Source: Opitutales bacterium
Lineage (GTDB): Bacteria > Verrucomicrobiota > Verrucomicrobiia > Opitutales > T3Sed10-336
Assembly (NCBI GenBank): GCA_007130045.1
Contig: SLTG01000102.1
Location: 1 to 64,000, forward strand
Direction of reading: 5' to 3'
Length of the DNA stretch: 64,000 nucleotides
The position numbers and the translations under genes are program-made. The number at the start of each line of letters is the position of its first letter. The stretch's first letter is position 1. The notes under the pieces are model-generated. The model ran no database searches and was not told where the DNA came from. It saw only the letters and a list, made by a program, of their open reading frames with translations. Positions 1-64,000 of this stretch are shown piece after piece.

Positions 1-121
1 CGCGGATCGACGAACTCACGCCCCACAACTGGGCCAAGTCAAAGAACGCTTGAGCCGAAGCTCGGTGGGAAGCCTACCGCATCGTTCTCGCAAGCGGTAG
101 ATGTCTAAAAAGAACGCTTAC
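1..121 (+). mobile_element. Right end of an IS66-like insertion sequence (transposase C-terminal tail plus terminal inverted repeat)
   Basis: Frame 3 at 3-53 reads RIDELTPHNWAKSKNA*, resembling IS66 transposase C-termini (RIDELLPHRW...). The segment ends in aaaaagaacgcttac, the reverse complement of GTAAGCG..., as in IS66-type ends. The rest of the element lies outside the window. Confidence 0.5.
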
Positions 122-354
122 GAAATATCTCCGGCGAAAATTACCTCAGCCTGGAAATTCGCCGGCCTGCTGCGATGGATGATGTGGTTTTTAAAATCGA
201 AACCTCCAGCAATCTGCGGCAGTGGAATGAGGATGCCGTGATTCTGTCGAGCACGACCAATGAAGGAATGCAGGAAATTATCTGGCGCGATACAGTCCCC
301 ATCCAGGATGCAACCTCGAGATTTATGCGTTTGCGTATCCTTTCGAGCGAGTAA
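122..354 (+). pseudogene. 3' fragment of a large surface/secreted protein gene interrupted by the IS66-like end
   Basis: Frame 1 reads NISGENYLSLEIRRPAAMDDVVFKIETSSNLRQWNEDAVILSSTTNEGMQEIIWRDTVPIQDATSRFMRLRILSSE*, a typical C-terminal domain of Verrucomicrobiota surface proteins. It has no start codon and an in-frame stop inside the IS end at 106-108. Confidence 0.55.
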
Positions 355-498
355 ACCACTGATTTCCTGCGAACAATATATTTTCTCGAAATGCCACCGG
401 GAAAACGGCGATTTCGAAACCTCACTTATGAAGGGAACCGCCTTGGCACCGTCTGCGCAGGGTTGGGAACAACATCGGGAAATAGGATAAATTTCCAC

Positions 499-537
499 TT
501 GACAATATCGCTACTTAGTGTTTTAGTAGTTAGTATT
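499..537 (+). promoter_or_regulatory. Candidate promoter/operator of the oxidoreductase-ArsR-SLAC1 operon
   Basis: TTGACA at 499-504. Inverted repeat CTACT-N9-AGTAG at 511-529. Three TTAGT repeats at 515, 523 and 530, just upstream of the 559 start; an ArsR-family gene lies in the same operon. Confidence 0.4.
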
Positions 538-558
538 GAACATTAATCCAGAAGAAAA

Positions 559-1977
559 ATGAGCAAATACGAATATGATGTTTTGACGATTGGGCTTGGT
601 CCTGCCGGGATGGCGGTATCGGCGATGGCCATTGAAATGGGCCTCAGGGTCTGTGCGATCGAGGCACGCAAGATAGGCGGCGAGTGTATGAACGTCGGCT
701 GTATACCCAGCAAGGCATTGCTGCGGATCAGTGAGCACCGGCATGCGGTGACCCGGTTTCCGGAAATGGAACTGGAGCCGATGGCTTTGCCGGCGCTGCG
801 CAAGCCATTTGAGAAGATCGCCCGCGACCTGAAATACATCAATGAGGCCAAGACCAAAAAGATGTTCGATAAGGTCGATTTGATCCTCGCTGAGGGGAAA
901 GCCCGTTTTGTGAACTCCCACACTGTGGAGGTGAACGGTCGCCGGATATCTTCCCGCCGAATCTTCATTGCGGCGGGAACAGAACCGGCGGTTCCGCCGA
1001 TTCCCGGCTTGAAAGATGTAGAGATCCTCACCAACAACAACCTCTTCCAATTGGAGACCGTGCCGGCGAGCCTGACCATATTGGGGGGCGGCGCTATCGG
1101 GTGTGAAATGGCGCAGGCTTTCCGCCGTTTGGGAAGTGAGGTGACCATCGTCCACATGGATCCCCATTTGGTGCCGATCGGCGACCCGGCAGCGTCCAAG
1201 CTCCTGGAAGAGCACTTCGAAAAGGAAGGCATCCGGGCCTTGAACGGGCGCAGGATCAAAAGCGTTTCCAACAGCGACGAAGGCATCGTGCTCGAAACCG
1301 AGGAGGGCGAACGGGTCGTCTCCGAGAAAATTCTGGTCGCCGCCGGTCGACGGGTTGATTTGCGGTCGCTCGACTTGGACAAGGCCGGGGTGACCAGTGA
1401 CAAGCGGGGGATTACAGTGGACAAATATCTGCGCACGAGCCAGCGGCATATTTTCGCGGTTGGCGACTGCAACGGCCATGCCCAGCTCTCCCACGCCGCG
1501 ATGCACCAGGGGATGATCGCGCTGATGAATGCCATGCTGCCAGGACCGATGAAAAAAAACTTCAAGAAGTTCACCATTCCCTGGACAGTGTTCACCGATC
1601 CGGAAATTTCCTATGTCGGAAAACGCGAAAAGGAACTGAAGGAAGCAGGCGTCGCCTACGAGACCATCCAAGTCAATTATGGCGACTATGGTGCCGCCAT
1701 CGCGGAGAATGTCGCGGTTGGATTCGTCAAGGTGTTCGCCTCGAAGGCGGGAAAAATCTACGGGGCCAGCATTGTCGGTCGGGGCAGCGGAGAGATGATC
1801 AATGAATGGGCTCTGGCTATCCAGTACGGCCTGCGGCTGCACCAGATCATGTTACAGCAGCACTCCTTTCCCACCATGGGCTTTCTCAGCAAACGGGTGG
1901 CGGAAACCTGGATGATGAAGCGGATGGGAAGCTCCCTGCTCCGCAAAATGGCACGTTTCCTGTATCGAATCGGATGA
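559..1977 (+). CDS. Pyridine nucleotide-disulfide oxidoreductase (class I, dihydrolipoamide dehydrogenase/mercuric reductase-like)
   Basis: GLGPAGMAVS FAD site, redox CxxxxC (GGECMNVGCIPSKALL), GGGAIGCEMA NAD(P) site, FAVGDC motif. Confidence 0.9.
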   Translation: MSKYEYDVLTIGLGPAGMAVSAMAIEMGLRVCAIEARKIGGECMNVGCIPSKALLRISEHRHAVTRFPEMELEPMALPALRKPFEKIARDLKYINEAKTKKMFDKVDLILAEGKARFVNSHTVEVNGRRISSRRIFIAAGTEPAVPPIPGLKDVEILTNNNLFQLETVPASLTILGGGAIGCEMAQAFRRLGSEVTIVHMDPHLVPIGDPAASKLLEEHFEKEGIRALNGRRIKSVSNSDEGIVLETEEGERVVSEKILVAAGRRVDLRSLDLDKAGVTSDKRGITVDKYLRTSQRHIFAVGDCNGHAQLSHAAMHQGMIALMNAMLPGPMKKNFKKFTIPWTVFTDPEISYVGKREKELKEAGVAYETIQVNYGDYGAAIAENVAVGFVKVFASKAGKIYGASIVGRGSGEMINEWALAIQYGLRLHQIMLQQHSFPTMGFLSKRVAETWMMKRMGSSLLRKMARFLYRIG

Positions 1978-1980
1978 TCA

Positions 1981-2361
1981 ATGGGGATTCGCCCAATGAC
2001 ACACGAACCCCCGAAAATGAAATCAATTCAAGAAACGAAAAAGCCACTCACTCCGCAGCAACTGGAGCGGGCTGCCCGGGTCTTCAGCACGTTGTCGGAG
2101 GTTTCCAGGCTTCGGTTGCTTCAGGAATTGATGCAAGGGCCCGGCACCGTGTCCGAACTGGTGGAGGCCACCGGTATGAAACAAGGCAATGTATCCAAAC
2201 AGCTTGGTATCCTGCACAACGCACGCTTGGTCGAACGCGAGAGGGATGGAAATTTCATTCGCTACGCCATCGCCGATGAAATGGTCGTCCATCTATGCGA
2301 GGTGGTCTGTGACTCCCTGCGGCGACAGGCTATCCGCGAAGCCGAACAATTCACTTTGTAA
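1981..2361 (+). CDS. ArsR/SmtB-family transcriptional regulator
   Basis: Winged HTH: LSEVSRLRLLQELMQGPGTVSELVEATGMKQGNVSKQLGILHNARLVERERDGNFIRYAI. C-terminal CEVVC cysteine pair. Confidence 0.88.
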   Translation: MGIRPMTHEPPKMKSIQETKKPLTPQQLERAARVFSTLSEVSRLRLLQELMQGPGTVSELVEATGMKQGNVSKQLGILHNARLVERERDGNFIRYAIADEMVVHLCEVVCDSLRRQAIREAEQFTL

Positions 2362-2362
2362 C

Positions 2363-3355
2363 ATGAATCCCGAATCCAATAAACCTTCGTCCAGGGAGAT
2401 GGAAGCTCCCTGTCTCGCCAATCTACCTGTTCCTCTTTATGGTTCTGTGATGGGCCTGAGCGGCTTGGCCATCGCGCTGACCCGCTCCGACATTGTCCCC
2501 GGTTCTGAGATGGCCGGGAACGCCTTGTTGCTCGTGACCACCGGCTGGTTTCTGGTGTTCACGATTGCCTATCTGGTGAAGCTTGTTCGCTTTCCGGAGG
2601 AAGTCCGCAAGGAGTTCAACCATCCGGTGCGGATGAATTTCTTTCCGGCCATTTCGATATCGCTCCTATTGCTGGCGATCGGCTGGCTGCCACTCGTTCC
2701 AAATCTGTCCCTGTTCCTTTGGGTTTTCGGGACTGTGCTCCATTTTCTGCTTTTGTTACGCACGCTGCGAGTCTGGCTCTTCCGCGGGCTACCCCTGCAA
2801 AGTTTCAACCCGGCATGGTTCATTCCAGTGGTGGGCACGCTCATCGTGCCGATTGCCGGAGTCCACCACATGCCTGCGGAGGTATCCTGGTTTTTCTTCA
2901 GCGTCGGTCTGGTCTACTGGATTGCCTTACTCGGCATCACCTTGAGCCGGATTATTTTTCACGGGGGTCTGCCACCGAAACTGTTACCGACCCTTTTCAT
3001 CCTGATCGCACCGCCGGCGGTTGCCTTCCTGGCCTACCTTCAGCTTGGCGGGGCGATCGACACCCTTGCCCGTTTGCTCTACTTCAACGCACTGTTTACA
3101 ACAATCCTGGTGCTCTCCTTCGCCGACCGTTTTTTGCGGCTGCCATTTTTCCTATCCCATTTGGCATACACATTCCCCGTGGCAGCGATGACCCTGGCCA
3201 GTTATCGTTTTCAACAGGCCACCGGCAGCGAGCCATTCGGTTGGATTGGCGATGGTTTCCTGTGTCTTCTGATCTTTATTTGCATCGTGGTGGCGGTCCG
3301 AACGATTCGCGCCGCACGAGCCGGGGAATTCTGTGTCGCCGAAGATGCCGGGTGA
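2363..3355 (+). CDS. SLAC1/TehA-like membrane transporter
   Basis: Multiple hydrophobic helices and overall pattern of the TehA/SLAC1 family. Starts 1 nt after the ArsR stop. Confidence 0.6.
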   Translation: MNPESNKPSSREMEAPCLANLPVPLYGSVMGLSGLAIALTRSDIVPGSEMAGNALLLVTTGWFLVFTIAYLVKLVRFPEEVRKEFNHPVRMNFFPAISISLLLLAIGWLPLVPNLSLFLWVFGTVLHFLLLLRTLRVWLFRGLPLQSFNPAWFIPVVGTLIVPIAGVHHMPAEVSWFFFSVGLVYWIALLGITLSRIIFHGGLPPKLLPTLFILIAPPAVAFLAYLQLGGAIDTLARLLYFNALFTTILVLSFADRFLRLPFFLSHLAYTFPVAAMTLASYRFQQATGSEPFGWIGDGFLCLLIFICIVVAVRTIRAARAGEFCVAEDAG

Positions 3356-3414
3356 TACCCAAGGTACACGGGCAGAATGCCACGCGGCGACACTTTTCGG
3401 GAACATACCGCCCC

Positions 3415-3687
3415 TGCCGCGAGCGCTCAATCGTTCCACCCCATCACCGCGAAGACGACGATGCCTACCTTGCTGCGATTCCCGGAGAGCAGTACGCCCT
3501 TTGCTTTCCCGGCGGGGGCTCGGTCGACCTCGACATGGAGGAGGTGGACGGAAGCTTTCAGGTCCGCTGGCTCCGGGTGCTCGATGCCGAGTGGGCGGAG
3601 TCCTTGACCATAGAAGGAGGGAAGCGGATCGAGCTTACCCCGCCGGACGATCGACCCCGGGCAGCCGTCTTGTTGCGGGGAGAATAG
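3415..3687 (+). pseudogene. C-terminal fragment resembling a collagen-binding/glycoside-hydrolase C-terminal domain
   Basis: Frame reads DDDAYLAAIPGEQYALCFPGGGSVDLDMEEVDGSFQVRWLRVLDAEWAESLTIEGGKRIELTPPDDRPRAAVLLRGE*, a C-terminal domain without its N-terminal part. Confidence 0.45.
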
Positions 3688-3752
3688 ATCCCGGAGCAGA
3701 GGAGAGGATCCCGCTTCCGCCGCAGGCTTCGATCCCCGCCGATTGATAAGAA

Positions 3753-3767
3753 ATTGATTATAAATCG
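3753..3767 (+). repeat. 15-bp direct repeat ATTGATTATAAATCG, left copy
   Basis: Identical to 4924-4938. Confidence 0.9.
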
Positions 3768-3934
3768 CTTTTCAGGCGGCGGGGCACCCGGCCGCCTGCC
3801 TGGACGTGAACGCTCGCAGACAGGTCGATGATTCAAAATTGAACCAATCCGCTATGGTGGAAAAAGTTCCTTTGTACCTTTCGTCAGCCGGTGATTCGTT
3901 TACGGTTGCTTGACAATAGATATATGCAGAAGAT

Positions 3935-4843
3935 ATGGAACGTAAGCTAATGAAAAAACAGGCTCTAACTCTTTCTTTTCTAGTTCTGGTTTGTTCAACT
4001 TTTGCTGAAACCGGAAACCTTGTCGTTGATGTCAATTTCAACAATCGCTCGGGAGCATATCAGGATTACGATGAAGCAATGGCGAGGGCTGATTTCGGTG
4101 ACATTAACAATAGGGGTGTAGGAGAGATACGGGGTCTCGACCGCCCTGGAAAGACATGGCCTCACAGAACAAAAGTTGGTGACGGAGATTTGAGATTGCA
4201 CTATCCTGCAAATATCGCGGGCGGGGGTAACTCCGGCATGATCTTTGTAAAAAATGTCACTCCTTCAGAAGAAGCAACAATGGAGTACCGTATCAAATTC
4301 GATGACGACTTCTTCTTCTGTTATGGCGGAAAACTTCCCGGTTTGGCAGGGTCTGTGAATGCTAACGGTAATTTGCCGTGGGGAGGCACTGAGAACGAGA
4401 ATCTCGTTCACAGTGCTTTTAGCACCCGGCTTATGTGGAGACGACACAAAAATCTGGTAGTTTATACTTACCTTCCGGAGCGTATAGATGCTAATGGTAA
4501 CGTTATTAGAAAATGGGGAAAAGACATTGAGTTTTTCAGACCGGTGGAACAGGGTAGGTGGTATACAATAAGGCAGTATGTAAAGATGAATACTCCCGGA
4601 AAAAAGGATGGAATACTTGAAATGTATGTTGATGGAGAATTAACGCTGCGCAGAACAAATATGGAGTACCGCATTTCGGGTAAAGATGTAAAAGTGAATG
4701 CGGCTGCGATCCACTCCTACCGGGGCGGTCCAGCAAATGATACACGGTTTCATTCAGACAAAGATGAGCATATATATTTTGATGACTTTAAAGTGTGGGT
4801 TGGTGGTCCAGGAGATGATGAAGGAGGCACAACACCCCCTTGA
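3935..4843 (+). CDS. Secreted polysaccharide-lyase-like protein (PL14-like), C-terminally frameshifted
   Basis: Signal peptide; GGKLPGLAG and YFDDFKVW motifs typical of PL14-like lyases. AT-richer than neighbouring genes. Confidence 0.55.
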   Translation: MERKLMKKQALTLSFLVLVCSTFAETGNLVVDVNFNNRSGAYQDYDEAMARADFGDINNRGVGEIRGLDRPGKTWPHRTKVGDGDLRLHYPANIAGGGNSGMIFVKNVTPSEEATMEYRIKFDDDFFFCYGGKLPGLAGSVNANGNLPWGGTENENLVHSAFSTRLMWRRHKNLVVYTYLPERIDANGNVIRKWGKDIEFFRPVEQGRWYTIRQYVKMNTPGKKDGILEMYVDGELTLRRTNMEYRISGKDVKVNAAAIHSYRGGPANDTRFHSDKDEHIYFDDFKVWVGGPGDDEGGTTPP

Positions 4844-4928
4844 CAACCAGCCTCCTGTTGTTTCGATAAAATCACCTGCTGATAACGGGTCATTCACCTT
4901 TGGTGAAACAATATCCATTACAGATTGA
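4844..4928 (+). pseudogene. Out-of-frame remainder of an Ig-like domain of the preceding gene
   Basis: Adjacent frame reads DNQPPVVSIKSPADNGSFTFGETISITD*, the typical start of a Bacteroidota-style Ig-like repeat. It ends at the right 15-bp repeat. Confidence 0.5.
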
Positions 4929-4938
4929 TTATAAATCG
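4924..4938 (+). repeat. 15-bp direct repeat ATTGATTATAAATCG, right copy
   Basis: Identical to 3753-3767. Confidence 0.9.
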
Positions 4939-5042
4939 GGGAAAGGGGCGTCACAGCAGGGCTCGACGACGCATTCCCCGGAGTTTGCGGTAAGAAAACT
5001 TGAAACGATCAACGTCACGTTAACGAGAGCCAATCACAACGA

Positions 5043-6734
5043 ATGTTAATGAACGCAAAGTTACATCTACCGCCTGCGCTGGCCGGCCTCGTCTGGCTGT
5101 CCGGCGCCTTTCTATACACCGCCTGCGCTCACGCGCAGAAACAGCACTACGAGACTCCGGACCTCGTCGTCGGGATCATAGTCGATCAGATGCGTCCGGA
5201 TTACATTTACCGCTACTGGGACAAATACGGAGACGACGGGATTCGGCGGTTGGTGAACCAGGGGTTTTCGTTTAGAAACGCCTCCTTCCGGCAATTGCAG
5301 ACCTCCACGGGTCCCGGCCATGCCGCGCAGATGACCGGGGCGACACCATCGGTTCACGGCTTGATCGGCAATGTCTGGTACGACCGGAAACTGAGGCGCA
5401 CGATCAACGTAATCGAAGATGTGGAATCGGTATATGAGGGGGTCGGAGCCCGGCCGAATTACAGGGGGGGGAAATCTCCCGCCAACATGCTCACGACGAC
5501 GGTGGGCGATGAGCTGTTTCTCCATACGGGCGAGCGGTCGCGAACGGTCGGAATCTCCCGGAAGGACCGGGCTGCGATCCTGCCAGCCGGTCATACAGGA
5601 AGCGCTTACTGGTACGAAGCGGCGACGGGCAATTTTATCACGTCCACCTTTTACCACGACGAATTGCCCGATTGGCTTCGGGAGTTCAACGACCGGAACC
5701 TTCATGAGAAGTATCTCGCCCGCGTCTGGGAGCCGCTGCTTCCGATCGAAGAATACGTGGAGAGCCGGGCCGACGAAAACCCGTACGAGGGGGACGTGGG
5801 CGGTTATTCAACATTCCCGATCGACCTGCCCCGGCTCGTCAAGGAGGAGAGATATGGTCCGGAACTCCTCACGAGCACGCCGTTCGGGGACGAATTGCTG
5901 CTCGAGCTCGCCTTCGCCGCGATCGAAGGAGAAGAGCTGGGCAAACGTGGAGTTCCCGACATTTTCACGGTCGGTTTTTCCGCGGCCGACCGGCTGGGCC
6001 ACTTGTTTGGCCCGGCCTCGAAACAGGTGCAGGATTATTACCTTCGTTTCGACCGCTATCTAGCCCGGTTATTGGATTATCTGGATGAGGAATTCGGGAC
6101 GGAGAACGTTCTCGTCTTCCTGACCGCCGATCACGGAGGGGCCTACATTCCCCACTACCTCCGGGACCTCCGGATTACGACCGGCCACCCGAACACGGAG
6201 ACGCACATCGACAGATCCATCGGACAAGCCGTCTCCGATTACATGATGGAATCCTACGGATGGAATTTTCTCCTCTCTCACAGCAATCACTATTTGTATC
6301 TGGACCACGACTTCATGGACCGCGACGGACTCGACCACGAGAAAGTACGCACGGACATCAAAAGATTTGTCCTGACGCTCGATCCGGTGGCCGGGGCGAT
6401 AACAGCGGATGCGCTTAACAACGCGGAATTCACCGAAGGAATACGCGCACGGGCGCAGCATTCCTTTCATCAGAAACGATCCGGGGACGTAGCCGTATGG
6501 TTGAAACCACAGACGCGGCCCGACACCGGAACCGGCGGTACGGGCCACGGCACCGGATGGGTTTATGATACCCACGTTCCTCTGATATTCTATGGATATG
6601 ACATCCCGTACGGACAGTCCGCCGCCCCTGCTCACGTCTCCGACATCGCGCCCACGCTGTCGCTCTATCTTAACTCCCCGTTCCCGAGCGGTAATATCGG
6701 CAACCCATTAAACGATCACATGAAACGGGAGTGA
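5043..6734 (+). CDS. Alkaline phosphatase family / type I phosphodiesterase (PafA-like)
   Basis: VVGIIVDQMRPDYIYRYWDKYGDDGIRRL, STGPGHA nucleophile motif, LTADHGGAYIP metal site. Confidence 0.85.
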   Translation: MLMNAKLHLPPALAGLVWLSGAFLYTACAHAQKQHYETPDLVVGIIVDQMRPDYIYRYWDKYGDDGIRRLVNQGFSFRNASFRQLQTSTGPGHAAQMTGATPSVHGLIGNVWYDRKLRRTINVIEDVESVYEGVGARPNYRGGKSPANMLTTTVGDELFLHTGERSRTVGISRKDRAAILPAGHTGSAYWYEAATGNFITSTFYHDELPDWLREFNDRNLHEKYLARVWEPLLPIEEYVESRADENPYEGDVGGYSTFPIDLPRLVKEERYGPELLTSTPFGDELLLELAFAAIEGEELGKRGVPDIFTVGFSAADRLGHLFGPASKQVQDYYLRFDRYLARLLDYLDEEFGTENVLVFLTADHGGAYIPHYLRDLRITTGHPNTETHIDRSIGQAVSDYMMESYGWNFLLSHSNHYLYLDHDFMDRDGLDHEKVRTDIKRFVLTLDPVAGAITADALNNAEFTEGIRARAQHSFHQKRSGDVAVWLKPQTRPDTGTGGTGHGTGWVYDTHVPLIFYGYDIPYGQSAAPAHVSDIAPTLSLYLNSPFPSGNIGNPLNDHMKRE

Positions 6735-6889
6735 TTCCGGGGGTTCAGGAGGAGAAATCCAGAGCCTGCGCAATGATCGCAGCGCGGTCGAATCACTGAT
6801 GTTCGTCTTAACCGGACTGCAGTGATTTTTTCCCATCCCGCTGAGATCTCCCCCTCCCTGCCCTCATTTAAAGAGATCTCTTTTTTGCG

Positions 6890-8842
6890 TCACCCTCCCG
6901 TCGCAGTGAGCGTGTACGCCAGGATCGTTTCCTCCTTTAATATTGCCGGTCGAAACACAAGACGGGTGACCGCGGCGGGTTCGCCCTCGTGGTTTTTCCA
7001 TTCACATCGCTCCGCGCCCTGGAAAACAGTACCGTCGGACGCTGCGAGTTCGACCCTCACCCCGTTCTGCTCCAGGAGAATCCGGTCGCCCTCGCCCCGA
7101 ACCCGCGCGTCGGTAATCAGGGCGGTCTCCAGCGAATCTTGGCGCATGAGCGAAAACCGGTCCTCCACCCGCAGAGCCCCACTCCGCCGGTCGAACAAAA
7201 AACGCCGAACGCAGCGGCGGCACCCCGAGCCGACAGGAAAACACCGTGTCAGATCGAGTTCGAAGACTGCCTTCTCACCGGCGAACTCAACTGCAAGAAC
7301 CTCGGCGCGGACTCCCTCCCCCGCCCCCTGTTCGAATCCGTTGATCAACGGAAGCGAGTGGCCCCGCGACCGGGCCGCGAGATACTCGTAGCGCCGCGGC
7401 CCGAAGTAACCGCGGTCGTATTCCGGCGACCCGATTTCGATCGCGAATCTCCGTCCGTCAACGTGGTACAGGTAGCTTCCACAATCATTGTGATTGTGGT
7501 GTTCAGCGTTGTTTCCGCCCTTGGCGGCGAACTCCACACGACTGCCATCCGGTTCGTGAGCACGGATCACCATGACTTCCAGATCCGGAAAGTACACGTC
7601 GTCGCGCTCCGGATAAACCGAACGCGCGGAAACATTGTCCGGACAATAAAGAAACAGCCGCAGATGGTGAAACAGATCCTCCCTGTTGGCTCCTTCCAGA
7701 AACGGTTTCGACGCCAGCTCGGAATATCGGTACCGCGCCTCGTCGCGCAGGAGATCGTCGTCGAGTCGCTCGCCCAGGTATTGAAGAAATGAAGGCCGAA
7801 AGCGGACGACCGGAACGCTGTCCGCGAAATTGACGACGTATCCGCCTTCAAGGGATACATGCGAGGGAAATCGGGCGATCCTTCGAATCTTTTCATCTCC
7901 CTCGATCAGCGTCAGCCTGCCTCCCGTGCGGGTCTCAATCTGCTCATTCAGAATCGAAAACCATCCGAAGCCATAATTCCAATACGAAGGCCCCTCAGAA
8001 CATCCGCCATCGTCGGCGAATCCTTCGAGAAACCGGCGAAGCGACTCCGCTCCAAGCCTCAGCATCTCGGCCACCATACCCGTATCCACTTCAATCGAGA
8101 GCGCCGCGCCAATCACGCCCTGGTGACAGACCGCGTTCCAGTTGTGCGCCTGAAACGGCCAGCCGAACTCCATTCGCCGTTGCAGGTAGTTTTCGAAGGT
8201 TTCTTTATGTAACCTATCAAAGATTCTCCGTACGAGATCTTTCGGCAACGCGTCGCCAAACACCGTCACCAGTTCGGCCATCAGGTTCGCGGTCTCCGCG
8301 GCGAACAGGTCGATCTGAAGGGAATCCTTCCCGCTCGATACGTTCACGTGCGCCGGGAGCGCCCACGATTCCTCCGCCATCAGTCCTTCAATCTTTTCGA
8401 CCAGCGCACTAATCCAAATACGTTCATTCTCCGGAATAGTCTCGAACAGCGCCGCGACGGCGATATCTCCGAGGCGACGACGGCGTTCGAAGTAAATCCT
8501 TTCAAACGGAAGCCTGCGACCTGTCCGGGAAAAATCGGCGTAAAGCTGGTCGCTTAATTCCGGCAGAGGCTCGTCACGATGCCCTATCGCCCTTTCCCGG
8601 ATTTCCCCAATCCAGCGATCAACCGGAAAATACCCGGCAACGTCCCTCCAGCAGGCGTCTTCCATTGGCGGCAGAAGCGGACGCGGTCCGGCCTCGTCCA
8701 GAATCGCCCGAATCTCTTCCGTTGCTACATTCTCGCGTATCAGATTTCGCATAACCCACCTAAAACAATATCCATAAAATTCCCAAACGCTCCACAGACT
8801 GCGGGAACTTCCTTTTTCCAACAATTCCTTCGCCAATGCCAA
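6890..8842 (-). CDS. Heparinase II/III family protein
   Basis: N-terminal helical (alpha/alpha toroid-like) region, C-terminal GGNNAEHHNHNDCGSYLYHVDGRRFAIEIGSPEYDRGYFG motif. Confidence 0.82.
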   Translation of the reverse strand: MALAKELLEKGSSRSLWSVWEFYGYCFRWVMRNLIRENVATEEIRAILDEAGPRPLLPPMEDACWRDVAGYFPVDRWIGEIRERAIGHRDEPLPELSDQLYADFSRTGRRLPFERIYFERRRRLGDIAVAALFETIPENERIWISALVEKIEGLMAEESWALPAHVNVSSGKDSLQIDLFAAETANLMAELVTVFGDALPKDLVRRIFDRLHKETFENYLQRRMEFGWPFQAHNWNAVCHQGVIGAALSIEVDTGMVAEMLRLGAESLRRFLEGFADDGGCSEGPSYWNYGFGWFSILNEQIETRTGGRLTLIEGDEKIRRIARFPSHVSLEGGYVVNFADSVPVVRFRPSFLQYLGERLDDDLLRDEARYRYSELASKPFLEGANREDLFHHLRLFLYCPDNVSARSVYPERDDVYFPDLEVMVIRAHEPDGSRVEFAAKGGNNAEHHNHNDCGSYLYHVDGRRFAIEIGSPEYDRGYFGPRRYEYLAARSRGHSLPLINGFEQGAGEGVRAEVLAVEFAGEKAVFELDLTRCFPVGSGCRRCVRRFLFDRRSGALRVEDRFSLMRQDSLETALITDARVRGEGDRILLEQNGVRVELAASDGTVFQGAERCEWKNHEGEPAAVTRLVFRPAILKEETILAYTLTATGG

Positions 8843-8918
8843 ATATATATCAGGATATCTGCCATGATCAACGTCAAGACGGCGTGACTTTACAAGACCG
8901 GACCTTCCAGGACAGTTC

Positions 8919-9049
8919 TATACTCCCCGTCATCAAGTTTTCGGAAAACACACCCCACCATGCTTGCGCATGGTCCCCCCCTCTCAAGAGGGGAATGATC
9001 GAGTATTTGAAGGGGCGTAGAATCCGAAAACCTGATGACGGGAAGTATA
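8919..9049. mobile_element. 131-bp MITE-like element, copy A
   Basis: Terminal inverted repeats TATACTCCCCGTCATCAAGTTTTCGGA / TATACTTCCCGTCATCAGGTTTTCGGA. Near-identical copy at 20625-20755. Confidence 0.85.
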
Positions 9050-9333
9050 ATTCCCAATGCATGGTTGAGGAGGGCCTACGAAGGGCAGATGGAGCCCAAA
9101 GGAACAACGATCAGATCCTCTTATGTATAATTCCGGAATAACGTGCGCCAGAATAAGGTTGCACACTTGAGGAAGAATGCCACAATAATGCTTGATTGTT
9201 TTTTATAAGCGGGAATACCTTAGTCGAATTCCACCGCCGGCTGCTGATTTCTCTAAAAATTCAACGAAATTTTATTGGACGTCCGTGAGATTAACGTACA
9301 TAAGGTATTACTAAAACGGCTCCTCTTGCGGAG

Positions 9334-9858
9334 GTGCTTGAAACAACAACAACAAAACTAAAAATGGCTATTAAAACATTGGGAAAACGATTCGGAAGTG
9401 AAACCGAAGCGATTCGGGCTCTTCAGGTTGAGCTGTCAAAACTGGAAGAAAAACAGTCACAGCAGGCGCAAGTGCTGAAGGACCTGCCGAAAAAAGTCGA
9501 CTTGTCTAGCGTGGATGAGTTGATCCATGCGCTCGCGGATCATGCCTCTCCGTCGTTGCGAACGAAAGTGCTCGGCAAAGCCGCGCGTGCCAAGAAAAAG
9601 GTCGCGCGAAAAAAGAAAGCCGCGCGGAAGAAGACCGTAAGCCGCAAAACGATCGGGAAAAAAGCCGCGAAGCAGGCTCCGAAGAAAGCCGCGGGAACCG
9701 GATCGAGGAAGCGCGCTCGTTTAACCGCGGATAAGGTCTCACAAATGAAGGAAGCCTTCACCTCAAAAATGACCGGGCCGGAAATCGCGAAAAAATTCGG
9801 TGTTTCGGAATCCACCGTGCATAATGTGAAGAAGCGGCTCGGAATGACCAAGGGATAA
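9334..9858 (+). CDS. Histone H1-like Lys/Ala-rich protein with C-terminal HTH (start possibly ATG 9364)
   Basis: KAARAKKKVARKKKAARKKTVSRKTIGKKAAKQAPKKAAG tail followed by GPEIAKKFGVSESTVHNVKKRLG helix-turn-helix. Confidence 0.7.
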   Translation: MLETTTTKLKMAIKTLGKRFGSETEAIRALQVELSKLEEKQSQQAQVLKDLPKKVDLSSVDELIHALADHASPSLRTKVLGKAARAKKKVARKKKAARKKTVSRKTIGKKAAKQAPKKAAGTGSRKRARLTADKVSQMKEAFTSKMTGPEIAKKFGVSESTVHNVKKRLGMTKG

Positions 9859-9897
9859 CAAGCCCCTGGACTTTTTGAGGCTGCTGTTTTATTGAAC

Positions 9898-9936
9898 GGG
9901 CCCGCCCTTCATCAAGGGGCGGGCCTGTTGTTTTTT
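9898..9936 (+). terminator. Rho-independent terminator of the histone-like gene
   Basis: GGCCCGCCC-ttcatcaag-GGGCGGGCC followed by a T-rich run, 40 nt after the stop codon. Confidence 0.75.
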
Positions 9937-10719
9937 GCTTCTTCAGAATAATTCTCGGGTATTGTCAGGTTTCGGAATATTCCCCATATTGTAACATAAG
10001 GCGATTTCAACAGCGTTGAAGTTGCGAAAGCCGAGGGTTTTTCTGGTAGCCGGATTTACTGGCGGAAATCGAATCAGCTCCAGGGGGCATTCGGATGCGA
10101 GCCTAATGTTATCGGCTGCTCCCTTCCGTGCCACAGCCTTATCCACGCCACGGACGTCCGGACTCCAGTTCTGGTGTGCCCGCTCATCGGTCGGGTAGAA
10201 AGCCGGACGGCCGACGGCAGCGAAACTGGATCTTACGCATCGCTTTGAGCTGTGCGAGCAAGACGGAAGCCGTCAGTGTCGAATTGATCGACCGGGTTGT
10301 CGATGATCCGGATGGAAACCGTGGAGTCGACTGCTTCATCAAACCCTCTCCCTTATTCCTTTTTTCATGATGTTTACCTCCAGTTTTGACTGACCCACAA
10401 TGCAAACGTTTCCGGCGGATCGCATCTATCTGATATTAACCCCGGGATGATGAGACGACCCGACAACACTGTCCCCCATCGCTTTCCGTCAATGCCGCCC
10501 GGCGCAATAAACTCGTGCCGGATTTGCCGCGCGATTCCGGGTTCTTACCTCACAAGCAGCGGAACACGCAGCTCTTCGGGGAACAGTACTCCTTGGCGCC
10601 CCGAGAATGCGTCGATGGGACGAGGTTTTGGCGCCCAATGCACGATTGTTCCGCTCGTGCCGGATCCCATTGCCAAAATGAATTGCACACCCGGACAGCA
10701 CTCGTTATCACTTCCGAAA

Positions 10720-11997
10720 ATGAACCAATCATTCAAACTCGTCCTCCTCGGTACAGGATTTCTCGCTATAACCGGATTCACGTTCGCGCTTCACGCGGAG
10801 GAACCGAACGAAATCCAGGAATCGCCGGGAATCACCGATTCGCCTGGAAATCCGGATGTTCCCAGGCGGCTCCACATCGGCGACGAGGGTTGGGTCGGCG
10901 TAGGCGCCCGTATTCTGCCGATCTTCATTTACAATGACAGCGATCTTGTGAGCGACGAGATGGAGTTCCGGATGCGCCGCGCGCGGGTCTTCGTACGCGG
11001 CGACCTCGTCGAATGGGCCGGGTTCTCGGTTGCCACCGAAGTTTCCGGAGGAAACGTACTGCTGATCGACAGCTACCTTCACTTCAAACCCAAGGACGAA
11101 GTCCAGTTCTTCGTCGGCCGCCACCTGAGCCCGGGCCCCGGAAGGCAGTCCGGAACTACCTCGGCGGCCGCCCTTATGGCCATAGACCGGCCGAACTTTG
11201 GCTTCAAGAACCTCAGCTTCGGCGGACGCGCAATGACCGCTTTCGCCACCTCGACCCTCGACGACACCGATTCCGGCCTTCGAATGGACGCGCAGGTCAG
11301 GGACGAAGGCGTCACGTTCTGGGGCGACCACTCTCGAACGAACGATCTTCACTTCAAGTACTACCTGGGTGTCTACGACGGCTGGGATCGAAGCCCCGCC
11401 CGAGATAACGGCGACCTGCGCTACAGCGGACGGGCTGCGGTCAATTTCGGCGATCACGAAAACGGATTCTTCAATTCTTCGACCTACCTGGGACTCAAAC
11501 GAACGATCGGCCTGGGCGCCTCCTTTGACGCGCAGAATCGGGTGGCGACCGAAGCCGTTACCGAAAGCAGCGTCAACTACCGGTACTGGACCGTCGACCT
11601 TTTCGCGGAACAGCCGGTGGGTTGGGGATCGCTGACATTCGAGGCGGCGTACGGGCAACTCGACCTGGATAAAGGCGACAACATTCTGCTCGATCGTAAC
11701 GGAGACCCACTCGGGGGGGTTCCGGGCCGTCAGGCCCAGGGCGACGGCTTCTACCTTCAGGCCGGCTACTACATGCCCGGAATAAAGATACAGCCCTGGA
11801 TCCTTTATGAGGAGTGGGACAGCGCTGCGTCCGGTAGCGTCGGCAGTTACACGAACGCGCGGATCGGCGCCACCTACTTCGCCCGGGGACACAATCTCAA
11901 TTTCAAAATCGGGTACGAACGCACCCGACTCGGCTGGAGCACAGACGGCGACCGCACCTCCAACTCCATCGTCACCGGCGCCTACCTGAATTTCTGA
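10720..11997 (+). CDS. Outer-membrane porin (OprO/OprP-like)
   Basis: Signal peptide MNQSFKLVLLGTGFLAITGFTFALHAEE, FRMRRARVFVRGDLVEWAGFSV, C-terminal aromatic ...AYLNF. Confidence 0.8.
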   Translation: MNQSFKLVLLGTGFLAITGFTFALHAEEPNEIQESPGITDSPGNPDVPRRLHIGDEGWVGVGARILPIFIYNDSDLVSDEMEFRMRRARVFVRGDLVEWAGFSVATEVSGGNVLLIDSYLHFKPKDEVQFFVGRHLSPGPGRQSGTTSAAALMAIDRPNFGFKNLSFGGRAMTAFATSTLDDTDSGLRMDAQVRDEGVTFWGDHSRTNDLHFKYYLGVYDGWDRSPARDNGDLRYSGRAAVNFGDHENGFFNSSTYLGLKRTIGLGASFDAQNRVATEAVTESSVNYRYWTVDLFAEQPVGWGSLTFEAAYGQLDLDKGDNILLDRNGDPLGGVPGRQAQGDGFYLQAGYYMPGIKIQPWILYEEWDSAASGSVGSYTNARIGATYFARGHNLNFKIGYERTRLGWSTDGDRTSNSIVTGAYLNF

Positions 11998-12230
11998 ATC
12001 GGAGCGCTTGCTCTACCGGGCGAATCCGGGAAATCGCGGGCACCCCTGCAATACCGCATCCTCTGTTGCTTCATCCGGCAGGTTTCCAATGCCCTTGACG
12101 GTCGCGGACATTATCCCGCGGCAAAGGAGCCGAAATGAGGCATCGCCGGCCGCAACAGCTTGCGCGAATCCAATTTCCGAGGCAGACTTTGGGGATAGAG
12201 CCGTATTGAAGTGGGAAAAGGAGGCTGTCC

Positions 12231-12767
12231 GTGGCGGACGAAAACGAGAACGAAAACGCAGGCAAAAACCATCCGGAAAAGAGTTTACGCTTCGCTGGAA
12301 GGCGTTCCGTCTTGAAGCTCAACAGCGCCCGCAATCGACCCTCCCGGCGTCTTCCCTGGGCGTTGATTCCCTATCACCGGGTCCGCGCGCGCCGCGTACT
12401 CGAAATGCGATTCAATGCCGATGTGGAATGGGCGCTCACGGCCATCGCACTCGCGCCGAATCTCCCCTTCCCCATCGATCCTTTTCTGCGGCAGACATTC
12501 GGGGAAGCCTTCCAGAAGGAGCCCGATCCGGTCCTGCTCTGGCTGAGGGCAATCAGAGACGAGGATGAGCGGATCAAGTCGACGCACCCCGTACGTCACT
12601 ACCTTCTTTGGCACGCCGGGAATATTTTTGATGACGCCGATCCGGTCCTTGAGGATCCGTTCCGGACTCTCCGCCGCATGTCCGAAGATTACGCCGTCGC
12701 ACCCCCCGATTCAGCGACTCTCGAACGCGAAACGACTCTCATCAGGAATACCCTCCTGCACGTTTAG
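12231..12767 (+). CDS. Hypothetical protein
   Basis: Open frame with plausible composition; no family recognised. Confidence 0.35.
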   Translation: MADENENENAGKNHPEKSLRFAGRRSVLKLNSARNRPSRRLPWALIPYHRVRARRVLEMRFNADVEWALTAIALAPNLPFPIDPFLRQTFGEAFQKEPDPVLLWLRAIRDEDERIKSTHPVRHYLLWHAGNIFDDADPVLEDPFRTLRRMSEDYAVAPPDSATLERETTLIRNTLLHV

Positions 12768-12897
12768 CCCGGACAGCGCGGGGATTCGACGGCGCTTCCG
12801 GATCGTCCGGCCGATCAAAAAATTTTTCAGAAAAATTCGAAATTCGATTTGACTCCCGGGAAGAACCATTAAAACTATAAGGGAAGTTAAGAATTTT

Positions 12898-12978
12898 CTC
12901 CCGTTCAACGGGAGTTTTGGGGTAACTAAGAAAGCAGTACGGGCGGGCCGTTTTGGGGTAAACGGCCCGCCTTTTTTT
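12898..12978 (+). promoter_or_regulatory. Structured leader/attenuator-like element, copy 1
   Basis: CTCCCG-ttcaa-CGGGAG hairpin, TTTTGGGGTAACTAAGAAAGCA linker, GGCGGGCCGTTT-tggggt-AAACGGCCCGCC hairpin plus T7. Same layout at 28118-28197. Confidence 0.7.
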
Positions 12979-13036
12979 CACCCTTCCGGCCTGAAAATGG
13001 GTTGCACCGTTTTGTCGGACTTCTTAATGATCAAGG

Positions 13037-14101
13037 GTGGAAAAAGTAACAGACATCAACATCCTGGAAACGCAGCCGCTCCCGGCTCCGATCGATTTTC
13101 TTGCGGAAATCCCCCGCAGTCCGAGCCAGGAAGCGCTGATCGCACGGAGTCGCGAGGAAATTCACGGAATCATATTCGGAGACGATAAACGCTTGCTTGT
13201 CGTGGTCGGTCCGTGCTCGATCCACGACACCGCGGCCGGTCTGAAATATGCCGCGCGGCTGGCAAAGCTGTCGAAAGAAGTCTCGGACCGGCTCCTCCTG
13301 GTCATGCGCGTGTATTTCGAGAAACCCCGCACAACGGTCGGATGGAAAGGATTGATCATGGACCCGAGGCTCGACAATTCGTGCGATATTCCGACCGGTC
13401 TCCGCGAAGCGCGGACGTTTCTGGGAAACGTCCTCGACGAAGGGCTTCCGACAGCCACCGAACTCCTCGACCCGATCACCCCGCAGTACATTGCGGACTT
13501 GATCAGTTGGTCGGCAATCGGCGCGCGAACCACCGAGTCCCAGACCCACCGCCAAATGGCTTCGGGGCTTTCAATGCCGCTGGGCTTTAAGAACGGGACC
13601 GACGGAAACGTCGCCACCGCGATCAATGCCATCAAGGCCGCATCGCAGACGCAGACGTTTCTGGGGATCAACCAGGATGGTCTGGCATCGGCGGTCACGA
13701 CCTGCGGGAACCCGAACTGTCACCTTATCCTCCGCGGCGGGAGCAAGGGCTCGAACTACCAGGAGGCTAGCGTCACCGAAGCCGAGAACGCCCTCAAAAT
13801 GGCGAACCTCACGCCCGCGATCATGATAGATTCCAGTCACGGAAACAGCGCAAAAGATCCCGCGAATCAACCGGCCGTTGTCGCCGACGTGCTCGACCAG
13901 ATCGAACGCGGAACCACGTCGGTTATCGGCCTTATGGTTGAAAGCAATCTGAAAGCGGGCAAACAATCGTTTCCCCGTCCCCGGACGGAACTGGAATACG
14001 GCGTTTCGATCACAGACGGGTGCATCGGTTGGGAGACCACGGAGCAGCTCGTGCGGCGGATCCACCGTTCCCTCGCGTCGCGCTTCGCATTTTCCGCCTG
14101 A
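13037..14101 (+). CDS. aroG: 3-deoxy-7-phosphoheptulonate (DAHP) synthase, class I AroF/G/H type
   Basis: VVVGPCSIHD, MRVYFEKPRTTVGWKGLIMDP, GARTTESQTHR, FKNGTDGN, IMIDSSHGN motifs. Confidence 0.95.
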   Translation: MEKVTDINILETQPLPAPIDFLAEIPRSPSQEALIARSREEIHGIIFGDDKRLLVVVGPCSIHDTAAGLKYAARLAKLSKEVSDRLLLVMRVYFEKPRTTVGWKGLIMDPRLDNSCDIPTGLREARTFLGNVLDEGLPTATELLDPITPQYIADLISWSAIGARTTESQTHRQMASGLSMPLGFKNGTDGNVATAINAIKAASQTQTFLGINQDGLASAVTTCGNPNCHLILRGGSKGSNYQEASVTEAENALKMANLTPAIMIDSSHGNSAKDPANQPAVVADVLDQIERGTTSVIGLMVESNLKAGKQSFPRPRTELEYGVSITDGCIGWETTEQLVRRIHRSLASRFAFSA

Positions 14102-14231
14102 CCGGTTCGGGCTAAACCGAATGGTGGCCGCCACCCACCGGAATTGAAGCGCGGACCCCGTCTGCGCTTCATCCGCCTCGAGACGGATTCCTGCCTCTGA
14201 ACTTCAGTCCCGCAAACATTTTTCATCCGTT

Positions 14232-15326
14232 TCAGCAAATTCTCGGCAACTGCTCTCCGCTGAGCAGTTCGATGATGCGCTTGACGCCGATCGCGCTTTT
14301 CAGGCTTACGGTTCCGCGACCGCTCTCTTCTTTACGCTCCACCCTGCCGATTATACACGCGCCTGCAGTCTCTTCGAACCGGCCGAGAATCTCCATTGCC
14401 CGCTCAACCTGAGCCCCGGGCAGGAATGCGACAAACCGGCCTTCATTCGCCACGTAGAGCGGATCGAGTCCCAGGATCTCACAAGCGCCCCGAACGGTTT
14501 CGTTCACGGGTGTAATCCTTTCTTCGATACAAATGTCGACTCCCGCCGATGCGGCGATCTCGACGAGCGCGGTGGCAAGCCCGCCGCGGGTGAGATCCCG
14601 CAGACAGTGTATGTCGATTCCGGCCTCCAGTAATGCCATTACCGGCGCGGCGAGCGACGCGCAGTCGCTTTCGATCTCTCCCTCGAACTCGAGCCCCTCC
14701 CGCAGGACCATGATCGCAATGCCGTGGCGCGCGATGTCTCCGCTAAGCAGAACGGCGTCACCCTCCCGCACGCGCGACGGAACGAGCGCGTCGTGCTCGA
14801 TTCTCCCGATCCCCGAAGTGTTTATATAAAGACCGTCGCCTTTGCCGCGATCGACGACCTTGGTGTCGCCGGTGACCAGCTTCACCCCCGCGTTCGCCGC
14901 TGCGATCCGCATCGACTCGACGACCCGCTCCAGCGTTTCGACCGGCAGCCCCTCTTCGAGGATAAACCCCGCGCTCAACCACAGCGGACGAGCCCCGCAC
15001 ATCGCCAGATCATTTACCGTTCCACACACGGCCAGTTTTCCGATGTCGCCGCCGGGGAAAAAGAGCGGGGTAACCACGTGCGAGTCCGTCGTGAAAGCAA
15101 GTCGTTCTCCCCCCATGGGGAGGAAGGCGCCATCGTGAAGTTCGTCGAGCATGGGATTCGCAAACGCCGGCACAAACAGTTTTTCGACCAACTCGCGCGA
15201 GATCCTTCCCCCGCCCCCGTGCGCCATCTGGATGGCGGTATGACTGAGGATCGGCGCCGGACAGGCCGGCGCGCTCATTGCGGGTCCGCCGTTTTTACCC
15301 GGCTTCCGAACGTTTGATTCAGTCAT
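14232..15326 (-). CDS. hypE: Hydrogenase expression/formation protein HypE
   Basis: [43 protein letters not shown]-terminal PRIC. Confidence 0.95.
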
Positions 15327-15327
15327 T

Positions 15328-16434
15328 TCACTTCGCCTGTTTCGAATTGAGGACACCCCGATACCGGTAATACGCCGCGCAAGCGCCTTCCGAAGACACC
15401 ATCGGCGCCCCGAGCGGATGCTCGGGTGTGCAACGGGTACCGAAGGCCGTACATTCAAAGGGCTTCCTGATTCCCTGAAGCACGAGTCCGCTGATGCACT
15501 CCTCCGGCTCCGCGCAGGACTTCCCGGCAAGGCCGAAACGCCGCTCCGCGTCAAAATCATGATACTTATCACGCAATCTCAGCCCGCTGTGCGGAATCTC
15601 GCCGATCCCGCGCCATTTCCGGGATCCGACCTCGAAAACCTCCCGCAGCAATCCGACCGCGTTCCGGTTGCCTTCGGGCCGCACCGACCGCGAATACTGG
15701 TTTTCCACCTCGGCGCGCCCCTCCTCAAGTTGATTTACGCACATCGAGATTCCCTGAAGAATGTCGATGGGCTCGAAGCCCGTCACCACGATCGGAACTC
15801 CGTAACGCGCCGCAAGCGGACGGTATTCCTCGATCCCCATGACCGCGCAAACGTGCCCGGCGCCGAGAAACCCCTGCACCCGGTTGTCGGGCGAGGAGAG
15901 GATCGCCTCCATCGCCGGCGGAACCAACACATGGGAAACGAGCATCGAAAAGTTCGGCAATTTCTCCCGCTCCGCCTGGAACACCGCCATCGCGTTCGCC
16001 GGCGCGGTGGTTTCGAAGCCGACCGCGAAGAAGACCACCTCTTTGTCCGGATGCGCCCGCGCGACATCCAGGGCGTTCATCGGAGAATAAACCACCTTTA
16101 CCTGTCCGCCGTTGGCCTTGACGGTAAGAAGATCGGTGCGGGACCCGGGCACCCGCAACATGTCGCCGAACGAGCAGAGAATGACCCCCGGTCGCCCGGC
16201 GAGTTCGACCGCCTTGTCAATGAGTTCAAGAGGCGTCACGCAAACCGGGCAGCCAGGTCCGTGAATGAGGGCAACCTCTTTCGGCAGGAGTTCCTCGATC
16301 CCGAAACGGATGATGGCGTGGGTTTGCCCGCCGCAAACTTCCATAATCTTCCAGGGACGAGTGACCGTCTTCGCGATTTCACGGGCGAACCGCGCTGCGC
16401 CCTCGGCGTCCCGGTATTCATCGATGTATTTCAT
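15328..16434 (-). CDS. hypD: Hydrogenase formation protein HypD
   Basis: [42 protein letters not shown] motifs. Confidence 0.95.
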
Positions 16435-16685
16435 GACGATTCCTCCCGGAGTTCTTCCAGTTCTTCGATTTGCTCCAGGTATTGAAAAACCCGCTTTGCC
16501 TCGTCCTCGTCCACCTTGCTCAGTGCGAATCCGACGTGCACAATCACGTATTCGCCCGGTTGTGCGTCCGGGACGTAAGCGAGGCTCACCTCTTTGACGA
16601 TTCCTCCGAAACTCACCCGTCCGACGATGTCGAACGGCGGCGTGCCGGATACGGAAAGAACTTTGCCTGGGACTGCGAGACACAT
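16431..16685 (-). CDS. hypC: HypC/HybG/HupF chaperone
   Basis: MCLAVPGKV start, [20 protein letters not shown]. Confidence 0.95.
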
Positions 16686-16700
16686 GGTAAAAGTTTAAAG

Positions 16701-19193
16701 TTAAATGTTAAAAGTCGGAAGTTGAGAGGTTTCCGTGTCACAGCGTCCAGAGATATCCGGCGACAGATTCCTGGAGCTCGGCGTCGAATGTCTGATATTC
16801 CTCTGGCTCTCCCTTGATAATAATTCCTTCATCCTTCGCGATCCCGAGACGATCTGGCCGATGGAGATCCCTCCGTCATTGGGCGGGACCTCCCGGTGGC
16901 CGTAAACCTCGAAACCGTCGGCTTTCAGAAGTTGCGCGGCCGTTTCAAACAAGAGTTTGTTCTGGAAGCAACCACCGGTGAGGACGACAGGCAGGTCGTG
17001 GGTTTCGCGGGCGACCGCGAGGATCATCCCGGCGAGCGTGTTGTGGAAGCGCCTGGCAATGTCCGCCTTATCCGTTCGGTTCCCAAGCTCTTCCAGAATC
17101 CCGCGAATCATCGGCGCCCAATCGATCACGATCGCGGGGCTTGTTTCATCGGCGTCGATCGGCTCGAACGGCTGCAATTGGAATTCGTAGCGCCCGGACG
17201 CGTTGGACTCGGACGCCAGAAATTCCAGCTTCATCGCGGCCTGAGCTTCGAAGGAAACGGTGTTTCCCAGTCCGAGCAACGAGGCCACTCCATCGAACAG
17301 ACGCCCGGCGCTGCTCGTCTTCGGCGTATTCAATTGGCGAGCGATCATCCGCTCCAGAATCTTCAACTCACGTTCCGGCAATCCGAGGATCGAAAACACC
17401 TCGTCGCGACTGAGCGCCTCTTCCCCGAAAAGTTCCCACAAAAGCCCGAGCGCCGTCAGCGCCGGGCGCCGGATGGCCCTCTCTCCGCCCGGCAAGGAAA
17501 ATTGCCTCAGCGCGGCGCGGCGGCGAAATCCGGGTTGGTCCAGGCTCGCCTCCAGCCACTCCCCTCCCCAAGCGGTTTTGTCCGTTCCGTAACCGGTGCC
17601 GTCCCATGCCACTCCAAGCGCCGGTCCTGCAATCCGGTGTTCCGCCAGGCAGGAGAGAACATGCGCGTGATGGTGCTGAACACGAATCACGGGAAGCCCC
17701 TGCCGCCCAGCCCATACGCTCGACGGATAGTCCGGGTGAAGATCGCACACCACGGCCTCCGGCCGGGCGTGGTAGAGCTGCGAGAGCAAATCGATCGCGT
17801 TCGAAAACGCGGCGCGCGCCGGCGGGGTGGTGAGATCCCCGATGTGCTGACTGGGAAAGAGTCGATCTCCCGCCGTCACCGCCACCGTATTCTTCAGGTG
17901 CGCGCCGACCGCCAGAAGTCGAGGTAGTCCGGCCGGCGCCGGAACCGGGGCCGGCGCGTACCCCCTGGCGCGTCGAAAAACCACGGCCTCGCCATTCATA
18001 AATCGCACGACCGAATCGTCCACGGGTCGCGCGATCGGACGATCATGAACGAGGAAACCGTCGGCAATCCCGCTCAGCCGCTCCAACGCCTCCTCATCGT
18101 CGATACAAATCGGCTCGTCGGAAAGGTTTCCGCTGGTCGCAACCAAAACGCCCTGCCAAGCCTCCATCATCAGATGATGGAGCGGCGCGTAAGGGAGCAT
18201 TATGCCCAAAAGCGGGCTCCCGGGCGCAACGTAACGACTTACCCCGACCGGGTCCAACGCACGGCGCGAGGCAAGAACGATCGGCGCCCTTGCCGAACCA
18301 AGCAGTTCCGCTTCCCGGGGCGAGAGCGCACAAAGCCGGCGAGCGGCGGCACTGTACGGGACCATTAACGCAAACGGTTTCTCTTCGCGGTGTTTTCGCT
18401 CCCGCAAGGTCTTTACCGCGTCGTCATTGGCGGCATCGCACATCAGGTGAAATCCTCCGATGCCCTTAACCGCAAGAATCTCGCCGTGACGCATGCGCCC
18501 GATCGCGCGCAGGAGCGCGGTTTCTTTGTCCGCGACCTTTGTTCCCCGCCGGTCCAGAAAGCTCAGATGCGGTCCGCAGTCCGGACAGGCAACCGGCTGG
18601 GCATGAAAACGCCGTTCGGCCGGGTTCTCGTATTCGGCGCGGCACGCCGGACATAACGGAAATTTTCGCATCGTCGTCGCCGGACGGTCGTACGGAATCG
18701 ATTCGATGATCGAGTAACGCGGGCCGCAATTCGTACAATTGATAAACGGATATCGGTATCGGCGGTCCGCCGGATCCCGCATCTCGCGAAGGCAATCCGG
18801 GCAGACAGCGAGATCGGGCGGTATCGCGGCCTCGATGCCCGAGCGGTTCCCGCCGCCCAGGATCGCGAATCCGTCTCCGGCATTCACGTTCGGCGAGCCC
18901 GGACAGGTATCCAACTTGTAAATACGGTCTATCTTCGCCGCGGGCGGCGACTCCGCACGAAGCGCGACCTCAAACCGGTCGAGCACGTCCACCGGAGCGA
19001 GCGCGGCGATCAGCACGCCTTTGGCGTCGTTCAAAACCCATCCGCGAATTCCGAAACGATTAGCCAGGCGGTACACAAAAGGACGAAACCCCACCCCCTG
19101 GACCGTTCCCTCCACCCGCATACAAACCTCCTGATCGGCGCCGTCTTCTGAAAGGTCCGCACTGGAATCAAGATTCTGTCGGGACATGGACAT
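16701..19193 (-). CDS. hypF: Carbamoyltransferase HypF
   Basis: Acylphosphatase domain ([14 protein letters not shown]), zinc-finger repeats, [20 protein letters not shown] motif, GGCFQN. Confidence 0.95.
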
Positions 19194-19214
19194 CGGTGAT
19201 CGGAAAAGGCATTT

Positions 19215-20090
19215 CTAGAGAGATTGAGGGGCGGCGGCGCCCTGGCGGCGGCCGGATCCCTCCAATGGTTCGGCAAGATAGGCGTACCATTGATCCATCC
19301 CCTCCCCGGTTCTTGATGAAAGCTCGATGACGCGAGCCTGCGGCGCGATCCGCGCCAGATTTTTCAATACGCGATCGCGGTCGAATCCGGAAGCCTCCGC
19401 GAGATCGGTCTTGGTCAGAAGCACCAGGTCGGCGGCCTTGAATACCGGGGGATACTTCAGAGGCTTGTCTTCTCCCTCGGGAACCGAATGGAGCACAACT
19501 CGCAAACATTCGCCCAAATCGAAGGATGCCGGGCAGACGAGGTTTCCCACGTTCTCGATAAAGAGCAGGTCCACCTTCTCCAGATCGAGAGCTTCCGCCG
19601 CGGTCGCCACCATCCTCGCATCGAGGTGGCACAGGGTGCCGGTGGTGATCTGGACGGCCTCGGCTCCGCGGCCGCGCAGGCGTTCGGCGTCGTTTTCGGT
19701 TGCCAGGTCGCCGACGATGACCGCCGACCGGATCCCGTCCGGCACGTCCTCGAGCGTCCGTTCAAGCAACGCCGTCTTTCCCGCCCCGGGCGAGGAAAGG
19801 AGATTGATCACACGCACGTTCTTCGCCCGGAAGAAGCCGCGGTTCTGTTCGGCCAGCCGGTCGTTTGCGCCGAGTATCCCGCGGTTCACCGCAAGCGTTC
19901 GTGTCGCACCCGGATCGGAATCGCCTTCGATCCCATCGTGCGGGTGTGAATGCCCGTGAACGTGCGCGTGGCCGTCTTCGCTCCGGTGGATGTGGAAGTG
20001 GCTCGAATGCCCCTCCGTCCGCTCCGGATCGGTATATCCGGTATGGACGTGAAACGGTTCCTCCCGATTGCAGCCGCAGGTGTCGCACAT
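19215..20090 (-). CDS. hypB: Hydrogenase nickel incorporation GTPase HypB
   Basis: MCDTCGC N-terminus, His-rich stretch, NLLSSPGAGKTALLERTL P-loop. Confidence 0.95.
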   Translation of the reverse strand: MCDTCGCNREEPFHVHTGYTDPERTEGHSSHFHIHRSEDGHAHVHGHSHPHDGIEGDSDPGATRTLAVNRGILGANDRLAEQNRGFFRAKNVRVINLLSSPGAGKTALLERTLEDVPDGIRSAVIVGDLATENDAERLRGRGAEAVQITTGTLCHLDARMVATAAEALDLEKVDLLFIENVGNLVCPASFDLGECLRVVLHSVPEGEDKPLKYPPVFKAADLVLLTKTDLAEASGFDRDRVLKNLARIAPQARVIELSSRTGEGMDQWYAYLAEPLEGSGRRQGAAAPQSL

Positions 20091-20092
20091 GA

Positions 20093-20437
20093 TCAAATTA
20101 CCTCCAATTGAGCTATTTCCAGTTCGCGCCCCCGAAGAATCTCGGCATCCAGGCTGCCGCATCGGGGACATTCAAAAACAGAGTCCGGCGGTTCGAAATC
20201 AAGCCCGCACGCCCGGCAACGACAGCCCGCCGATACCTCCTCGATCATGAGGGTCGCCTCCGCCGTGACGGGATTCTCGTCGCGAAGCACCCTGAACGCG
20301 AACTCCATCGCCTCCGGAACCACTCCGGCAAGCGCGCCCGCCTTCACCCGAATCAACCGGATCCGCGCCGCGCCCGCCTTCACCGCTTCCGAAAGCGCGA
20401 TTTCGAGAATATTTCTGGTCAGGCTGACTTCGTGCAT
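20093..20437 (-). CDS. hypA: Hydrogenase maturation nickel metallochaperone HypA
   Basis: MHEVSL start; CRCRACG...FECPRCGS zinc site. Confidence 0.95.
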   Translation of the reverse strand: MHEVSLTRNILEIALSEAVKAGAARIRLIRVKAGALAGVVPEAMEFAFRVLRDENPVTAEATLMIEEVSAGCRCRACGLDFEPPDSVFECPRCGSLDAEILRGRELEIAQLEVI

Positions 20438-20624
20438 TGTTTAGGCATTCCCCTCGCCACTTGGTAAGCGTGAAACTACGCCTACACCGTCCAAACGTCT
20501 GTGCGCCGCTTGCCAAAGTATTCGCGGTTTTTGCCTGCTTCCGCCGTTCGCTGCCGGAATTCAAGGTGACGATCGACCTGACACGCTCGCGCTTTACGAT
20601 TCACAGAAACGGTCGGGAGTATTC

Positions 20625-20755
20625 TATACTCCCCGTCATCAAGTTTTCGGAAAACACACCCCACCGTGCTTGCGCATGGTCCCTCCCTCTCAAGAGGGGA
20701 ATGATCGAGTATTTGAAGGGGAGTAGAATCCGAAAACCTGATGACGGGAAGTATA
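20625..20755. mobile_element. 131-bp MITE-like element, copy B
   Basis: Same terminal inverted repeats and length as 8919-9049; three mismatches by eye. Confidence 0.85.
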
Positions 20756-20837
20756 TATTGACGGAAACGTGCCATGACCGGACACAGTCCCGGCTTGCGT
20801 TTTCGTGGCATTCCTGCTCGAAATATCAGGGTGTCCC

Positions 20838-21803
20838 ATGCCTGAAGTCCGGCATTACAATCCTCCCTTCTGGCTGCGGAACGGCCACGTGCAGACGCTG
20901 TGGCCGGCCCTCTTCCGGCGGATCGATGATGTCGATCCCGTTCGCGAGCGGCTCGCCACGGAGGATGACGATTTTCTGGACCTGGATTGGTATAGGGGCG
21001 GCAACGACCGTTTGCTGGTGATCTCACACGGTCTGGAAGGCAGCTCACGGCGTCCCTACGTCATGGGGCTGGCGCGTGCGGCGCTGCGTGCCGGATGGGA
21101 CGCACTGGCCTGGAATTTCAGGTCGTGCAGCGGTGAAATGAACCTCCAACCGCGCTTCTACCACAGCGGCGCCACCGTTGACCTGGATGCGGTCGCCCGG
21201 CGGGCGCTGGCGGACGCCGCGGCGTATCGCACCCTCGCGCTCGCCGGTTTCAGCATGGGGGGCAATCTGACGCTCGTGTATATGGGGCAACAGGGGAACC
21301 GCCTCGATTCCCGCATCGCCGGCGGGGTGACGTTTTCCGTGCCCTGCGATCTCGCAGCCAGCGCCGCCTGCCTGGCCCGTCCCTGGAACCGACTCTATAT
21401 GAGCAAATTCATGCGGGAGTTGCGCCGGAAAATGCGGGCCAAGCACCGGCGATTTCCCGAGATAATTTCTTTGGTCGGTCTGAACGAAATACGCACTTTT
21501 CGCGAGTTCGACGACCGCTACACCGCTCCGTTACACGGTTTCGAGAATGCGGAGGACTACTGGAGCCGCTGCTCGAGCGGACGTTTCCTATCGAACATCA
21601 AAGCGCCCGTGCTGATTCTGAATGCGCTGGACGATCCTTTCCTGGCCGATGGCTGCTATCCTTACGACCAAGTCCGCCGTCTGCCGCACATCACCCTGGA
21701 AACGCCCCGCCGGGGCGGTCACGTGGGTTTCGTCAGTACACGGCGGGACGGTCTTTACTGGTCGGAACAGCGCGCCCTGCAGTTCCTCGCCGAACGAATC
21801 TGA
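20838..21803 (+). CDS. Alpha/beta hydrolase, YheT family
   Basis: YNPPFWLRNGHVQTLWPAL, HGLEGSSRRPYVMGLA, GFSMGGNLTLVYMG. Confidence 0.9.
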   Translation: MPEVRHYNPPFWLRNGHVQTLWPALFRRIDDVDPVRERLATEDDDFLDLDWYRGGNDRLLVISHGLEGSSRRPYVMGLARAALRAGWDALAWNFRSCSGEMNLQPRFYHSGATVDLDAVARRALADAAAYRTLALAGFSMGGNLTLVYMGQQGNRLDSRIAGGVTFSVPCDLAASAACLARPWNRLYMSKFMRELRRKMRAKHRRFPEIISLVGLNEIRTFREFDDRYTAPLHGFENAEDYWSRCSSGRFLSNIKAPVLILNALDDPFLADGCYPYDQVRRLPHITLETPRRGGHVGFVSTRRDGLYWSEQRALQFLAERI

Positions 21804-22048
21804 TCTCCGCTTCTCCCTTAAGAGTGAATGGAGTTCTTTTGTCCGGCCCCATGCCCCTGATCGCGCTGGCCGGCATCCGGACTCCCCAGCCGGTGATAAT
21901 GGCCCGGCGGCGCGACGTCGAACATCCGTATTCAGAGGAGCGAAAAAGGCGTTGGGATAATTGACAAATGATTGCCGCCTGCGTTCGGTGGTGCATTCGA
22001 ACGCTAGTGACTATTCACAGCCTATCTTCGAATAGGAACTCAAGATTG

Positions 22049-23170
22049 ATGCTTCACGAAATAAATCGTACGAAATACGCACTCCGGATCTTTTCCGCCG
22101 CTCTGGCGCCGCTTGTCGTTCCTGCGGTCATCAGCGCGGGTTTCGCGCGGGAAAGCGACGGCGAGGCATTAAACCGATTTCAAAGTCAGTTCGAGGAAAC
22201 CGTTGAAAACGAGGAACGCCCCGATGATGACACTCCGCCGGGAATGGCCTGGATCCCCGGCGGGGAATTTTCGATGGGAGTCGCCGACCCCCGCAAACTT
22301 CCGTCGGGCGGACGCGAAGCCATGGTGGATGCGCGCCCGATCCACAGGGTTTACGTGGACGGATTCTGGATGGACAAGACCCCGGTAACCAATGCGCAGT
22401 TCGCCCGGTTTGTGGAAGAAACCGGATACCGGACCGTGGCGGAACGCCCGCTGGATCCGGCCGATTTTCCCGGCGTGGCGGAGGAGAACCTGGTTCCCGG
22501 CGCTATGGTGTTCACGTACCCCTCACGAGTTGACAACCCGTACAATTTCACGCAGTGGTGGCGTTGGGCACCGGGCGCCTACTGGGACGCCCCCCACGGC
22601 CCCGGCTCTTCAGTCGAGGACAAGCCGGATCACCCCGTCGTGCATATCGCGTGGGAGGACGCGCGCGCTTATGCCAAATGGGCGGGAAAAAGATTGCCCA
22701 CGGAAGCCGAATGGGAGTTCGCGGCCCGCGGCGGCCTGACCGGGAAACCCTATCCCTGGGGCCGGGAATTGCAGCCGGACTCCGAATGGGCCGCCAATAT
22801 CTGGCAGGGTCGGTTTCCCGTCGAAAATACGGCTGACGACGGTTTCGAAGGCCTGGCGCCCGTGGCTCAATTCCCCTCCAACGGTTACGGTCTCTACGAC
22901 ATGGGGGGCAATGTCTGGGAATGGACCGCCGACTGGTATCGCCCCGACACCTATGCCCGCCGGGCGGTTCCCGAAGGCGTAGTGCACAACCCGACCGGCC
23001 CCGACAGCGGTTTCGATCCGCAGGAACCGCAGATTCCCAAACGCGTTACCCGCGGGGGTTCCTTTCTGTGCACCGACCAGTACTGCACCCGCTACATGGT
23101 CGGCACCCGCGGCCGCGGCGAGCCGGACTCGGGCGCCATCCATACCGGATTCCGGCTGGTCCGGGATTGA
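22049..23170 (+). CDS. SUMF1/EgtB/PvdO-family (formylglycine-generating-like) protein
   Basis: GMAWIPGGEFSMG, MDKTPVTNAQFARF, RLPTEAEWEFAARGG, GGNVWEWTADW, RGGSFLCTDQYCTRYM, TGFRLVRD. Confidence 0.92.
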   Translation: MLHEINRTKYALRIFSAALAPLVVPAVISAGFARESDGEALNRFQSQFEETVENEERPDDDTPPGMAWIPGGEFSMGVADPRKLPSGGREAMVDARPIHRVYVDGFWMDKTPVTNAQFARFVEETGYRTVAERPLDPADFPGVAEENLVPGAMVFTYPSRVDNPYNFTQWWRWAPGAYWDAPHGPGSSVEDKPDHPVVHIAWEDARAYAKWAGKRLPTEAEWEFAARGGLTGKPYPWGRELQPDSEWAANIWQGRFPVENTADDGFEGLAPVAQFPSNGYGLYDMGGNVWEWTADWYRPDTYARRAVPEGVVHNPTGPDSGFDPQEPQIPKRVTRGGSFLCTDQYCTRYMVGTRGRGEPDSGAIHTGFRLVRD

Positions 23171-23324
23171 ATCACCGAGCAGTCCGCCGGGCTTGGCCTT
23201 TCCAAAGTCGTCGCTACGTTCCGACATAGCGGGAATTCGAATTGCACCCGGCTTCCCGAATCGAAGAGAATCGGGATTTCGGACGCAATGGTCCCCCTGA
23301 GGACCGATCGATTTCCATGGCGCC

Positions 23325-25388
23325 ATGATTGGGTTTAACGACGACTTCGAGGCCGCACCGGCGGTTTCCCGGCTTCTTCCGCGGATTGAGAACACTTTCC
23401 GCGCGAAGGGCTGGCTGCACGAGCGCCTGGAGCTGGAGTACCGGCGCGAGCAGGAAGCGATGGCGAACGCCGTTGCCGCGGCATTCGACGGCGACACATC
23501 CCTCCTGTTCGAGGCCGGAACCGGGGTCGGGAAAAGCCTTGCCTACCTCGTTCCGGCCATCCTGCACGCCCTCGAAAAGGAGCGCCCGTGTATCATATCC
23601 ACAAATACGATATCCCTCCAGGAACAGATCCAGAACAAAGACCTCGAACTGTGCCGGACCCTCTTCGGGAGAACACCCGAACTCGAAGACTGCCGCGAAT
23701 TCCGCACCGCCCTGCTCCTCGGCAAGTCCAACTACCTTTGCACGAATCGCCTGGCACGTGCGATCGAAACGAAGGGCGATCTTTTCGGAGATCCCGAACA
23801 GGAGGAGCTTCACCGGCTGGCGGAATGGTCCCAACAGACCGAAACCGGACTCGTGCAGGAGCTCATCCCGGCGCCGAATTACGAGGTCTGGGAAAACGTG
23901 AACGCCGACTCATCCACCTGCAACCGCAAGAATTGCAGCCCGGAAACCTGTCCCTACCAGCGCGCCCGCGCCCGGCTGAGAAAGGCGAACCTGATCATCG
24001 TCAACCACAGCCTCCTGTTTGCGCTCATCAATGCGACGGGCAGTCCGGACAAAGGCAAAGGGGTTCTTTTCCCCAATGATTTCGTCGTCATCGACGAAGC
24101 TCACACGGTTCCGGCCATCGCGACGGAACACTTCGGGCTCAGTCTCGGTTCGGTAGGGCTGAAAAGGCTTCTGGGATCACTTTACAACCCGAAAAAGAAA
24201 CGAGGCCTGCTTGTCCGCTACGGCAACTCGGCCCATCGGCAGGCCGTCGTGGACGCGGCGGAAGCGGCCGACCAGTTTTTCGATTTCATCCGCGCCCGCA
24301 TCCTGAACCAGCGCGCCATCGTTCGCCTGCGCGAGGAGGGTTGGGCGGAACCGACGCTCGGGCCGCCCTTGCGCTCGCTTATACAACACCTGAACTCAAT
24401 TCTCGACCGCCTGGAGGAGGGCACCGCCCAGGATGAACTCCGGGACCAGAAACGGCGCCTGGAATCGTACTCCACCGGGATCAACCAGTGTCTGAGCCTC
24501 GCGGAGGAGAACCACGTTCACTGGGTCGAGCGCACGGGAAAACAAGGGCAGAACGTCACACTCAGAAACGCGCCGATCGACGTCGCCCCTTACCTTCGCG
24601 AATTCCTGTTTCAACGCGAGACGTCCGTCGTTCTGACGAGCGCCACACTGGCGCCGGCCGGAAACATGGCGGCATTCCAGGCACAGGTCGGGGCGGATGG
24701 CGTGACGGCGGAATTGGTTTCCTCGCCCTTCGATTTCGAAAACAACATGCGGATTTATCAGGCAGCGGATATTCCGCTTCCCAGCGCGGACGAAGGGCGG
24801 CTGTCGCTGGAAAATCTCGCTGATTACATCGTTTTCTGCGCGAGCCGGAATGAAGGCGGCAGCGTGGTTCTGTTCACCAGTTACCAGGACATGCGAAAAG
24901 TCGCGCTCGACGTCGAGGAAACCTTCCAGAAACTCCGGCGACCGTTCTTCATGCAAGGGCGCGACTTTTCCCGCACGGAGCTGACCCGCCGATTCGCCCG
25001 GGCGGGCAACGCGGTTCTTTTTGGAACCGACAGTTTCTGGACGGGCGTGGACGTTCCCGGTCCCGCGCTCTCCCAGGTGATAATCGCGCGCCTTCCCTTC
25101 GAAAACCCGACCCATCCGATCCCCGAGGCGAAGTGCGAATGGATTCGCAACCGGGGAGGCAATCCGTTCGGCGAGTTCACGCTGCCCAAGGCATTGATCA
25201 AGTTCCGTCAGGGAGTCGGAAGGCTGATACGCAAGAAGACGGACCGGGGTGTCGTCACGATTCTCGATTCCCGCGTTTTGCACAAACCCTACGGGAAGCT
25301 GTTTCTCGCCTCGCTGCCGCACGCGAACTACCGGAAGCTCACCCGGTCGAATCGGGAGGACCTTTTCAAACCGTTCCCGAATCCATGA
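23325..25388 (+). CDS. dinG: ATP-dependent DNA helicase, DinG/XPD-like
   Basis: FEAGTGVGKSLAYLVP Walker A, VIDEAH, Fe-S-type cysteines (CNRKNCSPETCPY), RQGVGRLIR motif VI. Confidence 0.85.
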   Translation: MIGFNDDFEAAPAVSRLLPRIENTFRAKGWLHERLELEYRREQEAMANAVAAAFDGDTSLLFEAGTGVGKSLAYLVPAILHALEKERPCIISTNTISLQEQIQNKDLELCRTLFGRTPELEDCREFRTALLLGKSNYLCTNRLARAIETKGDLFGDPEQEELHRLAEWSQQTETGLVQELIPAPNYEVWENVNADSSTCNRKNCSPETCPYQRARARLRKANLIIVNHSLLFALINATGSPDKGKGVLFPNDFVVIDEAHTVPAIATEHFGLSLGSVGLKRLLGSLYNPKKKRGLLVRYGNSAHRQAVVDAAEAADQFFDFIRARILNQRAIVRLREEGWAEPTLGPPLRSLIQHLNSILDRLEEGTAQDELRDQKRRLESYSTGINQCLSLAEENHVHWVERTGKQGQNVTLRNAPIDVAPYLREFLFQRETSVVLTSATLAPAGNMAAFQAQVGADGVTAELVSSPFDFENNMRIYQAADIPLPSADEGRLSLENLADYIVFCASRNEGGSVVLFTSYQDMRKVALDVEETFQKLRRPFFMQGRDFSRTELTRRFARAGNAVLFGTDSFWTGVDVPGPALSQVIIARLPFENPTHPIPEAKCEWIRNRGGNPFGEFTLPKALIKFRQGVGRLIRKKTDRGVVTILDSRVLHKPYGKLFLASLPHANYRKLTRSNREDLFKPFPNP

Positions 25389-25612
25389 ACACCGACGACA
25401 TTCCCCTCCCGCACGGACAGCGGGCGCGATTCATCACGAAAATTCCGGATCGAACCGGGGGTTCGGTCTCCTCGACGCCGAAAACGACGCCGCCGCTCGC
25501 CGAAGCCGAGTTCACGATCGCTTTGAGGGCTTCCGGGATTGTGCCCGTTTCCGGCTGCCCGGCATCGAGGAAGAAGGATTCGGAAGAATTTTGAGGGCTC
25601 CGAATAAACTCC

Positions 25613-27013
25613 ATGGCTGAAGCGGTTTATGATGCCTGGCTGAAGACGGTCGCACGAGACCCTCGAAAAAAGCTCCTCGTGGACTCGGCGAATGACAAGG
25701 AGTGGTCGGCGCGAGCGATTCATGAGGCGGTTGAGTCGCTCGATCGTGATCTTCCCGGAGCCGGTTCCTGGGAGCGACGCATCGTTCTGCTTCATCTTTC
25801 GAACTCCGTTGATTGGCTTACCGCCTTCCTGCTCGGACAGAAACGAAACGCGATCGTCGTTCCGGTCGATCCCGACGTCGCGCCGGGCACCCTCCAGTCG
25901 CTTCGTGAACGATTCCCGGTCATCGCAACCCGCACGCCTTCGGGTTTCGAACATGCGCCGGCATCCGAACCCCAAAAGGGACTGAAAAACCGTCCATTCC
26001 GGTTTTCCGCGTGCCTGATCAAGCTGACCTCCGGCGCCACCGGCTCGCCAAGAGCGCTCTTTTTCACGGATGGCGAAATGCTCGCCGACGCGCGCCAGGT
26101 CGCGCGGACCATGGGTTTGCGCGGTGACGACCGAAATCACGCGATCATTCCGTTCGGGCACTCGTACGGTCTGGGTAACCTGGTATTTCCCTTGATCGTC
26201 GACGGCGTGCCGTCGGTGCTGGGCCGGGACATTTTCCCGGCAGGCATCGCCGCTGATTTCGAACGCCGCCAGCCAACGTTTTTCCCCGCAACGCCCGCAA
26301 TCCTGCGGGCGCTCGCCGAAAGCGATGTGCCGTCCGTCTCATTCCGTTCTCTCCGGCGCGTGATCTCGGCGGGCAGCTTCCTCCCGTCCGAGACCGCACG
26401 AGCGTTCAAGGAAAGGTTCCAGCGCGCTCCGCACAACTTCTACGGGTCTTCGGAAACCGGCGGTATCGCCTATGATCGCACCGGAGAAGCCACCCTCAGC
26501 GGCCGAAGCGTCGGCGCGCCACTCGAAGGCGTTCGGGTGATCGCCGGTCCGTCCGGGCGTCTCAAGGCGATCTCTCCCGCCGTTCACACCCGGTACAACC
26601 GCAATCGCACCGACGGTCTCGGCGTCCACACGCTCGCGGACTTCGGCGATATTCTTGAAAACGGCGAGATCCGGCTGACCGGTCGCAAACGCACGATTCT
26701 CAAGATCGGCGGGCGGCGCCTCGATCCGCGCGAGTTGGAGAGCTACTTGCTTTCGCACTCCGATGTCGCTCACGCATTCGTCGATCTTTATTCGGAAGCG
26801 GACGGGAATCCCAGGATCGCCCTGGTTTACGAGGGCCCCGCTTCACCTGAAAGCCTCCGGTCCCGGCTGCGGGAAACGTTTCCCTCCTGGAAGATTCCCA
26901 GAACAATCATACCTCACAAGTTTCCGGTCACCCGCCGCGGAAAAATCCGCCTCGAGGACCTGCGAAGGCTCGTTCAACAATCCGTTCCGGGCGCGGAAAC
27001 CCCGGGAGGATAA
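25613..27013 (+). CDS. AMP-dependent synthetase/ligase
   Basis: LTSGATGSPRA, FYGSSETGGIAYD, GRKRTILKIGGRRLDPRELE. Confidence 0.85.
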   Translation: MAEAVYDAWLKTVARDPRKKLLVDSANDKEWSARAIHEAVESLDRDLPGAGSWERRIVLLHLSNSVDWLTAFLLGQKRNAIVVPVDPDVAPGTLQSLRERFPVIATRTPSGFEHAPASEPQKGLKNRPFRFSACLIKLTSGATGSPRALFFTDGEMLADARQVARTMGLRGDDRNHAIIPFGHSYGLGNLVFPLIVDGVPSVLGRDIFPAGIAADFERRQPTFFPATPAILRALAESDVPSVSFRSLRRVISAGSFLPSETARAFKERFQRAPHNFYGSSETGGIAYDRTGEATLSGRSVGAPLEGVRVIAGPSGRLKAISPAVHTRYNRNRTDGLGVHTLADFGDILENGEIRLTGRKRTILKIGGRRLDPRELESYLLSHSDVAHAFVDLYSEADGNPRIALVYEGPASPESLRSRLRETFPSWKIPRTIIPHKFPVTRRGKIRLEDLRRLVQQSVPGAETPGG

Positions 27014-27918
27014 GCGGAAAGCTCAATTTCGATTTCCAGCTCGTTGCGGCAGATGTCGGCCTCGACCCAAACCACAGAGTTCCCCGTACCCGCCAGAATC
27101 CCTCCTGTCAGCTCACGCGCGCGCTCGAGATTCCGGCGGTTCCTCAGATAAACCCGGAAGTGCCGCGACTCGCCGGCTGCAGGACGCCGCAGGTCCTTTC
27201 CGGCACGTTTCATGATCAGATCGAGATTCCCGAGCGTGGTGCGCACCTGGCCGTCGAAGTCGCCGGCGCACACGGTTTCGCTGCCCTTGATGCTCGCCGT
27301 GCCGGAGACCCATACCAACGGCCCGGCGGAGGACTGCACGACGCTGGCACGGGCGAAGCTCGGGCTTCTCGGACCGAAGCGTCGCGGGTAACGCCAAGCG
27401 GGCACCTGTTCCGGATTTTCCAGATGATCGACCGGCGATCGCCCCCCGACAAAGCAGATCATAAGTGATTCGCCGCCGTGCCCCACGGCGCTGGCCGACG
27501 GCAGACGGTCCTCGAACCCGGCCCCGCAGAATTTCTCGAATCCCTGCGCCCTTCCCTGGCAGAACAACCGGTAGTTATCCTCGCCTTCGGAGGAACGCGC
27601 GTTGATCGCCGGCACCCAGTTCCAGATGTGGTAAAGATGGATGCCGTCCGCCACCTCGAGCATCGCGCAGTAGAGATCCTGCGTCGCCTTCGTCATCCCC
27701 TTCGTAACGGAAACCTCGGCCCAGCCCAACATCAAATCGGAGCCGCGACAGAGTTGGAAGACACCGGCCGATTCGCGGACTCCTTCAAAGAAATTCAGGC
27801 GCTCCGCGCCCTTTCCGCCGAGCCAGGGCTGCCGAGGTCGGAGCGCCACAACGCCCGCCGCGTCCAATGGGCTACCCTCGGGAACGTAACAAATCCTATC
27901 TTTGGCCACGGTATTCAT
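26974..27918 (-). CDS. Chorismatase-like protein (FkbO/Hyg5/XanB2-type) with RidA-like C-terminal fold
   Basis: HIWNWVPAINARSSEGEDNYRLFCQGRAQGFEKF, SGTASIKGSETVCAGDFDGQVRTTLGNL, FRVYLRNRRNLERARE. Confidence 0.65.
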   Translation of the reverse strand: MNTVAKDRICYVPEGSPLDAAGVVALRPRQPWLGGKGAERLNFFEGVRESAGVFQLCRGSDLMLGWAEVSVTKGMTKATQDLYCAMLEVADGIHLYHIWNWVPAINARSSEGEDNYRLFCQGRAQGFEKFCGAGFEDRLPSASAVGHGGESLMICFVGGRSPVDHLENPEQVPAWRYPRRFGPRSPSFARASVVQSSAGPLVWVSGTASIKGSETVCAGDFDGQVRTTLGNLDLIMKRAGKDLRRPAAGESRHFRVYLRNRRNLERARELTGGILAGTGNSVVWVEADICRNELEIEIELSAYPPGVSAPGTDC

Positions 27919-28117
27919 TATAAGACCATCCGGACTGTCTCTGAAACGAAAAACGCCCCGCACAGGATTCATTATTTCCGGTGGGCGACACTACGCTGAT
28001 TCTCGAAGATGCATTTGTAAAAAAATTGTGAAAACATAACAATCCATAATTTTGATTTGAATTTCTCCGGAGGCCATGGTTAGCTGACGATAATCCGAAT
28101 TTTTTATTAGACACTTT

Positions 28118-28197
28118 CCTCCGCATAGCGGAGGTTTGGGGTAACTAAGAAAGCAAAGGGCGGGCCGTTTAGGGGTAGGCGGCCCGCCCACTTTTTT
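28118..28197 (+). promoter_or_regulatory. Structured leader/attenuator-like element, copy 2
   Basis: CCTCCGC-ata-GCGGAGG hairpin, TTTGGGGTAACTAAGAAAGCA linker, GGGCGGGCCG...aggggt...CGGCCCGCCC hairpin plus T6. Confidence 0.7.
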
Positions 28198-28331
28198 GGA
28201 GGTTTCTTCCCTGCTGAAACATTTGCCTGCGGGAGGCTTTGCCGACACGACGAATCAGGCGCACGTCCGGTTTCAGAAATATACAATTTTTGGTATTGCA
28301 TAGACAAAGCGCGCTTACATAAGTTGCTGCC

Positions 28332-30212
28332 ATGGACAAAAGTAACGCTTGGAAAGTGTTTAACCCGCCGGTTGAAGCGGAAAGAATCCTAAAAAACGCA
28401 CCCTCCGTTACGGTATTCAATACCATAGAGGAACTCATCGACGCCGCCTGCGGCGGGGCCGGATCGGATTCAATGGAAGTGGCATACGACGTTCCCGGCA
28501 AGGGACGGATCGTCGAAGCGACCTCGGTGCGGGTGCGAAACGGCGTCGCCGCGAATTATCCGGACCCTTACATGCGCCGGCGCGACCCCGACTGCATGCT
28601 GATCGCCGACGACAATCCTACCAACAAACCCACCTACAAATCGCGCTTTGGCGTTGAATTCGATCCGATGCGCGACGAAACCTTCGAATGGCTTGAGCAA
28701 CAACCGCTTGCCGTTTTCGGATTCTTCTCCGGCCAGACCTATATGGGGATGGACTCCCTCGTCATCGCGCCCGCCAATGCCGGATTCTTCGCCCTCGGGC
28801 TCGCTCTCCTGCAAGGTATTCAGCCCGTCTCGGAGATTCCGAAGGGGTTCAAACCGAAATCAATCATCTATGTCGCTCCGCCGTTCCGCCACACGCATTT
28901 CGAAGGCAAACAGGTGGTCGTCCACAACCGGCGCAGCAAGATACACGAGCTTTTTTCCTACAATCTCTATCCCGGTCCAAGCGCCAAGAAAGGAATCTAC
29001 GGCGTCCTGATCGGACTGGGCGAAAAGGAAGGCTGGGTGACCGCCCATTGTTCGACCGTCCGCGCGATCACTCCGTACGACAACGAGATCACCATCATGC
29101 ACGAAGGGGCCAGCGGTGGCGGCAAAAGCGAGATGCTCGAACAGGCGCACCGCGAGCCCGACGGACGGTTTATCCTTGGTGACAACCTCGTCACCGGAGA
29201 ACGCCGATACATCGAATTTCCCCGCTCCTGCACCCTCTACCCGGTCACCGACGACATGGCACTCTGCCATCCTTCAATCCAGGGCGACAGCGGGAAAATG
29301 TACGTGACGGACGCCGAGGACGCCTGGTTCGTGCGGGTCAACCATATCGACGAGTACGGAACGGACCTCAACCTCGAGCGACTGACCGCTCATCCCTCGA
29401 AGCCGCTACTCTTCCTGAATATCGACGCCGTCCCGAACAGCCGGGCTCTTATCTGGGAACACATCGAGGACGAACCGGGAACCCCGTGCCCGAATCCCCG
29501 GGTGATCATTCCGCGGGAAATCGTTCCGGATGTCGTTACCGGGAGCGTCGGCGTGGACCTTCGCAGCATCGGCGTACGGACGCCGCCCTGCACGAAGGAA
29601 AAACCGACTTACGGAATTATCGGGGTTTTCCACGTCCTGCCGGCCTCCCTCGCATGGTTATGGCGTCTGGTTGCGCCGCGAGGGCACGCCAATCCGAGCA
29701 TTGTGGACACCGAAGGGATGAGCAGCGAAGGCGTGGGGTCCTATTGGCCGTTCGCCACCGGACGCAAAGTGGACCAGGCGAACCTGCTCCTCAAGCAGTT
29801 TGCCACGTACCACAATACACAATACATCCTGGTGCCAAACCAGAATATCGGCGCCTGGAAAGTCGGGTTCATGCCGCAGTGGATCGCGCGCGAGTACCTT
29901 ACCCGGCGCGGAGGGCGCCCCTTCAAGCCCGAACAGGTCCGCCCCGCCCGCTGCCCGCTCCTCGGCTATTCCATTTACCAACTCGAGGTGGAAGGCCATG
30001 CAGTACCGAGATGGTTTCTGCAGGTCAATACCCAGCCCGAGGTCGGCGATGAAGCCTACGACGCCGGAGCGTCCATCCTGAACGACTTCTTCCGTAAGTG
30101 CCTGTCCGAATTCGTCGACGAGCCGGACTTGGACCCTCTCGGAAAAAAGATCGTCCAGTGCTGTCTCGACGGCGGAAACGTAGCCGATTACGAAGCCCTC
30201 ATCGAGCGATAG
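28332..30212 (+). CDS. PEP carboxykinase-like P-loop protein, DUF4914-type
   Basis: HEGASGGGKSEMLEQAHR kinase-type P-loop; about 626 aa with layout remembered from DUF4914/PEPCK-like proteins. Confidence 0.6.
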   Translation: MDKSNAWKVFNPPVEAERILKNAPSVTVFNTIEELIDAACGGAGSDSMEVAYDVPGKGRIVEATSVRVRNGVAANYPDPYMRRRDPDCMLIADDNPTNKPTYKSRFGVEFDPMRDETFEWLEQQPLAVFGFFSGQTYMGMDSLVIAPANAGFFALGLALLQGIQPVSEIPKGFKPKSIIYVAPPFRHTHFEGKQVVVHNRRSKIHELFSYNLYPGPSAKKGIYGVLIGLGEKEGWVTAHCSTVRAITPYDNEITIMHEGASGGGKSEMLEQAHREPDGRFILGDNLVTGERRYIEFPRSCTLYPVTDDMALCHPSIQGDSGKMYVTDAEDAWFVRVNHIDEYGTDLNLERLTAHPSKPLLFLNIDAVPNSRALIWEHIEDEPGTPCPNPRVIIPREIVPDVVTGSVGVDLRSIGVRTPPCTKEKPTYGIIGVFHVLPASLAWLWRLVAPRGHANPSIVDTEGMSSEGVGSYWPFATGRKVDQANLLLKQFATYHNTQYILVPNQNIGAWKVGFMPQWIAREYLTRRGGRPFKPEQVRPARCPLLGYSIYQLEVEGHAVPRWFLQVNTQPEVGDEAYDAGASILNDFFRKCLSEFVDEPDLDPLGKKIVQCCLDGGNVADYEALIER

Positions 30213-30264
30213 AACCCTCGCGGAAATGCCGGGGGGGAGACCGATTGTGGTTTTTCCTCCCGGT

Positions 30265-31065
30265 TCAATCCACGCGGAAGGTCAGGCTGGGAGTGTAGCT
30301 CTCGCCGTCCGGGGGAGCTTCGAAAGAAGCCAATCGTTCGAACGCCTGGACAATAGAACGGTCGAACTCCTGACTGCCCGACGAGCTGACAACACGCGCG
30401 CCCGTGATCCGGCCCTGAGCGGAAAGGGAAAAGCGCACGGTCGCAGACATTCCCGTGGTCGCTGCGGAAGGTTTGCTCCAGGATCGCTCGATTGCGACTC
30501 GCAGGCGGGCGAAATAGCGCTCCATCTCCCGCTGATCGGTCGCGGAGAGACGGCTGAATTGCTCGATATCGGTCGTCGACGTCACCACCGCCTGCAACTG
30601 CTGCCGGATATTCGAAGTGTCGATCCGCGGCGCCTCGATCGGGGGCGCCGGCTGCGGGCGGGCCTGCTGTTGAGGACGCGCCTGGGGCGTCTGCGGGGTT
30701 CCGTGCTCGGCGCGGAACTGGTTGATTGTCACCCGCTCGTATTGAGGCTCGGGTTCCGGCGCCGGCTGCCGCGGTTCGGGGGGCGGTTCAGGCGCCGGCT
30801 GCGGTCGCTCGCGCGGTTCCGCCGACGGCAGCTCAACTTCCTCCACCTCAAACCGGGGAAGCTCGATCTGCCTGACCTGTCTTGGTTGCGACTCGACAGG
30901 CGAAGGCTGCTGCTGAACTTCGCTCGGCGGATGGTGGAGTTCGAACGGAGGCGAATCCGGCATCTCCTCCCTGGGCGTCACCAAATAACCGGTGAAAAGC
31001 AACGCAAAGAGGACCAAATGCAAGACCACGGCGATTACAAACGCTTTATTCGAACGGTTTTCCAT
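30265..31065 (-). CDS. TonB/TolA-like energy transducer
   Basis: Single N-terminal TM, long Pro/Gln/Arg/Glu linker, TonB-like C-terminus (MSATVRFSLSAQGRITGARVVSSSGSQEFDRSIVQAFERL). Confidence 0.75.
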   Translation of the reverse strand: MENRSNKAFVIAVVLHLVLFALLFTGYLVTPREEMPDSPPFELHHPPSEVQQQPSPVESQPRQVRQIELPRFEVEEVELPSAEPRERPQPAPEPPPEPRQPAPEPEPQYERVTINQFRAEHGTPQTPQARPQQQARPQPAPPIEAPRIDTSNIRQQLQAVVTSTTDIEQFSRLSATDQREMERYFARLRVAIERSWSKPSAATTGMSATVRFSLSAQGRITGARVVSSSGSQEFDRSIVQAFERLASFEAPPDGESYTPSLTFRVD

Positions 31066-31085
31066 ATGGCTGAATCACCCGCATT

Positions 31086-31511
31086 CTACTCCAAACCGAC
31101 CTGTGTGTCCAAACTAATTTTATTCAATCCGCTGTCTTTGATGATATTGAGCAGGTCGACAACCTCCTGGTAATTCGCCGTCCCGGCCGCGCGGACGTTG
31201 AGAACGACGTTGTCGTCGGTCGCCCTCAGATTCTCAAGCCGGCTGCGCATTTCCGGCTCATCCACCCTGTCCTCCCCGAACAGGTACAACCCGGGCCCCT
31301 CGACACCGACCGCCTGATAGCGAACATCCGGCTGCACGCCGTCGTCTTCCCGTTCCTCCTCGCGCGGCAGCTCGAGCGGGATCGTCTGCTCCAGAAGCGG
31401 CGTCGTGATCATGAAGATGATCAGCAGCGAAAACGCGAGGTCGATGAGCGGCGTCACGTTCGGCTCGGCCAGGGCGCTCAAGCGCGGATTTCTGCGAAAG
31501 GTTCTCGCCAT
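31086..31511 (-). CDS. exbD: ExbD/TolR biopolymer transport protein
   Basis: EPNVTPLIDLAFSLLIIFMITTPLLEQTIPLELP. Confidence 0.9.
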   Translation of the reverse strand: MARTFRRNPRLSALAEPNVTPLIDLAFSLLIIFMITTPLLEQTIPLELPREEEREDDGVQPDVRYQAVGVEGPGLYLFGEDRVDEPEMRSRLENLRATDDNVVLNVRAAGTANYQEVVDLLNIIKDSGLNKISLDTQVGLE

Positions 31512-31524
31512 GGCAGCCCCGCGG

Positions 31525-32247
31525 TCAGTCTCCCCACTCCTCCTTGCTTTCCATCTCGATCTGGTCGGCCAGGGTGCTGGCGAAGTTCTCCAGCGCCGTA
31601 ATCATATTCTTCGTCTGCGTCAAAAGGATGTTGTAACCGAAAACCGAAGGGATCGCGACAAGGAGGCCGGCGACCGTCGTCAACAACGCCCCGGACACCC
31701 CCGGCGCCAGCATCTGGAGCGTCGCGGTCGAACGGAGCGCCACCGCCCCGAAGGCGTCCATCACCCCCCAGACCGTGCCGAGCAGCCCGAGGAACGGAGC
31801 CCCGGTCACGATACTGGCCAGGAACACCATCCGCGCCTCGTAGTCCGCGCTCTTCCGCGTCACTCCGCGCTGGAGTGCGTTTTCCATGTGGCTGATCTGA
31901 AGCCGCTTCCCGGTTTCGGGATCGCGCGCGTCCGGATTCTCGGCGCGGCGAAAGGCTTCGACCGCCTCGTGAAACAAGACATTATAGGGAATCGTTTGCG
32001 ACTGCGGCTGCTCCTGGTCGAGGATCGACGTTCCACGCATCAACCGGTCCTCAAAAGCGCGGTTAAGGTCGTCCATCCTGCGGAGGTCCATGTACTTTCC
32101 GATCATGATGGTCCAGGCAATGAGGCTGAAAATGATCAGCAACATCACGATCACCTTCCCCGCGGCGTTGGACTGTGCGAAATAATTGAAAACGTTGGGC
32201 GTGCCCGTCTCGGCGAATGTGGGAAGAAGCAGGAGGTGCTCGATCAT
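31525..32247 (-). CDS. exbB: ExbB/TolQ/MotA proton channel family
   Basis: LGLLGTVWGVMDAFGAVAL, TTVAGLLVAIPSVFGYN. Confidence 0.9.
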   Translation of the reverse strand: MIEHLLLLPTFAETGTPNVFNYFAQSNAAGKVIVMLLIIFSLIAWTIMIGKYMDLRRMDDLNRAFEDRLMRGTSILDQEQPQSQTIPYNVLFHEAVEAFRRAENPDARDPETGKRLQISHMENALQRGVTRKSADYEARMVFLASIVTGAPFLGLLGTVWGVMDAFGAVALRSTATLQMLAPGVSGALLTTVAGLLVAIPSVFGYNILLTQTKNMITALENFASTLADQIEMESKEEWGD

Positions 32248-32440
32248 ACAAGTGTTTTCTTGGCGTTATTCATCGCTCGTTCCATGATTCAGTACAGACG
32301 CGCGCGCAGGCGAATACAACGATTTTCCCCTTTTAATATCGACCCGGTTTCGCGCATGCAAGTCGCACGTTGCAGGATAGGAAAACGAATTAGTGTTGAT
32401 GTTTCAATGCGGACTTCTTTTTTTATACTCCTCACACAAA

Positions 32441-33556
32441 ATGAATTTCAAAGCTCACACACTGGAGGAACTTGAAGCGAAGCGGAGCCGATTGTCTTCA
32501 CGACTCGGACTCGCCGGCTTCGACGGTTTCGTCGATCGGATCGTCACGCCCGTCGCAACGCGGTCGGGACCCGGCGGGAACTTCAAGCCGATCCCCACTA
32601 TCTCCGATTTTGCCAGACGCGTCGAGCGGGCGGCCGGCCAAAGCACGAATATCGAACTCTTCGCCCGGGAACAGCGTCTTGGCGGAAACGGACCGATCAT
32701 GGCTCACGCGCTGCTCACGGGAGGAATGAAGGTCCGGTACATCGGCGCGATCGGCGTTCCCGAGGTACACCCTGTGTTCAAGGACCTTGCCCTGAAAACC
32801 GAAGCGTTTTCCCTGGCCAATCCCGGAGCCACCGACGCCCTGGAGTTTAATGACGGCAAGCTCATGCTTAACTCCACCTCGACGCTCGAGGACGTGACCT
32901 ACGACGCGATTATCCGCGTGATCGGGGAAGGAAAATTCTTCGACCTGTTCTCGCGCCTCCACGTCATTTCGCTGGTCAACTGGACAATGATCCCGTCGAT
33001 GACGGACATCTGGAACGCGCTCCTGGACAAGGTCCTCCCCAATCTGCCCTCGCGCGACCAGCGAACGTTTCTCTTCGACCTGGCCGATCCGGAGAAACGC
33101 TCCGACAGCGACCTGAAAAGCGCTCTTCTAACGATCAAGCGGTTTCAATCCCACGGGAAAACCATTCTCGGCTTAAACCTGAAGGAGGCCAAGAGCGTCG
33201 CCCGCGTCCTGGGAATCAGGGAGGAAGAGCCGAACGAAGACGGCCTCAAACGCCTCGCGACCAAAATCCGCCAGGAACTCTCACTCGGAGTCGTCGCCAT
33301 CCATCCGAGAGATTGCGCGGCCTGCGCGACCCGTGAAGACGCCTGGTACGTCCCCGGGCCCTATACCGAAACGCCCGCGACAACGACCGGAGCGGGCGAC
33401 CACTTCAATGCCGGCTTCACCATCGGACAGACCGTCAACATGTCTCCCCTTGCCTCGTTGACAATGGGCGTGTGCTTCTCAGGCTACATGGTGCGCAACT
33501 CGCGCAGCCCGTCCCTGAACGACATCGACTCCTTTCTCCGAAACTGGCAGGATTGA
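32441..33556 (+). CDS. PfkB-family carbohydrate kinase
   Basis: RLGGNGPIMAHAL and TTTGAGDHFNAGFTIG motifs. Confidence 0.82.
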   Translation: MNFKAHTLEELEAKRSRLSSRLGLAGFDGFVDRIVTPVATRSGPGGNFKPIPTISDFARRVERAAGQSTNIELFAREQRLGGNGPIMAHALLTGGMKVRYIGAIGVPEVHPVFKDLALKTEAFSLANPGATDALEFNDGKLMLNSTSTLEDVTYDAIIRVIGEGKFFDLFSRLHVISLVNWTMIPSMTDIWNALLDKVLPNLPSRDQRTFLFDLADPEKRSDSDLKSALLTIKRFQSHGKTILGLNLKEAKSVARVLGIREEEPNEDGLKRLATKIRQELSLGVVAIHPRDCAACATREDAWYVPGPYTETPATTTGAGDHFNAGFTIGQTVNMSPLASLTMGVCFSGYMVRNSRSPSLNDIDSFLRNWQD

Positions 33557-33574
33557 CACATATCAAGGCATCCA

Positions 33575-34207
33575 ATGCGAAACGGTGTTTTCATCTCATT
33601 TGAAGGATCGGAAGGCAGCGGCAAATCGACTCAGATCGATCGCCTTTCCTCGCGCCTTGAAAAACTGGGCCATTCGGTCACGGTGACCCGTGAACCCGGC
33701 GGCACCGAGATCGGCGAGGAGATCCGTCACCTCCTCAAGCACAGCTCTTCCGGCAAGGAAATGTGTCCGGAAACCGAATTGCTTCTTTTCGCGGCAAGCC
33801 GCGCGCAATTGGTGCGCCAGATAATCGCCCCGGCATTAGGCGAGGGAAAGGTCGTTTTGTGCGATCGTTTTCTCGACTCGACAACCGTCTATCAAGGCGT
33901 GGCGCGGAAACTTTCGAAGGATCCCGTCACAGTGATCAACAACTTCGCGATCGGAGATCTCATGCCGCACCTCACGGTGGTCCTCGACGTTCCCGCCGAG
34001 GTCGGCCTCGAACGGATCCGCCATCGGGTCAGCGACCTGCCGGACCGGATGGAGAAGGAAAACATCCAGTTCTACAAATCGGTCCGCGAGGGATACCTGG
34101 TACTGGCACGATCTCTCCCGGAACGCTTTGTGCTGCTCGACGGAACCGAAGCGCCGGACACCATCGAACAAAAGATCCTGAATGCCCTCGACGAACGCCT
34201 TCCATGA
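33575..34207 (+). CDS. tmk: Thymidylate kinase
   Basis: FISFEGSEGSGKSTQIDRL, TREPGGTEIGEEIRHLL, DRFLDSTTVYQG. Confidence 0.95.
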   Translation: MRNGVFISFEGSEGSGKSTQIDRLSSRLEKLGHSVTVTREPGGTEIGEEIRHLLKHSSSGKEMCPETELLLFAASRAQLVRQIIAPALGEGKVVLCDRFLDSTTVYQGVARKLSKDPVTVINNFAIGDLMPHLTVVLDVPAEVGLERIRHRVSDLPDRMEKENIQFYKSVREGYLVLARSLPERFVLLDGTEAPDTIEQKILNALDERLP

Positions 34208-35147
34208 AAAGATAGACAGCTTGAAGCCGGTCGAAATCCTCCTGCGCTCCGTCAAGGAGGAGCGATTTCCCCAAAGCGTCATTTTATCCGCCAAGAACGT
34301 CGCCCTCCTCGAAGGCGTCGCCTCGCGCCTCGCGCGGGAACTCCTCCGCCACGCGGCGCCAACGGATGAAGCCGCTTCGTTTCCTCTTGAATCCCACCCC
34401 GACCTCCTGATCCTTCGTCCCGCGAAGAAGATGCGCCAGATCTCCGCCGACAGCACCCGCGAGCTGATCCGCAAGATCTCACATTCACCCCAGCTCTCCC
34501 GAAGAAAGGTCGCGCTTATCCACGAGGCCGATCGCATGAACAAGTCCGCCGCCAACATCTTTCTCAAGACCCTCGAAGAGCCTCCGCCCGACACGGTTGT
34601 TTTTTTGCTCACGACGTACCCCTACGCGCTCCTCCCGACGATCCGGAGTCGTTGCCTGTCCTTCCGTTTTCCCGAATCGAACGAGGATGACTGTCCTCCC
34701 GCGTTACATGAATGGCTCGCCGCCTACCGCGAATGGTTGTCGAAGGCGTCGGCGAAAATCCGGCGTCCGGCTGACGTCGCTCCCGTTGCGATCGCGCTTT
34801 ACGGGCTTCTGGCACGCTTTCAGCACACACTGGATGAAGAGACCGCACGAATCTGGGAGGAAGAGAAGGAAAAGCTTTCGTCCGACTTGGACAGCGAACA
34901 ACTCATCGCAATGGAGGTAAGCGTCAAAGTCTCCGTGCGGCACCGGTTTTTTCTCGAAATCGAAGCCGTTACCCACGCCTTTGCACGCGAGTTGGGACAG
35001 CAAACGCGCTCGTTTCCCGGCGCGGCTCTCGCCTCCGCGGTCACCCAACTGGAAAAATGCGCCGGGCTTCTCAACGTGAACCTTAAGGAACAGGCGGCAC
35101 TCGAATATTTTCTGCTTCAGTCCTTGCGAATCTGGGCAAGACGGTAA
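34182..35147 (+). CDS. holB: DNA polymerase III subunit delta' (HolB-like)
   Basis: RELIRKISHSPQLSRRKVALIHEADRMNKSAANIFLKTLEEPPPDTVVFLLTTYPYALLPTIRSRC; overlaps tmk by 26 bp. Confidence 0.85.
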   Translation: MPSTNAFHEKIDSLKPVEILLRSVKEERFPQSVILSAKNVALLEGVASRLARELLRHAAPTDEAASFPLESHPDLLILRPAKKMRQISADSTRELIRKISHSPQLSRRKVALIHEADRMNKSAANIFLKTLEEPPPDTVVFLLTTYPYALLPTIRSRCLSFRFPESNEDDCPPALHEWLAAYREWLSKASAKIRRPADVAPVAIALYGLLARFQHTLDEETARIWEEEKEKLSSDLDSEQLIAMEVSVKVSVRHRFFLEIEAVTHAFARELGQQTRSFPGAALASAVTQLEKCAGLLNVNLKEQAALEYFLLQSLRIWARR

Positions 35148-35168
35148 ACCGGTAATTCTTTATTCATT

Positions 35169-35696
35169 ATGACCTATCCATTCCGCACGCTTCGTTCTCC
35201 GACCTTTCTCCTTGCCCTCCTCCTGCTTCCGGCATCGGTCTCCGCGGACGCGGACGTCCAGGGTCTCGCCAACCGCGCAAATACGGCCATGTCCGAAGAG
35301 AATTGGTCTGAAGCCGACGATTTGCTCGAACAAGCCCTGGCCCGGGCGCCCGAGGCGCCTGAACTCTGGATTGGGCGCGGGTTCACGCGGGTACAAACGG
35401 AGCGGTTCCCCGACGCGCGCGAAAGCTTCGAGAGGGCTCTTGAACTCTACGAGCGGCGGGTCGAGGAGGAACCCGACAATCCCGGGCTCCTGATGAACGT
35501 CGGTTACACGCTGGTTTTGCTCAATCGAAGGGACGATGCACTCGCCTATCTCCGCGCCGCAGCGGAACGCGTTCCCGACCAGCCGGTACTGGCGCGGTTC
35601 GAAGAAATCATCGACAACCTGGAAGAGAATTTTTCTGAATTCATCCTTCCCGAGCAAGCCGAGACCGGCAAAGCGATCGATCCCGCTTCCAGGTAA
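35169..35696 (+). CDS. Tetratricopeptide-repeat protein
   Basis: Signal peptide followed by TPR-like helices (ADDLLEQALARAPEAPELWIGRGFTRVQTERFPDARESFERAL). Confidence 0.75.
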   Translation: MTYPFRTLRSPTFLLALLLLPASVSADADVQGLANRANTAMSEENWSEADDLLEQALARAPEAPELWIGRGFTRVQTERFPDARESFERALELYERRVEEEPDNPGLLMNVGYTLVLLNRRDDALAYLRAAAERVPDQPVLARFEEIIDNLEENFSEFILPEQAETGKAIDPASR

Positions 35697-35729
35697 CCGG
35701 CGGATTTCGCGCCGAACTCGGGCCACCAC

Positions 35730-36512
35730 TCAGCCTTTACGCCGAAGCACCCACAACTCAAGCAGCGCCCATTCCTCTCCCGGATAGTTCTCCTGCTCAA
35801 GGGGCGACAGCCGCCGATGCCGCGACGCCATGCTCCCGACGAATTCCAACTTCTCCAGCAACAACCGCTTCGTCGCATCGGCCTTTTCCAGAGCAAAGGG
35901 ATTGAGGAAGTTGACGAGCATGTAACCCTCTTTCTCCGAACGCGTAAACGGCTCCAATACCGCCTCAATTGACGGAAGTTCCAGGTAAACCAGGGCGGCG
36001 GTGGACACAACGATTTCCGCCGCCTCCATCGCCTTGTCCACCGCCGCCCGCGTTTCGGGAGACGGCGCGTTCAAATCGGCCTCGACAACCTCATCGAAAA
36101 TCCCCGCTCCCTTTGCGTAGGCGAGGGCGTTTCCGGATATGTCGATTCCGGTCGTCCAAACGGGAAAGCGCCTCGGACGGGCGGTTTTTCGACAGGACTC
36201 CGTATCGCGCCAGTTCTCCCGAATCTCCTCCACGCTCATGCCGTGGATCGCGGCAAGCGTCGTGTTGCCGAAACAGCAGCAAAGGTCGACGCAGTTCAAC
36301 TTCTCGCCTTCCGCGGCTTTCCATTCCCACCAGGGCGCTATCAGGCGATCGAAAATCCGCCGGTTGAAATCGTCCGAAACATAGTCCAACGCGTCAATGA
36401 TCCGTTCCTTGAAGGCCACCGGATCCCGTTGCACGTAGATATCGTCGAAGTGCTGTTTTTTCTCGTCGGTCTTGATACCCGGATCACCCGCTTTGCCCAT
36501 TGATTCACTCAT
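35730..36512 (-). CDS. SAM-dependent methyltransferase-like protein
   Basis: VDLCCCFGNTTLA and TTGIDISGNALAYAKGAGIFDEVVEADLN (Rossmann-like motifs I/II). Confidence 0.6.
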   Translation of the reverse strand: MSESMGKAGDPGIKTDEKKQHFDDIYVQRDPVAFKERIIDALDYVSDDFNRRIFDRLIAPWWEWKAAEGEKLNCVDLCCCFGNTTLAAIHGMSVEEIRENWRDTESCRKTARPRRFPVWTTGIDISGNALAYAKGAGIFDEVVEADLNAPSPETRAAVDKAMEAAEIVVSTAALVYLELPSIEAVLEPFTRSEKEGYMLVNFLNPFALEKADATKRLLLEKLEFVGSMASRHRRLSPLEQENYPGEEWALLELWVLRRKG

Positions 36513-36596
36513 AGCGTTACGCCAATTCCAGACCGCGAAAAGGTCAAGAATCGTTTACCGTTGCCATCTACGCCGATCCCCGTATGGATTGGCGTC

Positions 36597-38024
36597 ATGT
36601 CAGTGAATACCCATCCGAAGACGCGGCGCAGTTTTTCGGAGAACGTCAACGTAATGTACGACCGGGCCGCCGTGATCCTGAAACTCGATCCCGGCCTGGC
36701 CGAAATGATTCGGCAGTGCAACGCCGTTTACCAGGTCCGGTTCTCAGTCAAACTCAAGGGAGAACTTCGAGCGTTCATCGGCTGGCGCGCACTCCACAGC
36801 GAGCACCGCCTGCCGGCCAAGGGCGGGATCCGCTACTCGGAGATCGCCAACCTCGACGAGGTGGAAGCCCTCGCCGCCCTTATGTCGTTTAAATGCGCGG
36901 TCGTCGATGTTCCCTTCGGCGGTTCGAAGGGCGCGCTTTGTATAAATCCTCACGAATACGATGAAGATGAACTTGAGAAAATCACCCGGCGCTTCTCGCG
37001 GGAACTGATCAAGAAGGGTTTCATCAGTCCCAGCGTGAACGTGCCCGGTCCGGACCTCGGAACCAGCGCGAGAGAAATGGAGTGGATGTGCGACATGTAC
37101 CGCACTCTCTGTCCCGACGACATCAATGCGGTCGGGTGCGTGACCGGCAAACCGGAATCGCAGGGCGGTATTCGCGGCCGGGTCGAAGCGACCGGGCGCG
37201 GCGTGCAATACGGCATTCGCGAGTACTTCCGCAATCCGAAGGACGTCAAGAAAGCCGGACTTTCAGGCGGGCTCGAAGGCAAACGCATCATCGTACAGGG
37301 ACTCGGCAACGTCGGCTACCATGCGTCGAAGTTTCTGTCCGAGGAGGACGGCGCCATTATCACCGGCATCGTCGAACGCGACGGAGCGCTTCTCGATGAA
37401 AACGGACTCGATGTTGAAAAGGTGCACCAGTGGAGGTTGGAAAGGGGCACGATCAAGGATTATCCCGACGCCCGGTTCATCGAGGATGGTACGTCTTTCC
37501 TCGAAAACGAATGCGACATTCTCATTCCCGCCGCCATCGAGGGACAGATCCACGAACGCAACGCCGCCAGGATTCAGGCAAAGATCGTCGCCGAAGCGGC
37601 CAACGGACCCGTCACCAGCAACGGCGACGACATCCTGCGGGAACGCGGGATCATCGTGATCCCGGATTTCTACCTCAACGCCGGAGGGGTAACCGTTTCG
37701 TACTTCGAATGGATCAAGAATATCACACACATCCGCTTCGGCCGCCTCGAACGCCGGCTGGATGAAATCCGGGGCCACCACCTTGTGGACGTTCTCGAGC
37801 AGATGACCGGACAAAAGGTGCCGGGGGAGTTATCGGCGAAATTGGTGCAAGGCGCCGACGAACTCGATCTTGTCCGCTCCGGCCTGGAAGACACCATGCA
37901 CCTCGCCTATCAGGCGATACGTGATGTCTGGCTGGAAAACGAGCAGGTCGAAGATCTTCGCACCGCCGCTTATGTCGTCGCCACCCGAAAGATCGCCTGC
38001 TCGTACAACCGCGCGGGTCTTTAA
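36597..38024 (+). CDS. gdhA: Glu/Leu/Phe/Val dehydrogenase (glutamate dehydrogenase)
   Basis: [41 protein letters not shown]. Confidence 0.9.
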
Positions 38025-38092
38025 TTCCTCTTCCACACACCCGTCCTTTCCCATTGAAACGCGACCGTTCGGCGTTAGAGTGTCTTCTCTTT

Positions 38093-39025
38093 ATGGAAGA
38101 AGCAACCGAACTCAATCTCACGGCGGTCGAGGACTACCTTAAGGGACTGCAGGACCGGATCTGCGCGGTTCTGGAAAAGGAGGACGGATGGGAAAGGTTT
38201 AGAGAAGATACGTGGACGCGTGAGGAAGGCGGGGGAGGACGCACGCGGATCCTGGATCGCGGCCGTTATTTCGAAAAAGCGGGCGTCAACTTTTCGCATG
38301 TTCGGGGAGAGCGGCTGCCTCCCTCGGCCTCCGTCGCGCGGCCCGAACTCAAAGACCGGAGCTTCCGGGCAATGGGGGTCTCGCTTGTCATTCACCCGAA
38401 GAGCCCGATGATTCCCACCTCGCACGCCAATATCCGCTTTTTTCAGGCGGTCCAGGAAGGCAAACCCGACACCTGGTGGTTCGGCGGCGGTCTTGATCTC
38501 ACCCCCTATTACGGATTCGAGGAAGACGCCGTCCATTGGCACCGAACCGCAAAGGAAGCCTGCGATCCATTCGGGAAGGAACTCTACCCTCGCTTCAAAA
38601 AAGCCTGCGATGATTATTTCCACATCAAACACCGCGGGGAAACACGAGGGATCGGGGGGCTGTTCTTCGACGATTTCAACGAGCCCGGATTCGACCGGTC
38701 GTTCGCCTTCGCCCGCAACGTCGGCGATCATTTCATCCCCGCCTACCTTCCGATCGTCCAGCGAAGAAAGAATGAGCCGTTCGGAGGTCGGGAGCGCGAC
38801 TTTCAACTGTATCGACGCGGCCGTTACGTTGAGTTCAACCTCGTGTACGACCGCGGCACTCTTTTCGGGCTCCAGTCGGGGGGCAGAATCGAATCCATTC
38901 TGATGTCCCTTCCGCCTATGGCAAAATGGGCCTACAACTGGCAGCCAAAACCGGGCTCTCCGGAGGAAACTCTTCAAAAGGACTTCCTGCGTCCCCGGGA
39001 CTGGCTCGACCTGGAATCGAAATGA
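38093..39025 (+). CDS. hemF: Oxygen-dependent coproporphyrinogen III oxidase
   Basis: [51 protein letters not shown]. Confidence 0.95.
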
Positions 39026-39094
39026 ACCTGCACCGCCCTGACTTCCTCCGATCCGCGGAGAGTCTTTGGACTGCAGTCCGACTCACTATACGCC

Positions 39095-40147
39095 ATGCAC
39101 CCAACTGACTCCAACATGACTTCCCGGGAACGCTTCCTGTCGGCCTGTCGCGGCGAGCCTCTCGACGCGCCTCCGCTTTGGATGATGCGGCAGGCCGGCC
39201 GATACTTGCCCGAGTACCGGGAGCTTAAGAAAAAGCACGGATTCCTGAAAATGGTTAAGACCCCGGACCTGGCGACGGAAGTGACGCTCCAGCCTATCCA
39301 TCGATTCGGGTTCGATGCCGCGATCCTCTTCTCGGATATCCTGGTCATCCCCGAAGCAATGGGCCAGCCCTACCGCTTCCGTGACGAAGGCGGCATCGCC
39401 ATGGATTTCCCCGTGCGCACCGGCAAAGATGTCGAAAATCTCGATACTCGGGCCATACGCCCGAATCTTGATTACGTGCCCCGGGCGCTCCGGCTAATCA
39501 GAAAGGAATTGGATGGCAAAACGGCCCTTCTGGGCTTCGCCGGTTCGCCGTGGACCCTGGCGACCTATATGGTCGAAGGAGGCAGCTCCACCCAATACGA
39601 AAAAGTGAAGGAGCTTTTTTACGGGAACCGCGCCTTGTTCGATGTTCTGATGGAAAAGATCACCGGCGCGGTCATCGAGTACTTTCAAATGCAAATTGAA
39701 GCCGGCGCCGACGCGGTCCAGATCTTTGACTCATGGGGAGGCGCCTGCACGGGGCACACGTACAAGGAAGCTTCCCTGAAGTGGATACGCAGAATCGTCG
39801 AATCGATCGGCGGACGCGTGCCGGTGATCCTTTACGCCAAGGGTCTGCACCACCGCGTCAACGACCTCGCGAACGCGGGGCCGGACGTCATCAGCGTGGA
39901 CTGGAGCGCCGACCTTCGCGCGATCAGGGAAACATTGACCAGACCGGTCGCCCTGCAAGGCAATCTCGATCCGGTGCTCCTCAACACAACCCCTGAAATC
40001 GTCCGCTGCGAGGCGAGGTCGATCCTCGACGCGATGAAAGGATATCACGGCGGACATATCTTCAATCTGGGTCATGGAATTCTTCCGACCGCAAAAATCG
40101 AAAACGTCGAAGCACTGGTGGAAACCGTCCGCCGCCCCGAATCATGA
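39095..40147 (+). CDS. hemE: Uroporphyrinogen decarboxylase (start possibly 39116)
   Basis: PPLWMMRQAGRYLPEYRELK, FSDILVIPEAMG, GFAGSPWTLATYMVEGG, NLGHGILP. Confidence 0.95.
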   Translation: MHPTDSNMTSRERFLSACRGEPLDAPPLWMMRQAGRYLPEYRELKKKHGFLKMVKTPDLATEVTLQPIHRFGFDAAILFSDILVIPEAMGQPYRFRDEGGIAMDFPVRTGKDVENLDTRAIRPNLDYVPRALRLIRKELDGKTALLGFAGSPWTLATYMVEGGSSTQYEKVKELFYGNRALFDVLMEKITGAVIEYFQMQIEAGADAVQIFDSWGGACTGHTYKEASLKWIRRIVESIGGRVPVILYAKGLHHRVNDLANAGPDVISVDWSADLRAIRETLTRPVALQGNLDPVLLNTTPEIVRCEARSILDAMKGYHGGHIFNLGHGILPTAKIENVEALVETVRRPES

Positions 40148-41511
40148 ATAAAGGCAAAAGTATTATCATCGTGGGCGGAGGCGTTACCGGGCTCACAACC
40201 GCCTGGCGCCTTGCTCGGGACGGGAAGCCGGTCGAGCTCCTGGAAGCGTCCCCGCGCATCGGCGGCGTCATCCAAACCGAACCCGTGGAGGGCTTCCTGG
40301 CTGAAATGGGGCCGAATACCCTGCAGGAGACCCGCGCCGAGACCGCTGAACTGCTCGCGGACCTCGGCCTCACGGACAAGCGGCTTTACGCGGGTCGCGT
40401 ATCCAAAAATCGTTACATCCTTCGCAATGGAGAACCCAGCCCGCTCCCGCTCTCTCCGGTTTCCCTTTTCTTCGGAAATTTCTTCAGTGTTCCCACCCGG
40501 CTCCGCCTCCTGGCCGAACCCTTCATTCGGCGGGCGCCGGCCGATTCGGTCGAAACGATGGACGAGTTCGTACGGCGGCGGTTGGGACGGGAAATTCTCG
40601 ACTACGCAATCAATCCCTTCGTTGCGGGAACGTTTGCCGCGCGTCCGGAGGATCTGGCCGTGCGCTTTGCCTTTCCGAGGCTCCATCAGATGGAACAACA
40701 GAATGGTTCACTCGTGAAAGGAGCCATTTTCGGCAAGAAACACAAACCGAGCGGCCGGCGGGGCATTTTTTCGTTTCCTCAGGGCCTCCGGGCGCTTCCG
40801 GACGCATTGGCCGGCGGCATCGGAGACCGAATCCGGACTGGCGTGCGGGTGCGGGCGATCGAGAGCGACGGTCAATCCCGCTGGACCGTTGTCGCCGAAA
40901 AAGAAGGAACGACCGTTCGCTTCGAAAGAGACGGCGTCGTTCTCGCAGTTCCCCCTCGCGCGTTAAGGGATATCGAAATCAACGGAAAACTCGCCGAAGA
41001 ACGCCTTTTCCTCAGAACGCGCCTGCCGGCCCCTCCTCTCTCTGTCGTGTTCCTTGGATACCGCCGCGAACAGGTTCAACACCCGCTGGACGGATTCGGA
41101 ATGCTCGTCCCGGAAAAGGAAGAAAGAAAGATTCTCGGCGTGCTTTTCTCATCATCACTTTTCGAGGGACGTGCGCCCGAAGGGTTCGTATCCCTGACGG
41201 TCTTTGTCGGCGGGAGCCGCCAACCCGAGCTGGCGTTGAAAAGCGAGCCGGAGCGTGAGGAACTGGTACGCAACGAACTGGGCGACCTGCTCGGCGCGAA
41301 GGGTGATCCGTGCCTGATCCGCCACGCGTTCTGGCCCGAAGTCATCCCCCACTACTCGACCGGACACGGAGGACTGCTCGAGGACCTCGATGCACTCGAA
41401 CTGGCCCATCCCGGCCTGTTTATCGGCGGACCCGTTCGACAAGGCGTGTCGATCGGGGACTGCATCGCCTCCGGCTTCAACCTTGCTAAACGCTCTCAGC
41501 GCCCCCGCTGA
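40144..41511 (+). CDS. hemG: Protoporphyrinogen oxidase (FAD-dependent)
   Basis: VGGGVTGLTTAWRLARDGKPVELLEAS, FSFPQGLRALPDALA, LFIGGPVRQGVSIGDCIASG; overlaps hemE by 4 bp. Confidence 0.9.
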   Translation: MNKGKSIIIVGGGVTGLTTAWRLARDGKPVELLEASPRIGGVIQTEPVEGFLAEMGPNTLQETRAETAELLADLGLTDKRLYAGRVSKNRYILRNGEPSPLPLSPVSLFFGNFFSVPTRLRLLAEPFIRRAPADSVETMDEFVRRRLGREILDYAINPFVAGTFAARPEDLAVRFAFPRLHQMEQQNGSLVKGAIFGKKHKPSGRRGIFSFPQGLRALPDALAGGIGDRIRTGVRVRAIESDGQSRWTVVAEKEGTTVRFERDGVVLAVPPRALRDIEINGKLAEERLFLRTRLPAPPLSVVFLGYRREQVQHPLDGFGMLVPEKEERKILGVLFSSSLFEGRAPEGFVSLTVFVGGSRQPELALKSEPEREELVRNELGDLLGAKGDPCLIRHAFWPEVIPHYSTGHGGLLEDLDALELAHPGLFIGGPVRQGVSIGDCIASGFNLAKRSQRPR

Positions 41512-42098
41512 GCGCACCCCTTCAAATAACAAATCCGCAAACTTCAGCCTCTTGGTTATGCTCTGAACTCCGGCTCCCCAACCAAACCCACCTCGGAAAC
41601 TCCGCTCGTTTCGCACATTCAACACTATCGAATCCGTCCGATATCACAATACGGGGAGCTTCCGGAACCGGAAACGACCCACAAACTTTTCTGAAGATCC
41701 AAATTTTAACAGAAAGTGGGGCTTTGCCGATTGATCGCTTGCCCCCTCAGTTCAAGCTGCTTCTTTAACTTATCGAGTGAGAAATACCTCGCCACCTAGC
41801 TTTTTTTTCCGGGAATCCTTTCGGAAGCAAACCTTCTCCCCCACAACAACCCCTTTCCACAACCGGGTGGGGCTTCTGGGGGCGGGCCGGGGGCACCCCC
41901 CCGGTGGGCGGTGGACACACACAACGATTCGGCCCAGGGGCTCGGTCAACCGCGATCCGAACGCCGCTGGCGGTCTGTCGGAGAAGATGAGCATTCGGGG
42001 TTGAATGGCGGCCGATTCCAGTCACGCCCGTGTTCAATAGGGCAACCTCCTGTCGGGACTGGGCGCAGGCGATGACTCCCGGGAGCGCTTCCCGGAAA

Positions 42099-42530
42099 AG
42101 CAAATGGCCGACCGCGACCTACCCCTAAATCACGGCCGGCCGCTTTTGCTGGGGTAACCGTTATCGACGATGACGACCGACACCTAAGGGGCAAGCGAAA
42201 AATCCACGCGGCGGATGAGTCTTTCGGGGCCGACCATTTCGCGCTTTGGTTGGTAGGGCATAGGGAGTGGCGGGGTTGGGACCGCCACTCCGGCTTGCTA
42301 TTCCTTGCCATGCCATGCCTCGTGAACTCACCAGCCCCCGACCGGCGCCAAGTGGGCGTGTTACGCCCTACGGCGAGCGAGGCAACCAGATCGCGCAATG
42401 CGACTGGTGTCGGTAGTAGGGTCACCAAGGCTCCCATTTGAAGGATCCACGGGCACCTACCAGCAAGCTCAAATCTTAAGATCCTGAATGTCGCGGGCAC
42501 GGTCAATAGAATTCAGCTTGGTGCTGGAAT
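42099..42530. ncRNA. Candidate structured non-coding RNA region
   Basis: No convincing CDS. Consecutive stem-loops at 42099-42150, 42264-42291, 42352-42371, 42385-42408 and 42511-42530. Confidence 0.35.
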
Positions 42531-42568
42531 ATATCCACGGATGCTATGGTGGCATCGCCCAGGAGCCG

Positions 42569-42618
42569 TGACGATTTTGTGACGGTTTGTGACGGGTATT
42601 TATGACAAATCATGTCAC
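42569..42618. repeat. Helically phased GTGACG repeats plus TGACA/TGTCA inverted repeat
   Basis: GTGACG at 42569, 42579 and 42589 (10-bp steps), then TGACA-aatca-TGTCA at 42603-42617. Confidence 0.8.
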
Positions 42619-42713
42619 AACCTGACCGTTCGGCCAAATACCCATGCGAGCGACCTACACCCCGAAAACCCCTTAAAACTGGTACTTTCGGGCGATTTAT
42701 TGGGGTAATTTTC

Positions 42714-42788
42714 TGGTGCCCCCGCCCAGACTCGAACTGGGATTAACGGTTTAGGAAACCGCGGTTCTATCCTTTGAACTACGGGGAC
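42714..42788 (-). tRNA. tRNA-Arg (anticodon CCT), CCA encoded
   Basis: Reverse complement gtccccgtagttcaaaggatagaaccgcggtttcctaaaccgttaatcccagttcgagtctgggcgggggcacca folds as a cloverleaf; acceptor GTCCCCG/CGGGGGC, anticodon loop TTCCTAA. Confidence 0.93.
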
Positions 42789-42872
42789 AGTTGGACCTAT
42801 GTGGATCCAATCTTTATAAACTTTCGTACGCAGTCAATTTCGAATAATTCTAAATTCGGACCAGGTTCCGAA

Positions 42873-43733
42873 TCAATCCAGGTAGCGTTTCTGGAGATCG
42901 GCGTAGGTGTCGATGCGGCGGTCGCGGAAGAAGGGCCAGTCGCAGCGGATTTCCTCGATGCGGCCGAGGTCGCATTCGACGACGAGGACTTCCTCCTTGT
43001 CGGCCGCGGCTTTGGCGACGACTTCGCCGAACGGGTTGGCGACGAAGGAGCCGCCCCAGAAATCGAGGGCGCCCTCGCGGCCGGTGCGGTTGACGGCGGC
43101 GACGTAGCATCCGTTGGCGACCGCGTGACCGCGCTGCACGGTCTCCCATGCGGTCTGCTGGGCGGCGCCCTGCGCCTCCTTTTCCTCGTCCATCCATCCG
43201 ATCGCGGTCGGATAAAACAGGATCCGGGCGCCGGACAACGCGGTCAGACGCGCCGCTTCAGGGTACCACTGGTCCCAGCACACCAGCACCCCAATTTTTC
43301 CGTGCCGCGTGTCCCATGTGCGGTAGCCGAGGTCCCCCGGGGTGAAGTAAAATTTCTCGTAGTAATTCGGATCATCGGGAATGTGCATCTTCCGGTACTT
43401 GCCGAGGTAACTTCCATCCGCGTCGATCACCGCGGCCGTGTTGTGGTAGATGCCCGGAGCGCGCTTTTCGAAAAGCGACGCAATGATCACGCAATCGTGA
43501 GCCTTTGCCGCCTCCGAAAGCCGGGTTGTCGTCGGGCCGGGAATTTCTTCGGCGAGCGAGAAACGCGCCGAGTCCTCCTCCTGGCAGAAGTACTGGGTGA
43601 GAAAAAGCTCCTGCAGGCAGACGATCCGCGCCCCGCGCCCGGCGGCGTCCGCGATTCCGTTCAGGGTGCGCTTGAGATTGTTCTGTTTGTCGGAGCCGCA
43701 ACGCGATTGAACCAACCCGATTTTGGTCTTCAT
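42873..43733 (-). CDS. aguB: Carbon-nitrogen hydrolase, N-carbamoylputrescine amidase-like
   Basis: IVCLQELFLTQYFCQ, KYRKMHIPDDPNYYEKFYFTPGD, IGVLVCWDQWYPEAARL. Confidence 0.88.
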   Translation of the reverse strand: MKTKIGLVQSRCGSDKQNNLKRTLNGIADAAGRGARIVCLQELFLTQYFCQEEDSARFSLAEEIPGPTTTRLSEAAKAHDCVIIASLFEKRAPGIYHNTAAVIDADGSYLGKYRKMHIPDDPNYYEKFYFTPGDLGYRTWDTRHGKIGVLVCWDQWYPEAARLTALSGARILFYPTAIGWMDEEKEAQGAAQQTAWETVQRGHAVANGCYVAAVNRTGREGALDFWGGSFVANPFGEVVAKAAADKEEVLVVECDLGRIEEIRCDWPFFRDRRIDTYADLQKRYLD

Positions 43734-44021
43734 AATAGGGAACGGTAGTCGATCGCCGGAATCGTTCCAGTGAAAAAGGCGGGCGCGTTGCGCGGTTCCT
43801 GGTTCTTCGTGCTTCGTTCACGGTAAGGGGTTCTGCTGTTCGCGGAGCCACCCGCTCGTCACCGAGCGGCCTACGGGGGGAAGGGAAATTACGAATTATG
43901 GATTATGGATTGGCATCGGCGGGAGGAGATGGCGGAGCGATTTTGAAATCACGAGGAGCGCGGCGTTCTTCTTGCGGGGAGGGTGCCCCTGCATTCTATT
44001 GTGAATGCGCGATCGTCCTGC

Positions 44022-46379
44022 ATGAAAATATCATTCGATACCAAGACCGTTTCACTTTCCATTGGGGAGTTCTCCGAGTTCACGGTGGCGCCGGTTTCGT
44101 CGGGGGACGTGCGGGGCGGCGGTCTCTGGCGGGCGCAGGTGGGAACGTCATGGCACGGGGAATTGCGAACGCGCTCCGCAAGCGAGAGGCCGGGCGCGTG
44201 TTTTGAAGTCCCGGTCGGCGGTCGCTGGATTCACAAGGACTGGATTGTCGAACTCCAGGGCCGCATCGACCAGGTGCTGCCCGACGGCGACGACGTTCTC
44301 CTGCGCGAAGTCAAGACGGTCACCTTTCCGCTCCCGGCGTCGGAAAGCGACCTGCGCGAGACCCACCCCGCCTATTTCCGCCAGCTCGCCGCCTACCAGT
44401 CCCTCTATCGTTTCAGCTATCGGGACCGGGAACAGTTCGAACTTCCGCGAGCGGAAATATTCTTCCTCGAAATCGGCACGGGGCTGTCCCAGGCGGTTCC
44501 GCTCGGCCCGGAGGACAAGGACTTGTTTGAAAACCAGGTCGCGTCGCTGGTCGAATTCCTCCAGCTCCGAGAATCCCATCTGCGGCGGCTGCGGACCTGC
44601 CGCATCCTTTCCCCGTTTCCCGAACCGCGTCCCGGCCAGGAAGACGTCTCCGATCGCCTGGCACATGCCGTAAGGAAAAACTCGATACTGCTTTTCCATG
44701 CGCCGACCGGCTTCGGCAAGACCGGCTACCTGCTGGAGATGGCGCTCAACGAACTCAAGGACGGCCGCGTCACCCGCATCGTTTACCTGACCGGTAAATC
44801 GACCGGCCAGATCCAGGTTCTTCGCCAGCTTGGCGCGATGCTGCCGGAGGACGCCCCGGTCTCCTGCATCCAGGTCCGAAACAAGAAGGACCACTGCATC
44901 AATTCCGTCTTTCACTGCTTCCGCGAAACCTGTCCCTACCTCGACGACCTTGAAGTCCGATGGAAAAAGAGCGGGCTTGGCGCGCTCATGTTTTCGGATC
45001 AAACCGAACTCACGCTCGACAGATTGCGCGATTCCGGAAAGCGCGCCTCGGTCTGCCCGTACGAGATCACACGCATGGCGCTTGCCGGAGCGGATATCTG
45101 GGTGGGCGACTACAATTACGTGTTTTCTCCATCCACTCGCTCGTTCTTCCACGAGCGGCCGGGCTTTGATCCCGCCCGCACCTTCCTCATCATAGACGAA
45201 GCCCACAACCTTCCTTCGCGCGTGGCCGACAACCACTCGGTTCGCATCGGCGTGGAAGAGGCACGCGATGTTCTCACCGAATTCACGTTCAAACCCGTCC
45301 CTCCCGGAATTCTCCGAAGCTGGGAAACGTTCATCGACCTGCTCTCCGGGCTTCGTCCGTGCGATCGAATCAATCCCTCCTCCGAAGCGGCCATCCGTTC
45401 CGCGGCACGGAATCTGGGCGAACAGTTTCTCTCGACACCTCCCGACTACGCATCCATGAGCCCCGAAACGCTCCAGCGGATCGACCATGCCGCCGGGCTC
45501 ACTCATTTGCTCGACAATCCCGATATCGAAAAACTACTCTGGGTCCCGCGCGAGGGAGTGCTCCAGTTGACCTGCCTGGATGCGTCCATTCCGCTCGGAG
45601 AAACGCTGCGATCGTTCCGGTCGGCGGCCCTGGCTTCGGCAACCTTCGGTCCGCACGATCATTTCATACGTGAATGCGGCCTGGAGGACACGACGGATTC
45701 CGTCGCCCGGGTCGAGGCACACGCCCCGTGGAGAAGCGGCGCCTACGATCTCGCCGTGGACCTGCGGGCCGACACCCGGTTCCGGCAGCGCGCCCGCCAC
45801 ATGCCTGTCATGGCCGAGACGGTCGCCCGCCTTTGCCGCCGGGCCTCCGGCCCCGTCGCTGTCTTCTTCCCCTCATACCGTTACGCGCGCGACTTGCTCG
45901 ACGAACTTGAGAGCCGGTTTTCCGAAATCCGCGTCTCCCTCCAGGAACGCCGGGACAGCCTGGCCGAACAAACCTCGTTCATCGAGGAGTCCCTGCTCCT
46001 GTCGGACGCCCTTTTTCTGATCCTGGGCAGCAGCTACACCGAAAGCATCGACCTGCTCGGAGGGCGGATCGAATACGCGCTCGTCGCCGGACCCGCGCTT
46101 CCGGAAGTCAACGCGGTGCAAAAGGCGCGCATGGAATCCGGGCGCGACGGAGACGAAGCGGACCGCAACGAACGCTTCCGCAGCGTTTACCAGATCCCCG
46201 GCATGCGAAAGGTCAACCAGGCCATCGGGCGACTGGTGCGTGCCCCCGGGCACCGTGCCCGCATCCTGTTGCTTTGTCGCAGATTTGCAGAAACGTCCTA
46301 CCGGGAGCTTCTCAATCCGGACCTTCGGCCGACCACATGGATCGCCACAGATGAAGACCTCGAAACCTGGCTCGAATGA
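44022..46379 (+). CDS. XPD/DinG-like SF2 helicase with N-terminal PD-(D/E)xK-like nuclease domain
   Basis: N-terminal GRIDQVLPDGDDVLLREVKTV...YFRQLAAYQSLYR...RAEIFFLEI, then HAPTGFGKTGYLLEMA, Cys cluster, LIIDEAHNLPSR, NQAIGRLVRAPGHRA. Confidence 0.75.
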   Translation: MKISFDTKTVSLSIGEFSEFTVAPVSSGDVRGGGLWRAQVGTSWHGELRTRSASERPGACFEVPVGGRWIHKDWIVELQGRIDQVLPDGDDVLLREVKTVTFPLPASESDLRETHPAYFRQLAAYQSLYRFSYRDREQFELPRAEIFFLEIGTGLSQAVPLGPEDKDLFENQVASLVEFLQLRESHLRRLRTCRILSPFPEPRPGQEDVSDRLAHAVRKNSILLFHAPTGFGKTGYLLEMALNELKDGRVTRIVYLTGKSTGQIQVLRQLGAMLPEDAPVSCIQVRNKKDHCINSVFHCFRETCPYLDDLEVRWKKSGLGALMFSDQTELTLDRLRDSGKRASVCPYEITRMALAGADIWVGDYNYVFSPSTRSFFHERPGFDPARTFLIIDEAHNLPSRVADNHSVRIGVEEARDVLTEFTFKPVPPGILRSWETFIDLLSGLRPCDRINPSSEAAIRSAARNLGEQFLSTPPDYASMSPETLQRIDHAAGLTHLLDNPDIEKLLWVPREGVLQLTCLDASIPLGETLRSFRSAALASATFGPHDHFIRECGLEDTTDSVARVEAHAPWRSGAYDLAVDLRADTRFRQRARHMPVMAETVARLCRRASGPVAVFFPSYRYARDLLDELESRFSEIRVSLQERRDSLAEQTSFIEESLLLSDALFLILGSSYTESIDLLGGRIEYALVAGPALPEVNAVQKARMESGRDGDEADRNERFRSVYQIPGMRKVNQAIGRLVRAPGHRARILLLCRRFAETSYRELLNPDLRPTTWIATDEDLETWLE

Positions 46380-46551
46380 TCAGTCTCTTCGGTATATCCA
46401 TAGTTTTCATCATCTACCTCCCTTGCCCTACATCATAACATCCCACTCTTTGATTCTCAAGGAATAAGCAATAGACAAAGCCCCTGCCCGCCGCGTCCCG
46501 CTTCCGCCTTTTTTCTTTACCTGCCTTTTCAATTTCATCCTAATTGCGGAA

Positions 46552-47100
46552 ATGGCTTATTCCCGAACGATCGGCTCACAGGAAATTCATGGTGCGATCG
46601 ACCGCATGGTCGAAGCCGTCGCCGGCGCCCACCGGGAAACATCGAAGCTGGGTATCCTCGGGATTTCCGACGGGGGAATTCTCCTGTCGCAACGGCTCGC
46701 TCGGGGCGTTTCCGAGAAGCTTGGACGGGAAATCCCTTTCGGGGTCATCGACATTTCCTTCCATAGGGACGACATTTCGACGAATCCCATTCCCAAGGCA
46801 TCGAACCCCACATCGATCCCGTTCGATATCCAGAATGCGACGGTCATCCTCGCCGACGACGTCCTGTCAACCGGCCGGAGCCTTCGCGCCGCGATCAACG
46901 AAATCTTCGACCAGGGACGTCCCGCCCGCCTGCAGGCCGCGGCTCTCTTCGACCGCGGCGGAAGGCTGCTGCCGCTTCGGCCGGATTTCACCGGATTCGA
47001 GGAATTCGTCCCTAAGGACCACAATGTCGCGGTCCTGCTTTCCGAGGACGATCCCTCGAACGACGAGATCCGAATCTCCGAACAGGCAAACTGTAAATGA
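46552..47100 (+). CDS. pyrR: PyrR uracil phosphoribosyltransferase/regulator-like
   Basis: GILGISDGGILLSQRLA, FGVIDISFHRDDIS, VILADDVLSTGRSLRAAI PRPP loop. Confidence 0.9.
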   Translation: MAYSRTIGSQEIHGAIDRMVEAVAGAHRETSKLGILGISDGGILLSQRLARGVSEKLGREIPFGVIDISFHRDDISTNPIPKASNPTSIPFDIQNATVILADDVLSTGRSLRAAINEIFDQGRPARLQAAALFDRGGRLLPLRPDFTGFEEFVPKDHNVAVLLSEDDPSNDEIRISEQANCK

Positions 47101-48047
47101 GCTGGACGAAAACACATCTGGTCGGCATCGAAGACCTCACGCTCGACGAACTGGAGACCATTTTCCGTGTGACCACGTCCTTCAAGGGCATCCTGACGCG
47201 CACAGTCAAGAAGGTCCCGGCGCTTCGGGGAAAAACCGTGGTGAATCTCTTCCTCGAGCCGAGCACCCGAACGCGGGTTGCTTTCGAAATGGCCGCCAAG
47301 CGGCTCAGTGCGGATGTCGTCTCCGTTATGGGCTCCGCAAGCAGCATCGTCAAAGGGGAAACCCTCCGCGACACCGCGCTGAACATTCAGGCGCTCAACG
47401 CGGACATTATCGTCATCCGCCATACCGCCGCCGGCGCGCCGGCCTACCTCTCCCGGATCAGCAGCATTCCCATCATCAACGCCGGCGACGGCGCCCACGA
47501 GCATCCCACACAGGCCCTGCTCGACTGCTTCACGATGCGCGAACACCTCGGCGACCTGAAAGGACGAAAGGTGACAATTCTCGGAGACATCCTGTTCAGC
47601 CGGGTTGCGCGGTCGAATCTCTGGGCGTTGACCAAGCTCGGCGCCGAGGTCACCGTCGCGGGCCCGTCCACGCTGGTGCCATCCGCCTTCAAACATTTCG
47701 GCGTCACCGTGTGCCACGATCTGAAGACGGCCCTCGCCGACGCCGACGCCGTCATGCTGCTCCGGATCCAGCACGAACGCCAGGCCGTGGCGCATTTCCC
47801 CTCGCTCGGAGAGTATACGAGCATGTTCGGGCTCAACAAAACGCGTGCATCCTGGCTCAAACCCGACGCCATCATCATGCACCCCGGTCCCATCAACCGC
47901 GGCGTGGAGATCGATTCCGACCTCGCCGATTCCAGCCGCTCGGTCATCCTGCAGCAGGTCACCAACGGAATCGCCACCCGAATGGCGGTCCTCTACCTTT
48001 GTTCGGGCGGTACACCCGAAGCCCTTGGAGAAACCAGCGATGAGTAA
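47097..48047 (+). CDS. pyrB: Aspartate carbamoyltransferase catalytic subunit
   Basis: FLEPSTRTRVAFEMAAKRL, SSIVKGETLRDTALN, PIINAGDGAHEHPTQALLD. Confidence 0.96.
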   Translation: MSWTKTHLVGIEDLTLDELETIFRVTTSFKGILTRTVKKVPALRGKTVVNLFLEPSTRTRVAFEMAAKRLSADVVSVMGSASSIVKGETLRDTALNIQALNADIIVIRHTAAGAPAYLSRISSIPIINAGDGAHEHPTQALLDCFTMREHLGDLKGRKVTILGDILFSRVARSNLWALTKLGAEVTVAGPSTLVPSAFKHFGVTVCHDLKTALADADAVMLLRIQHERQAVAHFPSLGEYTSMFGLNKTRASWLKPDAIIMHPGPINRGVEIDSDLADSSRSVILQQVTNGIATRMAVLYLCSGGTPEALGETSDE

Positions 48048-49338
48048 GCACGCCCTCTGGATCAAGAACGGACGCATCATCGATCCGGCCGCACGCCGCG
48101 ACGAGACGGGAGACCTGTTCGCGGTCGACGGATCCATCCGGAAAAGTCTCACCCCCGCGCAGAAGAAATCGGCCGAAGTGATCGACGCAAACGGATTGGT
48201 CGTCTGCCCGGGCCTGGTGGACATCCACGTACACCTGCGCGAACCCGGCCAGACGCACAAGGAAACGATCGCCACCGGGACCCGCGCCGCAGCAGCAGGC
48301 GGGTTCACCACCGTCGTCTGCATGCCGAACACCTCCCCGCCCGCGGACAACGCCGGTACCATTCAGTATATTCTCGACACCATCAAACGCGATGCGTTGG
48401 TCAACGTCCTCCCCACCGGATGCATCACCGAGAAGATGGAAGGGAAGCACCTGGCGCCGATCGGTTCGCTCAAGCGTGCCGGCGTGATCGCCATCACCGA
48501 CGACGGGCTCTGTGTCCAGAACAACGAGATTATGCGGCGCGCCGTCGAATACGCCAACATGTTCGACCTGCTGGTCATGGACCACTGCCAGGACGCCGCA
48601 TTGACCGAAAACGCGGTGATGAACGAGGGCGACTGGTCCCTGCGCCTGGGTCTCAAGGGTTGGCCGGGCGCCGCCGAGGATGTGATCGTCTCGCGCAACG
48701 TAATCCTCTCGACGCTGACCGGAGCGCGTATCCACTGCCAGCACATCAGCTCCGCGAACGCGGTCGATATTATCCGCAGGGCCAAGCAGCGCGGCGTGCG
48801 CATCTCGGCGGAAGTCTGTCCTCACCATCTCGCGCTCACCGACGCCTGCCTGAAGACCTACGACACCCATTTCAAGATGAATCCCCCGCTGCGAACCGAG
48901 GAAGACCGCCGCGCGATCATCGAAGGCATCAAGGACGGCACGCTCGACTGCATCGCCACCGATCACGCCCCGCACACCGATTACGAAAAAGACCAGGAAT
49001 TCGATTACGCGCCCTTCGGCATCATCGGACTGGAAACCGCGCTGGCCGTCTCCCTGGAGGTCCTCTTCCACAGCGGGGAAATGTCCCTTTCCGAAACCCT
49101 CGGGCTCCTCACCCGCAAGCCCTCAACCGTTGTGGGCATCGACAGAGGGACGCTGCGAACCGGCGCCCCCGCCGACATCACCCTTTTCGATCCCGACGAA
49201 GCCTGGGAAGTGGATCCGGCGCGCTTTTTCAGCCAATCGTGCAACTCTCCCTGGAACTACAAATCGCTGAAAGGACGCGTAAAAACAACGCTCGTGGGGG
49301 GTGAAATTGTGTTTAATCGGGGTAATGTGGTTCGGTAA
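48040..49338 (+). CDS. pyrC: Dihydroorotase
   Basis: GLVDIHVHLREPGQTHKETI, CMPNTSPPADN, ATDHAPHTDYEK. Confidence 0.95.
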   Translation: MSKHALWIKNGRIIDPAARRDETGDLFAVDGSIRKSLTPAQKKSAEVIDANGLVVCPGLVDIHVHLREPGQTHKETIATGTRAAAAGGFTTVVCMPNTSPPADNAGTIQYILDTIKRDALVNVLPTGCITEKMEGKHLAPIGSLKRAGVIAITDDGLCVQNNEIMRRAVEYANMFDLLVMDHCQDAALTENAVMNEGDWSLRLGLKGWPGAAEDVIVSRNVILSTLTGARIHCQHISSANAVDIIRRAKQRGVRISAEVCPHHLALTDACLKTYDTHFKMNPPLRTEEDRRAIIEGIKDGTLDCIATDHAPHTDYEKDQEFDYAPFGIIGLETALAVSLEVLFHSGEMSLSETLGLLTRKPSTVVGIDRGTLRTGAPADITLFDPDEAWEVDPARFFSQSCNSPWNYKSLKGRVKTTLVGGEIVFNRGNVVR

Positions 49339-50177
49339 TGCCTGATGTGACACCGCCCGTCTCCGTCATCTACTACCAGGGAGTGATTCTCCTGGTCGGA
49401 TTCGTTGTCCTGATTCATAGCCTGAGCACCCAGGCCTTCCGCCTGAAGGACGGCGGACGGACGCCGACCTGGCGGATATCGCCTGCGGACTTCGGGATAT
49501 TCGTGATTTCCCTCTTCTTTGCGGTGCTCATCGTTCAAATAAGTGTCGCCTCCTTCGCAATCAAGGATTTCGAGCCCGGCGATGAAACTTCTCCGGCCGG
49601 GGTCGTCGTTTTCGGTTCGCTCTTTCATCTGACCTGTATCGGCGTTTTCCTTGGTTTTCGAAAAGCCTTCCCCAAGAGTTTTCGGAATCCTTTGAATTCC
49701 GTGAGAATCTCCTGGTTCGCTGCGGGCGGGTTCGCTTTCTACGCCTTTCTGGCCATTCTGCCTGTGCTCTCGATCGGCACTCTTGTGTGGATGGAGATCC
49801 TCGAAGCAGTTGGGATCACTCCACAACCCCAGGATGTCGTGGAAACGTTTTTCGCTATCGACTCACACGCCATGATGTTGGGCATGCTGGTCGTGGTGGT
49901 CATTCTCGCACCGGTCAGCGAAGAAATTATTTTCCGCGGATGCCTCTATCGGTTCCTCAAGGAGCGCATGCCAATGTGGATTGCGATTGCCGCAAGCGCC
50001 GTCTTGTTTTCCCTCATGCACCGGAACTCGATGGGCTTTGTCGCCCTCGGCCTCCTGGGCGCCTTGCTGTGCGTGGTGTACGAGCGCACGGGAAGCCTCA
50101 AGGTTCCGATCCTTCTTCACGCGATCTTCAACCTGAACACCGTGATTCTCATCCTGATGCATAACGGCTCGGAATGA
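49338..50177 (+). CDS. CPBP-family intramembrane metalloprotease (CAAX protease-like)
   Basis: APVSEEIIFRGCLYRFL, LMHRNSMGFVALGLLGALLCVVYERTGSLKVPILLHAIFN. Confidence 0.88.
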   Translation: MPDVTPPVSVIYYQGVILLVGFVVLIHSLSTQAFRLKDGGRTPTWRISPADFGIFVISLFFAVLIVQISVASFAIKDFEPGDETSPAGVVVFGSLFHLTCIGVFLGFRKAFPKSFRNPLNSVRISWFAAGGFAFYAFLAILPVLSIGTLVWMEILEAVGITPQPQDVVETFFAIDSHAMMLGMLVVVVILAPVSEEIIFRGCLYRFLKERMPMWIAIAASAVLFSLMHRNSMGFVALGLLGALLCVVYERTGSLKVPILLHAIFNLNTVILILMHNGSE

Positions 50178-50431
50178 ACGCAAGTGCCCGTCCGGATACG
50201 GCGTGCCCGGCCCCCGGCGGTTTGGTCGTGGCCGGGGCACGATTGGGAAAGCACCGTTCCCCGGTACGCCCGGACAAACTTGAGACAAGCCGGTAATCAA
50301 CTGGAAACGCGGTTATTTGACTGGGGCCTTAAGGTTCCAAGTTCATTATTGCCATGATCGAGGTATAGATTGGATGCTATCATTGTCTTGAAATCCTCGG
50401 CCTTTCCCGGTTTGACTTCAGCACACGGTTC

Positions 50432-51466
50432 ATGAACTTCACGGACTTGGCATTTTCGGTTGAAGGACGGATAAACCGGGTCGTTTTCTGGAAGGCCCTC
50501 GTCCCTCTGGTCCTGATCGGTTGGATCGGGTTTACCCTTGCCGAGGCGGCGGAGGGTTTGGCGGCCCTGGCCGGGTGGATCATTCTCACCGCGTTGATCT
50601 GGCCTCTCGTGGCGGTGTCCGTCAAGCGGTGGCATGATCGCGACAAATCCGCCTGGTGGTGCCTGCTGATGCTTGTGCCGGCGGCCGGACACATCTGGTG
50701 GCTGGTCGAACTCGGGTTCTTTCAGGGCACGTCCGGACCCAATCGCTTCGGTTATCCCATCGACGTCCCGAAGGAGAAGCGCCCGCGCGCCTCCCATCCG
50801 CGGCCCAAAAAAGCCGGTTGGACCGCCCGATCCCGTTCCTCAACACGGATTCTTCCCCCAAGCTATCCCGACCTCATGGCCATGTTCGCGAAACTGGCCA
50901 AATGCGACGGTCCGATCAGCAGAGCGGAAATCAGCGTGCTGGACTCGCACATGGCCGACTCCCTGGCTCTTTCGTCACAGGCGCGGAAAGAAGCGATCCG
51001 TGAGTTCCGCGCGGCAAGGGATTCCGGAATGTCCTTCGAAACCCACGCCCGGCGATTCTTCAAGCATCATTCCGAGGACTCGCAATTCCTTGCCCAGGTC
51101 ATCGACATGCTGGTCTCACTTGCTATGGCCGACGGCAACCTGAAACGGCGCGAAGTTCTTTTTCTCGACCTTGTCGTCGCGATATTCGGGGTGAGCAGCA
51201 GGAAGTATTACGAGTGCAAATACGGCGAATCCGGCCCCCGCGTCGACGCCACCTCCCTTCCCGAAGAAAAGGAGTACGCCCGCACCCTCGGGCTGACCGG
51301 GCGCGTGTCGCGGGGCGAGATCCGCAAAGCCTACCGCGGCCTCGTCGGCCAGTATCATCCCGACAAGGTCTCTCACCTCGGTCCGCGCCTCCGCGAGGTC
51401 GCCGGCAACGAAATCAAGAAAATCAACGAAGCCTACGAGTTCTTTCGCAAGAAATACGACCTGTAA
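50432..51466 (+). CDS. DUF805 + TerB-like + DnaJ-domain fusion protein (DjlA-like C-terminal half)
   Basis: N-terminal FSVEGRINRVVFW...VKRWHDRDKSAWW (DUF805), central TerB-like helices, C-terminal J domain with HPD (GQYHPDKV). Confidence 0.8.
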   Translation: MNFTDLAFSVEGRINRVVFWKALVPLVLIGWIGFTLAEAAEGLAALAGWIILTALIWPLVAVSVKRWHDRDKSAWWCLLMLVPAAGHIWWLVELGFFQGTSGPNRFGYPIDVPKEKRPRASHPRPKKAGWTARSRSSTRILPPSYPDLMAMFAKLAKCDGPISRAEISVLDSHMADSLALSSQARKEAIREFRAARDSGMSFETHARRFFKHHSEDSQFLAQVIDMLVSLAMADGNLKRREVLFLDLVVAIFGVSSRKYYECKYGESGPRVDATSLPEEKEYARTLGLTGRVSRGEIRKAYRGLVGQYHPDKVSHLGPRLREVAGNEIKKINEAYEFFRKKYDL

Positions 51467-51555
51467 CGCGGGAATCCCGGTTTCTTATTCAGCGCGGATC
51501 GGCCCTTCCTCAACGGGATTCGTCATGTTCCGTTCCGCTCTCTATAATGAAACAA

Positions 51556-51588
51556 GAAAAAGGCCGGGACGCCGCCCCGGCCTTTTTC
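51556..51588. terminator. Bidirectional terminator between convergent genes
   Basis: GAAAAAGGCCGGG...CCCGGCCTTTTTC hairpin between the J-domain gene and hsp20. Confidence 0.85.
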
Positions 51589-51628
51589 GTTTAATCATTT
51601 CGCTCCCGGCGGAGACGAATCGATCGAC

Positions 51629-52033
51629 TTACTCGATAGCGATCTTTTTCCGCTGGGCTCCTTTGCCCTTCGGAAGGGTCAAACGCAGGACGCCGTTCTT
51701 CAATTCGGCGTGTACGTTGTCCTGTTCCAGGCCTTCCGGAACCGTCAGGTGCAACCGGTATTCGATCGGGCCGGTTTCGGCCCAGACCGTATTCCAGTTT
51801 TCAGGCTTTTCCCAAGTGCGGTTCGCCGAAAGTACGAGTTCACGCCCTTCAACGGATAGATTCAGGTCATCCTTCTTTACCCCCGGGGTAAAGATTTCCA
51901 GCCCGAAGGCCTCACCGGATTCCTTGATCTCGTAGTGCGGCGTCACGGGATAATAACCCGTTTCTTCGCGCGCGGACCCTTCCCGGGACAAACGCCCGCT
52001 CTTTCTCGGGACAACTGTTTTTGAGAAGACCAT
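51629..52033 (-). CDS. Hsp20/alpha-crystallin family small heat shock protein
   Basis: FTPGVKKDDLNLSVEGRELVLSANR...EYRLHLTVPEGLEQDNVHAELKNGVLRLTLPK; RBS aaaggaggg upstream. Confidence 0.92.
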   Translation of the reverse strand: MVFSKTVVPRKSGRLSREGSAREETGYYPVTPHYEIKESGEAFGLEIFTPGVKKDDLNLSVEGRELVLSANRTWEKPENWNTVWAETGPIEYRLHLTVPEGLEQDNVHAELKNGVLRLTLPKGKGAQRKKIAIE

Positions 52034-52063
52034 GACTACATCCCTCCTTTCTTGTTCAAACAA

Positions 52064-52540
52064 TTACTTACCTTCTTCGATCATCACTTTCCGTGCCCGG
52101 GCTTCCTCCCTCTTGGGCAGGGTGACGGTCAGCACGCCATCCGCATAGGATGCCTTCACATCGTCTTCCGCAATCGCTTCCGGAATACGAATGCTCCGGC
52201 GAACTTCGAAGGACTGCGTTTCCTGGCCGTCTTCGGCAAAGCCCTTGCGGGAGCCGGTAACCGTCAGGATACCACGTTCCATTTCCACGTTGATCGCATC
52301 CTTCTCCATCCCCGGCAGATCCATGCGAACGTAGTAGTTTTCGCCGTCTTCAAACATGTCGGTCGCCGGACGAACGGTGGTGCGCTCACCCCGATAACCG
52401 TAGAAGTCGTCGTCGAACGCCAGATCAAGCAACCGGTCGAAGTTGCTCCCCCATTCACTCAACCGCGGCAATGCCGCTTCAAAAAACGGATCGCGGTGCG
52501 AAAACAGGGTGTTTGGTACATTTCTTTTAACGAGTCTCAT
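52064..52540 (-). CDS. Hsp20/alpha-crystallin family small heat shock protein
   Basis: DLPGMEKDAINVEMERGILTVTGSR...SFEVRRSIRIPEAIAEDDVKASYADGVLTVTLPK; strong RBS. Confidence 0.92.
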   Translation of the reverse strand: MRLVKRNVPNTLFSHRDPFFEAALPRLSEWGSNFDRLLDLAFDDDFYGYRGERTTVRPATDMFEDGENYYVRMDLPGMEKDAINVEMERGILTVTGSRKGFAEDGQETQSFEVRRSIRIPEAIAEDDVKASYADGVLTVTLPKREEARARKVMIEEGK

Positions 52541-52902
52541 ACTGCCACCTCCTTTCTTAAAGAACTTACAGACTGAGTCATTCAGCTTCACTTGTACAAG
52601 TAGCTAAATCCATGCCAAGGAATGCCAAACTTAAAATTTTGATTATCAACATCCTATAAAGTGATACTTCGCTGACGAGCGGACGGATCGACCCAGCTCT
52701 GCGCCAATTCGTCACACTTGATTCGTCCGCTGTCTCATACCGCTGGAAACGAGCCTCGCCGTGCCGATTCGTCTTTGCCTTCGAACGCGATTACGAAAGC
52801 AAAACCGCGAACGCACGGGGATCGAGCGCACGAATACAACACAGATCCATAAAAATCGCGGTGCTTCTTGCCATTCGGAGTAATCTGTCCGATGATGCCC
52901 GG

Positions 52903-53748
52903 ATGAAACGCTACCGACAGGCGGGACTCTTGGCGTTGGCAAGCGTTCTTCTGCTTTACGCACTCCTCAACGGAGGTAACGAAGAAGAATCCCGCCTGGA
53001 TCCCGACACACTCTATGCCGCCGAAATCGCCACCGTAGGCATGGACCAGTACACCGGCGCGCCGGTGGTGCTCGTTCGTGCAATAGACTCGGGAAGAGTC
53101 GTCCCGATCTGGATCGGCTTTAACGAGGCCCAGGCGATAGCACGGGCGCTGCACGGCATCGAACCGACCCGACCCATGACCCACGACCTGATGGCTGCAT
53201 TGATGCGTGCCGGAGGTAATGAGATCGAGCAGATCGCCGTTTACGACATTCGCGAGGGCACCTATTACGGCGCCGTTCATCTGAAACGGGGCGGCGAAGG
53301 CGATGTCATGAGGATTGACAGCCGACCCAGCGACGCCCTCGCACTGGCGATCAGACTCGATTCCCCCATCCGTCTGGCGGGAAAAGTCATCGATCAGGCC
53401 CGAGACTTTCAGTTCGTCCCTCCCGATGAATCCGAACAGGTGGTGCGCATGTTCGGAATGACCCTTCTTCACCCCACCGAAGAACGCAGGGAACGCTTCG
53501 GGCTCGGCGACCACGACGGTGTGATGATTTCAGACGTTTCCGAAGTCGCCGCGGAAGAAGGATTGAAGGTAGGCGACCTGATTACCCACGTTGACGGGAC
53601 TCCCGTCCGCAGTCCGCTGGAGTTGCTGGATCTCACCGGGAACCTTCGTCCCGGAGCCGAGGTGGAGGTCACGTACCGGCGCGGAGACGAGGAAAAAAAG
53701 GTCACCCTCGTCGTTCCCCGGGACGATGAATCCATCGTCCCGATCTAG
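52903..53748 (+). CDS. BFN (DUF151, bifunctional nuclease-like) + PDZ domain protein
   Basis: PVVLVRAIDSGRVVPIWIGFNEAQAIARAL...IDSRPSDALALAIRLDSPI, followed by PDZ EVAAEEGLKVGDLITHVDGTPVRSPLEL. Confidence 0.85.
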   Translation: MKRYRQAGLLALASVLLLYALLNGGNEEESRLDPDTLYAAEIATVGMDQYTGAPVVLVRAIDSGRVVPIWIGFNEAQAIARALHGIEPTRPMTHDLMAALMRAGGNEIEQIAVYDIREGTYYGAVHLKRGGEGDVMRIDSRPSDALALAIRLDSPIRLAGKVIDQARDFQFVPPDESEQVVRMFGMTLLHPTEERRERFGLGDHDGVMISDVSEVAAEEGLKVGDLITHVDGTPVRSPLELLDLTGNLRPGAEVEVTYRRGDEEKKVTLVVPRDDESIVPI

Positions 53749-53928
53749 TGTTCTAAAACCCTAAAAGTGGAAGTATAGTTGGCGTCCGGCTGTGGAAGGA
53801 CGATGAAACGGAATGCTTCCGGGTTTACTCACTGAGCGCCACAGAATTGGGGTCCCGAAAGCACGGACGGACCGGCACGACGAAAATGCTCACGTTTGCC
53901 GCTCAAACTCCTGTCGGCATTCCGCTTG

Positions 53929-54795
53929 TCAATCCGGAATACTCGCCGTCGCCGTCGCGCTCTCCCCGGCACCCTCACCCTCTTCCCACCGGAGCGCCAA
54001 TTCACCGTGGCGCCCGGGAGCGACGAAAAAGAGCAGGTAGGGATTGGCGGAGACGGCCCGGTGAAACCGCGCCGCCAGGAGCTTTTCGCCGTCCAGTTCG
54101 GCCCGGAATTCCTCGATTATTCTCTCAGGGATCAGACTGCCGTCCGGGTTTTTCCGCAGACCGGTTTCCATCGGGTGGTTGATCAGGGTTCGAACCTCGC
54201 CGGGTTCCCCCGGAGCCATGCGGGAGGGCGGTCGAACGCGCGCTTGCATAAAATCGGAGTTATCGGACGAATTGCCTTGAGACAGGCACCCGCTCACCGT
54301 GACCCGCACATCCCGTTGACCCGCCAGCCACTCCCCCCGGTTCGTGCGCGCCAGGGCGACGACGGTCTGGGAGCCGTCGAGACGAATACGGGTCGTGATC
54401 CGCGCCTTTCCGGCGAGCGGCGTGAAATGGATTTCCGCAACCTCGGGGCTCGGGTTGCCGGCGGCGAAAAGGTACAATGCCTCGACATGATCGTCCGGAT
54501 TCATGGGGTGATCCACTTCGACGGTGACCGGCACCGAACTCCCGTCCTGGGTGACTGCCGGGAGGTCCAGGCGGATGGACCCGGCGCGGGGGGTGGCGCC
54601 GTCGAGAAGCTCGGTCGCGGCGTCAATCCGTTCCCAGGCGGCACGTCCCTGCGCGTTTACCCAGGAAGGAGCCCCGAGCACGAGAAGGGCGAAACCTGCC
54701 GCCGCTGTAAGAATTCCCCGGGAAAAATGCCGTGGGAGATCCATCGGTCGTTTACCGAAATCGGATACGGTCGTAGCGCGAGTTGTTGAATACAT
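53929..54795 (-). CDS. SoxYZ-like sulfur carrier fusion
   Basis: Sec signal; SoxY-like half VTVEVDHPMNPDDHVEALYLFAAGNPSPEVAEIHFTPLAGKARITTRIRLDGSQTVVALA...VTVSGC; SoxZ-like half INHPMETGLRKNPDGSLIPERIIEEFRAELDGEKLLAARFHRAVSANPYLLFFV. Confidence 0.82.
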   Translation of the reverse strand: MYSTTRATTVSDFGKRPMDLPRHFSRGILTAAAGFALLVLGAPSWVNAQGRAAWERIDAATELLDGATPRAGSIRLDLPAVTQDGSSVPVTVEVDHPMNPDDHVEALYLFAAGNPSPEVAEIHFTPLAGKARITTRIRLDGSQTVVALARTNRGEWLAGQRDVRVTVSGCLSQGNSSDNSDFMQARVRPPSRMAPGEPGEVRTLINHPMETGLRKNPDGSLIPERIIEEFRAELDGEKLLAARFHRAVSANPYLLFFVAPGRHGELALRWEEGEGAGESATATASIPD

Positions 54796-54838
54796 CTTCA
54801 GTTGAATATCGTGATTACGATTCCACCGTACTTGCCGG

Positions 54839-55879
54839 TCACTGTTTTGCAAGCCGCAGCGCCGCGAAGGCGCCAACAAAGATGCCGGTCGCGGCCATGA
54901 ACGAAGGCAGTGCGAGCGTGGAGAGACCGGACAATCCCTGGCCGATGGAACAGCCGATTGCCAGCGCGCCGCCCACTCCCATCAGGACGCCTCCGCCGAT
55001 CGCACGCAACATGTGTCCGGGGGATTCAAAACCCCGAAGCTCGAAACTGCGGCTCAGCACCGAGGCCGCGATCGAACCGGCCAGGACGCCGGCGACAACC
55101 GTAACACCGAACGCGAGCTGCGTGCCGGTGGAGAACATGAGGTACTGAATCGCGTCGCCGACGGGAGCGACGAACGTGAGACTTTCCACTCGAACCGGGT
55201 CGAAATCATCGGCTCCGAAGTACCCCGTCGCCACCCACCCCGCCGGCACCAGAGTACCGATAATCACGGCCCCGCCTGCATCCCGGGGCGTTTGAAACAG
55301 GCCCAGGCGCACGAGCGCGAAAGCGGCCAGCCCGGCGGCCAGGAGGATGGCAGGCAAGGCGCGGGCGATCCCCGGCCCGAGTCCTGCGGATTCGAGCAGC
55401 CCGGGAATACTGGGGGCGGTCAACTCCGGTGTCACGGTAGTCGCCTCGGCGACCGAGAGCCGCAAAGGCGCCAGCAACCCGGTAAGCGCGACGTAGGCGG
55501 AAATGCCCAGGCAGAGCAGAACCACCAGCGAGCGGAGGTTGCCGTCGCCGAGCAACACCAGGGCGCGGGAACCGCAACCCCTTGCGAGCATCATGCCGCA
55601 ACCGAAGAGGACCCCGCCCAGGGGAATGAGGAGCCAGGAGAAACCCGCCTGAAGATAGAGCGACTCACCCAGGTCCACCAGGCCGAGCCCGGCGACCAGT
55701 TGCGTGCCGGCAATCGCTACCGCCACGGCCAGCACAAACGCGGCCGCGCGCCGGGGACGGCCCTCGCCCCACCATTCCCGGAGGCCGCCGGTCAGGCAGA
55801 ATTCGATGCGCTGCCCTACGGCGCCGAAAATCAACCCTATAGCGAAGCCGGCCCAAACAACAACCAACGTATGCGTCAT
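54839..55879 (-). CDS. YeeE/YedE family (DUF395) transporter
   Basis: GLIFGAVGQRIEFCLTGGLREW, GGVLFGCGMMLARGCGSRALVLLGDGNLRSLVVLL, GGGVLMGVGGALAIGCSIGQGLSG. Confidence 0.9.
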   Translation of the reverse strand: MTHTLVVVWAGFAIGLIFGAVGQRIEFCLTGGLREWWGEGRPRRAAAFVLAVAVAIAGTQLVAGLGLVDLGESLYLQAGFSWLLIPLGGVLFGCGMMLARGCGSRALVLLGDGNLRSLVVLLCLGISAYVALTGLLAPLRLSVAEATTVTPELTAPSIPGLLESAGLGPGIARALPAILLAAGLAAFALVRLGLFQTPRDAGGAVIIGTLVPAGWVATGYFGADDFDPVRVESLTFVAPVGDAIQYLMFSTGTQLAFGVTVVAGVLAGSIAASVLSRSFELRGFESPGHMLRAIGGGVLMGVGGALAIGCSIGQGLSGLSTLALPSFMAATGIFVGAFAALRLAKQ

Positions 55880-56020
55880 AGGGCTTTCTTACCTCTGATT
55901 TCCTGTTTTTCAATGCTCATTGTTCGCGCCGGCGCCCGAAGTTGACCTCCGGGAAACGTCCGTTCCAAATGACCATTGAAAAACGCACGACGACAAATCG
56001 AAAATCAGCGCCGCGCCTTT

Positions 56021-57334
56021 CTAAACAGCGGGACGGGTTCCCCATGTGTCTTCCGCTATGGCCGCGTACCACGCCTCGGCGAAGCGAGCCTCCCGCCGCC
56101 TGAAATCGGGCGAGGCGTCCATCGGGCTGACCCCGCCGGAACCCGGCACTTCCCGGAGTTCACCGTCGTGAACCTCGTACACGCCTGCAACGGTGATCCC
56201 CCAGTCGGGCGCAATGACGCTATAACAGGTATTGACCCAGTGCGGTTCCGGGGGCGCATCGCCGGCGAGATCGGCGATCACCGCGCGAGCGGTGACCTTT
56301 GCCTGCGTGTTGGCGACGAAACCCGACTTCGGCATCGGAGCGGCCTGAGTGGCGTCGCCGATCACGTAAACGCCGTTGACTTGGCGCGATTCGAAGGTGC
56401 GGGGATTCACCGGCACCCATCCGGACTCGTCGGCTACCCCGGCACGGTCCGCAATAAAGCCGGCCTTCTGGGGCGGAACGACGTTCAGGACGGATGCCCG
56501 ATGGATTTCGCCGAACTCCGTTTCCACTTCAAGCGCGTCGGCGTCCACGCGGATCACGCGCCCGTCGCCCGAACGGCCCACCCACTCGATCATGTCGCCG
56601 TAGTTTTCACGCCACCCCTCCATGAACAATCCCTGCTTGGAAAAATTGTCCTTGGCATCCAGGAGCAGGACCTTGGACCGGGGTTTATGGTTCTTGAAAT
56701 AGTTCGCCACCATGCTGACCCGCTCGTACGGCCCCGGCGGGCAGCGGAAGGGATCATCGGGAGCGACGAGGATGAAGGTTCCCCCGTCCTCCATCTCCTC
56801 GAGCTGCCTGCGGAGCAAATGCGTCTGGGAGCCGGCCTTCCAGGCGTGCGGCGCTTTTTCGGACGCCGCCCGGTCATAACCTTCGAGCTCACCCCACCGG
56901 AAATCTATGCCCGGAGAGAGAATCAAACGGTCCCAGGAAACCGTTTCGCCCCCCGCGAGGATCAACCGGCGGCCGGGCACGTCGACGTCCTCCGCCATCG
57001 CGTGAATCACGCGGACGCCGTACCGGTCCCGCAACTCCCGGTAGTCGTGACCGAGGGACTCGAAATCGCGCATTCCGCCGAGGTACAGGTTGGTAAACGG
57101 ACAGGTGTAAAAGCGTTCCCGGGGTTCGACCAGCATGACGTCGACCGAGGGCGCGAATCGTTTGATATACTTCGCCGCAGTCGCCCCGCCGAACCCGCCG
57201 CCGACAATCGCGACCCGACCGGGCGAGGAACGTCCGGCAAATGCCGGAAAACCGCAAGCCGCCAGGAGAGTGCCGGCGCCCGCGGCGCCCATCAGTTTCA
57301 GCGCTCGGCGCCGATTCATACGCGTCGTATCCAT
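56021..57334 (-). CDS. fccB: Flavocytochrome c sulfide dehydrogenase-like flavoprotein (FccB/SoxF-like), Tat signal
   Basis: MNRRRALKLMGAAGAGTLLAACG Tat-like signal, VAIVGGGFGGATAAKYIKR, GVYVIGDATQAAPMPKSGFVANTQAK. Confidence 0.85.
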   Translation of the reverse strand: MDTTRMNRRRALKLMGAAGAGTLLAACGFPAFAGRSSPGRVAIVGGGFGGATAAKYIKRFAPSVDVMLVEPRERFYTCPFTNLYLGGMRDFESLGHDYRELRDRYGVRVIHAMAEDVDVPGRRLILAGGETVSWDRLILSPGIDFRWGELEGYDRAASEKAPHAWKAGSQTHLLRRQLEEMEDGGTFILVAPDDPFRCPPGPYERVSMVANYFKNHKPRSKVLLLDAKDNFSKQGLFMEGWRENYGDMIEWVGRSGDGRVIRVDADALEVETEFGEIHRASVLNVVPPQKAGFIADRAGVADESGWVPVNPRTFESRQVNGVYVIGDATQAAPMPKSGFVANTQAKVTARAVIADLAGDAPPEPHWVNTCYSVIAPDWGITVAGVYEVHDGELREVPGSGGVSPMDASPDFRRREARFAEAWYAAIAEDTWGTRPAV

Positions 57335-57353
57335 AAGAGTCGTACGTTAAGTG

Positions 57354-57749
57354 TTATTCATCGGCATCCGGCGTCAACGAAGCAAAATAGTTCGCCACCG
57401 CCTCGAGTTCCTCGTCGCTGTACCCCCGGGCCAATCGGGGCATGACCGTGGCGCCCGGCATTTGATCCCGTTTAAAGGCGAGGAGCTGGGCGCTCAACAC
57501 GGCTGCGGGTTGGCCCGCCAGCGAGGGGATCGCGGTATCCAGGCGGCCTCCGGTGCCGTGGCAGGCCGCGCAGCTTTGCGCGATGACCTCGGCCCGTTCA
57601 GCCAGGAGATCGCCGTCCTCGGAAACCTCCGGTCCGCTCGAGGCGAGTGCGGCGACAATCACGCATGCGAACGCGACGCACCCGGACAGTCCCAATATTC
57701 GCGCCTTTCGGCTCCCGCACGTTTTTCCGCCATAAGATTTCATCGCCAA
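57354..57749 (-). CDS. Class I c-type cytochrome (FccA-like subunit)
   Basis: CAACH heme-binding motif, MPRLARGYSDEELEAVANYFASL. Confidence 0.88.
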   Translation of the reverse strand: MAMKSYGGKTCGSRKARILGLSGCVAFACVIVAALASSGPEVSEDGDLLAERAEVIAQSCAACHGTGGRLDTAIPSLAGQPAAVLSAQLLAFKRDQMPGATVMPRLARGYSDEELEAVANYFASLTPDADE

Positions 57750-57860
57750 AGCGTTTACCGGCCCTAACGACGCGGGTCAAGCGGGAATATGCGAACGTCG
57801 AAAATGCTCGGCCAACCGGAAATCCGAAGAGTCCGGCCTCACTCGCACGGCCGGGTCCCT

Positions 57861-59177
57861 CTATGCGGCGTTCCAGGCGCCGGGCTTTTCCGGTTTCGCG
57901 CAGGGCGACCAACCCGATACCTCGAACCCGAGCTTTCCGGCAAACAACTCAAGTTCCGCGCCCGATGCCGGGAGACAGGAGAGCAGTCTTTTTCGAAGAT
58001 CGGTTAGACCGGTATCGATGTCGGGCATCGGCTTCAATTCCCCTTCCAGTCCGAGTAGAAAGCGCCACTCGGACAAACGATCCCGGTTGTAGTCGTCGAA
58101 AATGTCAAGAGATGCCGATCCGGCCAGCACGCCGGCCATTCGCCCCGCCAGATCTTCGGCTTCCAGCAATCCGAAGTTCATGCCCTGCACCCCGACCGGC
58201 CCGGTCAAATGCCCGGCGTCACCGGCCAACCATACCCGGCCGGAGCCGAAACGCTCCGCCAGGCGCCGCTCGAATCGCACCCAAAGGTTCCAGTAGTTTT
58301 GCTTCACGTTGGCCGGACACCAGGGCACTCGCTCTGCAAGCAGATTGTGCAATCTTTCCGCGTCCAGCGCACCGAATTCGGTCCGGTTGACACGTTGAAT
58401 CAGCTCCGGATCTTTTCTGCGCAGATATTCTGGGGGCGTTCCCTCTCGATCGAGCTGAAAACTCCACCGGCAGCCGTTTTTTCCGATCGGCCAACGCACG
58501 TTCATAAGTCCGTTTTTTTCGATGATTTGCAGCGCGTCGCACGATCCGCATTCGGCGTCGAACTCAAATACGGCGTAATCTTCGTGTGGAGCCACTTCCG
58601 GAAACGGAATCCGCAGGTTTCGACGGACGAACGACTCGAATCCGTCGGCGCCTATCACCAGCGAGGCGTTGAAGACTTTCGTTCGACGCACGAATCCCGC
58701 GCCATGAGCCACCGCGTAGCCCACCACGCGTCCCTCAAGCTCGTCGACTCCCACGCGCACTCCATCGGAATCCTGATCGATTTCCCTCGCACGGTGTTTC
58801 CACCTGACGTGAACGCCGTATTCGTTCAACGCCTCTTCCAGGATCGTTTCGAGATGATTCTGGCCGACGACCGCGAGATACGGATTACGCAAGCCGCCGA
58901 ACCGTAAATCGATCCCGGCGGCGAGGCGGCGATCCCGAAAAAAATCGACGCGCGAAATCTTGCGGGCCCCGTCGAGGACTTTGTTCAAAAGTCCGAATTC
59001 CTCAAAAAGGTCCAATGTCGCCGGATGCAGGGTCAGGGCGTAACTGTGAGTACTGCCGTGAGACCCCGAGTCGACCGTCTCGACCGAGAACCCTCTTCTG
59101 CGTAGTGCCAGTGCCGCGAAAAGGCCCACCGGTCCGGCCCCGACAATGACTACATCCACCTTCTTCGGTTTTTTCAT
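57861..59177 (-). CDS. FAD-dependent monooxygenase (PHBH/UbiH-like)
   Basis: VVIVGAGPVGLFAALALRRRGFSVETVD, VIGADGFESFVRR, VWLAGDAGHLTGPVGVQGMNFG. Confidence 0.87.
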   Translation of the reverse strand: MKKPKKVDVVIVGAGPVGLFAALALRRRGFSVETVDSGSHGSTHSYALTLHPATLDLFEEFGLLNKVLDGARKISRVDFFRDRRLAAGIDLRFGGLRNPYLAVVGQNHLETILEEALNEYGVHVRWKHRAREIDQDSDGVRVGVDELEGRVVGYAVAHGAGFVRRTKVFNASLVIGADGFESFVRRNLRIPFPEVAPHEDYAVFEFDAECGSCDALQIIEKNGLMNVRWPIGKNGCRWSFQLDREGTPPEYLRRKDPELIQRVNRTEFGALDAERLHNLLAERVPWCPANVKQNYWNLWVRFERRLAERFGSGRVWLAGDAGHLTGPVGVQGMNFGLLEAEDLAGRMAGVLAGSASLDIFDDYNRDRLSEWRFLLGLEGELKPMPDIDTGLTDLRKRLLSCLPASGAELELFAGKLGFEVSGWSPCAKPEKPGAWNAA

Positions 59178-59229
59178 GAAATTCTCCTCCCGATTCGGTT
59201 TGCCTGTGATCTGGATGCGATCTCTTTGA

Positions 59230-59243
59230 GTATAAGTTTATAC
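59230..59243. promoter_or_regulatory. Inverted-repeat operator candidate in a divergent intergenic region
   Basis: GTATAA-gt-TTATAC between divergent starts at 59177(-) and 59497(+). Confidence 0.45.
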
Positions 59244-59496
59244 TACACCGGTTTTCACGGAGAACTCCGCGCACTTGTTGGCAAAGAATGAGCACTCACT
59301 GATCGTCGGCTACAGCCCTGCGACGGCTACGCCGGACCCAAGGAGCGAAACGGGGATCTCGCCGGCGGAAATTCGCAAGATCCACACAGACCCGGACAAA
59401 CTACGCCCGGAGGGATCCGACCATCTCAATTATCATGAATTTTGCGCGGCGGCACGGGATTATTTCGGAACCAGACAACTCGATCACAACGGCCCT

Positions 59497-61002
59497 ATGA
59501 ATGTACTGCTTCTGAATCCGGAATTCCCGGCAACGTATTGGAGTTTCAAGTATGCGCTCCGCTTTTTGGGAAAGCGCTGCGCGTTTCCGCCTCTGGGATT
59601 ATTGACGGTGGCGGCCATGCTGCCGAAGGCATGGGAGGTTCGCCTCGTGGATATGAATGTCCGGTCCCTGCGAAACCGGGACCTGAAGTGGGCGGACGCG
59701 GTCATGATCGGCGGCATGGTCGTCCAAAAGGAATCCGCCCGGAAAGCGATCGCACGGGCCCGGGCCGCCGGCCTGCCGGTGATAGGCGGGGGTCCGCTCT
59801 TTACCTGCGAGCCGGAATCGTTTCCGGAGGTTGATCACTTGGTCCTGAACGAGGCGGAGCTGACCCTTCCCCGCTTCCTTTCCGATTGGGAAGCGGGTAA
59901 TCCGGCGCATTTGTATGAAAGCCGCGAATACCCGTCTCTCGAACAGACGCCGGTTCCACGCTGGGACCTGATCGACATGAAGGCGTACGCCTCGATGAGT
60001 ATTCAGTTTTCACGCGGCTGCCCGTTCGACTGCGAGTTCTGCAATGTGACCGCGCTGCTGGGACACCGCCCCCGGGTAAAAACGCCGGGCCGGATCATCG
60101 CCGAGCTCAATGCGATTTACGACGCCGGTTGGCGCGGCTCGATCTTTTTCGTGGACGACAACCTGATCGGCAACAAACGCACCCTTCAGACGGAGCTCCT
60201 TCCGGCGCTGGAGGCGTGGCAGAAAAACAGGAGCGGCATTCCGTTCTACACGGAGGCGTCGATCAACCTCGCCGACGATCCCCGATTGATGGACGCAATG
60301 GCAAGAGCCGGCTTCAATACGGTCTTCGTCGGCATCGAGACTCCCAGCGTCGAGGGTCTGGCCGAATGCAATAAACGGCAGAACAGCAACCGCGATCTGC
60401 TGGAGTCCGTCCGGACCATTCAGCGTGCCGGCCTTCAGGTGCAGGGAGGCTTCATTGTCGGCTTCGACAGCGACGGGCCGGACATTTTCCAACGCCAGAT
60501 CGATTTCATTCAGCAGAGCGGGATCGTCATGGCCATGGTCGGGTTGCTGCAGGCCCCGGTGGGCACGCGTCTGTACGCGAGGTTGAAGAATGAGAATCGC
60601 ATCCGCGGCTACAGCGGGGGCGACAACACGGCGTGTTCGACCAACATCGTTCCGCGGATGAACCTCACGACGCTCCAGGAGGGCTACCGCAGGATCTTCG
60701 AGAACATCTATCTACCCAAGCCCTATTACGAGAGAATGAAGCGTTTTCTCCGCGAATACCGTCCCCCCGAGATTCGCCCGGCTCTTCAGTTCGCTCACAT
60801 ACGCGCTTTCCTGAAATCGACAGTGCGGCTGGGCGTCTTCGGGCGGGAGCGATTCCAGTTCTGGCGCTTGATGAGCTGGACCCTCCTGCGCCGTAAAGAG
60901 TTGTTCCCGACCGCCGTGACCCTGGCGATCATGGGCCATCATTTCCGCAAAGTATACGAAATCCAACTACACCGGAAAAGGGCCGCGCCCACGGAACTCT
61001 AG
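59497..61002 (+). CDS. B12-binding domain radical SAM protein (DUF4070-like C-terminus)
   Basis: N-terminal NPEFPATYWSFKYALRFLGKRCAFPPLGLLTVAAMLP; RGCPFDCEFCNVTALLGHRPRVKTPGRIIAELNAIY CxxxCxxC motif. Confidence 0.88.
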   Translation: MNVLLLNPEFPATYWSFKYALRFLGKRCAFPPLGLLTVAAMLPKAWEVRLVDMNVRSLRNRDLKWADAVMIGGMVVQKESARKAIARARAAGLPVIGGGPLFTCEPESFPEVDHLVLNEAELTLPRFLSDWEAGNPAHLYESREYPSLEQTPVPRWDLIDMKAYASMSIQFSRGCPFDCEFCNVTALLGHRPRVKTPGRIIAELNAIYDAGWRGSIFFVDDNLIGNKRTLQTELLPALEAWQKNRSGIPFYTEASINLADDPRLMDAMARAGFNTVFVGIETPSVEGLAECNKRQNSNRDLLESVRTIQRAGLQVQGGFIVGFDSDGPDIFQRQIDFIQQSGIVMAMVGLLQAPVGTRLYARLKNENRIRGYSGGDNTACSTNIVPRMNLTTLQEGYRRIFENIYLPKPYYERMKRFLREYRPPEIRPALQFAHIRAFLKSTVRLGVFGRERFQFWRLMSWTLLRRKELFPTAVTLAIMGHHFRKVYEIQLHRKRAAPTEL

Positions 61003-61247
61003 CCTGGGTTATTCGCGAAGCCCAGAAGTGATGAAGCGCAAGGCGCGACCTGAATCCGCCTGGGCGCGTACTTGAGTACGTAACCAAGCGGATTGTAGGG
61101 TCGCAACACCGCGATTCGCGCTTGTGGGCGAGAGGATTGCGCAAAATACCGGACGCCAGAAAAGTTTCGAACAGGGCTTAATCGTAACAAGTTCATAGAA
61201 AAAATCTTAAGCTGTTTTTTGCGCAATCCGGTGAATAATTCAGGCTA
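61000..61247. mobile_element. 248-bp inverted-repeat MITE-like element bounded by CTAG
   Basis: Left TAGCCTGGGTTATTCGC, right (reverse complement) TAGCCTGAATTATTCAC; both preceded by C (CTAG). Confidence 0.75.
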
Positions 61248-62636
61248 GCCCTCCCGAAAGTCGGCGGGCTCGAGACCATGGTTCTTGAGCAGGCGGTAGA
61301 GCGTTCCCCGTGGAAGTTTGGCGTCGCGGGCGGCGCGGGAGACGTCACCCTCCGTTTCGACCAGGAGCTGGGTGAGGTATTCGCGTTCGAATGACGTGAC
61401 GCGGCGTTCGCGTTGGGCGAAAAAACCTCCGTCGGCCGAAGATGGAAGGCGCCCGGCGGCGGCCACAATCTGATCCGGCAGGTCTTCAGGCAGGATTGTT
61501 TCGTGGCGCACCATTGCAAGTGTCCGTTTCAGGACGTTCTGGAGTTCACGGACGTTGCCCGGCCACGAGTAGCAGGAAAGGACTTCGAGCGCTTCCGGGC
61601 TGAGTTCGGCGTGCTCCCTCCCCATTTCCGTCGCGTAACGGGCCAGGAGGGTTTCAGCGAGCAGCGGAATATCGCCGTCCCGCTCGCGCAAAGGCGGAAG
61701 GTCGATCCGGGCGACATTGATGCGGTAATACAGGTCCATCCGAAAGCGGCCGGCTTTCACTTCGGCTTCCAGGTCCAGGGAAGTGGCGGCGACCACACGC
61801 ACGTCCACGTCGATCTCGCGGTTGCCGCCGATCCGGCGAATCCGTCGTTCCTGCAGAGCTCGCAGCAGCTTGGCTTGAAGGTTCAGCGAAAGCTGCCCGA
61901 TTTCATCGAGAAAGAAGGTGCCCTCATGGGCGTATTCGAGGAGTCCGAGGTTCCGGGCTTGCGCGCCGGTAAAGGCCCCTTTTTCGTGGCCGAAGAACTC
62001 GCTCTCCATGAGTTCTTCCGGGATCGCGCCGCAATCCACCGGAACGAATGGTCCGTCCCGCCGCGGACTCCGTTGATGAATGCTGCGGGCAACCAGTTCC
62101 TTTCCGGTTCCGGTCTCGCCGATGACCATGACATCGACATTCGGCTCCGCGACACGCTCCACCGTCTGAAAGATCTCGCGCATGGCGGAGCTTTTTCCCA
62201 GCATGTCGCCAAAGGAATAAGAACGTTCGAGTTGGCGGCGAAGCAGTTGATTTTCCTCCTTCAACCGGAGCTGGTCGATAAGCCGTTGCACGGTCGCCAG
62301 CAGGTCGTCGGGATGGAAAGGTTTGGTGATGTAATCGGCTGCGCCGAGTTTCATCGTTTCAACGGCGGTTTCGACCGTCGGGTAGGCCGTCAGGACGAGG
62401 ACGGGAATATTCGGATCGAGTTCGCGGGCGATGCGCAACAGATCAACCCCGTCCATTCCCGGCATGCGGACGTCGGTGAGCAACATGTCGAAGCCCTCGT
62501 CCTTCAGACGTTCCGCCGCGCGGCGCGGGTCGGACTCCACTTCCGTCTCCACGCCTGAAAGCACGTCGATGGTGTCCTCGCACACTTCGAGCATGCCGTC
62601 TTCGTCATCGACGATCAATATCCTTATTTTTCTCAT
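61245..62636 (-). CDS. Sigma-54-dependent NtrC-family response regulator
   Basis: Receiver ([10 protein letters not shown]...[12 protein letters not shown]), [31 protein letters not shown]-terminal Fis-type HTH. Confidence 0.95.
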
Positions 62637-64000
62637 GCTCTTTGTTCGTTCCCGGCTGTTCGACGTTCGATCCCGTGGCCGGTCCGGTGCTTGTCGATGG
62701 GTTGTTGATCGTTGTTTGGCAGCTTGACGACGAAGCGCGCGCCGCCTCCGGGAGAGTCCATGATGACGATTTCGCCGCCCTGACTGCGCAGTAGCCCCTG
62801 GCAGATCGACAACCCGAGCCCCGTGCCGCTTCCTTCCGGTTTGGTCGTATAAAAGGGTTCGAAGACACGTTCGCGAAATTCGGGTGAAATGCCGCCGCCG
62901 GTATCGTCCACGGCGATCGAGAGCATCGATGCGTTTCCTCCGTTGTCGGTCGCCGGAAGCGTTTCCGGGGCGAGGACGGAGATGGTGAGACGTCCGCCGT
63001 CGGGCATTGCCTGAATCGCGTTGATAAAAAGATTGAGAAAAACCTGTTCCATTTCGGAAGCGTTGGCGATGACCGTCAACGGTTCGTCGGAAAACTTTTC
63101 CTCGATCACAATCTCACGGTTGCGCGCACGGTCTTCGATAATGGCTAAAGACTTCCGTATCGACAGGCGCAGGTCAATCGGGCCGCGGGTGGTGGGCGAC
63201 GGCCGGGAGTACGAAAGCAGGCCCTGGGCGATCCGCGCCACCCGGTCGGAAAGTTCGACGGTTTTGGCGAGTTCCTGCGCGATTTTGTCCGACATCTCCC
63301 CGCGACGGTTCTTCAACAGCAGATTGGCCTTGGCGCTGATGATCGCGATCGGATTGTTCACTTCGTGGGCGACCTGGCCCGCGAGTTCCCCGACAGCCGC
63401 CAACTGTCCCGCCCGCATCATTCGTTCGTGGGTGCTCTTCCGGGCGGTAATGTCGTGCGCGAGCTGGACGATTCGGTTCAGTTCACCGCGCACGTCATGA
63501 ATGGGAGCGCTCGTAATCTGAAAAACCTGCCTGCCCCGGCCGTTCGGTGGACGCTCCAGCTCGGCCACTTCCATCTGATTCTTGCGCATGCATTCTTCCG
63601 CCGGACAGCCGATGCCTGGAAATTCAGGAAAAATCCGGCAGGTCGTGCCGCCCGCCCCGAACCAGGCCTTCCATCGGTCATTCGTCCATTCCGGTACCAG
63701 ACCGGGGGTCAACACCCGCATTCCCGTGCTGGTGCTTTCCAGCGCCTGCTCAAGCAACCTCCGATCCGCCAGCGCCCGTTCGGCAAGCGACGTCAGCCGG
63801 CGTTCATTCCGCCGCAAGCGCTCGGCCAGTGTCGTGACAAAGTAGGCTCCCAGAAAGAGAACGGCGGCGTGTACGGTGACCGCCGACAGCGTGAAGGACA
63901 TTTGCAATCCGGTCTCGTCCCCGCCGGGGTGCGGAATCAGGTGAAGAGAATAATGCGGAATAATGCCGAACCCCTCGCCAAGTCCCACAAGGAAGAACAA
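62633..64000 (-). CDS. PAS-domain sensor histidine kinase (5' end outside window)
   Basis: AAVGELAGQVAHEVNNPIAIISAKANLL H-box, NLFINAIQAMP N-box, DTGGGISPEFRERVFEPFYTTKPEGSGTGLGLSICQGLL. Confidence 0.93.
   Translation of the reverse strand: MFFLVGLGEGFGIIPHYSLHLIPHPGGDETGLQMSFTLSAVTVHAAVLFLGAYFVTTLAERLRRNERRLTSLAERALADRRLLEQALESTSTGMRVLTPGLVPEWTNDRWKAWFGAGGTTCRIFPEFPGIGCPAEECMRKNQMEVAELERPPNGRGRQVFQITSAPIHDVRGELNRIVQLAHDITARKSTHERMMRAGQLAAVGELAGQVAHEVNNPIAIISAKANLLLKNRRGEMSDKIAQELAKTVELSDRVARIAQGLLSYSRPSPTTRGPIDLRLSIRKSLAIIEDRARNREIVIEEKFSDEPLTVIANASEMEQVFLNLFINAIQAMPDGGRLTISVLAPETLPATDNGGNASMLSIAVDDTGGGISPEFRERVFEPFYTTKPEGSGTGLGLSICQGLLRSQGGEIVIMDSPGGGARFVVKLPNNDQQPIDKHRTGHGIERRTAGNEQRA

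Follow-up and report, generated by a model that had tools for sequence, protein, structure and literature searches.

A structured RNA with two GGGGUA motifs in Opitutales, probably the product of an autonomous small RNA gene

Two copies of a structured element in the window

The window (the whole 64,000-nt stretch of Opitutales DNA that we analyzed) contains two copies of a short element composed of a hairpin, a single-stranded linker, and an intrinsic terminator. Copy 1 lies upstream of a DAHP synthase gene of the aroG type and copy 2 upstream of a gene for a DUF4914 protein. The features of the locus are listed below.

12849–12854 and 12876–12881, plus strand: promoter-like site of copy 1, TTGACT and TATAAG (from the sequence)
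12898–12914, plus strand: hairpin 1 of copy 1, CTCCCG...CGGGAG (from the fold)
12915–12936, plus strand: linker of copy 1, the 22-mer TTTTGGGGTAACTAAGAAAGCA (from the sequence)
12918–12926, plus strand: single-stranded motif of copy 1, UGGGGUAAC, the proposed seed (from conservation in diverse members)
12927–12941, plus strand: A-rich part of the copy 1 linker, which differs between families (from comparison of members)
12942–12971 and 12972–12978, plus strand: intrinsic terminator of copy 1, a hairpin with a GGGGUA loop followed by T7 (from sequence and covariation)
13002–13030, plus strand: promoter-like site of aroG, TTGCAC-N17-TAATGA, 6 nt before the GTG and outside the RNA
13037–14101, plus strand: DAHP synthase, aroG type (Pfam PF00793), a neighbor by conserved gene order
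28118–28197, plus strand: RNA copy 2 as a whole (covariance-model score of 101 bits; fold)
28118–28134, plus strand: hairpin of copy 2
28135–28155, plus strand: linker of copy 2, containing GGGGTAAC at 28138–28145
28158–28197, plus strand: terminator of copy 2, with the hairpin at 28158–28189 and the T-run at 28192–28197
28332–30212, plus strand: DUF4914 protein (Pfam PF16260), downstream of copy 2
42100–42160 (near 42119), minus strand: partial, possibly decayed copy (17 bits with the first covariance model; fold z-score of −4.1)

The sequence-only reading had located both copies with their hairpins, loop, and T-run, and all of these were confirmed from the sequence. In copy 1, the T7 tract ends 58 nt before the GTG start codon of aroG at 13037. 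Hairpin 1, described there as CTCCCG...CGGGAG, is present with a different loop, since it folds as seven pairs closed by 3 nt. The minimum free energies of copies 1 and 2 correspond to z-scores of −3.5 and −5.6 relative to shuffled sequences, and the terminator fold alone appears in single-sequence folds of both. With up to three mismatches allowed, the only matches to the 22-mer linker in the window are those of the two copies (0 and 1 mismatch), and shuffles yield none.

The DUF4914 gene adjoins the RNA in three other, related loci (L043, L141, and L145), and its product has a P-loop-like stretch. A candidate identification of this protein as PEP carboxykinase was dropped, Pfam giving DUF4914 alone; with it fell a possible connection to DAHP synthase by way of PEP.

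Distribution and covariation of the RNA family

The window's genome has four exact occurrences of the 18-mer GGGGTAACTAAGAAAGCA, two inside the window and two elsewhere; a fifth, diverged copy, also outside the window, scores 58 bits with our first covariance model. Together with the partial copy in the window, these additional copies show that the element is not the two-copy feature for which it had been taken. Public genome contigs yielded at least 118 stretches with an exact match to GGGGTAACTAAGAAAGCA, nearly all of them from Opitutae. Two matches in Flavobacteriales lack the hairpins and were rejected as chance. One contig labeled Parcubacteria ends with an Opitutaceae-type copy (L054, 854–871) and is probably chimeric or misbinned.

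The first covariance model, built from 52 of the 18-mer matches, detected the RNA in 82 of the 132 order genomes searched, spanning 19 families. The families without matches to this model (f2, f7, f13, and f25–f28) have mostly small genomes; f2, with genomes of 2–4 Mb, also lacks the RNA and thus constitutes a natural negative control for the target motif considered below. Genomes carry between one and seven copies, some of them in tandem, 180–370 nt apart. On one Opitutaceae contig (L041), copies at 3407, 3836, and 4732 lie within 1.4 kb, each with a TTGAC site. A second model was built from 53 diverse members. In a phylum-wide draw, it matched 62 of 63 Opitutales genomes versus none of 325 other Verrucomicrobiota. 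By these covariance-model searches, the family is restricted to the order Opitutales and is present throughout it. The RNA is easy to find, and in many Opitutales families almost all well-assembled genomes have it.

Both helices are backed by compensatory changes in the alignments. In the diverse set of 53 members, 99.1% of the cells pair and 18 of the 19 base pairs change on both sides, comprising all seven pairs of hairpin 1 and 11 of the 12 pairs of the terminator helix, whose closing U-A is invariant (53/53). Neither shuffled nor slid controls came near the observed covariation. This alignment was fitted to the structure; an independent MAFFT alignment of the first set agrees with it, with both-side changes in 15 of 19 pairs. 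The earlier claim of a conserved structured RNA with compensatory changes thus holds across the order.

The unpaired segments are conserved differently. Directly after hairpin 1, GGGGTA is present in 50 of the 53 diverse members, preceded by T in 49 and followed by A in 50 of 50, which substantiates the proposed conserved single-stranded segment. A second GGGGUA is carried by the terminator loop (AGGGGU), and beyond the invariant U-A there is usually a U-G pair (UU-AGGGGU-AG). The order-wide constants are therefore (U)GGGGUAA, following hairpin 1, and the AGGGGU of the terminator loop; elsewhere the linker is rich in A, and its sequence varies by family. An invariant 20-mer, as originally described, exists in the window's family and in Opitutaceae, whereas across the order only GGGGUAA and the AGGGGU loop remain; in the first set, its invariance was also imposed by the 18-mer query. 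The duplication of GGGGUA points to one of two modes of action, base pairing with UACCCC or binding of a protein. We discarded a minimal NTG-GGG-TAA reading frame following hairpin 1, since the GGAG before it is too near the start and one row reads CCG.

The RNA was rightly described as belonging to no known class. Rfam 15 yielded no family at or above its gathering cutoff at either copy, and the window gave only a tRNA. Neither the literature that we searched nor Rfam 15 contains a description of this RNA family or of any small RNA for Opitutales. The best weak Rfam score, for the L20 leader (RF00558), was 21 bits versus a cutoff of 58.7 bits; it is essentially the terminator that aligns, and the likeness consists of a terminator hairpin followed by a U-run.

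Promoter and gene neighborhood

In 103 of 118 relatives, a TTGAC element lies at −74 to −69 relative to the linker, as compared with 0 in an adjacent control window. In the relatives, it stands approximately 16 to 17 nt from a TA-type −10 element, which is normal spacing. The upstream promoter-like TTGACT...TATAAG noticed at copy 1 is thereby supported as the RNA's own, although its 21-nt spacer is unusually long. Given the conserved placement of these elements, transcription would be expected to begin immediately before hairpin 1 and to stop at the T-run. A promoter-like site of its own and an intrinsic terminator thus flank a short structured unit, as predicted for an autonomous small RNA.

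DAHP synthase is the downstream gene in 77 of the 109 loci with enough sequence (families f1, f8, and f14), in line with the position noted at copy 1, and it is the usual downstream gene in Opitutaceae. Behind the RNA terminator, relatives conserve CTTGC...cAAGCTg approximately 40 and 12 nt before the aroG start, with CTTG at −40 to −38 in 58 of 76. Since this promoter-like site ends 6 to 8 nt before the start, the DAHP synthase mRNA is probably leaderless in Opitutales. A divergent gene encoding a GcvT-domain protein upstream is also common to the aroG loci. Because this gene is shared too, the association with aroG looks like kept gene order, and the position of the RNA probably reflects inheritance rather than cis-regulation; some cis effect would also fit the conserved nearness. 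Other families have a convergent gene next to the RNA (FAD-linked oxidase, type II secretion protein F, or a protein that by eye is UvrB-like) or an unrelated one, PhoH-like among others.

Hfq was detected in none of 36 relatives, by a search that does detect it in five known genomes, which argues against an Hfq-dependent small RNA. The window's genome and family lack CsrA, and the conserved loop is AGGGGU rather than GGA, so that the RNA does not resemble the CsrB/RsmZ type in either respect.

Candidate targets and mode of action

The sequence UUACCCC-AUG is complementary to UGGGGUAA. Among 30 permutations counted in a 1.2-Mb sample of three Opitutales genomes, TACCCC showed the strongest enrichment at starts (17 cases, 3.5-fold over coding sequence), and several of these cases directly precede the start codons of sulfatase-like and other exported proteins. 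We collected TTACCCCATG from 31 Opitutaceae genomes and examined 50 occurrences, scoring as a real start any open frame of at least 130 codons without a long in-frame extension, an ORF heuristic; the target tests were run on genome samples. Real starts accounted for 26 of the 50 occurrences, compared with 8 of 40 for TTCACCCATG in the same family (p = 0.0017), 11 of 80 for other permuted heptamers in sampled Opitutaceae DNA (p = 3.6e-6), and 4 of 30 for TTACCCCATG in Verrucomicrobiota outside the order (p = 0.0004). In family f22, 12 of 30 occurrences lie at real starts (p = 0.02 versus outside the order). A reversed-pattern control for TTACCCCATG proved misleading, as TTCACCCATG, which keeps the ATG, is also far above its reverse; the target claim therefore rests on the real-start fraction relative to the permuted and out-of-order controls. 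The window's own genome has a single TTACCCCATG versus four of the reversed control, which leaves the target rule unproven for its own family, f1.

According to Pfam, the candidate targets encode alpha-L-fucosidase, GH43, alpha-galactosidase, GH30, an apiosidase-like protein, glucuronoyl-esterase-like proteins, a sialate-type acetylesterase, and two sulfatases; MFS transporters and Gfo/Idh oxidoreductases are also among them. Two carbohydrate proteins were found among the eight control genes to which this comparison is limited, and the export bias of the candidates is weak and threshold-dependent (p = 0.007–0.07). Both families carry the site at the glucuronoyl-esterase-like gene. The proteins of this gene are 57% identical, and CTTACCCCATGA is identical between the families, the DNA before the start being otherwise diverged. 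Predicted seed–target duplexes are strong, in a calculation that ignores accessibility. From this complementarity and enrichment, we infer that the RNA pairs with start sites.

By comparative evidence, the element encodes a new, order-wide, autonomous structured RNA. We interpret it as the gene for an Opitutales small RNA of approximately 85–95 nt that would act in trans by start-codon pairing and have a role in carbon-source use, a reading to which we assign a probability of about 0.6; its trans action, pairing, and physiological role are its inferred parts. The RNA would be transcribed as its own promoter-to-terminator unit from one to seven copies in unrelated gene neighborhoods. Its seed, UGGGGUAA(C), would pair with UUACCCCA at or beside the start codon of a target and so block ribosome entry on the mRNA, and the terminator-loop motif may provide a second or redundant contact. 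Carbohydrate-use and exported proteins are prominent among the candidate targets in Opitutaceae and one other family, which makes a carbon-source (catabolite-type) control that operates without Hfq the likely role. A stronger formulation, that of an Hfq-independent, order-wide master small RNA whose duplicated GGGGUA seed represses polysaccharide-use genes through UUACCCC at the start codon, is tentative, and we would not bet on it at even odds. The family brings with it a concrete target rule, UUACCCC at the start codon, as in mRNAs with UUACCCCAUG. Since Opitutaceae are known to degrade polysaccharides and their relatives gave no Hfq, the RNA could provide a way into both carbon-source choice and Hfq-free small RNA action. 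If the proposal is correct, it would be a carbon-control circuit not previously described in Verrucomicrobiota.

The element had been read originally as a 5′ leader with attenuator or riboswitch geometry. The RNA would then be the 5′ end of the aroG (and DUF4914) mRNA, with binding of a metabolite or protein controlling terminator read-through, and most Opitutaceae, f8, and the window's family do have aroG on the same strand, 60–170 nt downstream. A cis-regulator would be expected in a same-strand 5′ UTR in nearly all members. The family instead comprises units closed by a terminator, with the conserved promoter-like site between that terminator and the aroG start, convergent neighbors in other families, and multiple or tandem copies beside unrelated genes; single-sequence folds of the two window copies reveal no alternative pairing that would melt the terminator, and a leader reading frame is absent. 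We consider this explanation very unlikely. A mobile palindromic element (REP- or MITE-like) or plain terminator repeat devoid of its own function would account for several copies per genome and a strong palindromic terminator. It is hardly credible for an element whose promoter and two separated motifs are kept order-wide while the stems change by compensation, whose copy number is low, and whose positions are stable over a family.

The remaining alternatives accept a trans-acting RNA. It might titrate a protein through its two GGGGUA motifs, as CsrB does, without pairing to mRNA; one copy of the motif sits in a hairpin loop whose closing pairs show a preference and the other beside a hairpin, and the tandem copies of the RNA fit such a function. 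We regard this as distinctly unlikely, given that the CsrA motif GGA is not the conserved part, CsrA itself is missing in the window's genome and family, no candidate protein is known, and the sequence complementary to GGGGUA is overrepresented at start codons. The match between GGGGUAA and UUACCCC might also be coincidental, the small RNA being real with other targets, and TTACCCC before ATG being a DNA operator or another start-site feature. The lack of the exact target rule in the window's own genome favors such a coincidence, as does the basis of the target evidence in samples and a heuristic. The complementarity extends over 8 nt of the most conserved unpaired stretch of the RNA, however, and the enrichment appears in two families that have the RNA but not in genomes that lack it, so that we judge coincidence somewhat unlikely.

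Small RNAs with comparable features are known elsewhere. The actinobacterial 6C RNA, an Rfam family, has two hairpins with C-runs in both loops. The Opitutales RNA likewise is small, has two hairpins, and repeats a homopolymeric C/G motif in unpaired parts, but this motif is GGGGUA, with one copy outside a loop, and there is no Rfam match. CsrB/RsmY-type RNAs titrate proteins through GGA motifs; they share with the Opitutales RNA a short G-rich motif repeated in loop and single strand, and differ in the GGA motif, which the Opitutales RNA lacks in a genome devoid of CsrA. In Bacteroides thetaiotaomicron, a polysaccharide degrader without Hfq, the intergenic small RNA GibS is tied to carbon source and pairs at the start-codon region of metabolic genes, with bench-tested targets (PMC7366714). 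Intergenic location, absence of Hfq, start-codon pairing (proposed for the Opitutales RNA), and a tie to carbon source are common to both. GibS differs in its largely unstructured 5′ part, its genus-wide distribution, its longer 5′ seed, and its lack of GGGGUA motifs; no sequence relation between the two is seen, and the Opitutales targets are predicted from sequence. By analogy, the Opitutales RNA would work like a start-codon-pairing small RNA such as GibS, while being a member of no family tested.

The minus-strand element at 42100–42160 has a terminator-like hairpin with a UUAGGGGUAG loop. In place of hairpin 1 and GGGGUAAC, it carries GUUACCCC, the reverse complement of the seed, and it holds one of only four TTAGGGGTAG in the genome. 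It may be a decayed copy or a sponge-like partner of the RNA.
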